DNA of 64,000 bases, from NCBI GenBank assembly GCA_034620365.1, contig JAQGEQ010000191.1:806001-870000 (forward strand), written 5' to 3'. The translations under genes and the position numbers were made by a program. Positions 1-64,000 of this stretch are shown here, piece by piece; the first letter of the stretch is position 1, and each line of letters opens with the position of its first letter. The notes beneath the pieces were generated by a model. That model saw nothing but the letters and a program-made list of their open reading frames with translations. It was not told the DNA's origin and did not search any database. The stretch comes from Pegea sp. RAD2-039. Its lineage: Eukaryota; Chordata; Thaliacea; Salpida; Salpidae.

Positions 1-3000
1 GAACCAAATGAATTTGGCAACATTAAATATATTTAAAAATGAGTTTTAATTTTGTTCATATTACTTCAATTTATCTTTTACTTCTAATGTGATTTTAATG
101 ATAACAAATGTGGCCACCCTGTAAAAGTGATGGAAAAAGTTATTTAGAATAGTAATCACGAATCTCAAACAAACTGCTTTTTTGACTTGCTCTGATTCAC
201 TAACTACGATTATCTGAGGTCAAAAATAATTGTTTCATGAGATGAGGTAAGATTGTCTTCTAGTTGATTTAAAGATGAAGAGATTTTTGCAGCGCTAAAT
301 TGATTTATAGAAAAAGATTTCTGCATTGAGCTTAAACAAATAATGACCTCTACTAAAAGTTATACAAATTAAAAGTAAGAATTTCTCCAAATACGATGAC
401 GAAAGGGACGCTATCATCAATTATGATGTCATCCGAGGTTTCAAGATCAAGATTTTTAGATTAGTGAGATTTCTAGCCATTAATCTGACCACGTGACCAA
501 CAATAACGGACAAAGCTACGGATTTAAACAAGCTGAAAATATGATGAAAAAAGAAATTGGATCAAACAGAACAATTCAAATATACAACTATTTTTAAAGA
601 ATATTATCTTGATAATTACAAAAAAAAAGTATTTCTTTTTGATACAAATAGATTTCTTTTAAATTGTTTTAAATGGTAATGACGTCAAGAGATAGAAAGT
701 AATGAGTCAGTAGCGAAGAGAAACAGAATTTATTTTATTTAGGTTTGTGATCATATATCTTTTCCAAAAAAATATGAAAAATTAAGAACATCATGCTCTA
801 CTGAACAAGTCCCGGTACCTTGTTTACACTTTTAAATGTGAAACAAAATAAAATTGGCAAACTAAAGCTGCAAACAATAATAAGAACGTCAAAAAAAGAC
901 CCCTTCAAATAGATTAATGAGAATTTCTTTATTTTCTATCTACTTTTGAACTTAATAAGCCTACTTTAATTCAAATTCACATGAAATTTTGTTGTTAATA
1001 GGAAAACTTCAATTAAACTGAAGTTGATGGTTTTATTAAAAAGGAAAGATTAATCAAGCACAGCCTTAAAACAGGTGTACTTCAATTTGAAACCAAACAA
1101 GCTTGTTATGACTGCATATAAACATGATTCTGTCTTCTTATCTGCTTATTTTAATAATTTCTCAAAATAAAATTTAGAAATTTAAGAAAATACCTGTTAC
1201 AAAAGATTTAATTTTTTTTTATGTTTATACTGAAAATTGCTTTCTTGAAAGTTGTTTTGTCTGAAAAAGTTTGTAACAAATATTTTTATATTCACTTAAT
1301 GATTGAAATAGTATTTAAATTACATTTAGGTTTAACTACTTGTTTTACCCAAGAAAGTAACAAAACAAAAAATAGTTTTAAAATATCGGCAAACCTGAAT
1401 TGAGTATCATAAAATTAATTTGGAAATGATCTTATAATTTCTTTCAAGTCAAAATCTTTTAAGCTTACTAATAATAATTGATTAAAATAATTTGCATATA
1501 TAGCGTGTAAATTTCTAAAATTTCCAATTGATGAAATGACGGAACGAGAAGTGTTGAACTTACAAGCAAAGATGATGATGTCATAATTATATTTCTTTAA
1601 ATCATCGCCGTTTTCAATCTTATGTGGATTTTTTAGCTTTTACAAAAAAAGTACACTGTCGATATATGTTCAACGAACCGTAACGAATATAACTTCCGTT
1701 TCAACTTTGCTAAAAAAAACTTGTTTTACACAAAACTTTTTTTTATTTTTTAGATTTTATCACATTCAATTGTTAAAACCAACTCTAGTTTTCATCTTTT
1801 AATCATCCTCTGCTGCCTGCTAGCGGTCAATATTACAATCATCTTCTTTGATTGTGGATTAGGTCTTGTTATTTTAGAGAGGTTTTCTTAAATCTCCACA
1901 AAGATCAGCTACTTATAGCCAAACTAAAAACTTCAAAGAGTTTTCTGTTACAATTAAGAAACCCATGCTTCTCTAATCTTTTGTCCGCAAACATCAACAT
2001 CCCAAAAATGAATTCAAATAAACAACTAATAATTAAATTTCAAAGAGACGAAACATTTAATGCTTTGCGTTACAAGTTAAAATTCATAAAAGTTTTCAGA
2101 AAATTTAATCAATCTTGTTGCGGTATGTAATGAGATACATAAGCTATATGTCAGTTTGGTAAAAAGCCAATTTTTACCTCTACACTTAAGCTCAAAATAT
2201 GACATAATCAAGTAGAGATGATATGAAAATAGATAACAATTGTCAAATCTATTGCTGCTGTTATATCCGTGTGAAAGTTGATTTAGTTTTGTTGATACGA
2301 TCTGGAAATTTGACAGCAGTTTAATGATTACAAAACATTTATTAAAAGTATTTCGCTATTTTTTAAATTTGTTGAAAATAAAAACTGACTTTGTAGGATG
2401 CAAATGAGGCTTTCAGCTCTTGTCTTTTCCTCTTCTTATCGAAAGACTTGTTCTTTCATTAATCTCTCTTGTTTTTTAGGAGGAACTCTTTACTTCGTCA
2501 AACTGAAGAATATTGGAGCCAAATTTTCAATTCATTTAATATGAATAGTAAAACAATAACTTCTGATAATAAATATTTAATAAATTCTTTTGAAAAGATC
2601 TTTTCTTTGATCTTTATTAGTTTACAAGAATATATCTGGGAAGATAAGTCATCTGAGAAGATGATGTCATATCACGCCTAATTTGAATTAAAAGTGCTGA
2701 AAGACCAAGGTGAGGAAAGAACAAAATGTTAAATGTTTGTTAACAAGTGATATAAGCACTGAAGATGTGAGAAAAACCATTCTTCATCAGATTACGTCCA
2801 TCATAATTCATTAAATAAATATTCTATTTAAATTTTTAGCTGTGATCTAATGAAGAAATCAATAAATCTTGCTGATATAAATATTCAAATCTTTGTTGGA
2901 GATGTTTAACTTCATCAATAAATCATATTTTACTCTAATTATATTTGCTTACTTTTTTGATTATCGAACTTTAAATATTTAGGATTGTTCTATTTATATA

Positions 3001-3379
3001 TTATTAATGAAATCAATAATTGCAAGTTATTATTTATCGTATCAAATCTTCACAATCTCTACTAACTAATATTTATTGTAGATATTTATCAAAACTATTA
3101 AACATCAGTTAATAAAAACTGCAAATCAAATTTGAGAAACTGTGTTTCCAAAATAAAAAAATAATTTCTCATCATATTTTTTGTTTGAAAAAAGTAAAAA
3201 CTTTAAATCTTTAAAAATTTTATCAAATATTTTTCAATGTTAGGTTTCATAAGCCACAAATCTGATTCCGCTTCAACGCTATTAGAGTGGGTTAATTATG
3301 ATGCATCTATTTCACAATTATTTAAATTTAAAAGAAACATCTAGAAGAAGATGAATTAATCTACAAAACTTATAATTTC

Positions 3380-3970
3380 TCCTCTTTTACTTATTCGTCA
3401 TCAGCAACGTGGAGGTTTTGGGAACCGGAGACGTTAGTACTATAATGACAAAGGCTCGGAAGCAGAAAGATTATTCATTTAGAACCCCGCGTAGTAAAAC
3501 GTTTGCTGACGTCAGACTTCGAGGAGTCAGTGACACGAGGCGACGAGGTGGTAGGTTATACAAAGTTGTAAATTAGTTTACAGAACTTCTCACTTTTCCA
3601 ACGAGAGTTACTTATTAATCTATCAGGCAATTGAAACCTCGACGGAAGTGATTAAAAGTGTTCGAACAAAACCTTTGCATATCTTCGCAACGGCTTATTC
3701 ACTTGATTTAAATTTAACTCGCAATTGAGTGAAAGGTCTTCAGGAAAGCTGTTTGTGACGTCATCGGCTCAACTACCTCATCAACGATGTTTCAACGCAT
3801 GAGAATTGATCGAGACGATGACGTCATCGTTACAACAATAGTTTTCATTTATTTTAAGTCTAAAATATGCATTTAGAGGGTCATTAAGTTAGTGAAGAGT
3901 CAAGTCTTTAGTTGACTATCTTCAAACGTTTGACAGAGGCTTCGTTTCCGTTTCAATTTCTTCTTTCTTC
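3380..3970. promoter_or_regulatory. GC-richer patch with three CRE-like sites
   Basis: Base composition rises clearly against the AT-rich background and CpG dinucleotides are frequent. Three perfect TGACGTCA palindromes (the CREB/ATF consensus) lie at 3507-3514, 3756-3763 and 3819-3826; the last sits inside a perfect 14-base palindrome, CGATGACGTCATCG, at 3816-3829. Three more copies occur in the window, at 680-687, 8185-8192 and 24925-24932. The clustering suggests a promoter or enhancer, but no gene is firmly attached to it. CREB/ATF binding is the known role of the motif; function here is inference. Confidence 0.35.
3445..3576 (+). CDS. possible short coding exon, unrecognised
   Basis: A short open frame inside the GC-richer patch starts at an ATG and runs 43 codons. 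It reads as a very basic, Arg/Lys-rich peptide beginning MTKARKQKDYSFRTP, and the same frame is open for about 18 codons upstream of the ATG. Composition is unlike the shadow frames of the surrounding AT-rich DNA, and a GT donor (gtaggt) near 3551 could make it the first exon of a longer gene. I found no following exon and recognise no family. It could equally be a chance frame in GC-richer regulatory DNA. Confidence 0.18.
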   Translation: MTKARKQKDYSFRTPRSKTFADVRLRGVSDTRRRGGRLYKVVN

Positions 3971-6900
3971 AATTTTCTGACTTGTAATGAACCGATATGT
4001 GACCACACAGAATAATTTTAAAAAATTATGAAAATTAATGTTGTCAACATTAAAAAAAGTCTTTAAATCTACCCTGTGTTAATCTATTTTCAATTTTTCA
4101 AGCTTTTTTAGAACTTTATTGCTTTTTAACACTTTGAACTTCATATCAACATTTGCAGGACAATTTTCAAAGCTTGATTTGAATTCCTTTATTGTTAAAC
4201 TTTTAGAACCACTTTTATAAAAAGGCCTTCAAATAATCTTATATAATCAAATGGAGGTTGTAGAAGCTAATATACAAACAAATAATCTTTAACTTGTAGA
4301 TTAAACTTTTTATATAAACAATTGTATGTCCTTAAGGTTGAAATATATTTAACCATACCAATTTAGTTGTTATTCTTGCTTCAAAATACTTTCGCTTTTC
4401 TTTCTAGTCTACTGGATCTTCAAAATCTGTTGTTTTCAATAAAGTTTGAACAATAGAAAACTCAAATAATTGGTAAAAATTCAAACAAGCAAAACAGATA
4501 CAAGTATAATTACAAGATTGTTAAAATAATTTCATAATAACTCTTTTTATAATTAATGTCAGTAAATTAACTATTGAATTCTACCTACCAATTTTTTTAA
4601 ATCCATATCTCCTAATCTTGTAGATATTTCCCACTATCAGTAGTGACTGCGGTGTTAACAATCATTTAAGCATAAAATTTGCTTCAACTGACATGAAAAA
4701 TGTTGAAAATGAAAGCTCTGTTATATAAAGATTACAGTAGTTGTCAAACTCTTGGAAAGACATTTAGAATTAGATTACATTTTCTTATTTATATTTTAAT
4801 TTTATTCTAAGCTTTGTACTTGATTAAATAATAACGTCATCTCTTTAAAATAAGCTGATTAATTAATGTGTTAAGTATTCACACTTCTACGTTTACTTCC
4901 TTTGTGGCTAGGGTAAAAGGGAAAACCGTTGGCCACAAGAAGCTTCAATTACTAAGATCAAACGTAAGTTGCAACAATGGCACCTTTTGTTTTTTTAATT
5001 AAATCAATTTTTGCAAAGCAAAGACAAAACTAACTATACGTCAGAAACTTTCGAGGATTAATTGACATATTTTTTACTGCTTTCAGCAATTCATCCGTTG
5101 TTGGGAATTTGTGGAGATCTGTTCGACAAGCACGTTTCAGGGTTTTGTTTTTTTGAGATCCATTAATAGATTAGCACCGCGTTGAGTTTTTGTTTTCCAA
5201 AACGTCTAATTCCGGAACTGTGCTGTAAAGGTTTTAAATTACCTGCCTAATAACCTGAGCAATTTATGGCTCAATTATTTGACCAAATATTTTAACAAAA
5301 ATTAGAATGCAAGAAAGATTTGACTGTCTTTTGTTATCGGATCATCATCAAAGTATCCTTTAGTTTTCAAACTAGAAATTACAATTACTTTTTAATAAAT
5401 TATCATTCTGAATGACTTCACAAAACAATACTACAAGCTTCGCACATATTTTTGGGCTGTTTGATCAACCCGTACATTTTTAGCCTCTTTTAAGGTTGAA
5501 TTTACTTTTAAATACGGATTTTAAGCTTTAATTGGTGGAGCTTTCTAGGAGATTTTGCTGTAAGCTACAATAATTCAATAATTATCTGTTTAATTAATTT
5601 GAAGTTGCTTAATATAGTATCAAGCTTAGAAGTTAGAAGGTATGGATGTTGAAAGCTTTGAGTTGTTATAAAAGACTGGGTCTGATTATTCTGGAGTTCA
5701 ACGTCGGGTAAACACTTGAACTTGTGATAAACAAGAAATCTGTTAAATGCTTCTAATGTGGTTACTTATTACTTTCTCAATAACTTTTCACTTCCAAACT
5801 TCTGTTCTATTCACAAAATAGAAGATTCAGTTTTGATGTCGATATTTGTCAGTTTAGTCTGTGTGTTTTGGAGCAGCTTACTGTTTTTTGTTATTTTATG
5901 ACGAGCTCATGTGAGGACCTCCTTGAATAAACTAGCTACAAGTTGTAAGCAAACTGTCAAACCACTGACAGTAAAATTGAAGAAGTTTTCTGAAACAACT
6001 TTTATTATAAAACAAAAAGCTAACAACGACAACTTAGACTCGAACACGTCATGGATACGTCTGATGTAAGTATATTTAAGATGAGGATTAAACAAACAAT
6101 GGAAGTTTTCTCCTTTTTAAGTGATGATTTATTTTAATGATTTTTTTTTAAATGTGAATCATTTTACAGGCAATTCATATTTCTAGTTCACCTTGCTAGT
6201 TACCCTTGTGTATAAAACAGGAAAAACAATTAAACTTCATTAATACAACTTCTAGGGATTGATTACAGTGAGTTTCTCTCTGCAAGAGCTTGTTGTAAGA
6301 TAAACGTAAATAAAGTGGGAGAATTTATTTGAAAACTTTAAGAAAACTATCATTAGTCTTGACTAATATGATGTGTGATAGAGCAAGAAATTAACAAAAA
6401 TAAAAGTAGGATACATCTATGAAAAATGTCGGAGCTACCTTTAAGAAATCGGAAGAAGACCATCTTTTTTTAACAATATGAGAAGTAAAATAATTCTAGC
6501 ATTAAAAGAAGTAAAGTAAATATTTAGATTAACTTCGTATGATAAATACATCTTTCATTTATTGTTTTTTTTTGTAGTTTTATCTATCAGTTATCAATCA
6601 ATCGTATAAACGTTGATTACAAAGTATTGGTTGTCATCATAAAACTTATCTCAAATTTATCAACTACAGGTTTTCAACACGTGATTACAAATTGATTGAA
6701 TGTAGAAATAGTCACAAGAATAAGTTTGCTTGGCGTTTTAAAATTGAATTTCACTAAAATAGCCATTAAAGTAATTGTTTTGTTGTTTTTGAATCATGAA
6801 AAGTATTTAAATCATAAAAATTTGAACAATTTTTGATGTACCTGTTAGTACAAATACGAAAAAATGATTTATGAAAAACTTGAATCCTTAGTAATATTTG

Positions 6901-7186
6901 AAAAAAAAACTTCAAATTCAATGAGGCGTATCAAAAAATGAATTTTTCTTCCCAAGAACGTTGAAGTTATCACACAAAAAAGATTTTTAAGCATTTGGTT
7001 TATATCAAGCTTTGAGAGTTTGAAAACTATTTTTCAGGCTTACTGTTTTAAATCTTTAAACAGTAACATTTTTTTTGAATCATAAGACGTTGATCGGATT
7101 TCATCCGTAAAAAATACATTTGATTTTGATTTTTTTGATTCTATACAAATTTTTTAAAGATTAAAATAGAATATTTTACTGTTAAT

Positions 7187-7196
7187 TAGCGCCACC
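7187..7196 (-). promoter_or_regulatory. GGTGGCGCTA motif (CTCF-like core)
   Basis: On the minus strand this reads GGTGGCGCTA, one of several GC-rich words of the form AGTGG/GGTGG-CGCTA standing out of AT-rich DNA; others are at 10053-10070, 17029-17045 and 27879-27893. The core resembles the animal CTCF consensus (CCASYAGRKGGCRS), with mismatches. Only the resemblance is seen; binding is not shown. Confidence 0.2.
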
Positions 7197-10052
7197 ATGC
7201 GACTTTAATTACAAAAAACTAAAAAATAAACAATCTTTTTTAAATTGTAAACTTTAAAATATCAGATAATTAATATTTATAGAAAAAAATGTATTTTAGT
7301 GTAATAGCTTCTAAAAAATCTTCATTTATCTTCTCACTAATTAGCAATTATTAGATCTTCATCAACATCATAAGGTAGACTATATTTGTTTATAGCTTTC
7401 TGTGTAAATGTTGAAGTTTAGTTTAGTACCAAATCGAAGCTTGTTTGGTTGTACTGGCATCGATGTGGGAGGCCGAAATTTCTCAGATAGCTTTTTAATG
7501 TAATTTGTTTTGACTTTTTATTTGAGATTTATTTGGATCTAAACTTGAAATTAAATTTGATTTCATGTCAATTAAATGATGAGTTGAAGTATTGCTTGTT
7601 GATAGTGGACATTTTCATGATTTTATTCAGTAAATAAATATTTTGGTGCTGTCTATAATATGACTTCTTACAAATATTTGTTGGTTTTAACATGAAGCTT
7701 GTTCAAGCTAATTTACTTAATTTGATAATTGATAACTCTGATTATTTATTAATGAAATAAAAATAAGATAATATAATGATTTCAATCCATTAACATTTAA
7801 AAACCCCTAATAATTACAAAAACTGTTTTGCATTCAATAATCAAAAGTGATTACCAAATAATTTTCTTTCAGAACCTCAAAAGTGAATTTTGTTTTTTTT
7901 TATTTCAGTGAAAATACGGAAAAAGTGATTTTCTGAAAGCTTACAAATGTCAAAAGTCTGATTAATCTGTCAATAGATCAACGATATTATAGAAACGCAA
8001 ATAAAATCAGCTAAGACGTAAATAGCTGGAGCTAACTGCTCCTGATATCGGAAAATTGTTTTTTTTTCTTATCAAAAACTGTTAATAACATCAATTATTG
8101 CTTGATAACAACAAATCAGTCTTCAATACAAAACCAGTCACACATCAATCCATTTTACTTAAGTGAATGTGTTACTTCAAGTTTTGACGTCATCAACTAA
8201 AAAGTGGACCCAATATTTGACGTTTTAGCGTGCTAGTCGTCAATAAGCGCCGTTTACTGAAAAGTAGAAATTAAAATTTAGGAGAAATATATAGGCTCTA
8301 GCACTAATTCGAGCAATCAAAGTAAAAGGCGTCACGCTTCAAAGCACTTATTTATTTTCACATCGGTTGATAAAGTCCGGTAAAAGGTTAAGTTGTTTTG
8401 TTTGTGCCCGCTGTTCGCGTTTATTATTGAAGAAAAATAAATTCTAGTGACAATGTCACGTAGTCTACATCGTTAACTCAATTTAGTAAAGGGATTTATG
8501 ATAATATTTATAGCTGGATCAGGAAAAAAATAAAGAATATAAACCACCAGCGGAAAGTTTGTTTATTACATGAACTTTTTGTTTATAGGGATCAACTAAT
8601 ACTAACAACAGAAAAGTATTAATTATAAAGTTTTAAAAATAACAGATCTGCTCTGTGATACAAACAAAAGATCAACTTGTTTAATCAGGCATCTTTACTT
8701 TGTGTACAAGTAGATTATCGTTTTATTTTAATATTTTGTAAGATTGCAGCTTCACAAAACACTGCAATAGTTTTGTAAATAGTTATGCTCTCCAGGAAAG
8801 TTCTTGTAAAGATTAAACAAATTTTTCACAAGCACTTATAATAAACACTTTTCGATAAGACCCCCTATGATTTATTGTAAGTTATTAATTATTAACAAGC
8901 AATTCGTTAAACTGTAAATTAATCTAAAAAAGAATTCAAAGACAAAGCAAAGATAAAAGACACACTTCTAACTAGTCATCAGATTAAAGCTTTCACAAGT
9001 ATACGTCAGACATAAGTGTTTTGTTCATATTGACTTTCTACATTCATCATTAGACTTCGTGTTCGAAGATAACAGGCTCTTAAGATTCACATTAACTCGT
9101 ATCACATTATCTTATTTTTAAATATAACAGAGCAACTAATTTTAAAATTTATATTTATGTAAATTTTAGCATGAAAAAAGTTTAAACAATTTCAACTTAA
9201 AATTTTATTATGCTGTCAAAAATGCAATTTATTTTACAGAAACTTTACTAATTTTTACTTTATTTCATGAAGACAAGTTGTTAGTTTTAGTATAAGATTA
9301 CCTTTAGCTAAGATTTATTATTTCATTTACTTTAAGTAGGCATAAAAACAAACAAAACTTATATAAATCAGTAGATACATCAAATAATCAGATAATCTAA
9401 CTTCTATAAAGACTTTTATTTATTTATACAGTTATGTAAGCACCTATACAATTAAATCACATAAGCACATTTTTAAACAATGCTCTAAACATTGCACACA
9501 AAAACTTATTTTTAATTCTAAAAATTAAAAAATAGTTTCTTAAAATTTGTAAGATAAAGAAAACAACTTTGATTGCAGCAAATCATTAGATCGATTCGAT
9601 TAAGTTTTACCAATGATCAGTTGACTGATTATACCAGTTATTCTGTTTGTTCTATTCCATAAGACTTCCATGAAATTCTAATATCTTAGATTATGCAGAT
9701 TAGTTGTGAGATAATTTGGATAAAAAGAAACTTTTCATGAATTGCTCTATAATCGTGGCAGTTAAACCTGTTAAAAATTGTTTTTACTTTTTGAAGATGT
9801 TAAACAACGCATAAAATACTATTTTGAAGTTTTACTTTTGCAATTTAATAACCATGCAACACATCTATTATCATTTTTGACTAGGCGTTGAGCTCATACC
9901 ATAATTTAAAAACAAATATTTTATTCATAGATAAGATTGCAATTAGTGAAGTATTTGAAATTACTGGATGCAAAAGTTTGCAACTTTTAGTTTTACATAC
10001 TCCGTTCAATTACTAGTTTTATCGTGGTTTCATAACTCAATATCAAAGCTAA

Positions 10053-10070
10053 TTAGCGGCACCTAGTGGA
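10053..10070 (-). promoter_or_regulatory. CTCF-like motif CCACTAGGTGCCGCTA
   Basis: The minus strand carries CCACTAGGTG followed by CCGCTA. It matches the left half of the CTCF consensus well and differs in the GGC core. It belongs to the same loose family of GC-rich words as the sites at 7187, 17029 and 27879. Weak support on its own. Confidence 0.2.
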
Positions 10071-13000
10071 CTTTAAAAAAATTGTCATTTATTTTTATGA
10101 AAGAAGAATAAAAGTTTTCTGCATTGATGGTTACATAAAATATAATTGCGCTGTTTTTATTCTGGCATTTTAATTTTTTTAATGATAATTGATTACAATG
10201 TTTGCTTCAAAAGTGAGTTGTTTTAAAGCATTCACATCTATTCAATCTCATTTTTCGACAAAGCATAGAATGGTTGTTAAAATAACTAATGTATAGAGAT
10301 TAATAATGAATTGATAATAATAAAAAGTACCTTAATTGATGATATTAAATGAAGAAACTATTTACAAGAGCTTGATATACTTCAATCTCCCTAAATATGA
10401 ATTGATGTCTTACAAAGAGACATATCTGGAAAAAGGTAATCTGAATAAAAAGGTAAATAAAAGAAAACCTTAATAAGTTTTTTATCATAATATTTGCTCT
10501 TAAAATGATTGATGTAATCTTAATTTTATTAATCATAAGTCTAAGCTTGAATATAAACGAAGTAAGACTTTAAAAGTTCAAGTCACTCACGATATATTTA
10601 ATTAAAACGAATAAGTTATGTTTAAAAAATTCTAATATATCAAATTGCTTTCATAAGATTGCTTCTTTTTCATTTTTGATTACTTCAAAACTATTAGTTG
10701 AAGCAATACAATATGGAAATCTGCTTGCAGCTTATATCTAATAAAATTGTTGTTTTAAGGACTTATCTCTTTTATTAGTGATGTTGTTTACATCCATCAA
10801 TCTTTTTTAAGTAATTAAAGGTTTAAAAGTCACTTGTAAAATTTGTAGCGATACATTTTATTTACTCTGCTGATTTTGTTTAACGTTTTTATCGCTCTGT
10901 TAGTATTTTATAAAATTATTCTACAGTTTCATCACAAAGTAACGATAAAAAAACTTACAAAGTATTGTTGTGCTTACCAAAGATAATTCATCAAACTTTG
11001 TAAGCAAAAATGCTTTAATTTTATAAAGTTTGATTCTGAAAGTTTAATCTTGTAAAATCTTCAACTAGTAGAGAAGATATCCATGCCATGATGGACAAAC
11101 AAAACATTATTTCCCAAAATTAAGTCATGGCTCATAAGTGGCGTTAGCCAAAAAGTAATTGCAATTGAGCATAATGCTAAATAAATATTTTTAATGGTAA
11201 ATTTCTTAAGAAAAGATTACCTGGAATTTATCAATAGTATAACTCAGTTATAACCAAATTATATTACTTAATTTTCTCGACCAATAGCATTTGTTACAAC
11301 ATTTTCTCCTAAATAATTGATATCAAAGAAAAGGATATTTATATGGGATGCCCAAATGCATGTAAAGTTAATATATTCATAGGAGAAACTCCTCATGTCA
11401 ATTTACAGATTTGAAAATAAAAGATATATTGATCTTATCTGTTATCTTTATTACAAACTGTTTTTTTTTACTTTAAAGTATAAAATAAAGTTCAAATTTG
11501 GTTTTCAATTACTTGCTTAGTGAGATAGTTTGTTTAAAATTATTGTTTGATAGTCTTACAAAGACAATTTTTATGACAAATTACTAACAGCTGTCTACCT
11601 TGCAAAAGATTTCAACGAGCCGTTAACCATCAAAACAAAACTATCAAAATAAATTGATATTTTCTTAACCTTACCTCATTAAATTAATTAGTTATAAAGC
11701 TAAGATGTTCTTAAATATTTTTAAAAATAATAATCAAACTTTTGAATTGATACAAAGAGAAATTATCAAATATACAATTAGATTAAGATAAAGACTGTTA
11801 AGTGAAATATACGGAAAATTTGACATATCATCAAGATTAAACAATCAAGCAATTTAGGAGTACAAACTCTCTTATCACTGATTAGACTAGTACAAACATG
11901 TTTGTAGATTTTGATACTAATAAAATTGATAAAGTTGAAAGCTTGTCTTTAAAAGCTTTTAATTTTCTGCCGTTGTAGAGTTTTAAAGCCATTTAACAAA
12001 ATGTAATCAAGAATTACAAAACATTTAAGCTTATCCAATCTCATCTACAGTTTTTTTTATCTTTTAGAGAGAAATGCAATAGATAATTTTGACCTAACCT
12101 TTGTTAAAAGATTTTTTAACTTGAACAATCATACTTCTTTTATTTAATGGTTTTAGATTTATTTACCGAAATAAATCATTTTAAACAATCAGTACCTACT
12201 TTTAGTAGATGCTAATGTACTGTGTGTTATGCTTTCAAGAGAATATCACAAGTCTTAAAAGATAAAAGTAACTTTGATGGTAAAAGAGATGATTTATCAT
12301 TCCAGTCACAGTAAAGTTTATTACATTGAAATCCTTAAACTTTGTTTGACTGACTGATACTTGTAGTAAATATTACGTAACTGGACAGATATTTTTATTT
12401 AATCTGATTCTTTCATTACTTTAAATTTTTGGAAAAGTAACAGAAAATATATTTTAGTTTTCACTACTTATGGACAATTATAGGATATAAATAGACATTA
12501 TTCAGCTTTACTTAGAATAACTAGATATTAAAAAGAAGATAAAAAAAATTGAAATTATTTTATAAATTTTTCTAATTTGAAACTTTCCCATTATCCTATT
12601 TTCTATATTACAATTTGAAATAAATTTTGTTGTAGTAATTTGTTACGTTTGTTACAAGAAAAAATATGTTAATTATTTTCGTGAAACTGTTTGAACCTTA
12701 TCTTATTCTTAGTTATTTTATATTACATAAGAAGTGTGCTTTCAACAAGATATCTAGAACTATCAAAAAAATTCATAGAAGTAATTTACAATAATAAGAA
12801 AGTAGGTTAGGCTCATGTTTAATTCTGTAGATCGCTTACACCTTATTTAATTTAACCTTTCATACCAAAATGTGAAAAGCCATGTTAAAAATATTATGGT
12901 TATATCTGTCCAGCTGTTTGAAAGTATGTTAATATTTTCATTTATTCTTCATGACATAAATACATAATTTTCCTTATTTTTTCAAGAAATGATAAATTTT

Positions 13001-16000
13001 TTCACGATTAGTACATTAAATTTCCCAGGGTTCCTTAGAAACACTAAAACATTGAAATGTTGTTTTCTCCGATGCTACAACTTTCTTATATAACTTTATA
13101 ACTGTTTTATAATATTCAAAAATTACTGGATGTAAATGTTGGTTCATAGAATAATCTCTTAACTTTAAAATAGAAGAAAACTTTGCTTATAAGTGCTTAA
13201 ATACATGTGAAGTTAAATCCTTTCTATTTGTAATGTTATGGTCTTGATTAAAATCAAGGTTAAGCCATGACATCTGATACTTATATGAACAGAAAATTGA
13301 TTTTTATACAAAACGTGTTTTCTTTTGTTTTTGTTCTTTGCTCTTTGGTACTACTGTCATCTCAGAATCTCAAAACGACTCATACCTTAGACTGCTTATG
13401 AATAGAATCGTGTTAGCTCCTTCATTTTATCTTCCACTATTTCATGTACTGCAAGTATTAGTATTTCATTTACTTCTGCTGTGATTTAAATGATGTGAAC
13501 TAATTGAAATGTTACTTCTTCATATTTAGTTACTTTACATCAGTTATTTAGTAATCAAGATAAATGGTTTTACCAGTAAAAAATATTGTAATTTTCCAGT
13601 TCTAAATATATTTTAAAATCTTAAGCTTCTAGCAAATCGAATTTTTTAGTTTTCAAATATAGAAGAAAAATATATTTTTTAAACAATTTAAAGTAATCGT
13701 GTTTTTCACAGAAAGTACAACTTAGAAGTACTCCTGGAGTAAAGAGAAGAGTAAAAGTTGTAAAAAGAACTTTTTGTTACTAGTCTGTTTTGTTTATAGT
13801 AAATAAGAAGTTAGGATATGATTGTGTTGTTCTGTTGTATTTTGTTGTTTGTACTTTTGTTGTAGATTCTTTTTATTGTACTTTGTGAGCTTGTAGATTT
13901 TTTGCAGATGAATAAGAGAACAAAATTGATACAAGCTCTTGATTTAAGACTTTATTTGATGTTTATAAAACTTCCCTGGAAGCATCATGAGAACCATCAG
14001 GGTATTTAGAAGAAGTTGGAAGATGATTAACATCCTTGTTGAGTTATAACAATGGATTCAATGTCTTTAGATGCTCAATAAAAGAGAGTTTAGATTTATG
14101 AAATTAGGATGAGATAAATGAGATTGATATCTTCAAAATCATCGACTTTATTTCTACTTTAAGTTGAAAAAAAATTTAATTTAAAGCTTCTAGAGCTATC
14201 CAGTTGTAAGCTACTCTACCTAAGTTGATCAATTATGGAATATTGTGTCCAAGGGTCCATGACCGTTTAGTATCCTGGGTATGAATATTTTGAAATAATA
14301 TTTGAAGTATTTAAGGAATCTGTCTACAGACTCTGAAGAAATAGATCTCTCGTGATTTTCGGTGGGTTGTGGATGCCAGTGGTGATTAGGAATGTATGCA
14401 AGAGTTCTACCTCTCGAATAAAACTTGCAGTCGTTGGTTGAATAATTTCTTTTATAAAATGAATTTAGATTATTGAATTTCTTTCACTTGAAGAATGAAC
14501 TGAATAAACATTTAATATCCAAACCTTTACCTTGTACTTAATAATGAGATTACTTCTTTGTGATTTTGATAAGCATTTTAAATTTTTCAATTTATATGTA
14601 AATATCTAGTTTATATTTCGTATTTCATTAAAATGCTAACTTTTACTTTAAAGTTTTCAAAAGTAGAATGTAACTTAACATTCATTACAATTATTCAACA
14701 TTCAAAATATTTTTCACCAAATTAATCACTCCTTACTATCAAAATTGTTCAGAGAAAATTCAAAAAGTCTTCTGGGTGAAAACGATTCAAAATAATATAA
14801 AGATAAACATTATGAAAAGAATAAAAGAATCTAATAAACTTAATCATTACTTTTTCACTAATCTTTTTACTTTCGTTACAAATATTAACTTGTAAATAAT
14901 ATAAAATGTAATAAAATATCATTAACCAAAAATAATTAAGTTAGTTCTATAAGAACAAAGCTATTCTGTAGTAAATAAAAAGCAACTTTGTGTTAATTTT
15001 AAGTCAGAACTTCATTTTATTAAATAAAATATGCAACTTCAGCAAGGGAGACTTTAACATTATTTTAATTACTTTTCAAGTAATACAAAAAACAGTTTTC
15101 ATTCAAAGCTTAAATAGATATTTTATTTGGCTTTTTATAGATATAAGAAATTGAAAAAAAAATCACTATAAAATAAGAAATTCAGTAAAATCAGCTAATT
15201 ATTCTCGTTTTATTATTAAAAGATTGTTTTTAAAAAATTCTATTTCTGTATCCTGTATTCTTGTAAAAAACATTTATCGATTCAGTTTTGTAACAATTTT
15301 TATTTTCAAATTTTAAGCTGTTTGATTCAATTTTCTTTTTATATCTTATTTTTGAAATTTAAAAAGAATTTAATTAAACCAAAAATTTTATTTAGAGCTT
15401 ATCATTTTTAATTACTTAAAAGAATCAAAAATATTTTAGCATAATCTTGATGAGCTTTTCATGATTCAATCGCAATTTTTTTCTTAATTTTGAACTAAAG
15501 AACAATTTATTTTATTTGTATCAAAGTAGTAATTCATGCTAATTATCATGCGTTGTTCTCTATTTAGCTTCACCAAAGTGGTAAAGTTGGCTTAAATTAA
15601 TGAAACTTAAAAATTGCTGTTCTATATAGAATTTGGTATATGAAAGAACTTTCAACGTTTCATATGATTCAACAGTTGTAACAAAGCTTATTAAATTATC
15701 AAATTCCAAGTTTTTAGTTGTCTAACTAAATTGAACTAAAAGTTTATAATATTATTAGTTATATGTTACATTTATACATTAATAAGTTTTAAAAGCTATT
15801 AAATTCTTGAGCAAATTTATTTTGAATGCTAAGTTAATCTTTTATTCAAAAGATATCTTTTAAGACTTTAAATTAATTTCATCACTGTATTTTTTAAGCT
15901 GTAAAAACTATTAACATTTTTAAATGTTTTTCTATTTTGTGAGCAACTGGTGATTTGAAACACATAAAGCTTCTCACAAAAATCAATAGTGTAAAAACTG

Positions 16001-17028
16001 GTCAGGTAGAAAAAACTAATTGTTAGTATTAATAATCCTGGTTCATCAGTTTATGGATGAATCAAATATTTAATATTTATTAATGATTGGTAAGAAAGTA
16101 AAAAAGAATTTAGTTTCTCAAAATATTTACCTAAAAAAAGTAAACTAGTTTTTGTGCTCAATTAAGTTTATTATTTTTTATGTGTTCTGTACTTTTGTCA
16201 ATTTTTATTCAAAGCTTCTAATGTATATAAAATTTGCATTTTGATATTTTAATGTATTTATTAATAATACTGAATACACTAAGCTAACACTGTACTTTGT
16301 AATCACAGCAAATTTACTTTTGGATTTTAGTTTTTGTAAATTATATTTGCTAGAAATATACTTTAAATACTTCAACTTCTTCATCAAAGTAATATTTGTG
16401 GTTTCCAACCCTTACTTTTGTGAATTGATCCAAAATAACCAAAAAATGCTTTCTCCGTAAATATCCAGATGCAGAAGTAATGATTTTGACATTTAAGATA
16501 AAACTAATCTAATTATCTTCTATTTTGCTAAAAAACTCTGATTAAGAGAACCTTTAAGCTTTCTGTGAAGAATTGTTTATTTCTTACAAGCTTTAGAATG
16601 TTAGTGGCTACTTTTATATTCTTTAAGAAAATTTAAGAAAGCTTGATTTCAGAAAAGTGTTTTAGTTCTCAAAAATTTCTAGTTGTTCAGCTTTGTTCTG
16701 GCTGCAAAGTATCAGTAAAAATTATAGTTGCCGTGAAAAAGCTACCCTTGCTATTTTTCTTTAAATTTAAATTCTAGATTTGTTTGATTTATTTTTATAT
16801 ACTTCATTTACTTAATAAAATTCAACATATGTAAAACATTCAACCACATTCAAATTTCAAATAAATGTTTAAAAATATCTGAACTAGAAAAGCTAGATAA
16901 AATATAAGTAGTTCTTAAATATTTCAAAAAGCATTTTATAGATATATAATCATTTAGGTAATTTAAAATCATGGCTAACTAAAAGTTTAATCACGTTTAG
17001 CTTTAATAGTTTTTACAAGGAGCTGTAT

Positions 17029-17045
17029 CCGCTAGTGGGCGCTAA
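17029..17045 (+). promoter_or_regulatory. CTCF-like motif CCGCTAGTGGGCGCTA
   Basis: This site shares the 11-base word AGTGGGCGCTA exactly with 27883-27893, almost 11 kb away. Against the CTCF consensus it has two mismatches. It stands in otherwise featureless AT-rich DNA. Whether the shared word marks a bound site, a decayed repeat or chance cannot be told from the sequence. Confidence 0.22.
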
Positions 17046-20000
17046 ATTGGTCTAAAATTAAATTTTACAATTAATAAATTTTAGTTAAATCATACCATGT
17101 ATACAAAAACATTCGAAAATATCAACTAGTTTCTACAAATATTACTAGAATAGTTACTTTAAAGAAACAAAGCAAACGTTTAACCAATGATTCTTCTTTA
17201 AAATTATAATTTAGAGGTAAATTTTAGTTTATACGATTATTTCTATCCTAGACCTCTTTTTGACATGTATAATGTCATTTTTCAGTATTATTTTACATTC
17301 TCAAACTTTCCCATTTTTGCTCAGTTAATTTTGTGATGTGGCATGTTATAAGAGATAAAAAATGTAAAGTTATGTGTCAAGCTTCAAACATAATTTGATA
17401 GTACAGTATTATATTTAAACAAATCTTTTTTTTTTATATAAATACTTTTTAGAAAAGAAAAATTAGATGCTGAAGATTCATTTACATTTTTTTAAAGCTT
17501 TATTTGCCCATTTTACAATTTCAATAGATTATCGATCGAAACAGCCTAATTACCAAGCTTAGTAAACGAACAACTAATTTCAAGGTTTAACTCATCATTT
17601 CTCCATCGCAAAAATAAAACATTTTTGTGGATATTTCAAGAATTTTCCTTAAATTATTTTCTGATTTTATTATCTTTTTTTAATGGAATTTGAGATGATA
17701 CTCTAATAGACTGTAAAGAAAGCAATTTAGTAATCTTATAGTTTTTTATGCATCAATATTTTTACAATCATTACATAAAATGCTCTATTAAATTCAAACA
17801 AAAAGAAAGTAAGCTGCTTGATAATAAGATTTGAATAAAAGTACTTTGATGATTGTTGTTCAAAAGATGAGGATCAATTATAAGAAATCTAAGATAGATA
17901 TAAAAATGTGCTGGAAATTCTACTTTTCGAATGAAGCAATAAAAAATGTGAATAAATTTTCAAATCTAAATTGTTTAAACTGAAAATATTATTTTTATAT
18001 TTCTTTATTTCAACATCCTATCGCCTTGGGGTGGAATTCTTCAAGCTTAGTACAATATTTATATTTTTATGTTGTAATATCACAAGTTTTCAAATCTTTG
18101 ATGATTGTATCATTCACCTAAATGATTTTATTTAGGTTTGTTGTCAGATATTTAAACTACCATCACATTTTGTAATTTAGTAATTTAATACTTTTTCATT
18201 TAAAAAGGATTTACCAAAAAGGTATTCGCTATCTTTTGAAATAATATTATATTTTGAATTCTTTTGAAAATATTATAAAAATTGTTTCAATAAGTGAAGC
18301 AAAATGAGCAAATAAGTTTCTAAATTATTATTTATTTAGATCCTACAAAGTATTATAAACATTATCTGATCTAGTCCCTAAAAATATTAGTTTAATAAAA
18401 GGGCTAAGCTAAATTTTAATAATTAATTTGTTTAAACAATCTTTTGATGAAACTAAAGATAACAACTTTTGTTTTTTATCAACAAAATACTTAAAGTTTT
18501 CAACTTTAGAAGATTAAACCAAACTCTTGTTTAAAAACAAATAAAATAACTAAAATTTCTGTGCGTCCTTTTAACTCAATTTAAAAGTTTATTTTCGATT
18601 CGTTCTCTGCTATCTGTTTGAAATCAATTTGATTCAATCGATTCTCGGAAGTTTTCGATTTCTTTAATCAAACTATATATATGACGTTTGCTGTCAGCAA
18701 CTAAAATGGCTTTTAACAGCTTAGGCTTTAAAACTTCAAGAACAAACTTTAGTTCTAAGGAACCATTTACGCTCTACTAAGAAGAGTACTTGAACTTTTT
18801 GATGGTGTAATTAGTAGAAAATAAGTCAATTGCTCCAAAATAGTTTTTCTGTATTTTTAAAAGTTAATGTAAAGATTTTATCATACTCAATAATATAGAA
18901 GTTTGGGTTTTGTAGAAGTGTATAACTTAAACCGGTTTATTTCTGTAAATTTTTCGAGGTAAAAATAATCTTCAGAAAATTCTTTCTTTGTAATCTTTCT
19001 ACATCTGTCAAAGCATTGTAGCGTCAGAGTTGAGATTAAAACGTTTGTTGGTTTTGAAAATGAAAGGAGAGAAAATAGTAACTTTTTTCAACACCTTTTA
19101 TTTGGGTGGTAAGGAACAGGAATACTGTAGCAGGAGCATTGCTTATTTACTGAATAGTTATTAGTTGATTTATTAGATAAATAATTAAAATAAAGTTTCA
19201 AAATTCAATTTCAGTATCTTATTTGTAAATGATAAAAGCTAGAATTTGAAGAAAAACTTTAAAATTTTTCAGTATAAACATTTTGGGGTTATTTTTTATT
19301 GAACTTGAAAAAAAAATTATTTTGCCGATTATTTTAAACTTACAAGAAAATTGATCAATGAACTGGAACCTTTTACTTCATTGAAGCATATCGTGGTTTC
19401 AAATACTTTAAGAAAGTGTTTGCATCTGTATATCAGGTTTCTTGATTAAATATCTACTGGTTTATTGCATTTCATTTTATGACAGATTAAATTTTATTTT
19501 GTTTTTAGTTTTATATTTCGATACAAACAGCTTAGACGATTCTTTTATTGGATGCCCTTGAAAGATTAAAAAGTCTGTTTTCAAAAGAAGTTTTAAATGT
19601 TTATCGATATATAAGGACATACTTTTAAATTAAGAAGTCATAAACATAACCTCTTCATTAAGCAACAGAAAAACTTTGTAAAAAATATCAATTTAAATTA
19701 AAAAAGATTTTTATTGATATTTAATCGTATAAGTCTGAATATTCCTCAATAAGAAATCCAGAAGAAAACTCTGTAAGCCATATTTCAAAAGATTCATCTA
19801 AGGCTCTCAAATTTTTCAAGATTTTCAAACATTAGACTTCTTATGAAAATTGGCAATTTTATCCTAAACGATAGTAAACAAAAATAAGATTAAAAGTTGA
19901 TGAAAGCCGTTTAAAGCCTATAGAAAGCTGTTAAGTTAATCCAAGACAATTTCCTTCTTAAAACAGTAAACATCTAAAATATCAAAGAGAACAACTTTTT

Positions 20001-20710
20001 TCAAATCATTTATTTTCTACACAAAGAGCAAGCTTTAAAAGAGTTTCAGTTGACTGCAAACTACAGCATTTGACAAGTGTTAATATTTAGCCTAAAGCTG
20101 AAATACAACTAAAAACAAAAGAAGCTTAGATTAAGTTAACTTGAAATTTGTCACAGGTGAAACAAAACTTTATTGATCACTTCTTTTAGAGAATACATAT
20201 CTTTCTAAATATAAAGAATTTATCTTTATCCTAAATTAACAACAATTCCATTCTCATTACTAATGTAGGTACATTTTTCGTCAGCTATTTTAATTAAACC
20301 GATTATAAGATGATTTCATGAAAAAATATCTTCAGTTAATTGTCATGCTTGATTTATTTTGATTTTTCCTTCCATAAGAAGGTTTTATCTATCAAATCTT
20401 ACAGTAGATTTAATGGCTTTGTGGTGAAAGAAGGAACTAAAAACATTCTGAAGTTTGAGCTTATTGTTTGCAGCTGATATTTTTAACTTAATTAATCTGT
20501 TAACTTGATATTAATTTGTATGTTTGGTTAATAATTTTCTAACGGCTTTTAAATACTGTTTTAGAATATTTCATATTTTTGTCAAAGATTTCAATATTAA
20601 CCTTCTACAAAAGTATCATAGAGTATTCAGGAACAACAATTGCTACCATCTTTATTTTTAGCTAATCATTTAGTAAAATTGTTTAAGTATATCACACTAA
20701 ATAAGTTTTT

Positions 20711-20724
20711 TATTCTTTTTACAG
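20711..20724 (+). other. 3' splice acceptor just upstream of connexin ATG
   Basis: A pyrimidine-rich run ending in ACAG lies 21 bases before the connexin start codon. It has no obvious partner donor or coding exon upstream. It fits either a 5'UTR intron or a spliced-leader trans-splice site, which tunicates are known to use. Similar unpaired acceptors precede the SLC26 (AG at 28509-28510), opsin (AG at 43795-43796, minus) and PARL-like starts. Confidence 0.4.
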
Positions 20725-20745
20725 TATTACTTTTAACTAACTACC

Positions 20746-23700
20746 ATGAGCTGGCATATTTTTGAAAAATTGTTAGAAAAAGTTGCAAATTATTCACCAT
20801 TTGTTGGCAAAGTTTGGATTGTCTTTGTTTTTCTGTTCAGGTATTTTATTATTTTTGATTTATTTAATACCTCGATTAATTCACTTACATCTGACTAACA
20901 AGACGATTATTTTGAAGGTTAATAATTGTGACAAGCATTGGAGATACCATTTATCAAGATGAACAGGAAGAATTTGAGTGTAATACGAATGATCCTGGTT
21001 GTAGGCAATTCTGTTTTACCTTATTTACCCCGATTTCTCAGATAAGGTACTTAAAGATTCAATATCAATACTTTTTTTTAACTTTTCGTTTTTGTGTTTA
21101 ATTTTTTTGTGATTAGTTGAAAAAATTGGTTACAAAGTTAGTTAAAAAGTTATCGATTGAATATAAACTTAAATAAATTCTAAATAATTTTAATTATTAC
21201 AACTAAAAGCTGATGATTTTTGAAAAATATGAAATATGTAAAAATGTCTCATGATTTTTATAAAAAAAACTTCACATAATAAAAGGTTACGGTTTAACGA
21301 ATGAGCTACAAAATTTCTTAGACTTATTGTATGAACTAGCTTTACTTTAATCCATACTTTTATAAATCTTGAGGCTCTGTTAAAAATGCTGAACCCTTAA
21401 TAGATTAGTTGAGAATGAGAAAATCATTCTTAGTCATTCATTTTTAGATAAATCAAAACAAGGTTTGCAAAATTAAATAGTTTGAACAAAATATTAATAG
21501 TAAGCTCATTAAAGGTAATTAGTGTTAAAACTTCTCTGTTTGTATAACATTTAAAAGCTAGAAATTTTGATATGTATCATTTATCTGCAAAATGAAAAGG
21601 TGTGTGTGAATCTAATGTTTTGTCAATTTTTATTGTTGAATGTTCATTTGTATCACATCTTCAGAAGCCTTTTGTTATCAAGTTAATCAAACATTTCACA
21701 TTTTCAGATTTTTTGCCATGCATCTACTATTTGTTGGTACACCAAGTATGATGTTTATAGTTTATACTCTTCATAAAATTACTTATTTACCTTCAACCAA
21801 AGAAACAAAACCTGAAGATTCTGAAAGTAAGGCTTAGATAAAAAAATAGAATCTATAGTCATCAATAACTGAATGGTTTTCGAAAATAGGCAAAAGTAAA
21901 AAACTAGCAAAACACAGAGAAAGAAGAAGGCGTCAAAGAATGAAGTATATAAACTCCTTAGAATCTCAAAATCTTCCTAACTACGTAGATATTCATCATC
22001 CAGGTATCCGAAAAAATTAATTTTAGAACATTTCTTTAAGGCCATAGGCAATATTTTCTTCTAACGTTTATCAGCGTTTGACATTTGTATGATTTTGGAA
22101 TTTTTTGAGTATTTTTCATACTTTTGTTTTTGTCCTGCCAAAATTTCTTAATTTATAATATCACGTAAAAACTTTTTTTTTAGCTTAGATCTTACAAAAT
22201 GTCTTTCAATTGTTTTTTTTTCTCCATCATACATTTTGGAGAAATATCTTGAAATTAAAAAGTATTCTTTTAGATTGAATAATTAACAATTTTAACCCAA
22301 TAAAACCAACGTTAAATTAGAATCTCTTTTTAGCAAAACAACTTCACTTGAAACAATTTCTTATTTTTGATATTTTAATTATTTTTTTAAGTTTTTTTTT
22401 ACTAACTTACAAACTCAAATCTATTTACTCTAGAAACTAAAGGACCATTGATCACTCAAGAGGTGAAAGTTGTAAATGGAAAATTACAAAAACTTCCCAT
22501 GAGCCTGATTTCTACAGATTCAGAGCATTCTTCAACAGAAACTGACATTGATAAAGATAAAGGCACAGAAAAAGACGAGGCGTAAGTTAAAACATTTTTT
22601 AATGGTTTTATCTATTTAGAAATCTCACCCAGAAACTAACCTATGATTAATCATTAAAATAGAAAGAAATCAAAAGTGAAGACAAAGACCGTGCATAACC
22701 AAAACGGTAGTGAAGAAATTGTAAAAACCCCAGCAATAGCAAGAGCTTACATCATTCATGCTCTTTTAAGACTACTTGTTGAAGCAGGATTCATCTATTT
22801 ACAAGTAAATCAAAGTTTTACAAATATATGCAGGTGTCTAAGTTTGAATAATTTTCTAAATAATTATAATAATCAATTGCAATTCTTTAAAGTAATTTTT
22901 CATTCTTATTTTCTTAACTAAACAAGGGAAAGTTAAATTTGCTTCAAACCATCTTTTAATCTTTAAAATGTTTTTTTATGAATTAAAACTGAATTAGGTA
23001 GTTTGAAGGATGACTTCTCTAAGACTCATTATTAACCTTAGTTTCAAATTTCACTGGGGTTTGTATACGATCATGATATTTTAATTGAGGTTGGAATAGT
23101 TTTAGTTGGATTGAAATTGTTTTACCAAGTTTTAAGACTTTTAAAAATTCACTTTAGAAGAACAATCTATTGACAGGACCTGTATCCTACATAATTTAAC
23201 TTTTAGTTAAAAGCAAACTCAAATTTTGTTTAGACAATTATATTTATCTTTTAAAGAAAATATTGATTTATAGTTTTAATCTATTTAAAATCTTTTCTCA
23301 TTTAATAAGGTCAATATATTTGTTTTTTCATACAAAACTCAGTAAACAAATATTAACTGTTTTCTAATTTTTAAATCATATTTCAAAGCACAAAATATCT
23401 TTGTGGTGTTTTATAATTAACTATTAATTATAATTTAAATTAAAGCTCCATTTTTAAATCCATTTTAACTATTAAAAGTTTTTATATAGCAAAAAATTCA
23501 TCATTGAACAGAACTGTAATATTTTCGAACAATGAAAAGCAAATAAATCATAAAGTTCTTTGAGAAAACTACTTCTTGAATAGATACTTTGTTAGTTTAT
23601 AAAAAAGTCTTTTCAAACTTAAAGTGTTTTTATAACAATGAAAAATTTTATAAATGAAAAGAAAGCAACTTCAATAGAAGATTTCAACTGAATTTTTGGA

Positions 23701-24578
23701 TATCTAAATGTGAAAAATAGAATCCAGTCTTTTAGAACTATTTGAAATATTTAAAAACTTATTATTGTTACATTTTTTATTTTCAGTATTGCTTGTATGG
23801 AGTTCATGTTCCATGGTTTTATGATTGTTCTGGAGAACCCTGCACAAAAATAATCAGATGCTACGTATCAAGACCAAAGGTAAAAGCTTATTGTTTTATG
23901 TTTTTATAAAATTAGAGAATAGATATTAGTTTAAGTATTCATAAACTGTTTTGTTAAGAAGGTTAAAACTAACACTGTATAAGAAATTCTCCATTACATT
24001 ATCAAACGGTTCTCTCTTTTTTATAATCCATCAATCACTTAGTATAATAAGTTTAATTCTCATATTTGCGTCAGCACATATAAAACCAGCAATAAAGTAC
24101 AAAACTTTTCGTACAAGGAATGTATAAAAAGTATTTGATAAATGAAACAGTAAACAAAACAATTGCGCTTTTACAGGAAAAGACCTACTTGTTGCTTTTC
24201 ATGTATGTGACTGCATTTCTGTCGCTAGCTTTGAATGTAATTGAAATAATCGTGATCATAATAGCATGGGTGAAACAAAAGGTTAACAAATCAACAGCAG
24301 ATCCTACATTTGACAGTATCCTTCCTATGAATAGAGTCATTCATCAAAAGTAAGTATAAAGATCATGTATCTTTAATCAACATCAATTTGTGAAAAATTC
24401 ATTTATAAAAATCAATAAAATTTTCTTTATAAGCCATCATAATCGAAGAAGATATGTTCATCCCGGCGAAATGAACACATTTCCAACTTTGGGACCTTAT
24501 CCTCTAAGAAGAGACAACAGAGTGGGAGGCTCTTCCGGCAATGTGATTGTTAGTGATCATGAAGCTTATGTATATTGA
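20746..24578 (+). CDS. connexin (gap-junction channel protein), nine coding exons
   Basis: Four-pass membrane protein whose hexamers dock between cells to form gap-junction channels. Coding exons: 20746-20840, 20918-21046, 21708-21826, 21890-22003, 22434-22581, 22663-22804, 23787-23879, 24177-24349, 24434-24578; phases agree throughout and give 385 residues. The N-terminus (MSWHIFEKLLEKV) matches the connexin N-terminal helix. TM1 spans about 21-40. Extracellular loop 1 has C53, C60, C64 in the diagnostic CX6CX3C spacing; loop 2 has C263, C268, C274 (CX4CX5C). TM2 is about 77-98, TM3 about 225-249, TM4 about 285-312. The cytoplasmic loop is long (about 125 residues), basic and acidic by turns. 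The tail of about 70 residues ends in EAYVY, reminiscent of the SAYV end of Cx36 but with an extra Tyr. I cannot assign a vertebrate orthologue. Confidence 0.95.
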
Positions 24579-26242
24579 AATTCTTCTTTTCTTCTTCTTG
24601 ATTTTTCTATATCTTTTGTTTAGTTTCCTACTTTTCTTAATTTCATAGAGATTTTTTTAAATCATTACTTTCAAACAAAACTTTCATCTATTTTTAAAGT
24701 AAATATTTTTATACCTGAATAGACATGCCTTTTATAAATATAGCCTTCGAATAATTAATATAAAACCAACAGTATTCAGTAACTTCAAGAAATATTTGCC
24801 AAATAAACAGCAATCCATCGTATAAAGAAAAAGAGAACATCGAATCTAGTATACTTCTGTTTCCAATCCTTATATATTTTATACCTTATCTAGATTCTTC
24901 AAATTTCTTGTTGTGTTAAGCTAATGACGTCATTTGTTATTGCTTACTTGACATTATTTCTACAATTTCATGTATTTTCTTTTCGCTATCACTACTGAAA
25001 AACTGCAAAAAATAAAATTTAATTGAAATAAAATTCTGTAAGAATAGCTTGCCAAATTTAAAAAAAAGTTAAAAATTGAATCGTAAAAATAGCTACTGCA
25101 TAAATTTATAATTTGGTAAAATTTTATATATAGAATTGAAATAAATTTTATTTAATGGTTAAGAATACTTGCTTCTTTATCTTATGTCTTGCTCACTTTT
25201 ATACTATATATATGATTAAGTCGGTGTTATCATCCTAACTGCTTTTTCAAGTTATAATAACTTCTAAAATTCATCTATTATGACAAGAAAGAAAAGAAAC
25301 TGATACAAATTACAAAAAAATAAGCTAACTAAAAATTATTTTCTTAATTCGACTTTTGCAACTTATGTTATAAGAAAATATTTATAGCTTTTCAAGAACT
25401 TTGATTTTGCTATTTGGTAGTAAAGCACATTAGTTTGGAATACCTTATTACTTAAATACTCGCTGTTGTATCAAATATCTTGAAAATCTTTTTCGTTTCT
25501 AAGCTAATCTACCAAATATAAGCAAAAGTTAACTTTCTCTACTTGATTATGAAAAATATTAACAATCAAGCTTAATTAAAAACTTAATGCTAGTCAAGTT
25601 CTTTTACTCAACAATTTGTGAATATCGGCTATTTTTCAAATGAAATAGTTTAGCTACTTTTATTTTGTGAATATATTATCTGTTATAAGGTTGAATAATG
25701 ACGTAAAAGTCGTTTTAATTGTATAGAAAGCATTTTCTTGATTGAAATAAAATGAAAATATGCATAACATGGTTGTTTTTCTTTATCATAATCATTTTTT
25801 AGTATATAAAATACATATTTTGACCTGGTGAAATATTTTTTTCACTTTTGTTTGTAGTTTATTTTTTAGCAATAATAAAATTTTTTTATAAAGATAAAGT
25901 TTAATCTTAATTTGATTCATAAGCTTTAAAAAGCTTTAAGATTGGATTTTTGAAATACGATTGAAATCAAAACTGTCATGAAACGTAAGTTCTTACAATC
26001 ATTCTGTAAAACCACAGAAAAACAAAATTTCAGAAAATGTTTGAATGGATAACAAAAAATTTAATAGTTGAGCAATAAGCGTGCCTGAAGCTTCTAATGG
26101 AAAAATATCTATCATTTTTTTAATATGTTCGTTTTAACGTGAAACCAATATTTAAACATTCAACATTTCATGATATATTTAATAAATATTTTATAAAAAT
26201 TCATTTAAAACAACTTATGAAGATGCAGAACTAACTATTGAT
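24579..26242. other. connexin 3' flank and intergenic DNA
   Basis: AT-rich DNA with no coding frame I can support. An AATAAA hexamer at 25011-25016, about 430 bases after the connexin stop, is the clearest polyadenylation-signal candidate, though such hexamers are common in AT-rich DNA. One TGACGTCA lies at 24925-24932. Confidence 0.5.
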
Positions 26243-27159
26243 ATGTTTGACTTCAATTTAAGATTTTTTAAAGTAAATACAAATCATATTTTCCAATCAC
26301 AACGAACAGCTCGTCGACTGATTTATCTTTGGTCGATAGCTTGTGCCTCTCATTCAGGTAACACTTGTTTATGTTAATAATATCAAATCTCGACTTTTGT
26401 TAGTTTTAGATAACTTTTCAGATAAATATTTGAAGTCAGAGTCATGTTGTCATGTTCTCACATATGACTGGGTCGGAAACAGGCATGGAAGTTACTTATG
26501 TAAGACTTCTTGATTGTAAACAATCATAAAAAACTTCAGAAGATCTAATCGGCCTTGAAAAATATCTTGTTCTCTATCTTAAGTTCTTTTACAATATTCT
26601 ATTCAACCAGTTTCCATTTACTACGAAGTCGGGTTCTGTTTTGCATAGATTAGAGAACCCGCTTGCCAGTAACCAACCAGGTAAACTTAGACTCGCAAGG
26701 CATAGATACAGTGATGAAAGTAAAGAACGCATCACATACAGCCACTTGAAACAAGAAAGGTAAAAGATGAAAAATAGTTCATGATATTATGGATTTGGCT
26801 GAAGTACGATGCAAAGTTCATGGAATGAATGTCATAAGTAAGAAGGCTAGGAAAAGTTCAAAATCAGTTAAGCATCAGAACTTTGCGTAGCATGTGCGTT
26901 GTTCCCAATTTTGATTTTCAACTCCTAGAAGTTTCCTATTTCTGCAATAAACTTTTCATGAACGTTATTCTTAATGCACAGATCACAATTGGAAGTATTT
27001 CAAGTTTTGCTACTTTTCTAGATCCTTATATTTAGAATTCTTTTAATATCTACAATTGCGTCGCTTCGTACTGGTCTGTACTTCACTGGTATTGTTGTGC
27101 CATTAATGATGTTTCAGATAAATGTTTTCTTCAGATCTAAAAGGGATGACTGCGAGTAG
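26243..27159 (+). CDS. candidate unrecognised multi-exon gene
   Basis: Several short open segments with splice-site edges line up here. Segment a (26243-26357) starts at ATG, contains QRTARRLIYLWSIACASHS and ends at a gtaaca donor in phase 1. Segment b starts at 26422 after ttttcag, contains ESCCHVLTYDWVGNRHGSYL and ends at 26499 before gtaaga. A further open stretch ends at 26759 in phase 2 before gtaaaa and contains ENPLASNQPGKLRLARH. The last segment, 27036-27159, enters in phase 2, holds a hydrophobic run (RTGLYFTGIVVPLMMF) and ends in TAG. The a-b and last junctions agree in phase and have introns of 64 and 276 bases, but I could not join b to the middle stretch in frame. The parts look like a membrane protein. 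It may be a decayed gene or chance. No family recognised. Confidence 0.3.
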
Positions 27160-28559
27160 ATCTACTTCCTACTGATAATAATTACTACAAGAAATAACCA
27201 GCAACACAATTATTCATTCTGTCTAAAATATTAAAAGTCAAACTGTTGAAGAAAACTCAGTTTCTTTATAATGCATTTCAAATAACTTTTTTATTTTCAA
27301 GATTTTATTTTAAGCTCATTTATTGATGTAAATATTCTAATAATTGTTGAGTATAAAATACTCAAAATACCAAATTAGAAACTTGTAGAAAATCTTTTCT
27401 AACTCTTAGCTGTTATCGAACCTCTTTTTAAACTTTAAGGTCCTAGTTTTAGAAGCACACTTTATTGGCCAGCCATCATATTAATATTTTTCAGGACTGT
27501 TAGAGCCAAGCAAAAAATCTGTATGTCACAAAGTGGCTACTCTAAGCTATGCTCAAGATACTATACAAGTATTCTCAGGAATATAAATTTACAATACTTA
27601 TGGGTTTTAAAGAAAATAGTAATTGATTTTAACTTCATTAGTTTATTAAATTTTCTGATTTTGAATAATTTTGCAAATCGGTAGTTAAAATAGATAAGAA
27701 TAGAAATATCATTTTTGTTTTTTTTTCTATATACAAAATCAAAAGTATAACTAAAAGCTATTCAAAATTATTCACACTGCTATGGATGATATTACTCTTT
27801 TTAATTTTTGATACTACTGAAGCAATCGCAAAGTAGTAGCACTATTTACCAATAGTTAAAGAAGATACTTTCTGCACTCAGCAGTGGGCGCTATATAGCG
27901 CGATGCATCGTATCTTCGGGAACAAGGTAGGATTCCAAGCCACGCATTAAAAGCATAACTCATTTGCTATAAATTACCTTAACCATTCATCCATCTTACT
28001 ACCTTATGTTATCATTATAATGATAAAAGCGTTCTTTTAAAACTATAGATATAAACCTAAAGTTAAAAAAAGTTAATCAATTCCAACAAAAAATTTCGAT
28101 TTAACATACATAATGTTTATTACGAAATTCTATTTTAACTTATCGAATATAGTAGCAATTTTTTTTTATCTTACACTTCTTAATAAAAATATTTGATTAG
28201 AAAGATATTCAATAAGAATAATTACAATGTCGAAACTAATTTTGCTACTTTAAGTGTTCAAAAAGAATATTTTAAAAAAAGCCAAAAGGTTAAGGTCAAA
28301 ACATTATAACTTTTACTCGCTAATATTATAGTAAACAACCATTAAATGTGATAGCTCATGAATTGCTAACTAATTTTAACTAATTTTAAAGTTGGTATCA
28401 TCATTACAAATACTTAATTTTCATTTTTATAGAGTTAAAAAAAAAAAAGATTGTTTTTTTTAAGTTTTGTTATTGATTACTCTTATTTTTAAAATCTTAA
28501 TATTTTCCAGAAAAATCTGATTGTTACACTTACCATTTAAGTTGTATAAAATATTTCTA
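27160..28559. other. intergenic DNA upstream of SLC26 gene
   Basis: No coding frame is supported. It holds the twin palindromes at 27888-27910. At 28501-28510 the sequence tattttccag is a good unpaired splice acceptor, 50 bases before the SLC26 start codon, so a 5'UTR intron or a trans-spliced leader is likely for that gene. Confidence 0.5.
27879..27910. repeat. two adjoining perfect palindromes, 14 and 10 bases
   Basis: GCGCTATATAGCGC at 27888-27901 and CGATGCATCG at 27901-27910 are each perfect inverted repeats, and they share the C at 27901. The left one overlaps the CTCF-like word CAGCAGTGGGCGCTA at 27879-27893. Two GC-ended palindromes back to back are out of place in this AT-rich DNA. 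They could be dimeric protein-binding sites or the remains of a small transposon end; nothing decides between these. Confidence 0.5.
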
Positions 28560-31500
28560 ATGCAAAATTTTCCAGATGAAAATTCTATCAGAAATCAATT
28601 TGAATATGTACCGAAGCCCAAACGACCATTAAAGTAAGGATATCATTGTAATTTTTGATAAATATTTTACTTTCAACTTAAATGCACTTTTATTTTAATT
28701 TAGGTTGAAAGTCAAAGAATCAACTGATACAATTACTTGTTCAAAAGTGTTTAAATTTTTACTTGGAATTTTACCTATAGTTAGTTGGTTACCAAAGTAT
28801 TCAGTTAAAAATGATTTAGTTGGTGATCTTATAGGAGGTACAACAACAGCAATTGTCAGAATGCCACAAAGTAAAGTTTATTAACTAAAATTATAACAAT
28901 TTTCTTTGAATTTTTACTGATAAGTTAATATAAATAAATATTTATGTAATATTACAAATTAGTAATAGATATGACCATTAGCTGTTGTTATATATTTTTT
29001 AACAAGACCTATAATAAAGTTTTTTGCTGACTATTAGTGTGAGTTTATCTTTAAAGGTTTAGCATATGGACTTTTAGCAGGAATACAACCCATAAATGGA
29101 CTATATACTGCTTTCTTTGCTCCACTAACATATGCATTCTTGGGAACTTCTAAACATGTATCTGTTGGTTTGTAAATTGATATTACTTATGAGTATTTAA
29201 TATACATCTTTTTTAAATTATACACTTGATAAGTTTACTGTAATGTTTATTGTATTTATAAAGTTTATCTTTATAATGCTAACCAATATATTAATAATCA
29301 TGGATATATATCAACAAAATTTAATTAATTAGTATGATATAAATTTTAACATTAAATTTGTTAATTCTCCTTTAAAATATCTTTATTAAAAAAATAAACT
29401 TTTATTTTTATTTATTTGTTTAAACTTTTTATTTCCTTATTATTAATACTTTGCACTTTGAATTGTTGCTTATTCAGCTTGACAAGTTTCTCAAATTTAT
29501 TAAACTGGTTAATGTTTGAAAAAAATATTCAATTTAAATCCAAATAATCTTCTTTCAAAGCTTTCATCAATTATAAGAATAAGAAAAGATATATGGAAAG
29601 AGTGAAACTACATTCAAAGAGAATTTAATTGTTCAACTATTATTTTGCTTATTTGTTAGCGTGCTAAAACTTTTTGAATTTGTAAAGTACAAAACTTTAT
29701 ACAGCCAACAAAATCAATTTAGCACCATTACTTCTAAAAACTCACCTGTCAATAAAACTAGTGAGAAAACCATCTGTTTTAGAGATAAATCTTTTACTTA
29801 GTCATCAACTATGCTAATAAAGCTTTCAGCAAACCAAGTACCTCTCTGCATGTTAATTAACTTCTAAAAAATATAAGATAAAATTAAAAACTGAAGTAGA
29901 TATAATTTGTTTCTAATGTTGATATATTACAGGAACCTTTGCAATTGTTAGTATGATGATACAGTCAATGATTGAAGATTTCCTTGTTCAATTTCCAATG
30001 CCTGAATCTAATGGTGATTGAAGATATTTTCTCGTTAAAAACTTCTCTAAGACAAAAAAAATTGCAATTATTGTTAAATGTAAACTTTTTAATCAGCTAC
30101 TTATATGTTATCATCAAATTTTACTGAGATTCTCGGAAACAACAGTGTGGTGACATCTTTTGAAATGCCACAAGAAACCGCATACAGATTGAAAATCGTA
30201 TCATCATTAACCTGTCTTGTTGGAATTATTCAGGTTTTTACATTTACTAGATTAAAAATTTACATCGAAATTAATTAGATGTTTTTTGTAAATTTTTATT
30301 GATTGGAAGGAAGTAAATCTGATAAATACTTGTTAATTACCGGATTAATTTACATAAAGATTTGATTAAATAGAATTGGGAGAATTTTAGGTGGATTTTG
30401 GGAAGTATGAATGAAACTAATCCAGCTTTTATTCACAGATTAAATTGCTTTAAATTTAACATAAGTAACTGATAACTTACTGCTATTTACAAGCTGCCAG
30501 CATGTTATTATAACTTACCAAAATTTAAAGAGAAAATATTTATCTAAATACTGAATTTATCGCAGATTGCAATGGGCTTTACAAAACTTGGTTTTGTTGC
30601 ATTATTTCTATCTGATCCGTTAGTATCTGCGTTTACATGTGCAAGCGCTTTCCATGTTTTTACAACACAAATTAAATCAGTTTTTGGAATTCATGTAGCA
30701 AGAAAAAGTCAACCATTTGCCATTATAAAGGTTAATTTTTATAATAGTACCTCTAAATATATAATCTCATTTCTATTCACGATAAACATGAATTTAATTC
30801 TATCAAAAAACACTTTGAATTTTCCAAGAATAATTAGTAAATTGAATTATAGAAATAATTTCATTACCTATCAGGTTAAATTGCATTTATTCTTCAACAA
30901 AAATTAGAAGAATATTGTTTTTTGAGAAAAATAAATCTTTAATCTATATTAACGTTAGCAGTTGCATCGTTTTTAATTTTATTTAATTTAATTTAATTTT
31001 TAAGTATCGTGGAAGTGCTTCCTAGTACAAGAAGCTTTTTAGATGTCAAAAACACTTTTTAACTTACTTATGGCTTCAATTTATTTGAATTGTCAGTAAA
31101 AAGCTGGATTTTTATCTACTTAAGCGATAAGAAACGTTTTTGTTAAAATTTTGTGAATATAAAATTGAGATTTAGTAAATATTTTGTATAAAAGTTGTTA
31201 AAAAGATTTTTATGAAAACTGTCTTCAGGATCATGAATCTAAAAAAGTTGACAAAAAATTTTTTGATTGAATATTCTATATTTTGAAAACAGTTCTAAAT
31301 TATAACCAATTGTTTCAAATCAAGTATTTAAACCAAACTTCCTTAACAACTTTCAACATACTTTTACCATTTTAATAAAGATTAAAAAATATTTATTCAA
31401 AGGATAGTTGGTCAGATTTTTTTCACAATTTCTTTGTGAAAATATAAAATTGTTGATTATGTTTACAGACATACGTAGAGCTTTTTTCTAAGATTGTAGA

Positions 31501-33700
31501 AACAAATATCCCAACATTGATTGTGTCGATTGTTTGTATTATTATCTTATATCCTGTGAAAATCATCAATCAGTGAGCTACACATTTTTTTATTTACGTC
31601 TTGTATCTAATTTATGCTTTGTCATAAAAGGAAACTGATTAAACATTTTGTTTTGCAAATATTTAAACTGAGCCAATATCAGGATGTTAAACAAATTTAA
31701 TATTTTTTAAACGTTTTATTTGAAAATAATTTTCTAGGTTGAAATTATATTGATTAAAGTTTATTTCTAGTTTAACAAATAATTGTTTTGATACTTTCAT
31801 CTAGAAAATATAAAAAAGCCTTACACAACATTCCAATTCCAATTGAACTATTTGTTGTTATTTTATCTACTGCACTGTCATCAGCATTTGATTTTGCTTC
31901 AAACAATCAAGTTGCTATTGTTGGTTCTATAGAAAGTGGGTATGTGTTTCGCGTCAATATTCTTCTGGTAACTAACAGTTATTTATTGTTCTCTTACAGC
32001 TTACCATCACCTCTACTTCCTGATCCATCTCTGTGGAAGGACTTGATTAGCGGGGCTTTTTCCATCGCTATTGTCAGCTTTGCGATGACTGTATCTTTAG
32101 GAAAGCTCTTCGCCAAAAAACATAATTATCTAATTTCTCCAAATCATGTAAATAAGAGATTTATTATTTGGTTTTCGTTGCACAATTTTTCAATTGAAGT
32201 ATTTTTAAGGAGCTTTTTGCTCTTGGAGTTTCACAGATGTCTTGCTGCTTCTTTCAAGGGGTTACTTGCGCAGGAGCTCTGTCTAGAAGTTTAGTAAAAG
32301 AAAGTAGCGGAACAAAGTCACAAGTAAAGTGAAAATATTTTGAACAATTGCTCAACCAATCATAGATTAACTTTCTTGTAGATTGCTAATTTTATATCCT
32401 GTGCCATAATTTTGTTGGTACTTCTTGTTATTGGGCCATATTTGGCACCACTGCCAAAATCCTGCCTTGCTTGCATCATCATTGTCAATCTTCGTTCATT
32501 ATTCTTAAAGTTTCAAGAGCTGCCAAGACTTTGGGATCTTTCAAAAATGGATTTTGTGAGTTTCATGTAAAACTACTTTTAAATCTTTTAATCGTGGGTC
32601 TTCCAGTTTGTGTGGATTGTTACGTTTTCCTCAACATTACTACTAGGAGTGGATTCTGGGTTAATTTTAGGGGTCGCTTTTCTTCTTGTAACTGTAGTAT
32701 TGAGAATGTATCATCCTGATATTATCCTCCAAGGTCGCTTGGGTCAAACTGAAGTATTTGGAGACATGAGTACATTTAAAAAGGTGAAATAATTTCAGTA
32801 AATACTTTTTCATATTTTATTTTGATATTTTGTTAGGCTCAAGAAGTGCCTGGTGTAAAAATTATTCGTTATTCACAATCACCATTTTTTGCTAATAAAG
32901 AAGTGATTCAAAAATTAACTGAAGATATTTTGAAAGAAATTGATCAACAACATCGACCATTAGAAGATATCGTTGATAAAGGTAATTAAATATGAAGTAA
33001 TTGCAAAATGGGCTTTGGACACAAAAAACAAATTTACATATTTCATTATTTATGGCTAAATAAACTTTGATACTTTGACAAGTTCATAAAGGTTAATTTG
33101 AAGTTTTTTGCAATTTCAGGTCCAAATGAAACATCACAAATGAAAAACCCCAATTCGTTGATTGAAATGGAAAGTTTAAATGAATTAAAAGTTGATGTCA
33201 GTGAGTATTTCCATACAATTATTTTTGATTGTTCCCCCTGGACAATTATGGACGTGGTTGGTATGGAAGCAGTCAGACAGGTTGGCTCCATTTTCAGATA
33301 ATGCCAAAAGATATTTCATAAACTTTTAGCAAATTTTATTTCTAAATTACTTTCTTTTTAGTTACTTTATTACCCTTTTTTTAGTTTATAAATGATTATT
33401 TAATGTAAATTTTTCAGTGTGCTTGGATTATGATTAAGCATGAAATAACTGACTTTCAATCCAATATATAATCTTTAAAAGTTTTAGAATTTTCAACTAA
33501 ACATCAATCTTAATTTTTAGATGTGTCGACTAATCTCTTCTAAAGGTATTGCTATCTACCTTGTTTCTTTACAACCTAAAATGGTAAAAAAACTTGAAAA
33601 AATTGGTGTACTGTGCCTTGATGATGCCAGTGATTGTTATGCTGTTGTTTATCCAAACATGCAAACTGCTGTTAGCGCTGCAATCCGTAAAGTTGATTGA
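28560..33700 (+). CDS. SLC26/SulP family anion transporter with STAS domain
   Basis: Plasma-membrane anion exchanger or channel of the SLC26 family (chloride, bicarbonate, sulfate and related anions). Coding exons: 28560-28633, 28704-28870, 29057-29167, 29933-30013, 30097-30233, 30566-30730, 31469-31572, 31805-31939, 32000-32147, 32210-32323, 32382-32555, 32607-32783, 32837-32981, 33120-33280, 33521-33700; all phases agree and give 690 residues, near the family norm. Signatures: [18 protein letters not shown] before TM1, then [20 protein letters not shown] (the SulP signature region around TM3), [32 protein letters not shown], and [16 protein letters not shown] around TM10. The STAS domain covers about 505-690, with [18 protein letters not shown] near 612-631; its variable loop looks short. 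The start ATG is in frame 16 bases ahead of another possible acceptor. It resembles the vertebrate A1-A6 group generally; substrate cannot be read from sequence. Confidence 0.95.
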
Positions 33701-36700
33701 TTTTACCATTTAATCATATAGTTCTTACCTCAATACTGTCAGTTCAGTTTGATTTCAGTTAAACTTTTATTAAATCAATCTACGTTTTGCATCAGATTTT
33801 GTGATTAGATTATTTCTTAATCAAACAATCGATATCATCATTGATTTAATTTTTTATTGTAAGTGACAGTTTCTTGTTGACTAGGAACTGAAGATTTGTG
33901 CAACTAAACATCACGTGTGTTTTTTAGTTTATGTACATTTGAAATACACTCTCTTGAAACTGTTTGAAAAGATCAAGTATACGCATTTATAAATTTTAAC
34001 TTGAAGGTTAAAAAAGGTTTAGTTTGATTTAAATTTAGCAAATCAAAATGACACAAAGATAAAATTCAACTCCAGAATTAGTCTCAAATTAGCTTAAACT
34101 ATAAAACATTTTAAGATTTTCTATTCTTGAAATTTCCAGAAAAATCTTTGCTGTACTTGTTTTTGTAGAGCTTAACTTTTAAATACTTTCTAGCTATTAA
34201 AGATGTTCACTAAGGAGTAAGAGTCTTTGTAAAACAGCTTCAACTTTTAATAGCTCACTTACAAAATACTTCAGAGTGCTTATTCTTAAAATAAGTTTAT
34301 TTTAGGTTCAGCGTGTCATTTGAAAACTTTTGTAACCTTCAATAGTTCATTAAACAAATGATGCAGTTCAATTAGACAATGACATCTTTATTTAAAATAA
34401 TACTTGATCATTTTACAACCATTTTTGCTGGTTAATATTTTACTGCATACCAATATTACTTATTTATCTAATAAATAGTACATAAATAAACCTTAAGATG
34501 TTGAAACTATGCAAACAAATATTAGTATATTAGGAACGTATCAATATACTGCGGTAAACTTGTTCAGACTTAATTAATCCTGAAATTTAATAAACCGCGT
34601 TATGATATATTCGAAGTTTGTGTAAAGAATCATAAAAGATGATTAAAGGCTTTCTTTTTGCCATTTTCTCTTCTAGAAATGATGTATTTATATAATTTGC
34701 AAGATGTAATTCAGATAACAAGCTTTTTTTTGAAAATTTATAAATTAAAATAAAAAATTTATAAGAGTATTTTCAAATAAGCAAAATTTCTTTTATTGTT
34801 ATTCATAGAAAAATTCAAGACTTATAAGAAATAAACAAACGGTAATACTTAATCAACAAATTCAAATATTTATAGAATATAATTTTGAAACAAGCTTTTA
34901 AACTAAATATTGCTAAATTTGACAAAAATATCAAGAAGGACATTTAACCGAAAAGAAAATTACCTTTGTATGCTTTTTCTTTTTGAAAAAACATTTTGTG
35001 AATACTTTTATCACTTGTTTAATAAAATTGAATAGATCATAAAAAAACGATCAAGAAATTTATTCAGTTTCTTGAAATCTCGAATATTTTTTAATGAATC
35101 TATTGAACAACTGAAAAAAAGAAGTTTAAACAAAACATGTATGTGGCTATTAAATAATAATTTGCTGTAACTATGTCGACTTGAAGAGATATTTATTAAA
35201 TTAAATTGGGAATTTTGAAAAAACTAAACTTGTAATTATATACCTACTATAAATACTATTCTATAATTATTATTAATTACTATTACGTATATTACTATAC
35301 GTACTATTCAATAATGAAAAATAAATAAACCAATAAAAATTGGAAACTTTATCATATGTGAAGTATTATGAAATAAGAAAAAAATACAATACCGAGTCAC
35401 CAATGTTACTAATGGCTTTATTAGGGTGAAAAGGTTTTCTGATAAATCAGTTTATCATCATTTTTACAGATGTTGGTGTAGATCAAAGAATAATTTATAC
35501 ATTAAGTCGGAAAAACTGTCAATTACTAATATTATTATTATTAGTATAAAGTTCAAGTAAGTAATTTTGTTGAAATAACTCACGGTTATTACTTTAACTG
35601 ACTTAATTATTTAAAATGTCTTAATTTAGTTACCGGCAGCATTTAAAGCATGGAAATGATTGAATTTAACTCATAAACAGCTTGCTTTATATTCAATCTT
35701 ATATGATGACTGAATAAAGTTATATTTTCTTTTGAATCAATTCAAAGTTGTTAAATTTTATCTTACCAGTTGTTTTCTGATTGTTAATCCAAAGTACAAA
35801 TTTAGCCATATGCTAAAAATCGGTATTTGGCGTTAGCACAACAGTCATAAGAGTTTTCCCTTGAAGTTTAACTCGACTATTTTGACATAAAATTGGAACA
35901 TAGAACAAACAAAACTAGATGACATATTTGATTCAATACGCTGATTTGGTAATCGTTAAACTGGTAACCTACTTGGGGGTCATAAGATCAAAATACCTTT
36001 AAATTTAAGCTTTAAATTTCTGCGCTGGCCAGAGAATTGATCTTATATTCAATATTAAAAATGTTAAAATACCTTTAAGGTCAGAAGTAGTTCAGAAATA
36101 AATTTAAAATTTTCAAAACATATTCTAGATTCATTTTGTTCACATTACGAAATATTTTCATGGAGAATTGAAGTAAGGTCCTAATCATGGCTATTAAGAT
36201 AAACATTTTAATCAAGCAGTTCAAGTTTTATATTTATAATCAACTTTGAAGAATATGAAGTTAAAATATTTTATGTTCATTAAATAATCTATTAACATTC
36301 ATTCGCTGAAATACTAAAATTTGTTATTAACCTCGTTAAAGATTTACCCTTTATATAAATCGAATAATAATTGTAAGGCTAAGGTGAATTATTTGATAAA
36401 AATAACTTTCAACATACTATTTATAAAATCCAATTATCTTATTAGAAATGATTGAATCATAACAATTTAGAAATTAAACTTCAGTTGCTAAATTTTTGTA
36501 TTTAATCTTTTAAGTTTACTTAGGTATGAAATAAGTTTTTTTACAGTAAAGAAATTATGCAAATTTATTTCAAAGATCAAAATTTAAGTTTTACAATTAG
36601 AATGAAACCAAAAGAATTGGTGATTCTAGTTTGAACGGAAACAATAATTAAGGATTTATCTGGATGCTTGAAAAAAGAATCACTTGAATCTCAAATAATT

Positions 36701-39619
36701 GAAACGATCTTAACAGATAGCAAAGACTTTTAATTTAAAATAATTACTTTGGCAATACAACTGAGTTTGTAAGAGTTTTGTTAAAACTTTAATTTATTTT
36801 TACAAAATGCCAAAGCTTATTAGCCAGAAAAGATCTTGATATATTTTATAAAGTTTTACATTATTAAATTTTGCTGACAACAACAAAAAACAAAAATATT
36901 TTTTTTGAAATTTTAGAAATCAATAAACTTCAGTTGGTATGCAAATGTTTAGTTTTGAATCAAACATTAGATTTTTTAGTTAAGGTACAACTCTTACAGT
37001 TGAATTAATGATTCTTGTTTATTTTTTAATGGTTACTGTTGTTTCACATTCGTTTATAATAATTCAATTTTTACTTCACCACATAAAATAATGAATTTAA
37101 ATATTATACATACATAAAATTTATAAATTGGTTTTATTAACAGTACAATAAAAGTAAGCTGGTTGAAGTATACATCACTTATTATTGTAGACATCTAAAA
37201 AGAGTAAAATTTACATTTTAACTGAAATATTGATTTTAGCTCTCTTAGTAAAGTTTAAAATCAATTTTTACAAGAATATATTACGTACAGTTCTTATAAA
37301 CATTAAAATTTGTAGAAGCAAAAAATAGATAATTAATTATAATTACAGTACGATTGATTATACAGTAAAATTTCTCTTTGAGTTAGAAACCTACCATAAG
37401 CATTCCCACAACTTAAATTGTATTAATCAATGTTATAAATAGTATTTTAATAATAGAATTGCTAAAACTTTGTTATTCATCTCTATAGGGTAGTGACAGC
37501 GTGAGGAACTTGGTTTGGAATCCAATATTTTCAATGTATTTGACTACATGATAGTTTCTTATTGCTCTGATGAAGTTAAGAAAAGACAGTGATAAAAGAT
37601 TTTAAGAAAGAAGTTTTTGCTTCTACATTTAAAATGATTAACTTAATAGTATCTTGTTGAGCTTTTATTTATCTAAACATCTCATATTGTAATGCTTCAT
37701 GGCAAAAATATAATAAAAACACCAACTAGTTCATAAGAGAAAAAATTCCATTGACTTCAAACTGTTCAGCTGATAATATTATTCAATCTTCTGTTGCTTA
37801 CAAGATCAAAAACTGTTGAATTTTAATTATTCAACTGAAAATCAACCTATTATACCGAAACTAACATAAATTCAGAAAATCACTATTCAAATCAAAACTT
37901 GTGTTCCGAAGTTTGTCTTTAAATTAAGAAATTATTTCAATTGAAAAATTCTATCATTAGTTAAAAATTTTCTATAATTCACCTTAAATTTCTTTTAGTT
38001 TATTGTATTGAATTTTACTTTAAATGATTGTTCGTTATTCAAATGTAAAATATAATTGATATTGTTAGCAAATATAAAAGCCAAAAGACATTGCTACAAA
38101 GCTCGACTTGGTTTTATTTTCAGTACCATTATTATTCTTAGTACGATTAGTCGTTTATATACAAGAAACAAAAAGAGCAAGTAAAAAGTAACTTAAGGAC
38201 AATTTCTCCTAATTGTTCTATTTTGATTGTCTACAAATTTTAATTCTGAAAAGTTTGTTATAGAAATGAATAACTTTTATCAAGCCAATGATAGAAGTTC
38301 AATATCATTAAATTTTCATATCTTTTTCGTATAATACTTGCTTAAAAATTCTAGCTTAAATAACTCAAAGTTTTGAACAAAATGCTCTTTAAAAGTTTAT
38401 TTTAACTTGTTGCAAAGTTTCAATAATAGTTTCAATATAAAATTGAATTACATTTTAATCAAACTGCTAAAGTATATCTACAATTTAAAGCTGTTTTTTC
38501 ACACAAAGTAGGTTTGAATGACTCAACCTTTTAATCTTTATTGATCAATATTTTTTGCTAATCTCTAGATAAACGGATCAGTTTTTCTGACGATACTTTT
38601 TGATTTGCTTAAGCAAATATTAAATGAAAATTGATTATGTAATTTGTTAGTATTATCTGTTATTTTACTTGCTTGGTTTTTTTTGCTCTTTTTTATTTTA
38701 AAATAATACATTAATGTTTAAAGTGACAGAAGTATTAAATCCATAGTTTTAAACATACACAATTTTAATAATAACATCGTACAACTATTAAACAATATAA
38801 AACTTATTTCTTTAATTATAGTTGCAGTGATGAATCATCTAAAGTAATAAAAAGCAGAGCATCTACTTTTAAAAGTTTTGTACAAACAGATTGAAGTACA
38901 GTAGAAGCAGTAAGAAGATAACATCTGAATAGCATTGATTATTAACATCTACAAAGATACAACAGTAATACGTATTTTTAGCAATAGATTACTATAGAAA
39001 TGAAAAACAGTGAAAAACCTGGAATATAAAACTTTCTATGAAAACATTTAGTATAAAAAAAGCAGTAGTTGGTTGAAGAAAAATATTAATTCATACTTTA
39101 TTGATGTTAACAAAAAAGTTTGCATCATTAACAAGGTAAGAATTTTTTGTTTATATAACCACAAATAAAATGAGATTATTTACAGACTGCTTAATTTTAA
39201 CGCTGTTTGCTCAAACATAAAAGTAATAGAAAAACTTCAGCTATTAATTGTTTAAGACATGTATGAGCTACGTATGGAATGACATCAAATAAAAAAAATA
39301 TTCTCATTGTGCAGTAGCTTGTGGTTAATTTTCTTCCAAGAAATCTTCATTACTTTGACTTTTCTGAAATTATTTGAAGTTCCAGTTAAAGCATTTAATT
39401 GAATGAAATTAATTACAAGTAATATATTTGGGGGGGGGCTACTTGCAGTTATTGCAATTATGCTTTTGATAAAATTAGTGAAAAATTGGAGAAAAAATTA
39501 ATCTAAATTCTTTTTTAAACAAATTATTAAAATTTCTTCTCAGGCTTTCTTTGTTGTTAATTAACAAGCTATCGTTAAATTGGTAAAATAATAGGTTTGG
39601 TAGTTAGTTGGTTTTAGTT
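33701..39619. other. intergenic DNA between SLC26 and opsin genes
   Basis: Convergent ends of the SLC26 (+) and opsin (-) genes meet across about 5.9 kb of AT-rich DNA. I see no coding frame with family features. A small perfect stem (TACTAATA against TATTAGTA, seven-base spacer) lies at about 35524-35546. A run of nine G occurs at 39430-39438. Confidence 0.55.
39430..39438 (+). repeat. G9 homopolymer
   Basis: Nine consecutive G residues lie in the 3' flank of the opsin gene, about 180 bases beyond its stop codon. It is the only long G run I noticed in the window. Such runs are prone to length change and to sequencing error. Confidence 0.7.
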
Positions 39620-42600
39620 TTACAAATAAAATTGGGGCAAAACTATCATAAGGTTCACTAGGGGTCTTAAAAAAATTAAGATATTAAAGGTTTGATTCAG
39701 GGTTATGTTTGAAAAATTATGTGAAATATTTACTATATTTAAGACTGCTCTTTTTGTATCATTTCTTGATGTGCTTGCAGTTTGCACTCCCAGTCGACTA
39801 ACATTTCGAACAACTGCAATACAAGAATCATTCAATTAAATGAAAAAATAGTTTTAGAATTTATCACTTACCAGTTGTCTGATCCGGTTGTACTGAAAAT
39901 TTACTAATTTGCCGACGAAATTTTGGATGACTAAGAACGTAAAAGGCAGCGTTCAAGGACGTTTGCGATTTGGCAAAAAGAGCTGCCAGGCTTTGGACAA
40001 TTTCTGGGATGTGCTGAAAGTAAAAGAATGAAACTTTGATGAAACCAAAAGTCTAAAAGTTTTTAGTTAACAAATTGAAGGTTTTGATATAAATTTAGTT
40101 ACTAACTGAAGTTTCTTGTGAATATTATCAATTATGGAAAGGATGTCAAATTAAAAAGTTGTGAAATATTCCTTCTAATAGATAAGAAACTATAATTCAT
40201 GAATAATTGCCAAATCTGTTTATTATATTAAATAGAATACTGAAAAAGTTTGTCATTTGGTGCTAAAAATATTTCAGAGAATGTATAATCAATTATCGAG
40301 GCCAACAGTTTATAACTAGTTTATATATTTTTAGTATGCAATAGAAGAAACGTTTTTATATTTTTATATATTTTTGAAGTTCAGACAGCAAATCTGTGAA
40401 TTTTTTAAAACAAACGAATTAAAAACAGGAATTTTATGTAAAAATCAATTTATTCTGATCTTGTTGAAAGTATACTTTAGCAGATGAAAAAAAAAAGATT
40501 AAAAGTGAGAAACTGTTGAGCAGCAGTGACTAAGTTCATTTAAATAAAAAATAAAAACTTTTAAATGAAAATTAGTGTTTGGCAATCTTTACTTGAAAGT
40601 TCTTAGAAAGACAAATTATTACTTTAGCTTACAGGTATCCAGCTTTTATCAGTTTTAAGTAGAAACTGAAACGAATGATCTTAAAAGCTACCGAATATTT
40701 TAAAACTACTAAAGGATACATAGCAGTATAATTCTATTAAATGGTTCAACTAAGCAAAGGTCACTTCTGACTTCACTATAAAAAGGAGTTAATATTTTTT
40801 CAAGTATCTTTTTAATTTTACTTTAGTAAATCGATCTATCATTTGAATGCACTTTTAATAACAATAATAAGGCCTGCTTTGGCCGATTAAGGCCGTAAAT
40901 GACTTTCAACCACGAGTTAATTGTTTAGATTAGATAGCTTAAACAAATCTTCATGAATTCGAAATACCTTTCCTGTTAATGACAGTAATGCAAGGCATGC
41001 ATATGGAGACCATCCTATTACAAAAGCCATCACCGATTTACCAGCCGTTTTGGCCAAGCCATATTCTCGCATTCTCAAAGCAGCTTTATTTTTTCTAGTG
41101 TAGCTATTGCGTAGGTGCAGACGCATATCAGCATTGCTTACTCTAACCAACTGAATCATCACGATATAACAAACAATGATAATTGTGAGTGGGACTAAAA
41201 TAAAGAGATAGAATCAGTTCATTTTATCATCAATTAAACTTGTACACGTATACAGAGCTTACAAAAACATTTTATGTAATTTAAACTTTTAAAAAGATAT
41301 TTCTGTTTACAAGTTAATTTTATGTAATTAATTTCTGAAATGATTTCAATGAAGCAATTTATTACATTACCCATTTCGTAGAACTCAGTTTGAAAATAGA
41401 CTATATTGTTGTTTAAAAAAATTAATTGTTGAAAATAATCAATAGCTAAAAGCTAGTATGTAATAATATATAAATATAATGATATATAACGTTAGTTATT
41501 TTATTTAAACTTGTGTTTATAATTTCTAAAAACATATAAAAATTCTAAAGTTTTTAAGATGACAGTTAAATTCTGGAATAATTTTAAGAATCGATTAGTT
41601 ATCAGATAAACGAGAACTCGACGCTAAATAAATAACTAAATTACATGCCATTAAAGCTATTTTCACTCAAAAATATTGTACTTCAAAAGCGAATTTAAGA
41701 AAGCTTAAATAGATGTAACAACATTATTTGAATTAAAAATCTCATAAAAAAACTAGCAAACATCAGTTGCTGTTTAATAATTCAAAAAAAATGTTGATGA
41801 ATTCAGTGAGCTATAACAAAAATTAAGTTAAAACTTATATGGAAAAACTACCAACCAAGAAACCCACAAATGGTGATGGTTATGACGTAGAAAATATTTT
41901 CCTCGCTGGTATCCACGTAATCAAACGTACAACTAATGCCAAGTGCATCAATCATAAATGATCCAAAGCCGAAGTATGGACAAAGTGACAATACAAGGCT
42001 GTAAACAAAATTTAATGTGTATACTTGCTGTTTAAAACCTATTATCAGTAAAAGTTGATCTAAAAACTCTTAATTAAATTAAGAGTCGCTAAAATGTTAT
42101 GAGAAATCATTTTAGATGTTTAATTTAATAAGTTTAGTTACAATAAAATTTGTAAAGAAAACTTGTACATAGTTCTTGTAAGTGACAATTTATCATAACT
42201 TAATGTTATTTTTATCAATTGATTTATAAAAAAAGCGAAGAAAAAAGTCAAACTCTTCAATACGAAAACTTTTGAAATAGTAATGGTTGACATTAAAATC
42301 AATTACTACGTCAGCTGTTAACTGACAGTATCTGTGTCGATAAATAACAAAAACAGTGTTTTCATGATAGGACGACAGACGTTAAAAGTCTTCAGGTTAC
42401 TTCGTCACAGTCTTTGGAACAAATAAGAAAAAATTATTTTATTGCAGCTTTATTGTTATTAAATTTGTTAATGGATTTTCAATTGGTAAAAAAAATGAAT
42501 TTTTTCAGGATATATAAAACCGGACATACTGTCGTCACGTGATTTGTATAATTTGAGCACATTATAGGTAAAGTAGTGAAGCAAGACTCACGAAATGATC

Positions 42601-43746
42601 CATACAATAGAGATTTTTAGAAATGTAATGATGGTGGTCGGTGTTTGCACTCGTGTAGTTTTTGTAGCCCAAGCTCTTTCAATAGCAATAGATGCCAAGG
42701 TGTAGATTTGGGCGTATGCAAAAAAACCAGCAGTAAAAGCAGAAAGCTCGCAAGCTGTAAACAAAAATAATAACCTCATAAAACATTTCAGCTATTTATA
42801 ATCCATTTGTAGACGACATTTCTATAAATCGATAAAAAAATAGAAAATCGATAAGTTTTTATCTTGCTCGTTACAATATTTTTAACAAGTTGAATTTAAA
42901 TTGCTGTTTTTATTTCACAAATTCTCTTATTTCTGACCTTCCCATCCAAAAACCCATCCTCCTCTAAAACTTGATATCATCATAAAAGGAAATTGAAAAC
43001 AAAGTCCCAGACTTGATAAAGTTAGAGAAACTAAGTTTGCATTTACAAGCCGATTTCGCTTATTAGTAAAAGCTCTACATAAAAAATTGTTTAAATATTA
43101 AAAATAGAAATATTCTATTTTTTTAGTTTTACTTTTTTGAAAGTTCAATTTTGACTTCATTTGTCAAATTATTATTTTTTAATCACTTTTCAAACAGTTT
43201 AGTTTTTTGTAAAAATGGATTTTATGATTCAATTTATATATTTATGCTTGCAGTGTTTAAAGTAGTAAGTTCAAAATTTCATTTAGCGGACTAATTTGTA
43301 AAAATTTTTTCTTAAAATATCTTAACAGCTAGATATTACGGAAAATCCGTATTTTCTCTGCTTTTTATTGGAGAGAAATTTTATTTTAATTCGTTTTAAA
43401 AATTACATGAGAAGTAATTTTTGACTTTTAGAAAGCTTGAAATTATATTCTTAAATAAAAGTTAAAGTCAAAAAAATAAATAAATTTATAATTTATAATG
43501 TTAGTATTATTTTCACATGAACTAAACAATATCATCAAAACTCAATAAAAATATTTATTTCAATACCAAAATACGAATATATCACAATACATATCTACAA
43601 AGCTTATCATTTTTACAGTAGTTTTCAAATCACCTGTTGTAAAGATAAAGGATAAGGCCGTTGAAGAAGAAACTTATAAGTCCTACTATAAGCGTTATCA
43701 CACCTATAATCCGTAACATAACATCATTCCCGTTATACAGTTCCAT
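39620..43746 (-). CDS. opsin (retinal-binding G protein-coupled receptor), seven coding exons
   Basis: Light-sensing or retinal-handling class A receptor. Coding exons in transcription order: 43746-43634, 43074-42938, 42754-42592, 41998-41856, 41194-40968, 40013-39872, 39813-39620; phases agree and give 372 residues. TM1 has GLISFFFNGLILYLYNR with its conserved Asn. C85 and C161 form the expected TM3-loop 2 disulfide. The TM6 motif is GWSPYA. The retinal-binding Lys is K276 in LFAKSQTSLN (bovine K296). Oddities: ERA (109-111) replaces DRY/ERY; NAAFY (282-286) replaces NPxxY; S88 stands at the bovine E113 site and D155 at the E181 site; the tripeptide after TM7 is HPK, usual in Gq/r-type opsins, whereas NAxxY recalls RGR. 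So the subclass is uncertain. The last part of the tail after about residue 335 looks like UTR-type composition and may be trimmed by an unseen splice. Confidence 0.92.
40843..40915 (+). mobile_element. short LINE endonuclease fragment in opsin intron 5
   Basis: This stretch aligns by eye with part of the LINE at about 56180-56250: both have TTGA(A/T)TGCA, an AATAATAA run, then GGCCTGCTT(T/C)GGCCGA. It lies in antisense to the opsin gene between coding exons 5 and 6. Only about 70 bases are recognisable, so it is a fragment with no coding capacity. Confidence 0.45.
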
Positions 43747-46700
43747 AGTTGCAGAGTTTTTACTAAAATCGTATTTATTTTCACAGAAAATCTACTAAAA
43801 TTTCAAAACTAGAAATAAGTTATAAATGATGATCTCTTTTAGCAGATTTATACGAAAACTCATACATCAACATCAGCTAACTGAAGATAAATTTTATAGA
43901 ATCATTAATTATTTGTAAAAATAGTAGCATATGTTTAGAGAGCTTCTACCTTAATTGCATTAATACAGTTTTGAGCAAACCAAATTAAGTCATTTATTTT
44001 ATCGGATGTAAAAGCTGTTAATAATTCTGAGATATAATTTATCTTTTAACAACAAGATTTCACTATAACAAATTAAATTTCTCTACCTCGTCATTTTTTC
44101 TCAGAATTCCACTAAATTATTGGTTGATTTTAATTCTGGCTTTGTATCAAACATAAATTTGTTTTTAAACTAAGCTTATAGAATACCAAAATGATTAAAA
44201 CTTCCACCTATCTCAACTGGGGTAATCTTTTTTCTGAGTAAGCAGCTTTTAAAAAAAAAATATCTGTTTAGTTTTGGATAGTTGACAACGAATTTCATGT
44301 CATAGTCTCTTTGCCAGCTATCTACCTGTATCTAAAGTTAGCTGCTACTTTTCTCTTGATATAAACAAATGGTAAACATCCAACAGTAAACAAGAAACTG
44401 TTTAATCAAAAAAAATTCATAATTTTACCTCAAAGCCGTTTCATACAGAAATTTTAATTTTGCTTTCTCGTTCTGGTTTTTGGCTGTATTTTAATAACGT
44501 CGTTTTTACAAACCACTGTTTTGGCAAAGAAAATGCAGATTATTTAATATTAAAGAACCTTTTTCCTATCTTGAAGATATTATTTCTAAGCACTTGTTGT
44601 AACAGTGAAGCAATAAACTTCAGAATCTAATAAAATACAGCAAAATTTTTAACATGATGAATATTCTTAATTTAAATTTATCTCTATTTTGCAATGACAA
44701 CTTTAAGGTACTAAAGACACCAAGCTTCACAAGAGTTACTTCTTCCTATTTATACTCACGAACAGAAAAAGGGCAAAGAAGATTTCTTCAGATGTAACAA
44801 AAATTTGATGGGTAATCTAATCAATAAGCACTACGTTTAAATCCTCTCGTTTTGAAATTCTATGGATGTATTATCAACCTAATCGACATTTTGATTTAAT
44901 AATTATGGTTAATAAGAATTAAGTGCAGAGTTAAATCATTTTTGACATTATTTCGAAAACGTTACACTTCAAAAAAAACGTCTCAAATAAAATGAATAAT
45001 TTTGTGAAAACGAATGGTTATAAACAGAAAAAAAGCTTGCTTAAAAAAATTCTTAGTAATGTACAAACACAAGTTACTCTGATATAAAAACGTAAATAAT
45101 TTTTATAAACACCTTTTTTAAATAATCTAAGTTATATGCTGCAATTAGATTGGTCAGATTTCAACTATAAATTGAACAACAATAAACAATGACCGATATA
45201 TCAACTATTGTAGGTATCAAATGACCTTTAATCATATTACTGTATAAGTTATAAGTAAGTAAATATTTCGAAATCTAGACTTTTGTACAATAATAAAAGA
45301 GAATTTTTTTTAATATTTTTATAATATTTGTTTTGATACAATTTTAATACAACCTGAAAAACTCTTAACAATTTATCTAAATTTAATTTTTGTGTGGTGC
45401 TTAATAAAACTTAATTGTCATGTGCTTCCTCAATTACCAAAATATGAATTAAACGTCTTAAATGCTTCTTTATTTCTTCAGATTTCTTAATATTCAACAA
45501 ACTTTCATTTCTCAAAATCTTGTTAAACTTATATAAAATATAAAGCAACAAATCTATATATTTGAATTTTACTTTTTGTTACAACACTCTTGTTGTACAT
45601 ATGCCTTAGAAAAGTATAACTAATCAAAAAAATAGTTACATTATGTCTTCTAAAAGTTCATCAAATAATTCCTAAGCTACATTTAGTATAACAAATCAAT
45701 TTTGCTGCTTCGAACCAATCCTAATGCTTTGTATTAAAGTATTAATAGAAGAATAAGCCACAGCCTTATTTAACTTCTAAATATACCACTATTTTTTCTT
45801 TCTACCTTTTGATTTCTAGGAAAAGTTTGATATAAATTACTGCAGCTGTTATAAAAGTATGCTTGAAGCTTAAAAACTTGTAAATTATTTGCAAAGTATA
45901 TCAATGTAACTTTCAATCAAGGGTTTAACATATTCAATAATATTATCGAAAAAAATTGATTATCTATTTAGTTGATCGAAGTAAATCTTCAAGTTTCATG
46001 AAATGATAAAACATGGAGCGAATATTTAGTTTATGCTGATATTAACCTTATCAGAATTTATAAGAAACCTATTTTCAACTTTTAAACAAAGCTTTTGCAA
46101 TATGAAACATGAAACTGCAAATTTTCTCAATTTTATTTAGTTCCAATATAAACAGATTATAAAAATAATTGAGAATATAAACAGCAAAAGTAACTTTTTA
46201 AACTTTTTAAAGTAATGATACAAACGCAGTTTTTTTTCTATTTTTAGAAAACTTTTTAAATGTTTCGTTTGACTTGATAGAATTATTTCCATTATTTTAA
46301 CTCAAGTTTACCAAGTAACACATAGGTTATATAACTCTAGAAAAATAATTTTAGCTTAAAAATTTACAAAGTTTGTAATAATTTTAAATCAAAATTTTGA
46401 AAGATAAAAGGTTTGTTAAGTAATCACCCAGAAAACTAGTAACTCTAAATTATTGAAATATCATTTATAAATCAAAATAATTTCAAAATATTTGATTTAA
46501 AAATCAATTTATGATATTACATGCTGTAAGAGCTTTGATAAGTTTAATAAATAAGATATATCTAGAATACACATCCAAGCGCTTGGCTTAAAAGACTTCA
46601 AAAATATTTTCGTTGATTATAACAATAAACAAATTGTACTGAACAATATAAACCTTTAATATTTTATTTATATCTGATAAAGAAACAAAGATGATTCATA

Positions 46701-49700
46701 AAAAACTTTAAAAAATAACCATTTTTATGTATATTTTTACTCTATTGTAATCTTAACCTAGTGAGATAGCTACGTAATATATACAATGAAAATATGTCAC
46801 CTTTTTATTGTTATCACAAAATGTGTACACTAATCATGACAGCTTTGAGAGCACATCCGTAACTACTAGACTTGACTTTTAATTTAGATTTTAAGTTAGA
46901 ATTGATTTTGATAATGAAAATCCTATTTACCGCATTAAACAATTAAAGATAAAAATCTATAAATACTTGATGCTACTTGTTTATCAGTCTTATTCTTGAT
47001 GAAAACTACTGAAGTCACTTTTCCTGTATGATAATTTTTGTTCAATACAAATTTAAGTACTAAAATTTTGACATCTAAACGTCAAATAAAGTAAAATACT
47101 AGAAAAATTTAACTGACAAAACTAAGCTGCTTAATTTTGTTCGACCTTGGCATAACTTTGAAGAAAAGGTTTAATTTTGTTTTTGTAACTACATTTACTT
47201 AAAATTATTTTTAAAAAATATAAATCTAATTATTTATTGAAAAGCTTACAGAAAGGTTATTAAATTTGAACTCGCGCTAAACTTGATATTTCCTAAGAGA
47301 TTATATACCTGTACATTCAAATGATAAAACTCGGATTAGAACAAACTTACAAACTAATAGATAAAGAATTGGAGTCCTGCATAAAATGATTCTTCAAATG
47401 GAGCCTTCGTCTATAATGAGATAACAGAAATAACAATTTAATAGTTCAAAATCAAAGTTAAACCAAGTTTAAACTCAATTTTTAATTTTCTTTACATGTT
47501 TTTTCACTCATAAAAGATTAGGTTAAACCTGTTTTAAACGAAAATTAAGTTGTTCAAATATCAAATATATATTCAAAAGCTGACTCTAAAATTAGTTGAT
47601 TTTATATAGGTGTTTGTAACAGCACAAAATAAATTTTATAATTTCAGATTCAATTTTACTGTTTAAATTGTTTGCTATAGAGCTTTAAAAAATAAATCAT
47701 CAAACGAATACTTTCTGCATTCTTTTATAACTCACAGTATTCTAATAGTATGTTGAAAGTCTACATTGTTTCTCAAGAAATATATAAAATACTTTCGAGT
47801 CGCTAATCAAGGTGAGTTACTGATTATTACTGTCAACATTAAAGAGAAAAACATGCTCAACACTTTACGTTAATTCTGATAATTAGTTACCTTCATTAAG
47901 CACTTTGAAAGAAAAAAAAAACTTTTTATCAGCAAAACTACGTTTTGACTCAAAAAACTCTCTATAATAAATATCCTGAACCTGGTAACTGATGATACTT
48001 ATAAGTTTCCAATGAAGCTGCACAGTAGTAGTCTATATGCTACTCATATAAAAGTATTTCATGATTGTTTAAGCGCTTTAAAATGCTAGAAGGTTTTATA
48101 GATAATGTTGCTGACAATTGAGTTTAATTCGATTCACTTAACCTTGTTAAAAAGGCAAATAAATAAATAAAATACATTTTTACTTTCCAAGATTCTCTTT
48201 AAAAAATAAACGTAGAATTGATTTATGTCATAGTCGAAAAACATTTTACTGTACTTTTGTGTTTTCTGACGTTTTGGCTCTCTAATGTTTAAATGTCACA
48301 GCTGAATTTCGTTTGTCGCACTTACATTCACTTAATAACGTATAATCAACCAAAACCCAGAGTATACATCGAACGTTAACGCGTCTAGCTGCTCAAATCT
48401 TATTCTAATAAACAGCTTATGAACTTTTTTATACAAATCACTAAATTTCAAACAGTACGATAGATTTATATTGCTGTTATATATAATTCACTAATATTAC
48501 ATACATAAAATTACAATTCAATTAAAATATTTTTTAAATTTTAAATTGTCAAATGTCTTTTCAAAATTAAACTAACTTAATAAGTAAATATTAACCTTTT
48601 TGAAATATAGAAAAATAACAGGCTAAAGATAAAACTTTCAGTTACATAAAAGGTTCAATTAAATTATTTAATTTATATGCTCAAAAAAATGCTGCAAAGT
48701 TCTTCATTTAGTTTCAAAATAATTTTAATTACTGCTTCCTTACGAAAAAGATTAATTACAAAACAAGTAACAGTCGTAATTATTGATTTTAAAACTGTAA
48801 GCTAAGCTGTAAATCTGAAAATGTTTTCTTAATAACACTAAAAGAATATAAATTGCAATTTTAAGGCGAATGCATTTTTTCAATCTTCATTAGACTAAAC
48901 ATGGTTTAGTTTAAAAATAAATTAATATTTTTAGTGAGTTTATGCAAATTTACAAGTTAACTAAGTCTAAATGTGGTGTAAAAAAAATTTTCTGTTTGCT
49001 ATATTTTATGAAATCAATTTGCTGCTTGTAAAATTGTCTTGTAGTAAAACTTTAACACAATAAAAAATATTAATATTTAACTAATAAATATAAAATCTTT
49101 ACAAACTATTTTATGAATCAAACAATTCTGCTTAATCGTCTAGAAGTTTAACTCATCTTTCAGATCTTTCGAACATCTGGAATCATTTTCAAGCGTTAAA
49201 TTATTTGATCTTTGGCAGAATTGAAGAAAAATTCACTAGTTTTTTTTATAAACAGGAAAAACTGTCCTCAAAGAATTTCAGCGGTACTTTTTGTAACGAT
49301 TTTAACAACATTTAATTTTGTTGACTTCTGTCACTTTTTTTTAATTTGTAGCTTTAAAATTTAAGTTGAATTACTTTTGGCCAAAGTGCTTATGTATCGA
49401 AAATATTTTTTGCAAGACTTATTTAAAATCTAATTGTACATGTCAGTATAACGATTTTTAATCTGAAATAACTTATAGTGTGTAAAACTGTTTTCTACTT
49501 AAACAAGCTAAAAAAATTAGGATTTTGAAGTAAGATTTACTGATTGCAAATACTCTTAAATTATTCACCATCAGGAGTAACAAAGTAGAAATTCTTTACT
49601 TATATTTAAATTAAACTTGCTACTCTGTTTAGTAAAGAACATCTCTTCTCATAACCTACTACTGCTTTCTAGAGCAGAAATATATATTAAATGTAACTTT

Positions 49701-51489
49701 GTTGATGTAAACGAGTAAGCTGAACACACATCAGTATATTTGATAATAAATAAGAGTATATAAAAAGATTGTGCTTCTCAGTCAGCTCAAGAAATACTGC
49801 AGATTACATAATTTTTTGTTTTTCCACATTGACTTTTGTTTTCATTTGCAAATGTTTTATATTTGACAGAATTGTTACGCTATAAAATTTCAGTCTGCTA
49901 ATTACCTTATTGATTTTTTATTTAAAGATGTAAGTAAGATGATAGGATGTCAGTAAAAATGCATTTTTATATATGTTTTCCAAAGTTTTAGATTTCTGTC
50001 AATAACAAAAACAAATAAAATCAATTAATGAGAATAACTAACATGAAATCATTAAATTTAGTAAATGACATCGTACGATACACTAAAATTTTGATTATAA
50101 TGTTTAAACATGTTGTATAATAAATAACAATTACAGCTATGTTGTTTGCAAAAATATAGGTTGTCAAAACACATTGATCTTTAGTTGGTTAATTTTGCAA
50201 GAATGAAATCTTATTTTTCAGAATTTAAGTCTATTCTAATAAAAATTTAGAAAGTTCTAATTTAAGCAACGAAGCTTACATAAAACTGTACCTTAACTAG
50301 ACATGAATATTTTTAATTCATAAATCTACAGAGGTAAACTCATAAGAAGTGGTGCTGGGTGTACTACTTGAGTTGTAAGCCATGGAATCAATCTTCAATT
50401 TGATGTTGAAGTAACCATAAAAGTTACTGAGATCAAAAAAATTCAAGTTTTTTTATATATAGACTTCTATTTCTTAAATCTTATGAAGGGTTAATCTCCG
50501 ATAAATTTCGAAAAAATATAATAGGAGTTGTCAAAACTTTGAAGCTCAAGGAATGCTTTTCAAAGGTAGTAGAATCTTTTTAAGTCATAAAACTACAATA
50601 AATACACCGATAAACAAATATTCAAAATTAAGAACTTAAAAGTTGAAGTAATGTAATTTTATTGCGAAATTTCACATTTAATATTTAAGTTAGCGCATTT
50701 GTACAAGACTACTTGCAAAAGATGATTAGGATGTTTGTCAGCAAATTAGCTGAAATATCGATTTTCATCTTTCTTAAAAAAAGATTAACATCCTTATGTC
50801 AAACAAGAAGCAAAAAAGCTTCAAATCAGTTGCTACCAAATTGAAGTTTTTTCTCAAACAATGACTAAGCAGATCTTCCACTATTGGCTCAACATAGTCT
50901 GTTTTCATATCTACAAAATCCAAATGAATAAGATCAAAAATTACGAACGCTTTAACTACCATAAGCATGACAAACAATTTCATAATGACTCAAAAGAATT
51001 CATCTCACAAACTCGTCGACTAGATAAATTGGTAAAGTGTTTACCAAAAGCAACGAAAATTCCATCAAACATGATGATTTGCTAAGAATGAAAAATGTAG
51101 TGAATATTTATTAGCGAGTTTTTTTTTTCAAAAAAAATTAAATGAAACAAATATTGTGATTCAAAAAACGGAATCTTTTCGTTGTAACGAGTTATTCACA
51201 GATGTAATTCATGTCTGACAAAACTGTCAAATCAGCAACCTATTTGTTGTCATCATGATGATAGATGTCTTTCCTTCGCTAAATAAATCAATTTAAGGAA
51301 TAAGATTAGAATTTTAAAATCTTTTAAATTCATTAATCTGTAATAATTAAACGTATTTGTTTTAATGCAGTCAACTGTTAAAAATGCTTCTGTTAATACA
51401 TCTATAATTTTCAAAGTTTTAGTAATATTTCTGTAGGAAGAATACTGGGTAGTTACTTTTAGTGCTTAATTACATTGTGAAGTGTATTT
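43747..51489. other. AT-rich stretch with no gene seen
   Basis: About 7.7 kb upstream of the opsin start. On the opsin side an AG acceptor at 43795-43796 (minus), preceded by a T-rich run, lies 50 bases before the opsin ATG. Elsewhere the two overlapping opposite-strand frames at 50774-51085 read as low-complexity AT-rich peptides without motifs. No tRNA, repeat array or transposon end was recognised. Confidence 0.55.
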
Positions 51490-53957
51490 ATCAAAAATTA
51501 AACAAATTATCACATGAACATCTTTTTATGACCATTTTTCTTATATAAGAAAAATCATAATAATAATATCCAAACTAGTAATATGATGGGTACAGTAAAA
51601 AGACGTAATGAGATTTATGATACAATAGAATGAATACTTCACCTGCATGAGATGCAATTGACATCTTCAAAATATTTGAGGTAAGAACTGATCAGTAAAT
51701 TCACAATTTTTTAATTCAGAACTTCTTTGAAAAAATTTATGAAGCTAAAAACAGAAAAGCATTCAACTTAGCAGTTGCTAAACATTTCAACAATCAAATT
51801 AAATAAATATTCTTTCAGAAATTACTTTATAAAAAGACAAAAACACCATAAATCAAACCATCTTTAAAAAGAATAAAATTTATTCTCTAAAATAATAGTT
51901 AGATGACATAGAAATCAAATTGGTCAATTTTTCATATTCATTACAGAAACCATTAACAAACCATTTTAAAACTTTAAATTCAAATCTTCTCTTAATAGTA
52001 GCTTATCTGTCATAGAGTGGGTAAGTATAGATTTGTATATGTACTAACATTTCTTTACTTATGAGATTAAATCACTCACAAAAGATATTACTGCAGATAA
52101 TTATAGCTAAGCAAATAATACTCTGAAAATTTGTTCTTCAAAATCTCAATGAAGCTTTATAAAATTTAAATCAAAACAGAATACAAGTACAGAGCGAGTA
52201 AGCTTATAATTTATATAAAAAATGAATAATAATATTACAATGAGACAATAAATTATCTTATTTATAAAACATAAATCTTAAATGATAAGGATTTCGGCAA
52301 AATTAATTAGAATCACAAATTTTTAAGAACCGAGAAAAAATCTTTTTGTTTCTCTGAATGCTTTAAATAAAAATCCACCCCATTGGCGTAACAAAAAATC
52401 ACCACGTTGCGCGTACCAAATACCAAACATATAACCACCTATATGGACTACATAATCAATATCAATTTCTAAATCTAATTCAGATAATTGACTAAAAGAA
52501 AATAGCATGAATCCAAAAACTTCTGCAGTCAAAAATAATTCTAACAAATCATTGTAATTAAACAATCGCCCAGAAGGTAATTCAATGTGCGTATATTCAA
52601 TTGGTAGAAAATTCTTTTTAGTTAATTCGTAACCTAGAAGGCTACAAACAACACCCGATGCTCCATGTGAAGGACTATCTATACCTAAAAAGACTTTAGA
52701 TGCAAAACCGAAAATACCAGATACAAGAGCTGACGAAATATAGAAACAAATAAATTTAATACCGTTACATGAATTTAGAAATGTACATTGTGAATGTGTG
52801 GTGTTCTTCCAAATAAATAAACAACTATGTAAAGAGACCATATCTGCGAATAGATGGGTAAATCTAATATGACTAAAAGAACTAAGAAATAGGGAAATAA
52901 AAGTGCAATTACATCGATCAGTGGATATTAGCATATAAGGTATCATATAAGGATGCCAGCTTTTAACTTTCCAAGCTGAATATACGAGAACATTGATAAT
53001 AGTTATTGCAGTAAAGCACTTGTCTATAGGACATTGAGCACGAGGTACATCCAATGCTTGGCTGAGTTCAGGGTCATTGACATAGCGATGCTGGTTGACA
53101 AGATCTTCATTATAAGTAAAATATATGCCACTAATTCCATATATAGCAAATATCGAAACATTACAGTAAACAGAATATTTAAGCAAAGTGTCTATCATCC
53201 GTAAATCATCATCAAGTAGTTGGTAAGATATAAATGGTTCAATTTGATCGGATAGTAAATAACATCGTCGAAATAATGGAGGAATTTGTATTAAGCTTTT
53301 AACTTGTAACATTTTCTCAAAAAAACTAACACAACATCCATTAAAAGAAAACATTTTGGATAACAATTAATTCAGAACATGACAACAAACACGAATTTTA
53401 AAATTAACTTTGAAAAAAATAACTAGACTAGAAACTTAAATAAAACTAAAATGTCTTTTCAACAAAGTGGTATTGCAGACTAAAATTAACTGTAGTAACA
53501 ACAAGACTTTCAAAAAACAAATATTTCAAATTCACAATCTAGATATTTTTCTTTAGAAGCATTAAAATTATAAATCAAAAATTTATAGTTGAAATTTTTA
53601 TCTTACTGTCTTAAAAGACAAAACCATATTGAAAAGCAAAATTTCAGAAAACGAACGTAACACATTTTTACAAATAGAGGACACAACTTGATGCAATATT
53701 CTATATATAGAAAAATTATCATTTTGAAATTATAGTTTTTCCAAGCAAATAGATTTATGAAAAAAACAATAACTTAAAACATCAAATCTTGCAAAAGTTT
53801 AATAATTTTGATCAAATTCAAAAATTTCGGTAAAAGAAAGAACTTAGTTCAAGGAGTCTTTCAGTGAGAAAAACTTTATGATAACTTGTGATACTTATTT
53901 TTATGACTAACATTAATAATATGCTCTTTGAAAATAAAATACCCATGCTTAAAAAAA
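51490..53957 (-). repeat. left copy of PARL-like direct-repeat block
   Basis: This block of about 2.47 kb matches 60852-63258 in the same orientation. It contains PARL-like copy 1, its downstream noncoding flank (51541-52300) and its upstream flank. The downstream flank is nearly identical to the right copy: I count about three substitutions, a 3-base indel, and an extra segment of about 40 bases at about 51722-51760 that the right copy lacks. Similarity falls in the coding region and fades further upstream of the gene, ending near the shared CCATGCTTAAAAA. Confidence 0.85.
52323..53366 (-). CDS. PARL-like mitochondrial rhomboid protease, copy 1
   Basis: Probable intramembrane serine protease of the PARL type, which in animals acts in the mitochondrial inner membrane. 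The single uninterrupted frame gives 347 residues, near human PARL (379). Rhomboid marks: FLSSFSH before the HxxxN helix, HGASG with catalytic S237, and DYVVHIGG with catalytic H308, followed by FGIWYAQRGDFLLRQW, very like the PARL C-terminus (HLGG-FGIWY). The N-terminus has basic and hydrophobic residues (LFRRCYLL, 31-38) that could direct import. In the oxyanion motif, HxxxN, position 175 is Asp here (HLFAD), while copy 2 has Asn. Absence of introns, in contrast with intron-rich neighbours and multi-exon vertebrate PARL, suggests an mRNA-derived copy. A splice-acceptor-like CAAAG after a T run lies about 42 bases upstream. Confidence 0.85.
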   Translation of the reverse strand: MLSKMFSFNGCCVSFFEKMLQVKSLIQIPPLFRRCYLLSDQIEPFISYQLLDDDLRMIDTLLKYSVYCNVSIFAIYGISGIYFTYNEDLVNQHRYVNDPELSQALDVPRAQCPIDKCFTAITIINVLVYSAWKVKSWHPYMIPYMLISTDRCNCTFISLFLSSFSHIRFTHLFADMVSLHSCLFIWKNTTHSQCTFLNSCNGIKFICFYISSALVSGIFGFASKVFLGIDSPSHGASGVVCSLLGYELTKKNFLPIEYTHIELPSGRLFNYNDLLELFLTAEVFGFMLFSFSQLSELDLEIDIDYVVHIGGYMFGIWYAQRGDFLLRQWGGFLFKAFRETKRFFLGS

Positions 53958-55939
53958 TTAACATGCTCGACAGTGTATTAGCGATATCGATATTTCATCT
54001 AAATTGTTTTAGTAAAATGAGTAAACATTCTTTTGTCAAAATTCAAAAATAATCAACTTGTTTACTATGTTCTAATGAGTTGGCGTATTTATTTTTGGGA
54101 AACTAACTTCAAAAGTCTGGTAAATCTTTACTTTTACATTCTTGTTTTATCACAAATTCGGTTTTCTATTCTAACTGAATTGCGAAAACTTCAGAAACCA
54201 TAAGCTTCAAAAAACTCCATTGGCAGCATCCAAGAATTGATTTTACCAATTTGTTTACCAAGACTAATCACCTTTAAGTCAAAAGTTTCTCTAGCTTTGA
54301 TGGTTTGCTAGGGGGTGGAAAATGTAGCTCTATTAGTATAGTCTATTACCAAGCTATGTTTTCCAAGGAAAAAGTTTTTTTAATTAAAAAAGATATACTG
54401 TGGTTATATAATTTGTGGTACAATTTATTTTCTCCTTGCAAGGAGTTATTTATAAATTATAGATATAGGAAAGTGTCAAAGTTTTTTTCAAAATTAAAGA
54501 AAATAACAGATTGTTGAATACAAATACATTATTTGTCATCAGGCTGAATAATCTCTTTCTTTTCCGGATAAATAATTTTATAACTAATATTATAACTTTT
54601 CGGAAAAATAAGTCATACAATTTGTTAAGACAATTAGCACGGCCTAAGCACAACACTGCTGCAAATATTATCGGATTACCACAGTTGGCATCAATAAAAC
54701 TTTTTATCTTGTGATAATCCAATTAGTTTATTCTAATCCAGTTTACATAAATTTGGTATGTCCAACGTCTTAGAAATGAGTTCTCTATGGAGGCTGAGTT
54801 TGAGGGTCCTAGATTTAGAACAGTGTGCATTAGAAAACACCAATTGCCTTTAGGTTTATGTCTCATCTATATAAGCAATGGATACATTTTTACGATTAGT
54901 AGATTATTGTAGGAATCAAATAATCAGACATATTTTAGATATTTTTTTTAATTTTAATAAACTAATTTATAAAAAGTATTTTTAATACTTAACTTACGTT
55001 TTATAAATTAAATTTTTTTCTGGTTGTGTTAGATCGAAGAAATAGAGTTAAACAGAAGTTAGACAGAAAAATGTGAGTGATTTGTCATTCAAATTATTTC
55101 CACAAATTGTTATTATCATAAATCTAGCTGTTATTTTAATTACACTAAAAATGGAAATCGTTGAAAAAGTTGCATCTAATTCTATTTTAATAAGATACAT
55201 AAAGCTTGTTTAACAGAATGTTGTAGAATTTATTTTAGAATATATAAAGATAATTTCTATTTGAAAAAGATATAAAGAGTCGTTTCTAAATCAGGTTCAA
55301 TATATTTGAAATTTTGTTTATAGATAAATTTCATGTTTCTGTGATATGAAGCTACCATCATTGAAAAAGTACTATACTGTATGCTAGGAATGCTTTCACG
55401 ATAATGTTGACAAAGGCGTTTAGTCCTTGAGATGCACGGAACTATTCCTTCTGTATTCAATATTTAAAGATTTCTTTGGCCTTTGGCACCAAGGTAGACA
55501 AGACTGCTACTAAACATATGAGTTCCGGTCTTACCAGTGTAAGCTACCAATTTGAAAAGACCAATAAATCAAGACAAAGCAATTTTGTCTTGCCAAGATT
55601 TAAGGTTCATATAGAAGTTAAAAACTTGAATAAAAAGTTGAAAATTTTAAAGAAGAACTTATAAATGAGATTCAAACTCATATGCCACCAAAAAAAATTC
55701 AAAGATTCGAACTTAATCAAATTTTCTTAATTGAGAACAACCTTAAGACAATATTGTCAAAAATAAACTGCTGAAACTCCGAAACCTCTGCATTGACCAA
55801 ACAAACTGTAACTATATATAACCAGGCCAAGCAAAAAGCTACATGGGTTTAATAAAATACTAGTAAAAGAACAATGTGAAAACGGGAGGCTGTCCAGGTA
55901 AAAGAGAGTAGTGTTATATTTGCTATTATCAACGGTTCT
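53958..55939. other. intergenic DNA upstream of PARL-like copy 1
   Basis: No gene is supported. Short frames at 54305-54722 overlap on both strands and lack motifs. The stretch 55476-55664 (+) is somewhat Ser/Lys-rich and could be a decayed first-frame part of the adjoining LINE, but I cannot show this, so the LINE is drawn from about 55940. Confidence 0.4.
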
Positions 55940-57000
55940 GTTATAAATCTTTCGTATCAATCCCTAACTTCTCAGGGTTCGACGCTAATATTTCTACTAC
56001 CAATACTATAAACCCACGTACCTCAAAGTATTTTAGCATCAGATCTATGACAAATCAGTTAGACCTTGTACCCAACTATCTTGACTCAAACCAAAATATT
56101 GTTCCTGACTCTGAGTCTTGGCTATTTGATAAAATCTCAAACTCAATGGTATGCCCTCTTGGCTATGATATCATTAGACTTGATTGCATTCATACTAATA
56201 ATAAAAATAGGGGCCTGCTTCGGCCGAGAACAGCGACTCACACTAAAAGGAACCTAAAAGTTTAACAGGCTTATACAAATCTAGACTCTTTCTCATCTTT
56301 GAGAAATTGAAAGCGCTTTGTCGACGATTCCAACCTTTTTAGTGCAAACTCAATTACTCTCTTATCTTCCTTAGTCTACTAACATATGGCTTCAATCCAG
56401 ACAACTCAAGCTAGCTACCGGCCAATGTTTCCTTCTTTCAATAAGTAAACCCTCAAACTTTAACCTAACATCACCTGACTTTTATGTATACAACAATAAC
56501 ATTTCAAATGTCTGGTCATCACAGACTTGGGTATCTTCATCTCTCACGATTAAAAAGGGGTAGGCAAGGTAAATCATTTAATCCGAATTGGTTCATCTAC
56601 TTCATACCAAACTCTCAAGTCTTATAAAAGCAGAAATATTTAGACAGTTATAATTTTTTACCATATACATCCGTTCCAAATTAGTTTGATTCCTCTGTAC
56701 GAAGTATATACCTTAAAAAGGATATTATAAAGCTTGAATCCATTCAAAAATCATTTACTATAAAAGCTTTCCTTAGATGTGGCACACTGTTCATAAGAAG
56801 GCCGTCTCTGTAAGCTTGATACTAAATCCTTGCTATATTGGCATCGTTTCTATAACCTTACGAAATTAACAAGTTTCTTTCATTTTAACTTAAATGACTT
56901 CTTAAAATCTTTCATAAACCTCAAAGGCTTGTGATTCAAACTAACCTACTCAACAACTATAATAAAACCCAGTAAAGTAACATTTTTCAATAAGGTAACC
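55940..57000 (+). mobile_element. degraded non-LTR retrotransposon (LINE), internally deleted
   Basis: Broken reading frames carry LINE landmarks in the right order. Around 56047-56250 is an APE-type endonuclease segment: NYLDSN, then SESWLFDKISNSMVCPLGYD and a GG-containing stretch. From about 56500 come pieces of the reverse transcriptase C-terminal region: TSYQTLKSYKSRNI near 56600, KLESIQKSFT at 56730-56759 and LDTKSLLYWHRFYNLT at about 56815-56862. Endonuclease and C-terminal parts are only a few hundred bases apart, so most of the reverse transcriptase core is deleted, and several frame shifts and stops are present. The motif style fits the CR1/L2/Jockey kind; I cannot fix the clade. 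It lies in opposite orientation to the KAP gene and just beyond its 3' end. It is inactive. Confidence 0.75.
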
Positions 57001-57324
57001 ACGGTTTATAACATTCTTGTCGACCCTATCACTTCGATTAGGATTGTTTTAAAAAGTTATGATAAGAAATTTACCTAACTAATATTAATTAATGCTAATG
57101 TGTTATTTTGTATTTTTGATTTATAATTTAAGCTTACTTTTCCTTCGCATTTGTTCTACATTATTTATGTTGAACTGTGATATTTCAAACCTTTTCATTA
57201 TTCTTTTCCAGTTAGATCGTTCTATATTCGCGTTAAAACCTTTACAGATCTGCGAGCATGCATCGAAAAAAATAAACAGATTTCGTCGTATTAAAAACGA
57301 CTTTAAATGAATATTATTCGAACA

Positions 57325-60300
57325 CTAAATGGGGCACTCTACTCGTTTCCAGAACTGGTTTAAATTGATGGAAACTGTTTCGTAGTTGATGACATCATCA
57401 ACAGTGAGATTACTGCGTTGTAGGAATAGATGAAATTGATGTAGATTTTCAACAGGAACTATATCCAGTTTTTCAATAGTTGTTTGAAAATTAGTTTCAC
57501 TGAAAATAAAAACTCAAAATGAAAATTTCAACAATTGATTTTAATTTCACCTGAAAATCTCTGCAAGTGGCTTCTCCATCAGTAAGTCTTCTTCATCATC
57601 AGATATAATCGAATATAAGAAAGATGATCTACAAGGCCACTGCTCACAAAACATCAACCAGTCCACTAACGACTTTGCGTCTAACTTTTTAGGTTTTAAA
57701 TCAACAATTCTTTTTTCAGCTAAAAAAATCGAAATTTTATATTTGAATCAACCCGAATTACTTTCGTTTTTAAAGTTGCTACCTGGCTTCAGTTTCATCT
57801 TATCAAGAGCCAATTTTTGTTGCTTCTATCAAAACAGAATTAATGTGTGAATGAATCATTTAAGATAAGTTAGCAATTTTGACTGACCATTTTCTGAATC
57901 GCTTCAATCAAAATCGTAGCAAGAGTGATAATGTTGAAGAATCTTTTAATTAATCGAGGATTTCCATCAAGAGAGAGTCGAACCTCTTCACATTCATTGA
58001 AGTACTTCCTAATTGAAAAAGTTGTTGTCAGTTATTTGAAGCAAAAAGTAATTAAGATATGAAGCGACCTGCAGTGATGTAAAAACTCTTCTTTGCTGAA
58101 GTCACTTTCTAAATGCATCCGACTAGTTGCAGGAGCAGAATCCAACACATCTGAACATAAATTGAGATCAGAAGTTGGATTTGGATCAGAAGATGAATTG
58201 AGATCTGAAGATTGTTTAGGATCAGTTGACACAGGAAGATTAGGTGAAAGACTAGAACTTTGATCTTCAATCAACTTCTCCGAGCCAGGACTCTTTGATC
58301 TGCAAAGATTCATCTTTCACACTCTTCTCAAATACTCAATCAACTTACAACTTAATCAATAAATTTACCTTAAGCAAGAATTAACAAGAAATTCTTCGGC
58401 GGGTTTTTTTGAAAGGTCTTTCTCTGTTGATTACAAATTAAGATCAACTTCTCAAAGATAACAAATTCTTACTTTGATTCTTCTGTTTTGAGTCCTGGCG
58501 TGCAGTTTCATTTATTAGTCCGGATATCATCAGGCCTTTATCCTCTTTACTTAACTGTCAATAAAAATGATTGAAAATATGTGATGATGATGATCTGATC
58601 TTCCACCTTTGGTAAGCAAATTGGGATATCAATGACATTTTTAATGAAATTTTCTGTCATCAATTCTTTTTCAGATCCTTTTCCGTAAGTATGGATTGGT
58701 TCGAGACCAACCAAACACATCAGAGGTGAATGTTTGCTGCTAGTCAATACATTGACCACATCCAATACATCTGCTGCCTGCGACCACATAATCATAGTGG
58801 TGACCAGGTTACTGGGACGCTTACCACTGGACAGCGTTCAAGTCCGTTGAAGATGATGACAACTTTGTAATCGATTCCATCCACAAACGAAATTGCATCG
58901 ATGAATTTTTCCAGCTTTTGTATCTTTTTAAACAAAATAGTTTTGCTTCTGAAGTGGTCACGTGAGTTTGAAAACCTCTTTTTTGACGACTCCCATGAAA
59001 CCGCGTCCAGTTGAAATCTCTTCAGATGAAAATTTAATTCTTTTATTCATGGCTTCAATCCGAGATCTAAAGATGGTCGCGATGAATTTAAAGATCACAA
59101 CAGAAGAGGCTAGAGTAGCAGGTAACCACGAAACCACTTGAACCATGACAGGGACCAGTCGACCTGTCTACATGTGGACAAGGATAAAAGTTTTGCAATC
59201 TTAGATTGGGGAAGTACCCGAAAAATATCCAACTTGGCTAAATTGACCAGTTTAAAAATCACAATTGGAAGAGCTACCATAAAAAAGATTCCAAAAACGA
59301 CTCCATAAATACGAGGAAATCCACAGAAACTTTTTCTGGGATATTTACATAAATGTGAAAGAATATTTGGTTTATACCTGAAAATAATGAATCAATTTTG
59401 GAACGATTTTATCAAATATCTTACCAATTGGTTGAATCACGTGACACTTCAACTACAGTATCTGGAAGCAATCGAACCATCTGTAAGTTATCACCACCAC
59501 CAACTTCGACACCAGCTTTGGCATCAACTTCTAGAGTTGCATCAATTCCTTCGTTACGAAGTCTCTCAACAACTTCTTGAGTTTGTTTGAACTTTTTTAA
59601 CGTGACTAACCAGCCACTAACAACTTTCTGACATCTTGAAACCTTTCCATATTTTTCTACACCCGTCACGATCGTTTTGTCACTGACTTCATCATTGACT
59701 CGAATTAAAATAGAGTTTGCATCTGAGCTAGATCAAATACAAACAATTTAATGAAACAAAATCAGTAAAAACATCAACTACCAACTTTGCTTTTGGTTTC
59801 GACATTTCTACCGATTTGAACATGTAAAACAGCCTCGACGTAAAAACACCAAATTTCTTTTCAACTGCTGTTTTCATGTTGATAACAATTTCAGCCCATA
59901 ATTTATCAGATCCTGAATAATCTCTGGTTGAAAGAGATACAAAAACAAACCTACGAGGCTTGTATTGGGTTTGATTTTTCCTGGTGTAAAAATTTCAATA
60001 AAAAACTAAATAAAACATAAAAAACAAACTTACTGATTGTAATATGTCGAAGAAGAAAGGCAATTGTTATGTGCGCTCAGATGGCTTTTCAAGGGTAGAC
60101 GTGTAAAAAGTACAAAGAAAATCATTCTAAGAAACCTCTTGATAGATTTTAAAGAGTTGCCATGTTTTGAAGAACAGCAACAAGAAATAAAGATTATAGA
60201 AGAAAATAGAAGAAATATGGAAAGATATATTGTGATGATGTAACTGTTTATTACAAATGAAGATTCAGGTTTTTCTGTCGTGAGGTTGAAAGAATTTGTT

Positions 60301-60838
60301 TGGTTTGCAACAGATTGCTGAAAAAAGGGAGGATACATAAAAAAGAAAAATAACGAAATTATTGCAGTGAATAGGAAACTTATCAACAATGTGGTGATAA
60401 ATAATGTACATTTTTTGCTGGATTTTGTTCGAACTTTTTGATCACTTTCAAAACTTTTTAGTGAACCTTGAAAAGTTAAAATTAAGAACAATTACAAGTT
60501 TGATTGATCTACAATTTTGACAGTTTTTAACAGAGCAAATAAATTAAAGCTACAAAATAAAATTAAGTAAATAACAAACAAGTATAAAAATTGAGATCTA
60601 AAAATTATAAAAAATAATTTAAGAATTTTGTACAACATGAAAAGTTTTAGATAATCAAAAACTTCAGTTAAATAATTTCTACAATTTCAATTCTCTCACT
60701 GAGAGTGCATTCCAAAAAATATGATTTGCCGTATCCACTGGGAGCAAATACTCCCACACAGATGGGAGATGCAACATCTAAAAGATATTTGGCAAGTGAC
60801 TCAGAGATGGCTGAAGTGCCTAAATGATCAAAAGATCC
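57325..60838 (-). CDS. KAP-family P-loop NTPase with four membrane segments (5' end not found)
   Basis: Membrane-linked P-loop NTPase of the KAP family (Kidins220/NKPD1 kin). Exons in order: 60838(or to about 60866)-60700, 60466-60034, 59980-~59804, 59727-59425, 59377-59218, 59167-58976, 58923-58825, 58777-58607, 58554-58473, 58423-58369, 58299-58069, 58008-57888, 57825-57783, 57719-57551, 57499-57325; about 849 residues. Walker A is APSGYGKS in the first exon. Two pairs of hydrophobic segments (second exon; fifth and sixth exons) lie between Walker A and B, the hallmark of KAP proteins. SLSTRDYSGSDKLWAEIV follows the first pair. The Walker B region reads VVIIFNGLERC, with Asn where KAP proteins usually have Asp. 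A Ser-rich insert precedes LSLDGNPRLIKRFFN and LMFCEQWP, typical of the KAP C-terminal part. Most introns are about 45-80 bases. The junction between exons 3 and 4 is the one I could not fix firmly. No in-frame ATG is visible at the 5' end. Confidence 0.85.
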
Positions 60839-60851
60839 TGCAGAATAATCA

Positions 60852-63258
60852 TCAAAAATTAAACAAATTCTAACAAAAAACTTTATATATCCATTTTTCT
60901 TATATAAGAAAAATCATAATAATATCCAAGCTAGTAATATGATGGGTACAGTAAAAAGACGTAATGAGATTTATGATACAATAGAATGAATACTTCACCT
61001 GCATGAGATGCAATTGACATCTTCAAAATATTTGAGGTAAGAACTGATCAGTAAATTCACAATTTTTTAATTCAGAACATTCAACTTAGCAGTTGCTAAA
61101 CATTTCAACAATCAAATTAAATAAATATTCTTTCAGAAATTACTTTATAAAAAGACAAAAACACCATAAATCAAACCATCTTTAAAAAGAATAAAATTTA
61201 TTCTCTAAAATAATAGTTAGATGACATAGAAATCAAATTGGTCAATTTTTCATATTCATTACAGAAACCATTAACAAACCATTTTAAAACTTTAAATTCA
61301 AATCTTCTCTTAATAGTAGCTTATCTGTCATAGAGTGGGTAAGTATAGATTTGTATATGTACTAACATTTCTTTACTTATGAGATTAAATCACTCACAAA
61401 AGATCTTACTGCAGATAATTATAGCTAAGCAAATAATACTCTGAAAATTTGTTCTTCAAAATCTCAATGAAGCTTTATAAAATTTAAATCAAAACAGAAT
61501 ACAAGTACAAAGCGAGTAAGCTTATAATTTATATAAAAAATGAATAATAATATTACAATGAGACAATAAATTATCTTATTTATAAAACATAAATCTTAAA
61601 TGATAAGGATTTCGGCAAAATTAGTTAAAATCACACATGTCTAAGAAAAAAGAATAAGAAAAAATCTTTTCGCTTCTTTGTATGCTTTAGAGAAAAATCT
61701 ACCCCATTGGCGTAACAAAAAATCACCACGTTGTGCATACCAAATACCAAACATATAACCACCTATATGGACTGCATGATCAACCTTAAATCCAAAATCC
61801 AATTCAGATAATTGACTAAAAGAAAATAGCATGAATTGAAAAATCTCTACTGCCAACAATAATTCTAACAAATCATTGCAATTAAATAATCGCCCAGAAG
61901 GTAATTCAATTCTTATATATTCAATTGGTAAAGCACTTTGTTTAGTTAATTGGTAACCAACAAGACTACAAACAACACCCGAAGCACCATGTGAAGGACT
62001 ACCTATACCTAAAAAGACTTTAGATGCAAAACCGAAAATACCAGATACAAGAGCTGACGAAATATAGAAACAAACAAATTCAATACCGTTACATGAATTT
62101 AGAAATGTACATTGTGAATGTGTGGTTTTCTTCCAAATAAATAAACAACTATAAAAAGATATCATATTTGCGATTAGATGGGTTAATATAATATGACTAA
62201 AAGAACTAAGAAATAGGGAAATAAAAGTGCAATTACATCGATCAGTGGATATTAGCATATAAGGTGCCAGATAAGAATGCCAGCTTTTAACTTTCCAAGC
62301 TGAATATACGAGAACATTGATGATAGTTATTACATTAAAGCACTTGTCTATAGGACATTGAGCACGAGGTACATCCAAAGCTTGCCTGAGTTCAGGGTCA
62401 TTGACATAGCGATGCTGGTTGACAAGATCTTCATGATAAGTCAAATATATGCCACTAATTCCATATATAGCAAATATAGAAACACTACAGTAAACAGAAT
62501 ATTTAAGCAAAGTGTCTATCATCCGTAAATCATCATCAAGTAGTTGGTAAGATATAAATGATTCAATTTGATCGGATAATAAATAACATCGTCGAAATAA
62601 TGGAGGAATTTGTATTAAACTTTTAACTTGTAACATTTTCTCAAAAAAACTAACACAACATCCATTAAAAGAAAACATTTTGGAAAACAATTAATTTAAA
62701 ACATGACAACAAACACGAATTTTAAAATTACTTTGAAAAAATAACTAGACTAGAAACTTAAATAAAACTAAAATGTCTTTTCAACAAAGTGGTATTGCAG
62801 ACTAAAATTAACTGTAGTAACAACAAAAATTTCAACAAAAATATTGCAAATTCACAATCTAGATATTTTTCTTTAGAAACATTAATATTGTAATTCAAGA
62901 AATCAAAGTTCAAATTTTTATCTTACTGTCTTAAAAGACAACCTCATAAGGAAAAGTAAAATTTCAGAAAACAAACGTAACACCTTTTTTACAAACAGAA
63001 GACGAGGCTTGATGTAACTTTGTATATTCATAAAAAATATATCTAACTCAAATTTATAACTTTAACAATCAAATCTTTGTAAAACCTGAACAAAAGTTTC
63101 ATCAAATCTGAAATTGTCGAAATAAGAAAGGAAAGATTTCAATGAGATTTGTTATGTTTTTGGAAAGATAAACAGGCCTTAAAAGAAAAATACCAATTAC
63201 TTTTACGACAAGTTTTCCGGATATGATCTTTGAAAACCAAATTTCCATGCTTAAAAAT
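60852..63258 (-). repeat. right copy of PARL-like direct-repeat block
   Basis: Matches 51490-53957 in the same orientation and holds PARL-like copy 2. Its left edge (TCAAAAATTAAACAAATT at about 60852-60869) abuts, and may overlap, the first recognised KAP exon. Its noncoding stretch 60911-61620 is nearly identical to the left copy. Upstream of the gene (62691 onward) similarity is high for about 150 bases, then patchy to about 63258. Confidence 0.85.
61641..62690 (-). CDS. PARL-like mitochondrial rhomboid protease, copy 2
   Basis: Second intronless PARL-like gene, 349 residues, about 86% identical to copy 1 (some 48 replacements in the aligned part by hand count). It has the full rhomboid set: HLIANM with the oxyanion-side Asn at 175, catalytic S237 in HGASG, and H308 in DHAVHIGG, followed by FGIWYAQRGDFLLRQW. 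Differences from copy 1 are densest in the HxxxN helix, the loop after TM5 (about 244-262), the stretch 278-307 and the last 20 residues. The final residues (FFLILFS) differ outright. Intact frame and conserved catalytic pair argue that it is functional. Upstream, a T-rich run ending in CAAAG (AG at 62731-62732 on the minus strand) could be a leader acceptor. Lies directly upstream of the KAP gene on the same strand. Confidence 0.87.
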   Translation of the reverse strand: MFSKMFSFNGCCVSFFEKMLQVKSLIQIPPLFRRCYLLSDQIESFISYQLLDDDLRMIDTLLKYSVYCSVSIFAIYGISGIYLTYHEDLVNQHRYVNDPELRQALDVPRAQCPIDKCFNVITIINVLVYSAWKVKSWHSYLAPYMLISTDRCNCTFISLFLSSFSHIILTHLIANMISFYSCLFIWKKTTHSQCTFLNSCNGIEFVCFYISSALVSGIFGFASKVFLGIGSPSHGASGVVCSLVGYQLTKQSALPIEYIRIELPSGRLFNCNDLLELLLAVEIFQFMLFSFSQLSELDFGFKVDHAVHIGGYMFGIWYAQRGDFLLRQWGRFFSKAYKEAKRFFLILFS

Positions 63259-64000
63259 AGTCAAATTTTTCTTTGCACTACCTATATTAGATTACTAAGA
63301 TTACACTTATATTATTATACTTATATTATATACTATGTACAATAAACCCTTTAAAACAGTTAAGCGTCTCATATGATCCAAAATACTAGATAAGTTTTAA
63401 ACAGATGATAAAATGTGAGTTTTTAGCAATGATAAATTATGTAATGAAAAGCTTTCTACCTCCTCTGACTAAATAAATTACTGTTATAGGCTGGTTTAAT
63501 TTAGAAATAAACTAATTTTGATTAAACTCAAAAGTCACATGTAAATTTAAAAAATCAAAACGCTGTATTTTTGGAAAAGCTTTTTTTCTAAACTAGTTTT
63601 AATAATAAATAATGAAATCCATTGACTTATTGAGAGCTCAAGCTTATTCAGAATTAAATGTTAAATAATCTCTAAACATTTAGTTTTTTGTGATAACATC
63701 CTTAAAATATATTATTTATTAATAAAGCATGATATACAAAACATTTGATTAAATTAAGACTACATGAAACTAAAATAAAAATTGAAAATTTTCTGAAGTA
63801 GTTTTTTAACAAAAAATATTGTTTAAATGTAATAAAAACAACTCAAAACATTATCATTGTATATTTTTTTCAAAGCTTTCACAACACGTTAAACTGCTGA
63901 AAACTCAACTAAAATACATTTTCGCAGACTTAAAAAACCAACACTTTCAATTTTCCTGCTTAAACTAAGTTTTTACTTCAAATTTAAAAAAAAATGAAAA
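63259..64000. other. AT-rich flank with no gene seen
   Basis: Beyond the right repeat block I see only AT-rich DNA with a small tandem-like run of TTATATTA units near 63303-63340. If a first KAP exon exists upstream of the rhomboid copy, it is not recognisable here. Confidence 0.5.

Follow-up and report, generated by a model that had tools for sequence, protein, structure and literature searches.

In the duplicated L and M opsin genes of gibbons, conversion has left the exons more diverged than the introns, and replacement changes are not in excess (PMC3213168). Divergence peaks have been described in opsin exon 5 and in the colobine RNase duplicates, whose noncoding sequence is less diverged than their coding sequence; for the RNases conversion has been proposed and that reading has been disputed (PMC3924837). 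The paralogs GOT1p1 and GOT1p2 of Tigriopus californicus form mosaics of high- and low-divergence blocks, with low Ka/Ks and tracts of inter-paralog conversion (PMC3728101).

Here we describe two tandemly duplicated rhomboid genes of Pegea sp. RAD2-039 (Salpidae), whose mosaic of divergence we attribute, with a probability of about 0.87, to ectopic gene conversion between old tandem duplicates in at least two episodes. They lie in a stretch of 64,000 nt (assembly GCA_034620365.1, contig JAQGEQ010000191.1, positions 806,001-870,000 of the forward strand), which we call the window and to which the coordinates below refer. Like the primate L/M opsins, the pair has noncoding parts that are more alike than the coding parts, probably through conversion (PMC3213168; PMC3924837). 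Unlike in the opsins, part of the coding sequence is homogenised here, no intron is visible, and the copies have no known functional difference. Functionally important replacements are documented for the colobine RNases, whereas none is documented for the rhomboid pair (PMC3924837). The pair is also like GOT1, where the sequenced region is likewise intronless and divided into mosaic blocks, although the GOT1 mosaic was seen in several populations and the rhomboid mosaic in one genome (PMC3728101).

The pair lies within two direct repeats. Copy A occupies 51490..54018, with clear homology from 51490 to 53750 and weak homology to about 54018, and copy B occupies 60851..63326, about 9.36 kb away and in the same orientation; blastn aligned the two with 91.4% identity over 2271 columns. 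The weak homology out to about 54018 was significant (extension score of 44 versus a maximum of 26.5 in 300 shuffles), and the 400 bp to the left of 51490 gave no homology between the copies (score of 18.5 versus a shuffle maximum of 25.0). Both repeats sit close together on the same strand of one 1.0-Mb contig, with about 7 kb of other sequence between them. A DNA search of the whole assembly (105.7 Mb in 387 contigs), in which very common words were skipped, found two copies and no third, and on this search we rejected the possibility that the 3′ flank of the genes is a dispersed repeat. A longer tandem unit, one taking in what separates the two copies, was also rejected: among the DNA matches listed, the repeat itself was the only strong one. 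The many weak listed matches of about 60% identity in this AT-rich sequence were treated as noise; a much-decayed longer repeat unit may nonetheless be present.

This arrangement makes it extremely unlikely that the pair is an assembly artefact in which allelic copies were joined in tandem, or in which polishing homogenised the flank. The two places are on one contig, with unrelated sequence on the left side of each repeat; the spacer of other sequence separates the copies; searching the assembly turned up no other matching place; the outer repeat edges differ by 15-33%; and a 38-bp difference has been kept between the copies inside an otherwise near-identical tract.

The interval between the copies contains a spliced-looking gene on the reverse strand (57300-60850) that adjoins the left edge of copy B and has a Walker-A-like stretch recognised by eye; a search for the KAP NTPase family listed no match at this place. 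A 117-codon open piece at 55912-56265, by eye like a decayed retroelement, lies at the margin of the 4-kb bin that has the highest GC content in the window (56001-60000, 34%).

Each repeat carries one rhomboid gene on the reverse strand, encoded in one open frame of 347 codons in copy A (52323-53366) and of 349 codons in copy B (61641-62690), with a TTG start and the first ATG at codon 5 in both. Both products matched the Pfam rhomboid domain PF01694 above its curated cut-off of 22.6 (E 5.9e-9 and 36.7 bits for copy A, E 2.6e-9 and 37.8 bits for copy B), and both have the serine of a GxSG motif and the histidine of an HxxGxxxG motif found in rhomboid proteases, namely Ser237 in GASG and His308 in HIGGYMFG, which we take to be the catalytic pair. 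The GxSG and HxxGxxxG motifs and the Pfam domain are shared with the PARL-type mitochondrial rhomboid proteases, and by the resemblance of the motifs, on which the subtype rests, the copies may be of this type. Both genes probably encode a mitochondrial rhomboid protease. Searches by sequence against solved structures gave no rhomboid match for the copies, and NCBIfam gave no match for either. The zebrafish gene parla is reportedly the subject of a published study; a search of the literature on duplicated PARL genes returned, among the matches listed, no title on PARL duplicates under gene conversion.

A six-frame genome search with copy B at E values up to 1 listed just the two loci, and the Pfam rhomboid model gave at least 8 matches on at least 6 contigs, two of them being copies A and B. 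The best other rhomboid match, L012 (C14:199217-202594), is about 25-27% identical over the main aligned stretch and therefore cannot serve as an outgroup to polarise the DNA changes. It is a highly diverged locus with GASG/GASM and HLFGFLFG motifs that is interrupted by introns or stops, whereas the two copies in the window are single open frames. Upstream of another rhomboid match, an open stretch (L007 199-816) holds many copies of a short NFSCKHC-like repeat. Within the pair, a weak 25-base tandem repeat of about 2.1 units occurs at the same C-terminal place in both genes (52369-52420 and 61693-61744).

The initial annotation had contrasted a near-identical 3′ flank with more diverged but intact coding sequences, and its counts were reproduced on re-alignment: about three substitutions and two indels in the flank (3/733 differences; 3 bp and 38 bp), and 74 bases and 48 residues over 341 aligned codons in the coding sequence. 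Both reading frames are indeed intact, with one in-frame indel in 1044 bp, a length change of 6 bp at the C-terminal end. Counted by alignment columns, the coding differences come to 78/1044 (49/340 + 29/704) and the noncoding differences to 65/1170. The repeat flanks contain eight indels, one of them at the poorly aligned outer edge.

Segmentation of the alignment by BIC gave five blocks, described here on copy A. The leftmost, from 51490, has 7/40 differences. It is followed by the near-identical noncoding tract of the 3′ flank at 51532..52305 (3/733), which corresponds to 60891..61623 in copy B, where the 3 bp and 38 bp present in copy A are missing. A high-divergence block at 52306..52662 (53/357) comprises the last 17 bp of the 3′ flank and the C-terminal third of the coding sequence, its coding part beginning two codons ahead of the catalytic Ser (codon 52656-52658) and ending with the stop. 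The low-divergence block at 52663..53558 (38/892) comprises the N-terminal two thirds of the coding sequence and 192 bp of 5′ flank, this near 5′ flank having 9/188 differences. The outer 5′ flank at 53559..53750 is again highly diverged (42/192), reaching 33% in its last 76 bases in a seven-block solution. The five-block model was the best (BIC 961.2, versus 1067.8 for one rate and 1018.2 for three annotated parts), and a two-rate model of coding and noncoding sequence (1072.2) was no better than the single rate.

The coding sequence is therefore itself a mosaic, 4.1% diverged in one block and 14.4% in another, and the broader claim that the noncoding sequence is more conserved than the coding sequence did not survive: near-identity is confined to the 3′ flank, and divergence in the outer 5′ flank (22%) exceeds that of the coding sequence (7.5%), so that noncoding sequence as such is not conserved. 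The longest identical run between the copies is 474 bp, and none longer than 235 bp arose when the 133 differences were scattered at random 20,000 times across 2184 columns, so that near-identical blocks occur beyond chance in these otherwise diverged duplicates. When the coding sequence was taken by itself, its longest identical run of 77 bp fell short of significance (p = 0.15), but its differences were significantly clustered (0/20,000 permutations). Runs of five or more A or T change fast, and such runs are identical in 8/10 cases in the 3′ tract versus 1/6 in the outer 5′ flank. The block edges are independent of the annotation. Of the four inner edges, one is close to the stop codon, and with four random edges one falls within 18 bp of either coding end in 12% of trials; this edge does not coincide with the stop codons, as had been described, but is 17 bp beyond the coding sequence.

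Silent and noncoding sites are equally diverged within the same blocks. In the low-divergence block 6/144 silent and 9/188 noncoding sites differ (Fisher, p = 1.0), and in the high-divergence blocks the counts are 14/70 and 42/192 (p = 0.87). Within the gene, silent divergence rises about fivefold from the low block to the peak (p = 0.0006), replacement differences rise at this edge too (22/543 versus 32/266, p = 4e-5), and silent sites of the peak differ from the 3′ tract with p = 2e-13; the silent-site test divided the gene at 52678 and the segmentation at 52662. These p-values are approximate, as the tests reused the data from which the block edges had been picked, and the Fisher and permutation tests assume independent, homogeneous sites. 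Because the silent step lies within the gene, coding status cannot explain it; position, and not coding status, sets the divergence, which is the signature of ectopic gene conversion. The suggestion that the flank is a recent gene-conversion tract is thus well supported, by the five blocks, the 474-bp run and the agreement of silent with noncoding sites within blocks.

The other reading offered at the outset was that the 3′ flank is itself strongly constrained, for example as a noncoding RNA or an enhancer. Very strong constraint of this kind, a 3′UTR element being a further candidate, would accommodate 3/733 differences beside 15-33% in the unconverted sequence. We consider this very unlikely, since the N-terminal coding block also has reduced silent divergence and a constrained flank would leave the silent-site step inside the gene unexplained. 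The near-identical tract moreover has sharp edges on both sides and contains the 38-bp and 3-bp indels; its longest open frame is 43 codons, and at 23.5% GC it is as AT-rich as its surroundings (25.5% GC in the adjoining 5 kb on the left). A search of 51400-63400 against Rfam at E up to 1 gave no match, and on neither strand did the flank fold more stably than 20 shuffled sequences (z of +0.66 and +1.30), with 16 and 18 of the 20 shuffles, respectively, folding at least as well. A structured or known RNA was rejected on these grounds; the 3′ flank may act as an untranscribed enhancer.

Gene conversion being the preferred reading of the mosaic, the coding changes themselves gave no sign of adaptive divergence. 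Replacements account for 54 of the 74 (73%), the remaining 20 being silent. The earlier statement that at least three quarters alter the protein was about right as a count, but this proportion is slightly below the neutral expectation of about 79% (809/1023 sites), and so gives no sign of adaptive change. Estimates of omega used 341 of the 347/349 codons, the unalignable C-terminal tail being dropped. By NG86, omega was 0.70 for the whole gene (p = 0.18), 0.97 for codons 1-229 (p = 1.0) and 0.56 for codons 230-341 (p = 0.12). A maximum-likelihood (ML) codon model gave 0.56 for all codons (p = 0.046), 0.78 for codons 1-234 (p = 0.61) and 0.42 for codons 235-341, where omega = 1 was rejected from below (p = 0.03), these three tests being uncorrected. 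Further whole-gene estimates of dN/dS were 0.79 (LWL85), 0.58 (YN00) and 0.54 (ML). Two of six 57-codon windows reached 2.2-2.3 by NG86, each on one silent change (p = 0.69). The gene was split at codon 229/230 for NG86, at 234/235 for ML and at base 52662 in the segmentation, with conclusions that agree. For the whole gene and its two parts, neither NG86 nor ML gave the dN/dS above 1 that would indicate positive selection on the duplicates. The idea that selection drives the proteins apart is not supported: in the diverged block the estimates of 0.42 (ML) and 0.56 (NG86) show no sign of adaptive change, omega = 1 being rejected from below there by ML and not by the NG86 counts.

Selection could have acted differently, with conversion occurring generally and being removed by selection in the C-terminal catalytic part because the two proteases have different jobs, in which case the divergence peak would mark the selected region, as in the primate opsins; we regard this as possible but unlikely. 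The peak at 52306-52662 does reach from just before the catalytic Ser to the stop, the recent tract halts 17 bp short of the coding sequence, and the intact frames with their single in-frame indel would suit two working proteins. Residue 175 points the same way: it is Asp in copy A (codon 52842-52844) and Asn in copy B (62166-62168), and L012, which matches weakly (E of 0.02 to copy A and of 0.21 to copy B), also has Asn at the aligned place. In bacterial rhomboids the Asn of an HxxxN motif at the equivalent place helps to form the oxyanion hole, and we take the motif around residue 175 to resemble it. Residue 175 is thus possibly the oxyanion position, and Asp175 of copy A would be a mild hint of functional divergence or changed activity, judging from the aligned residues. 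The catalytic residues, which had been called intact, are so for the Ser-His pair but perhaps not for position 175.

Residue 175 lies outside the divergence peak, however, the remainder of the gene has undergone conversion, and chance could well place an edge this close to the coding sequence, by the frequency among random trials. Omega in the peak, at 0.42-0.56, shows no excess of replacements, though a low omega alone does not exclude selection, the gibbon opsins having no such excess either (PMC3213168). The more specific proposal, in which the functions are split, copy A has lost the oxyanion Asn at 175 and selection repeatedly rejects conversion in the catalytic third, is more doubtful still. 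If selection of this kind were at work, the divergence peak would map the specificity-determining region of a rhomboid protease, the flank being homogenised freely.

Ectopic gene conversion, to which we return as the preferred reading, would have proceeded as follows; we infer the process, the number of its events and their order. An old tandem duplication, which the repeats show, gave rise to the two copies, each at least 2.2 kb long (2.5 kb if the weak edge is counted) and with one rhomboid gene, at a distance of about 9.4 kb from each other; their unconverted parts have since diverged to roughly 15-33%. Non-allelic homologous recombination without crossover would then have let one copy overwrite parts of the other at least twice. 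The older event or events would have covered the N-terminal two thirds of the gene and the near 5′ flank, now about 4% diverged, and the recent event about 0.77 kb of the 3′ flank, now 0.4% diverged, with its edge just beyond the stop codon. The C-terminal third (52306..52662) would have escaped the recent conversion, and 53559..53750 would be an unconverted edge.

Conversion between duplicates is an ordinary, well-known process, to which this pair adds a further example. Noncoding sequence that has diverged less than the coding sequence next to it is not necessarily constrained, nor are the proteins necessarily adaptive, and the comparison of silent with noncoding sites within blocks demonstrates this point from one genome.
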